Position numbers and translations under genes: made by a program
Shown: piece after piece, positions 1 through 9,015 of the stretch
Layout of the letters: each line of letters opens with the position of its first letter
Numbering within the stretch: the first letter of the stretch is position 1
Notes under the pieces: model-generated
Seen by the model: the letters and a program-made list of their open reading frames with translations, nothing else
Databases searched by the model: none
Told to the model about the DNA's origin: nothing
Source of the DNA: Bacteroidaceae bacterium
Lineage (GTDB): Bacteria; Bacteroidota; Bacteroidia; Bacteroidales; Bacteroidaceae
NCBI GenBank assembly: GCA_016284115.1
Contig: JAEEOD010000042.1
Span: 1-9,015 of the forward strand
DNA length: 9,015 nt
Direction of reading: 5' to 3'

Positions 1-915
1 TTTGTGCTTGACAATCCCAAGCGTTACTTGGCTTGCGGTTGGAATGTTGCACTGAAGGAAGTGGGAGGCGATGTGGTGCTTAGGGTTGATGCACATACAA
101 AGTTTCCCAAAGACTTCATTTCAAAGAATATGCGACAGATTGCAAGCGGGAAAGATATCTGTGGTGGTAAAGTGTTGAGTGTGCTACAGAAGGACAATTC
201 ATGGAACAGAACGCTGCTGTCGGCCGAGAACTCTATGTTTGGTGGCGGTTTTACTTTCTTCCGTCGTGGCGAGACCGCACGCTATACAGATACTCTGGCT
301 TTCGCTGCATACAGGAAAAATGTGTTTGATACTGTTGGCTCATATGATGAGCGGCTGGTGCGCACGGAAGACAATGAGATGCACTACAGAATGAGGAAGG
401 CAGGATTTAAATTCTTTTTCTCACCGGATATTGTTTCTTACAGATTCAATCGTAGTTCGCTGACAGGCCTCCTTCGTCAGAAATATCTAAATGGCTATTG
501 GGTGGGGCTAACACATGCTGTATGTCCGATGGCCTTCTCAATATTCTATCTCGTTCCGTTGCTCTTTATTTTTGCGCTTATTACTGCACTTGTTTTATTG
601 CCTATAGCGACCTGGCCGTTATGGACTTTGGCAATAGCCTACCTGTTGGTGTTATTACTTGCATTGACAGGAGCCATTCAAAAAGAGGGCTTCCGTTGGC
701 CGTTGCTTTTCTTGCCTGCAATAATATTCGCTCTGCATTTATGTTATGGTGTCGGTACAGCCGTCGGTCTTTGTAAGGAGGATATAATAATGAGGGGCAA
801 ATATAAGTCATTGACAGGCCGGATGCCGAGTGTCGTTTATTGGATAGTCGAATTAGTCATGCTGCCATTTAAAACGTTTGGCTGGGTATGTAAACTTCTT
901 TGTGGAAGAGAATAG
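1..915 (+). CDS. ExoA-like family 2 glycosyltransferase with C-terminal membrane segments, 5' truncated by window edge
   Basis: This is the C-terminal part of a GT2 enzyme that would transfer a sugar from a nucleotide donor to a lipid-linked glycan at the inner membrane face. The frame is open from base 1, so the GTG at base 4 is probably internal and the nucleotide-binding N-terminus (about 75-80 residues by comparison with family members) lies outside the window. Counting from that GTG, the metal-binding DxD equivalent is V-D-A-H at 28-31, typical of ExoA-like proteins. The T-E-D-N-E acceptor/base motif is at 121-125, followed by R-M-R-K-A-G. The Q-K-Y-L-N-G segment at 159-164 takes the place of the QxxRW-type region. 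Three hydrophobic stretches at about 179-200, 204-226 and 232-258 look like membrane helices. The next glycosyltransferase starts 15 bases downstream, suggesting one operon. The donor sugar and linkage cannot be read from the sequence. Confidence 0.88.
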   Translation, partial: FVLDNPKRYLACGWNVALKEVGGDVVLRVDAHTKFPKDFISKNMRQIASGKDICGGKVLSVLQKDNSWNRTLLSAENSMFGGGFTFFRRGETARYTDTLAFAAYRKNVFDTVGSYDERLVRTEDNEMHYRMRKAGFKFFFSPDIVSYRFNRSSLTGLLRQKYLNGYWVGLTHAVCPMAFSIFYLVPLLFIFALITALVLLPIATWPLWTLAIAYLLVLLLALTGAIQKEGFRWPLLFLPAIIFALHLCYGVGTAVGLCKEDIIMRGKYKSLTGRMPSVVYWIVELVMLPFKTFGWVCKLLCGRE

Positions 916-930
916 TATCTGAGATTCTAT

Positions 931-1710
931 ATGCAAGACAAAGGATTAGTGTCAATTATCATGCCCTCGTATAACTGCGGGAGATATGTTGAGGAGAGCA
1001 TAAGAAGCATACAGGCACAGACGTATCAAAACTGGGAGCTGCTTTTTGTGGAAGACTGTTCACTTGATGACACATTGGCGAGGGTGATGGCATTAAAGGA
1101 TCATGATTCAAGGATAAATGTCTTTCAGAACATACGACATAGTGGTGCGGCAATTGCAAGGAACACAGCCTTGCGTAATGCACGAGGGAAATGGGTGGCT
1201 TTCCTCGATAGTGATGATGTTTGGGAACCAAACAAATTGGAACATCAGATAGAGTTCATGGTGGCTAATAATTACTATTTCTCTTGTCATAACTATATAG
1301 AGATAGACGAAGAGTCGAAGGAAACGGGAGTATTTGTCAGCAGCAAGAAACGTATAGGGAAAATGGATATGTATGCTTGCTGCTGGCCAGGATGCCTAAC
1401 CGTGATGTATGATGCAGATTACGTAGGGTTAATTCAAATAAGTGATATTTGTATGAATAATGATACGGCCATGTGGTTAAAGATTGTTGAGAAGGCGGAG
1501 TGCTATCTGCTGGACGAGACATTGGCACGATATAGAAGGAGGAAGGACTCCATTACCCGGAATAATAAGCTTGAGCGAATCACAGGGCATTATCGTTTAT
1601 TTCACCATGCGCAGAAAAAGGACATGATAACTTCAACATTTTTGATGGTTTTGAACGTGTTTGGAAATGCGTATAAAAAGATGAAATATGTTAAGCATTA
1701 TGAGGTGTAA
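931..1710 (+). CDS. family 2 glycosyltransferase (TuaG/WcaA-like, GT-A fold)
   Basis: A complete 259-residue cytosolic GT2 glycosyltransferase that likely adds one sugar to the lipid-linked repeat unit. It opens with the classic S-I-I-M-P-S-Y-N strand at about 8-15. The E-D-C-S-L-D-D nucleotide-binding stretch is at 41-47, and S-G-A-A-I-A-R-N near 71-78. The DxD-type metal motif F-L-D-S-D-D-V-W is at 91-98. The acceptor-side N-D-T-A-M-W-L-K-I stretch is at 178-186, and Y-R-R-R-K-D-S-I at 201-208 is typical of the TuaG-like subgroup. There are no membrane segments. The ATG at 931 sits just before the conserved first strand and leaves a 15-base gap to the upstream glycosyltransferase. The length is normal for the single-domain family. 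The specific sugar is not predictable. Confidence 0.92.
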   Translation: MQDKGLVSIIMPSYNCGRYVEESIRSIQAQTYQNWELLFVEDCSLDDTLARVMALKDHDSRINVFQNIRHSGAAIARNTALRNARGKWVAFLDSDDVWEPNKLEHQIEFMVANNYYFSCHNYIEIDEESKETGVFVSSKKRIGKMDMYACCWPGCLTVMYDADYVGLIQISDICMNNDTAMWLKIVEKAECYLLDETLARYRRRKDSITRNNKLERITGHYRLFHHAQKKDMITSTFLMVLNVFGNAYKKMKYVKHYEV

Positions 1711-1780
1711 AGACAAATGCCAATTGACCTAATTCTTTCATGTTTAAGAGAAAGGAAAGGTATCAATAATAGTCCTTCTT

Positions 1781-2863
1781 ATGCCTAACACTCTGATTGA
1801 CACATCAAGGCTGTTGTTTACATTGCTTCGCTCATCTTTATGGGGGAATGTTTCTTTAAATAGTATTACTGCTGATCAGTTTCAGTGTGTAATGGCTTTA
1901 GCAGATGAGCAGACGGTAGCGGGGTTGGTCTTTGAAGTACTGAACGCTGTGCAGATAGACGGTATGGAAGATAAAATGCCCATCTATGAAGCTGTCGGAC
2001 TGACGGAACGAATAAAGCAACAGAATAATGTAGTGAATAAAGAGTTGGCGTGGTTTGTGAATAAATGCCAAGATGTTGGATTAGAATGCTTGGTGGTGAA
2101 GGGGCAGACCCTGGCTTCCCTCTATCCGAAGCCAAATGTAAGACAATCAGGGGATATTGATTTCCTTACTACCCAGATAGCTCAGACGGCGCTGGTCTTT
2201 CCTGATGAGGATTTTCCTAACAAAATGACGGAGAAGGAATTTGCGTTCAGCCATCATGGTATTACATACGAACTCCATTGCAGGCTTATTGATTTTGGCT
2301 GTAAGAAACACCAGCAGCAGTGGGCAGAAATGGAGGCGAGAGAATGGTGTCAGAAGTATTCAGTGAAGGTGAATGGGGTGGAGGTTAGAACACTGTCGCC
2401 AACAATGAATGCGGCGTATCTATTCGTCCATCTGTTCTTCCACTTGATTCGTGAAGGGGTGTCATTAAGGCAGTTCTGCGACTGGGCGGTGTTCTTGCAT
2501 GCATACCATGACAAAATTGACCGCCTGCAGCTGACAGAATTCATGAAATGTTTGAATATGCTGAATGGTTACAAAGCCTTTGGAAGTATACTTATTGATG
2601 AGTTAGGACTGCCTGAAGAGGAATTCCCGATGGAGATAACGGAGGAGGATAGGCGATGGAAAGAGAAGATTCTCTGTGACGTTTTCAGAGGGGGTAACTT
2701 TGGCAAACATAATCATCAGGCGAAGTCGGCATTAGGGTACAAGATGGAGACACTACGATTCGCCATGAGGAATAGCTTCCGTTATTATAAACTCGCCCCA
2801 TCAGAAATGCGGATGATGATACCCAAGATGATAGGGATTAATGTGAGATTGCTATTTAATTGA
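1781..2863 (+). CDS. NTP_transf_5 (PF14907) nucleotidyltransferase-fold protein
   Basis: A 360-residue protein matching the uncharacterised nucleotidyltransferase family often found in exopolysaccharide and capsule operons. The diagnostic core is L-V-V-K-G-Q-T-L-A at 104-112, followed by the G-D-I-D-F-L metal-binding motif at 124-129, the pol-beta-superfamily G-[DS]-x-D signature. Farther on are the H-H-G-I-T-Y-E-L-H block at 158-166 and the H-L-F-F-H-L...R-Q-F-C-D-W helix at 217-235, both usual for the family. No membrane segment or signal peptide is visible. The family fold implies transfer of a nucleotidyl group or a related phosphotransfer, but the substrate is unknown. The position between glycosyltransferases suggests decoration or control of the polysaccharide pathway (inference). 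It starts 70 bases after the previous gene, and no competing upstream start looks better. Confidence 0.85.
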   Translation: MPNTLIDTSRLLFTLLRSSLWGNVSLNSITADQFQCVMALADEQTVAGLVFEVLNAVQIDGMEDKMPIYEAVGLTERIKQQNNVVNKELAWFVNKCQDVGLECLVVKGQTLASLYPKPNVRQSGDIDFLTTQIAQTALVFPDEDFPNKMTEKEFAFSHHGITYELHCRLIDFGCKKHQQQWAEMEAREWCQKYSVKVNGVEVRTLSPTMNAAYLFVHLFFHLIREGVSLRQFCDWAVFLHAYHDKIDRLQLTEFMKCLNMLNGYKAFGSILIDELGLPEEEFPMEITEEDRRWKEKILCDVFRGGNFGKHNHQAKSALGYKMETLRFAMRNSFRYYKLAPSEMRMMIPKMIGINVRLLFN

Positions 2864-2955
2864 TGTGTATTGAATATGCACAGATGTGGGGATTTGATGA
2901 GGCATGCCGAAATTTCCCAATAGATTTATAAAGACTCTTTTCGTGTGTTCTTTTT

Positions 2956-3834
2956 ATGGATGAAGTAATGCCGAGAGAGGTGAGTAAAATGAAGTCTTCA
3001 GAACTGCAACATTTTATCCTGACACGGTTCAACCTTCTTTTATGGGATAAGGCTAAAGACGGACGGAGGGTTAGGACGAAGAAATGGCTGGAACATAGGT
3101 TCATGCTGTTTGAGAAGTATTGCTTGCCTGCTGTTAAGAGCCAGACGTGCCAGGATTTTGATTGGATAGTGCTGTTTGACAGTTTGACGCCAGAGCCCTT
3201 CAGGTCGAGAATTGCTGAATATCAGAAAGAATGCCCACAATTGATTCCTGTGTTCGTGGAACCTGAGAATGGAAGATATTTTGCGGAGATATTTAGGACG
3301 GAAATGGTGAAGCGGCTGTGCGCAAAGAGGGTGGTTTCTACTTATTTGGATAATGACGATGCGCTGAATGTGAGGTTTGTAGAGGATTTGCAGCAGAGGG
3401 TTTGTGCTTTGAATGATGGTGTTTTCGTCTTTTATGATGAGGGCTACCAGTATTATACGGAAGATAAATACATGATGCGAATTGTCTACTCCAAAAATCA
3501 CTTTGTAAGCGTAGTGGAGACGGGGAATCCTGCCACGATGAAAGGTATTTTTGGGTATGGGAGTCACTACTATATCAATAGAATTGAGGGTGCGAAGATG
3601 GAGCATATCAAGGGCTTGAGGATGTGGTGTGAGGTGGTGCACGAGAAAAACGTGATGAATGATGCCAAATTCCTGAACTCAAGAATGGTTCGAGATAAAG
3701 ATTTGCTCAGAAATGAATTTGCAATAGATGAGACAGTTAAGTCTGGACTTGGTTTATACGTATTCGACTTCTTACCAAGGTATGGAAGGTCGCTTGTAAG
3801 GAGGGCGAAAGAATATCTGTCAAGGAAGAATTGA
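2956..3834 (+). CDS. PF11316-type putative rhamnosyltransferase/glycosyltransferase
   Basis: A 292-residue protein resembling the 'putative rhamnosyl transferase' family of capsule and O-antigen loci. Support comes from H-F-I-L-T-R-F-N at 19-26, then W-L-E-H-R-F-M-L-F-E-K-Y-C-L-P at about 44-58, S-Q-T-C-Q-D-F-D-W at 62-70, and the metal-binding-like L-D-N-D-D-A-L at 131-137, which corresponds to the family's LDxDDal motif. No membrane helix is seen. The ATG at 2956 gives about 18 residues before the conserved region; the ATG at 2989 (residue 12) would give a start closer to the family norm and is a serious alternative. It is the last gene of the first glycan block; the gene 76 bases downstream belongs to the compositionally different cassette. 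Rhamnose specificity is only the family label and is not shown here. Confidence 0.85.
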   Translation: MDEVMPREVSKMKSSELQHFILTRFNLLLWDKAKDGRRVRTKKWLEHRFMLFEKYCLPAVKSQTCQDFDWIVLFDSLTPEPFRSRIAEYQKECPQLIPVFVEPENGRYFAEIFRTEMVKRLCAKRVVSTYLDNDDALNVRFVEDLQQRVCALNDGVFVFYDEGYQYYTEDKYMMRIVYSKNHFVSVVETGNPATMKGIFGYGSHYYINRIEGAKMEHIKGLRMWCEVVHEKNVMNDAKFLNSRMVRDKDLLRNEFAIDETVKSGLGLYVFDFLPRYGRSLVRRAKEYLSRKN

Positions 3835-3906
3835 AATGAAAGATACAGGATTACATTCAGAACGATAGAACTGACGCAAATACAAAATATTAATCAAATT
3901 AGCAGG

Positions 3907-3930
3907 TAAGATGTTATCACAGAAAGAAAT
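3907..3930 (+). repeat. left copy of split direct repeat bracketing the accessory cassette
   Basis: This stretch holds TAAGATG (3907-3913) and CAGAAAGAAAT (3920-3930) separated by 6 bases. The same two blocks occur in the same order, separated by 2 bases, at 6438-6457, just after the dCTP deaminase-like gene. The repeat includes the start codon of the first cassette gene. Shared blocks of 7 and 11 bases at the two ends of one compositionally distinct cassette are unlikely to be chance alone, although the sequence is purine-rich. It could mark an insertion junction or the leader of a lost second copy. Confidence 0.5.
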
Positions 3931-4261
3931 AATGAACAATTGGGATGCAGTAAAAAACTTTTTGTCTCTGTGTGAAATTGAAAACGATAATGGCATCATC
4001 ACTATGTTCAAAGCTCAAGGTGTTTATATAGATAAAACGCATGGTAAGGCTATTGACATACCGCGGTGTAGTATGTTTTACGGTACTGACAAATACGGTG
4101 GGATGTCTCTAACTATTAGTGGTATAGATCCAATTATATATTTTTGTGAAATAAGTACTGCCTTTTGCAAGTTTAAGTATGAAGATGGCCTACTAAGAAT
4201 ATCTGGTAAAGACAGTTGGGGTACAGGCAAAGGGGATTATGAGATACAATTGCATCCTTAA
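3911..4261 (+). CDS. hypothetical protein, first gene of accessory cassette
   Basis: A 116-residue soluble protein that I do not recognise. It starts with a short charged, probably helical N-terminus (about 1-22) and continues as alternating hydrophobic/polar stretches suggestive of a small beta-rich domain (for example G-I-I-T-M-F-K at 28-34 and M-S-L-T-I-S-G at 65-71). The C-terminus carries G-K-D-S-W-G-T-G-K-G-D. There is no signal peptide, membrane helix or obvious catalytic motif. Codon choice is AT-richer than in the glycan genes upstream (22/60 GC at 3961-4020). It is 69 bases ahead of the next small gene and may be a partner, sensor or immunity component of the metallopeptidase/dCTP deaminase-like pair; that is inference from position only. 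Confidence 0.65.
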   Translation: MLSQKEIMNNWDAVKNFLSLCEIENDNGIITMFKAQGVYIDKTHGKAIDIPRCSMFYGTDKYGGMSLTISGIDPIIYFCEISTAFCKFKYEDGLLRISGKDSWGTGKGDYEIQLHP

Positions 4262-4280
4262 TCGATATATTCATCTACCT

Positions 4281-4311
4281 ATTGAAACTACTTAGTATTA
4301 AGCAAAGTTTG
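4281..4311 (+). promoter_or_regulatory. candidate Bacteroidota-type promoter inside the cassette
   Basis: ATTG at 4281-4284 and AAAGTTTG at 4304-4311 are separated by 19 bases. Each is one base off the Bacteroides housekeeping consensus TTTG-N19-21-TAnnTTTG. Transcription would start a few bases downstream, just ahead of the ATG at 4331. The match is short and the region AT-rich, so this is only a plausible site that could give the three downstream cassette genes expression independent of the capsule operon. Confidence 0.3.
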
Positions 4312-4330
4312 ATTCTTTATATCAAAACAT

Positions 4331-4636
4331 ATGGACAATAATTCGTTTGTATTGGGAATGTCTTCGAAACAACAGGATTTTACAAGTATTAGAATCTTGT
4401 TGCAAGTATCTATTGAAGAGACGGAATTCACATACAGACAGTATGTGTCAAGGATTGTAAGAGATGCTAAGCTAATCTTACAATCGCCATCCAACATCCT
4501 GTCTATAGATAGGGAATTGTTCGATTATTCTGTTTTCCTTAAAGATAGAGGTGCGGACTGGATAGGGCAACTTGATCCTGATGACTTAAAAGTTGATGAT
4601 ATAAAGAAGATGTTAGACATTTTTGAAATGCCATGA
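4331..4636 (+). CDS. hypothetical protein translationally coupled to the metallopeptidase
   Basis: A 101-residue soluble protein without a family I recognise. It has a mixed alpha/beta look: a hydrophobic strand-like S-I-R-I-L-L-Q-V-S at 19-27, a helix-like segment around 34-50, and an acidic C-terminal end with D-P-D-D-L-K-V-D-D-I-K-K at 82-93. Its TGA stop overlaps the next ATG as ATGA (4633-4636), the usual sign of translational coupling, so it is probably made in step with the metallopeptidase and may bind it. A partner, inhibitor or adaptor role is inference. No signal peptide, membrane helix or catalytic motif is visible. Confidence 0.7.
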   Translation: MDNNSFVLGMSSKQQDFTSIRILLQVSIEETEFTYRQYVSRIVRDAKLILQSPSNILSIDRELFDYSVFLKDRGADWIGQLDPDDLKVDDIKKMLDIFEMP

Positions 4637-5802
4637 ATCCTAAATACCTAGAATTAAGTCGCTCTCAACTAACACATGCTTGGAATCGTTCACGCTTTAA
4701 TCATTATTCAGATAAGCGTAAGCAGCAATTCCATGAGTGCTTAGGTTTATTGTATGAAGAGCTGATGAAGAAAAACTTCTCAGATCCTTCTTATACAAAG
4801 GATGAACTGAGATTCTTCCGCAAAGTTTTGGAGTTCTTTAAGGACAGCTTGGCTTTGCTAGACAATAATACGATTTCAAGTGTACCCCATGAACTCATTG
4901 AATGTTTGAATACTGCAGCAAGGCAATGGGTTTCTGACTTTGATGACTACATCATTGTTATGGAGGAGGGACCTTATGCAATTATACCACAGGTAGAAGA
5001 TTTTCGCTTGTTCTATGTCACCTTAAAAGCAAAATTGGGCGTAGAATTCAAATATATACTTCTTCGAGTGAGAATGCCACGACAGTTGGCTAGGGATTAC
5101 CTTACAAATGTATGCCTATTTCATGAACTTGGCCATTTTGTTGATGCGAAATATAAAATATCAGAGAGGTTAATTTATGATCTTTTTAATATTTGGGTGG
5201 GTGGAGAAAGAGTGAAAATTGATCCATGGTTCGTACCATCTGTGCCACCATTCATCGTGTCATCAACGCCAGGAGCACCTGTGACATACATTCCTGCGGG
5301 GTATCTTTTGTTTTTCTTGATGGAATACTTCGCTGATTTGTTTGGCGCACAATATGTCGGAGAGAACTATTTGAATTATCTTGAATATAGTTGTGATGAC
5401 ATTAATGCAGACGATCCTCAACATCCTTCCTACGGAAAGAGAAAACTCATGTATGAGGATTTTTGCAAAGGCCCGGATGCAAATGTCGTTTTGAAAATTA
5501 TTTTTGAAAAGACGTTAGCATTAACAAAACATGGGCTTACCAAAAGATACGTTGAACTAGACAATAGTAATATGTTAGGTCTAGTTCCTACAACTCTGAA
5601 AAGTACAGATGAGATGTTGTCTATATTTAAGATGGGGTGGAATGTCTATATGATGGGTGCTAAAGAGTTTGAAAAGGCAAATAACCTTATTCATCCTCTT
5701 GGTTTGGATCAAGTTTATACCATCGTGAATAATCTGATAGAAAAATCAATCAGTAATTATCTAATAATAACGGAATGGGAAGCTGCTAAAGGTAAAATAT
5801 GA
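4633..5802 (+). CDS. HExxH (gluzincin-like) metallopeptidase-domain protein, cytosolic
   Basis: A 389-residue protein carrying the zinc metallopeptidase signature H-E-L-G-H at 164-168 in a hydrophobic context (C-L-F-H-E-L-G-H-F-V-D). About 63 residues later comes E-Y-F-A-D-L-F-G-A at 231-239, which fits the ExxAD motif supplying the third zinc ligand in gluzincins. D-P-Q-H-P-S followed by K-R at 261-270 resembles the HP...R motif seen after it in M48-like peptidases. Unlike membrane M48 enzymes there are no clear transmembrane helices and no signal peptide, so it probably acts in the cytoplasm. The N-terminal 150 residues are helical-looking and charged and may recognise a substrate or partner. 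The gene overlaps the upstream small gene by ATGA and is followed after 7 bases by the dCTP deaminase-like gene, so the three are probably co-expressed. Exact family and substrate are not recognised. Confidence 0.8.
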   Translation: MNPKYLELSRSQLTHAWNRSRFNHYSDKRKQQFHECLGLLYEELMKKNFSDPSYTKDELRFFRKVLEFFKDSLALLDNNTISSVPHELIECLNTAARQWVSDFDDYIIVMEEGPYAIIPQVEDFRLFYVTLKAKLGVEFKYILLRVRMPRQLARDYLTNVCLFHELGHFVDAKYKISERLIYDLFNIWVGGERVKIDPWFVPSVPPFIVSSTPGAPVTYIPAGYLLFFLMEYFADLFGAQYVGENYLNYLEYSCDDINADDPQHPSYGKRKLMYEDFCKGPDANVVLKIIFEKTLALTKHGLTKRYVELDNSNMLGLVPTTLKSTDEMLSIFKMGWNVYMMGAKEFEKANNLIHPLGLDQVYTIVNNLIEKSISNYLIITEWEAAKGKI

Positions 5803-5809
5803 TAAGGCT

Positions 5810-6412
5810 ATGTTTCTGACAAAAGATGAGATAGAAGGTAGAATCTGCCGAGGCGAGCTGGTAATCAGCCCTTTGCTGGAGAAATCGCAAATCAGTAGTG
5901 TATCTGTTGATTTTAGGTTAGGTTGTGATTTCTTGGCTTCTATACAAGGGCGTGACCCATTTATTGACGCATCTATACGTGATGGAAAGACAGGTAATCT
6001 AAATAACTTCTTTCAAGAGACACGTAGACAGTTGGGCGATACCTTTATACTTCACCCAAGCCAGACTATATTAGCATCAAGCCTGGAATATTTCAAAATG
6101 CCAACAGACCTTATGGCATTGGCAAATATGCGTAGTTCTTATGCGCGATTAGGGCTAAATATACTATCGCGGTTAGAGCCAGGTTATTGTGGTTGCATCA
6201 ATCTGGAGCTGACGAACACAGGTAAAAATGCAATCAGGTTAACTGTTGGCGCATGCATGTTCCAGATGCATTTCTTAGAGATAAAGAGAGACCAAAGGTA
6301 TCACGATAGGCCAAGGAAATATCTTTGTCAGGTGAGACCACAGCTGTCAAACCTTCATGGTGATAATGACTTGAACATACTTGAACAAGTGTTTAAAGAT
6401 AATAATTCATAA
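5810..6412 (+). CDS. dCTP deaminase / dUTPase-superfamily protein (Dcd-like)
   Basis: A 200-residue protein of the trimeric dCTP deaminase family, whose members turn dCTP into dUTP in the cytoplasm. Visible family motifs are S-V-D-F-R-L-G at 32-38, L-H-P-S-Q at 81-85, R-S-S-Y-A-R-L-G at 108-115, E-P-G-Y at 123-126 and I-N-L-E-L-T-N at 130-136. E133 corresponds to the catalytic glutamate (E138 of E. coli Dcd), and S109 and R113 correspond to S111 and R115. Between R113 and R121 there are three fewer residues than in E. coli, and the conserved Ala-His before that arginine reads Leu-Ser, so activity or specificity may differ. A housekeeping dcd would not be expected inside a capsule locus. Its pairing with a metallopeptidase 7 bases upstream suggests an accessory, possibly phage-defence, function; stand-alone dCTP deaminases that deplete nucleotides on infection are known. 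The deaminase call is firm at superfamily level only. Confidence 0.85.
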   Translation: MFLTKDEIEGRICRGELVISPLLEKSQISSVSVDFRLGCDFLASIQGRDPFIDASIRDGKTGNLNNFFQETRRQLGDTFILHPSQTILASSLEYFKMPTDLMALANMRSSYARLGLNILSRLEPGYCGCINLELTNTGKNAIRLTVGACMFQMHFLEIKRDQRYHDRPRKYLCQVRPQLSNLHGDNDLNILEQVFKDNNS

Positions 6413-6437
6413 TCTCTTTGATATAATGACAAGGGAC

Positions 6438-6457
6438 TAAGATGCTCAGAAAGAAAT
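6438..6457 (+). repeat. right copy of split direct repeat bracketing the accessory cassette
   Basis: TAAGATG (6438-6444), two bases, then CAGAAAGAAAT (6447-6457) repeat the blocks found at 3907-3930. This copy lies in the 81-base gap between the dCTP deaminase-like gene and the aminotransferase. As in the left copy the ATG of TAAGATG opens a reading frame (Met-Leu...), but here it ends after 30 residues inside the aminotransferase gene. It may therefore be a relic of the start of a second first-gene copy, or simply one side of the insertion junction. Confidence 0.5.
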
Positions 6458-6493
6458 TAAAAGAGAGAAAAACATTAATATGCAATATTATAA

Positions 6494-7801
6494 ATGAATA
6501 TGAAACTAAGGAATATTCCTTTCTCTCCCCCTGATATGACGGAGGCAGAGGCAAAAGAAGTAAGAGAGGCGATTCTTTCAGGATGGATTACTACCGGTCC
6601 ACGTACAAAGAAATTGGAACAAGAGATTTCGGAGTATATACATACGGATAAAACAGTATGCTTGAACTCGGCTACGGCTGCGATGGAGATGGTGCTTCAT
6701 CTTCTGGGCGTAGGGCCTGGGGATGAGGTGATAGTACCGGCTTATACCTATACTGCTACTGCTTCGGTGGTGCAACATGTGGGCGCAAAGATTGTGTTCG
6801 TGGACAGCCAGAAAGACTGCGTGGAGATGGACTATGAACAGCTGGAGCAGGCGATTACTGAAAAGACCAAGGTGATTGCACCTGTGGATTTGGCAGGTGT
6901 GGTAGCAGATTATGAAAGAGTGAATGAGATTGTAGAACGCAAGAAGGGGCTGTTTAAAGCTAACAATGCGCTGCAGGCAAAGATAGGCAGGATTATTGTT
7001 TCTGCAGACTGTGCACACTCGTTTGGCGCATGGAAGATGGTCACGCAGAAAGAACAGAAATTGCAGAAAGTTAAGGCAATGGCTGGGGCCATTGGGGATT
7101 TCTCGTCATTCAGCTTCCACGCCGTGAAGAACTTCACAACGGCTGAAGGTGGCGCAATGACATGGAATCTGCCCTTCAGAAACGAGGTTGTACCTACGGA
7201 TGTGGATTACATGCCTACGGTGCCCAAGAAGGAGGGAGAGACATGGAATGAATTGCTGTATAGACTGTCGCAGTTGTTTAGCCTGCATGGCCAGAACAAG
7301 GATGCACTAGCAAAAACTAAACTCGGTGCCTGGGAGTATGACATTATCGGTCCGTGGTATAAGTGCAACATGACGGACATCATGGCTGCACTTGGACTGG
7401 TGCAGTTTGAACGTTATTCTGAGATGCTGAAGAGACGGTATGAAATTGTTGAGCGTTATAATGCAGCATTGAAAGATTTGAATGTGGCTGTGCTGAATCA
7501 CAAAGACGCTGACCATTGCGGAAGTCACCACCTGTACTTAGTAAGGCTGTTGGGTAAAACTCGTGAAGAGACAAACCATGTGATTGAGAAAATGGCTGAA
7601 AGAGGCATTGCGACAAACGTTCATTATAAGCCGCTGCCGATGATGACTGCATATAAGGCACTTGGCTTTGATATTGCCAACTATCCTAATGCTTATCATC
7701 TGTTTGAGAATGAGGTGACGCTGCCGCTGCATACATGCCTATCTGATGAAGATGTAGAGTATGTAATCAGCAACTTTGTTGATATTATCAAGAGTGCGTG
7801 A
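6494..7801 (+). CDS. DegT/DnrJ/EryC1/StrS-family PLP-dependent sugar aminotransferase
   Basis: A 435-residue aminotransferase that would transfer an amino group, normally from glutamate, to a 3- or 4-keto nucleotide sugar in the cytoplasm. The N-terminal F-S-P-P at 10-13 and S-G-W-I-T-T-G-P-R-T at 29-38 are hallmark. The phosphate-binding S-A-T-A-A-M is at 59-64, D172 in A-D-C-A-H-S-F-G fits the residue contacting the PLP ring nitrogen, and S-F-H-A-V-K-N-F at 207-214 carries the Schiff-base lysine K212. C-N-M-T-D-I-M-A-A-L-G-L at 291-302 is the family's usual helix. It is longer than the common 370-390 residues because of extra segments around 145-165, 183-200 and 235-265. ATG 6494 is used, but ATG 6500 would also fit. 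Its stop overlaps the GTG of the next gene. The neighbouring PglC-like transferase suggests the product is the first, carrier-linked sugar, such as a 4-amino-4,6-dideoxy hexose; this is inference. Confidence 0.92.
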   Translation: MNMKLRNIPFSPPDMTEAEAKEVREAILSGWITTGPRTKKLEQEISEYIHTDKTVCLNSATAAMEMVLHLLGVGPGDEVIVPAYTYTATASVVQHVGAKIVFVDSQKDCVEMDYEQLEQAITEKTKVIAPVDLAGVVADYERVNEIVERKKGLFKANNALQAKIGRIIVSADCAHSFGAWKMVTQKEQKLQKVKAMAGAIGDFSSFSFHAVKNFTTAEGGAMTWNLPFRNEVVPTDVDYMPTVPKKEGETWNELLYRLSQLFSLHGQNKDALAKTKLGAWEYDIIGPWYKCNMTDIMAALGLVQFERYSEMLKRRYEIVERYNAALKDLNVAVLNHKDADHCGSHHLYLVRLLGKTREETNHVIEKMAERGIATNVHYKPLPMMTAYKALGFDIANYPNAYHLFENEVTLPLHTCLSDEDVEYVISNFVDIIKSA

Positions 7802-8391
7802 AGAGGCTGTTTGACATTATAGCGAGCGGATTGGGACTGATTGTGCTCAGTCCGCTATTTATGATTTTGGCCATCTGGATAAAAATGGACTCAAAAGGGC
7901 CTGTGTTCTACCGTCAGGTGAGGGTTGGGCGAGGAAACAAGGACTTCCGTATCTTTAAGTTCCGCTCGATGCGGGTTGGCGCTGACAAGGGGAGCCTCGT
8001 TACCATCGGTGGTCATGATCCTCGCGTGACACGAAGCGGGTACTTTATCCGTAAGTTCAAGTTCGATGAGTTGCCACAGTTGATTAACGTATTCATTGGT
8101 GATATGTCACTGGTAGGCCCTCGCCCGGAGGTACGTCATTACGTGGACTATTGGACTCCCGAACAGATGCATGTGCTGGATGTGCGTCCAGGTATCACTG
8201 ACCCAGCCTCTATCAAGTTTCGCAATGAGAATGAACTGATGGAGAAAGCGGAGGATCCTGAAAAGTATTACATCGAGGTCATCATGCAGGAGAAGATTAA
8301 ACTATACTTAGAATATGTTGAGAAACATAGTTTTTTCTACGATTTAGGCTTGATTTTTAAGACTTTCTGGGTGATTGTGTCGGAAAGGTAA
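7798..8391 (+). CDS. small PglC-type phosphoglycosyl transferase (bacterial sugar transferase, PF02397)
   Basis: A 197-residue monotopic membrane enzyme that transfers a phosphosugar from a UDP-sugar to undecaprenyl phosphate, starting repeat-unit assembly on the inner leaflet. The N-terminal hydrophobic segment (about 4-28) contains the S-P pair at 18-19 that makes the re-entrant kink. F-K-F-R-S-M is at 53-58. The catalytic D-E dyad lies in F-D-E-L-P-Q-L with D90 and E91. G-P-R-P-E at 107-111 and R-P-G-I-T at 130-134 complete the family signature. There is no WbaP/WcaJ-style N-terminal multi-helix domain, so it is the minimal PglC form of about 200 residues. The GTG start overlaps the aminotransferase stop by 4 bases (GTGA), which couples the two. 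A UDP-linked amino sugar is the likely substrate, by context only. Confidence 0.94.
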
Positions 8392-8402
8392 ACACGAATT
8401 TC
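8391..8402 (+). repeat. 12-nt direct repeat, copy 1
   Basis: AACACGAATTTC lies at the end of the phosphoglycosyl transferase gene, overlapping its stop codon. A copy with one mismatch is at 8424-8435. The two are 33 bases apart, about three helical turns. Similar ACACGAATTTC-like strings are, as I recall, common in intergenic DNA of Bacteroidales, so it may be a dispersed-repeat fragment rather than an operator. Confidence 0.4.
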
Positions 8403-8423
8403 CAAATTACTCATTAATTGTCG

Positions 8424-8435
8424 AACACGGATTTC
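8424..8435 (+). repeat. 12-nt direct repeat, copy 2
   Basis: AACACGGATTTC differs from copy 1 (8391-8402) at one position and ends 4 bases before the ATG of the 58-residue ORF. At that place it would sit in the leader of that small gene. Protein binding is possible but unsupported beyond the spacing. Confidence 0.4.
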
Positions 8436-8439
8436 AGGG

Positions 8440-8616
8440 ATGGAACAGATTGTTGAGAGACTGAAAGAACTGATGGAGAACGAGGCACGGAGTTGTTCGA
8501 TGGACTTCGGCTGCATCACTCCAGAGTATGTAAGCAGGATGTGGGGTGGCCAATACCCCATGGAAGAAATTGACAAGGCACTCAAAGAATTGAGGGCATC
8601 ATGTTATGAGTTATGA
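8440..8616 (+). CDS. small hypothetical protein (58 residues)
   Basis: A 58-residue ORF opening with a charged amphipathic helix (M-E-Q-I-V-E-R-L-K-E), then C-I-T-P-E-Y-V at 25-31 and a second charged helix P-M-E-E-I-D-K-A-L-K-E-L at 40-51. The 'ITPEYV...EEIDKALKEL' pattern is faintly like a small winged-helix fold, but I do not recognise a family. It starts 48 bases after the phosphoglycosyl transferase stop and overlaps the next small ORF by ATGA, which favours it being translated. Codon use looks ordinary for the window. The role is unknown. Confidence 0.5.
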   Translation: MEQIVERLKELMENEARSCSMDFGCITPEYVSRMWGGQYPMEEIDKALKELRASCYEL

Positions 8617-8765
8617 AGATACTCAAAGCCATCTGGCAGTTGACTTTGTCGAATGCCATCACGGCTCGGCAAACTTCAAACAAGTTTGGTTTGCTCTCGC
8701 TGCTTTGGCAATTTTGCAGTTACTTATTTTTTCCACAATGGGGACGATCACGGAGAGATGAGTAG
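8613..8765 (+). CDS. possible 50-residue small ORF with a hydrophobic segment
   Basis: This ORF begins in the ATGA overlap with the preceding small gene and ends 1 base before the ATG at 8767 (overlapping ATG 8758). The product has a basic-amphipathic start (M-K-I-L-K-A-I-W-Q-L), a hydrophobic stretch at about 25-40 (F-G-L-L-S-L-L-W-Q-F) that could be a single membrane helix, and a basic C-terminus. No family is recognised. The gap-free packing argues for translation, whereas the decayed gene right after it argues that this may be debris of a deleted gene. Confidence 0.3.
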   Translation: MKILKAIWQLTLSNAITARQTSNKFGLLSLLWQFCSYLFFPQWGRSRRDE

Positions 8766-8766
8766 T

Positions 8767-8963
8767 ATGAAGATTACGCAAGCAATACTTGATGGCTTGA
8801 CCGAACAGGCCAAGAACGCTCCCAGATTGAGAATGAATCTTGATTTGAGAAATTCGGATTCTGACAATAGTCAGCGGATGTTGAACGCTATTGAGCCTGG
8901 TTCATCCCTGCCAAGAAATGCCAGGGGACAGGTCAGTGGCATCTGCTTAAATTGACACGATAA
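8767..8963 (+). pseudogene. WbuC-family cupin gene, internally deleted remnant
   Basis: The first 45-50 residues from ATG 8767 (or 8758) match the N-terminus of WbuC-type cupin metalloproteins of O-antigen and capsule loci: M-K-I-T at the start, then P-R-L-R-M-N, and Q-R-M-L-N-A-I-E-P-G. The family then continues with a histidine-rich P-x-H-R-H-R metal site and a cupin barrel. Here the frame instead gives R-N-A-R-G and stops at 8955. A different frame at 8931-8942 reads G-Q-W-H-L-L-K, like the late WbuC G-Q-W-H motif, and stops at 8961-8963. The simplest reading is that an internal deletion joined the two ends out of frame, leaving about 63 codons of an expected 130 or so. The GQWH match is only four residues long, so the second half of the argument is weaker than the first. 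No metal-binding cupin could be formed. Confidence 0.6.
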
Positions 8964-9015
8964 GCATACTTGAATTGTATTATCTAGCACTGGTATATTT
9001 CATGTGATGATGCGT

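What the first reader, a model, noticed from the sequence alone, without database searches (positions are those of the whole stretch)
3911..6412. Four-gene metallopeptidase plus dCTP deaminase-like module inserted in a capsule locus
Two unknown small proteins, a cytosolic HExxH peptidase with an ExxAD motif, and a Dcd-family protein are packed together (ATGA overlap at 4633, 7-base gap at 5803-5809) between glycan genes, and the DNA is AT-richer in the lines counted (22/60 and 17/60 GC against 29/60 downstream). None has a clear glycan role. dCTP deaminases that deplete nucleotides are established anti-phage enzymes, and proteases are recurrent activators or effectors in defence systems. A protease-regulated nucleotide-depletion system is a testable inference; I know of no described system with this composition.
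Basis: partly seen in the sequence, partly recalled or inferred. Interest (0 to 1): 0.72.

Follow-up and report, generated by a model that had tools for sequence, protein, structure and literature searches.

The report
Mobile peptidase and dCTP-deaminase gene trio
Three tightly packed genes, for a small helical protein, an unfamiliar zinc-type peptidase and an odd relative of dCTP deaminase, travel together through distant bacteria and often sit beside bacterial ubiquitin-like and immune genes, so they look like an unstudied stress or anti-phage module.

Summary
The 116-aa ORF at 3911 is local. In 66 of 66 loci found through the peptidase (mostly Bacteroidota and Pseudomonadota) a Dcd lies directly downstream. 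These Dcds stand apart from 12 canonical Dcds sampled: they keep the catalytic Glu and RSSxxR but have a base-side loop 1-3 residues shorter. 22 of 66 loci hold multi-ubiquitin and E1 genes within 10 kb, in four arrangements; 0 of 20 control regions hold multi-ubiquitin or DUF6527 genes. One copy sits inside a type I restriction locus; others are cargo of D6-like phage-plasmids. A capsule role is unlikely. I favour a mobile stress/anti-phage module in which proteolysis controls a dCTP-directed enzyme. The unit is shown, the defence role inferred, the mechanism untested. No function was measured.

The parts
4331..4636 (+). first gene of the module: 101-aa helical protein, fast-evolving
   Evidence: Homologous ORF upstream of the peptidase in 36 of 37 Bacteroidota-type loci L001-L037; the exception starts at a contig end. 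AlphaFold2 model of five helices, pLDDT 86.3. No convincing family match.
4633..5802 (+). second gene: 389-aa gluzincin-like metallopeptidase, unnamed family
   Evidence: HExxH plus downstream Glu and Asp invariant in the 70 of 71 rows that have the columns. No Pfam, NCBIfam or PADLOC match of weight; phrog_24479 E 8.7e-25. Model pLDDT 92.5.
5122..5136 (+). HELGH zinc-binding motif, peptidase residues 164-168
   Evidence: Sequence; conservation.
5323..5337 (+). EYFAD, probable third zinc ligand E231, peptidase residues 231-235
   Evidence: Invariant E231 and D235. The ligand role is inferred from gluzincins.
5810..6412 (+). third gene: 200-aa Dcd-family nucleotide enzyme of a separate group
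   Evidence: TIGR02274 and PF22769 over cut-off. One side of a 98/94-supported branch against 12 canonical Dcds.
6131..6148 (+). RSSYAR motif of the Dcd, residues 108-113
   Evidence: Aligned to the same motif of E. coli Dcd structures; R108 in 71 of 71, R113 in 68 of 71 rows.
6206..6208 (+). catalytic-position Glu of the Dcd, E133 (aligned with E. coli E138, number recalled)
   Evidence: Glu in the 69 of 71 rows that have the column; PDB entries 1xs4 and 2v9x differ from 1xs1 at the aligned residue.

Best explanation
This is a mobile three-gene stress or anti-phage module: a small helical protein, a gluzincin-like metallopeptidase and a specialised Dcd-family enzyme. SHOWN: the three genes are a conserved, tightly packed unit across phyla; both active sites are kept; the Dcds stand apart from the canonical Dcds sampled; the unit is repeatedly beside multi-ubiquitin/E1 operons (half of these with a CapP-like peptidase gene), once inside a restriction locus, and on mobile elements. 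INFERRED: the three proteins work as one complex; on infection or DNA damage the peptidase cuts its substrate (most likely the small protein, possibly the Dcd tail), and the Dcd then acts on dCTP or a phage-altered dCTP, starving replication. The capsule locus is only the site of insertion in this genome.
For: Dcd directly downstream in 66 of 66 peptidase loci; by first-start ORFs the junction lies between 112 bases of overlap and a 5-base gap in 65 of 66. Small ORF upstream in 36 of 37 Bacteroidota-type loci, and a second such cluster in 25 of 29 others. Active sites intact: peptidase in 70 of 71 rows, Dcd Glu in 69 of 71, the rest lacking the column. Dcd and peptidase distances correlate, Mantel r 0.86, 0 of 999 permutations as high, n 64; 0.70 within 35 Bacteroidota rows (shared descent alone predicts this too). 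E1-like gene in 22 of 66 loci, multi-ubiquitin in 21 of these by HMM and in the 22nd by Pfam, DUF6527 in 19; control regions 0 of 20 for multi-ubiquitin and DUF6527. Multi_ubiq in 21 of 50 module genomes, in the fetched flank in 19 of those 21, against 17 of 201 genomes of one order. At least 11 supported changes of the association on the Dcd tree. Module inside a type I restriction locus. Variable cargo of D6-like phage-plasmids. Found in only 2 of 201 genomes of one order, both already known carriers, so dispensable there.
Against: No defence phenotype or activity was measured. 44 of 66 loci show no E1/multi-ubiquitin operon in the held flank, some because contigs are short. Such operons also exist without the module in 16 of 16 regions looked at. 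PADLOC counts give no clean general enrichment: control neighbours also matched type I methyltransferase, mad2 and E1-like models. Bub operons themselves have not been shown to protect against phage (PMC13373217, passage). In 8 of 32 module genomes this Dcd is the only Dcd found. No match to the peptidase in the phage collection.
Confidence: 0.45

Rival explanations
1. Nucleotide sensor plus protease effector: the Dcd-like trimer reads dCTP or a phage-modified nucleotide, and a change in occupancy frees the peptidase, which cuts a host or phage protein. The small protein is an inhibitor or adaptor.
For: Shortened base-side loop and Gln in place of Asp or Glu in 66 of 71 Dcd rows point to altered substrate handling. 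Peptidase and Dcd genes abut or overlap. Trimeric phage dUTPases act as signals in SaPI induction (PMC5593958, start of abstract in the listing).
Against: The deaminase Glu is kept in every row that has the column, 69 of 71, more than mere binding needs. The window's own residue is Glu, not Gln.
Confidence: 0.27
2. Non-defence stress or repair accessory: an extra dNTP-pool enzyme with a processing peptidase, induced with DNA-damage-controlled operons.
For: A CapP-like peptidase cluster recurs near the module in 11 loci, and capP models matched 11 of 317 neighbour genes. CapP responds to DNA damage and Bub may mediate general stress responses (PMC13373217, passages).
Against: Patchy distribution (2 of 201); phage-plasmid and restriction-locus locations.
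Confidence: 0.16
3. Toxin-antitoxin or addiction module with the small first gene as antitoxin.
For: Small, fast-evolving first gene; carriage on plasmids and phage-plasmids.
Against: Three genes with two intact enzyme active sites; no match to a toxin-antitoxin family in the libraries searched.
Confidence: 0.08
4. Capsule-locus genes with a glycan or CDP-sugar role.
For: Flanked by glycosyltransferase, rhamnosyltransferase-like, aminotransferase and sugar-transferase genes.
Against: Across the 66 other loci, the nine recurrent neighbour families are three ubiquitin-system families, a CapP-like and a CapH-like one, and four that I did not identify. No recurrent family was seen to be a glycan gene, but those four were not scanned.
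Confidence: 0.03

Closest known systems
Canonical dCTP deaminase Dcd (dUTPase superfamily; TIGR02274, PF22769)
   Same: Fold family, RSSxxR, catalytic Glu, C-terminal KY motif
   Different: Separate side of the tree; R-to-E stretch 21 residues in 69 of 71 rows against 24 (8 canonical) or 22 (4 canonical); mostly Gln where canonical rows have Asp or Glu; found next to the peptidase
DcdV/AvcD anti-phage dCTP deaminases (recalled; no paper on them was found)
   Same: Same reaction is possible: dCTP removal
   Different: Cytidine-deaminase fold with a P-loop domain as I recall; unrelated to this Dcd family; no PADLOC match
CapH+CapP regulators (PMC13373217 passages)
   Same: Intracellular HExxH peptidase in immune loci; a CapP-like cluster lies near the module in 11 of 66 loci (two of its members and the Shinella peptidase confirmed as capP)
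   Different: Module peptidase has no M78 Pfam match; where both occur it is a separate gene from CapP
Bub / group 6e multi-ubiquitin operons (PMC13373217 passages; PMC1779556 section 14)
   Same: Physical neighbour in 22 of 66 loci
   Different: The module has no ubiquitin-like, E1 or E2 gene; each occurs without the other; none in this window
SaPI Stl and trimeric phage dUTPase signalling (PMC5593958, start of abstract in a listing)
   Same: dUTPase-superfamily trimer as a possible switch
   Different: No Stl-like repressor recognised; peptidase partner instead

Membership tests
Canonical Dcd (TIGR02274) | Score over the curated cut-off | tested here: met
   120.9 against 92.8 bits
Canonical Dcd (TIGR02274) | RSSxxR and catalytic Glu | tested here: met
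   R108, S109, S110, R113, E133 present
Canonical Dcd (TIGR02274) | Loop length, and Asp or Glu after the loop | tested here: not met
   Loop 21 residues against 24 or 22 in 12 canonical rows: not met. Residue: the window has Glu, as 4 of 12 canonical rows do, but 66 of 71 family rows have Gln
Canonical Dcd (TIGR02274) | Housekeeping role | tested here: inconclusive
   Second Dcd over cut-off in 13 of 32 module genomes, weaker longer match in 11, none in 8; window genome not held
Anti-phage DcdV/AvcD | Cytidine-deaminase-fold domain | tested here: not met
   Pfam gives the dUTPase-like DCD as best match and no cytidine deaminase; no PADLOC model at E 1. The defining feature itself is recalled
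Gluzincin metallopeptidase | HExxH plus downstream Glu | tested here: met
   70 of 71 rows, the other lacking the columns
Gluzincin metallopeptidase | Fold match | tested here: inconclusive
CapP / M78 | M78 domain | tested here: inconclusive
   No Pfam or PADLOC match at E 1; a missed fold relation is not excluded
Bub operon | Multi-ubiquitin and E1 genes | tested here: not met
   None among the 10 window proteins scanned
Anti-phage defence system | Protection against phage | not testable with these tools
   Needs a plaque assay

The most novel reading that the evidence does not exclude
A previously undescribed immune module in which a metallopeptidase and a re-tooled dCTP deaminase form a proteolysis-gated nucleotide switch, in many hosts wired to a bacterial ubiquitin-like conjugation operon and its DNA-damage-sensing CapH/CapP regulator, so that conjugation, proteolysis and dCTP handling act as one response.
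Probability: 0.22. Interest if true: 0.9.

Novelty: new variant of a known kind. Interest (0 to 1): 0.7.

Why it matters
Proteases and dCTP removal are each known in bacterial immunity (recalled), but I saw no description of them joined in one unit in the open-access listings searched. The peptidase and the small protein have no family model in Pfam, NCBIfam or PADLOC. If the link to ubiquitin-like conjugation operons is functional, it gives a concrete handle on what those operons, still without a shown anti-phage effect (PMC13373217, passage), do in the cell.

Tried and rejected
Capsule or glycan role: judged unlikely on context in 66 other loci.

Four-gene unit: rejected; the 116-aa ORF is absent from the other 66 loci and its five relatives have longest contigs of 662, 2322, 1163, 21462 and 5143 bases, none equal to a peptidase contig among the 120 of 219 rows listed.

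Membership in the known anti-phage dCTP deaminases: rejected. Known fold for the peptidase: Foldseek gave nothing at E 0.001; the VIA second look gave weak gluzincin rows among unrelated helical ones. Small protein: no fold match at E 0.001. Homology of the two small-protein clusters: hhalign probability 49.8, E 0.00017 over 92 columns: suggestive only.

General defence enrichment by PADLOC: 317 of 351 listed neighbour genes were scanned in three alignments (A4 114 from L001-L021, A5 87 from L038-L055, A7 116 from L022-L036 and L056-L065). The 34 left out are the four of L037, the six of L066, L020:15051, L026:2195, L040:8898, L046:9650, and 20 of the 56 of L056-L065, chosen by hand to stay under the size limit. 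Control: 120 genes in 20 regions of 17.7-20 kb of the same genomes, 19 of them chosen at a dUTPase-like gene and one (L089) at a canonical Dcd; in L099 that gene lies at the region's edge, so its genes are not dut neighbours. capP matched 11 of 317 and was not among the 25 families shown for the control (53 matched there), so a single control match is not excluded. Other families do not separate cleanly.

The 12 canonical Dcds were picked by hand from the 13 genomes with a second Dcd over the cut-off (G027's not taken); the long Dcd-like proteins of 11 further genomes were not fetched.

Target-site duplication: no convincing flanking repeat. Promoter: TANNTTTG occurs 14 times against 7.7 expected but none marks the module start. 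Dcd scan of viral contigs: two loci, one the known phage-plasmid-type copy, the other a 32% match without the peptidase. Active-site passages sought in PMC10733785 gave nothing of use.

Literature: no listed title or abstract start describes a dCTP deaminase with a metallopeptidase partner or a Bub link to one. Searches returned nothing; two listed 20 of 228 and 20 of 118. Papers that merely held the terms, such as PMC12755741, were not opened. The library is open-access only and seems to lack the DcdV/AvcD papers; the Bub papers cited as Gong 2025 and Ye 2026 were not seen.
Full report
WHAT IS THERE. The neighbours are glycan genes: family-2 glycosyltransferases, a PF14907 nucleotidyltransferase, a rhamnosyltransferase-like protein, a DegT aminotransferase and a sugar transferase. 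The window's genome is not held; the most similar module Dcd in the tree is that of Dysgonomonas mossii, 58% identical, so a Bacteroidota host is inferred.

THE UNIT IS THREE GENES. In 66 of 66 a Dcd-family ORF lies directly downstream. With first-start ORFs, the junction lies between 112 bases of overlap and a 5-base gap in 65 of 66, the exception being a broken peptidase (L034). A 101-aa-type ORF lies upstream in 36 of 37 Bacteroidota-type loci, L001-L037: within 20 bases in 34, and at 290 and 349 bases in L023 and L037, whose peptidases are broken; the missing one (L033) is cut by a contig end. A second cluster of such ORFs occupies the same place in 25 of the 29 others, mostly Pseudomonadota, including the viral contig; its homology to the first is only suggestive. 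The 116-aa ORF at 3911 recurs in none of them and has five relatives in 5.8 billion proteins.

The loci were found through the peptidase, so I tested the reverse with the Dcd in plasmids (92 records matched, 40 listed). Of the 40, 18 hold a Dcd at 41% identity or more to the query; the rest are under 35%. 16 of the 18 also matched the peptidase. Of the two others, NZ_MK356558 matched the phage-plasmid region with the module at DNA level over 98% of the query, and the Sinorhizobium plasmid holds only the last 19 peptidase residues and a Dcd match split into two pieces. The 52 unlisted records were not seen.

WHERE IT SITS. All-against-all clustering of 1,258 neighbour ORFs (module ORFs included) gave 13 families present in 4 or more of 66 loci. 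Four are the module's own. The others are an E1-like ThiF protein (22 loci), a multi-ubiquitin protein (17), DUF6527 (16), a CapP-like peptidase (11 loci, each also with the E1 gene), a small partner of it taken as CapH by position (5), and four not identified (7, 6, 5 and 4 loci). HMM searches give 22, 21 and 19 loci for E1, multi-ubiquitin and DUF6527, with the multi-ubiquitin gene of the 22nd locus (L048) found by Pfam. Pfam confirms Multi_ubiq with an E2-like domain, ThiF with a JAB-like domain, and DUF6527 in the Rhizobium locus. Orientation falls in four classes: upstream on the same strand (8 loci), downstream on the opposite strand (3), downstream on the same strand (6), and upstream on the opposite strand (5). 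On the Dcd tree the association changes 14 times, at least 11 forced by supported branches; it is also somewhat clustered (6-8 of 500 shuffles as low).

In 50 module genomes, Multi_ubiq occurs in 21 and DUF6527 in 19. In 19 of the 21 the operon lies in the fetched flank; the exceptions are L051, where it is on another contig, and L062, where the module lies at a contig end. One order gives 17 of 201, the centre genome (a module carrier) included (order read as Sphingobacteriales from Pedobacter cryophilus); Fisher p about 1e-7, against a background from one order only. Control regions in 20 module genomes hold no multi-ubiquitin and no DUF6527; three hold a short ThiF-type protein; 22 of 66 against 0 of 20 gives p 0.002. 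The converse is weak: 16 of 16 fetched regions with a multi-ubiquitin hit, from 15 genomes in which one search found no module peptidase, hold multi-ubiquitin and E1-like genes (14 also DUF6527, 11 a CapP-like ORF) and no module. The module is therefore a frequent neighbour, not a necessary part.

Other settings: inside a type I restriction locus on an Emticicia plasmid; next to AbiH; downstream of multi-ubiquitin, E1 and DUF6527, with a capP-matching ImmA/IrrE-type peptidase and an HTH gene beyond, in Shinella; and on D6-like phage-plasmids of E. coli and Salmonella, in 8 of 5,426 E. coli genomes by near-identity search, all on plasmids. Phage D6 and two sister plasmids looked at lack it at the same place between a pmgF-like gene and mat. 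The phage collection gave no match to the peptidase of L043 by protein or to the E. coli trio by DNA. By PADLOC, capP matched 11 of 317 neighbour genes; beyond that, neighbours and control do not separate cleanly.

HOW IT MAY WORK. The data show two enzymes under strong constraint, kept together, with a small fast-changing partner, spread patchily and often next to operons that carry CapP-like genes. CapP cleaves the repressor CapH when it binds single-stranded DNA (PMC13373217, passages). I favour proteolytic control of a dCTP-directed enzyme, and hold a nucleotide-sensing Dcd that switches the peptidase as the main rival. Nothing here separates the two; the kept deaminase Glu leans to the first, the altered base-side loop to the second. 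Every step of mechanism is inference.

WHAT IS KNOWN. Multi-ubiquitin/E1/JAB operons were described as group 6e (PMC1779556, section 14 read). They appear to correspond to what a 2026 paper calls Bub operons (PMC13373217, passages read), which reports 219 of 544 Bub operons with CapW or CapH+CapP and no shown anti-phage effect; that equation is my inference. The text search of PMC1779556 found no mention of dCTP or deaminase. No listed title or abstract start joins these genes; the library is open-access only and most listed papers were not opened.

VERDICT. A real, conserved module that I found no description of.

Noticed in passing
3911-4261 (+): 116-aa ORF upstream of the module with only five relatives in the protein database (58-100% identity) and no copy in the other 66 module loci; a local gene of unknown role.
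   Followed up: yes
L079, L080, L105-L107: D6-like phage-plasmids carry different genes between the pmgF-like gene and mat: the peptidase-Dcd trio, a simB-like gene in D6 itself, or other small ORFs.
   Followed up: partly
L124:5924-6596: Sinorhizobium plasmid pSS05631b holds a decayed module: only the last 19 peptidase residues and a Dcd match in two pieces.
   Followed up: yes
L002 and L003, upstream of the small gene: A homologous gene of about 795 aa lies upstream in both; the L002 copy is the ribonucleotide reductase large subunit by Pfam. Chance or a dNTP link.
   Followed up: no
L108-L123: Multi-ubiquitin/E1 operons without the module, 11 of 16 with a CapP-like ORF nearby; their other neighbours differ from locus to locus.
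   Followed up: partly
4633-5802: The peptidase matches phage protein family phrog_24479 (E 8.7e-25), which has no assigned function, so phage-borne relatives exist.
   Followed up: no
P0211: A Dcd homologue whose precomputed domains also include PF17293, recalled as an integrase arm-type DNA-binding domain; may be an annotation join.
   Followed up: no
window, both strands: TANNTTTG, recalled as the Bacteroidota -7 promoter element, occurs 14 times against 7.7 expected (2 of 200 shuffles as many).
   Followed up: no
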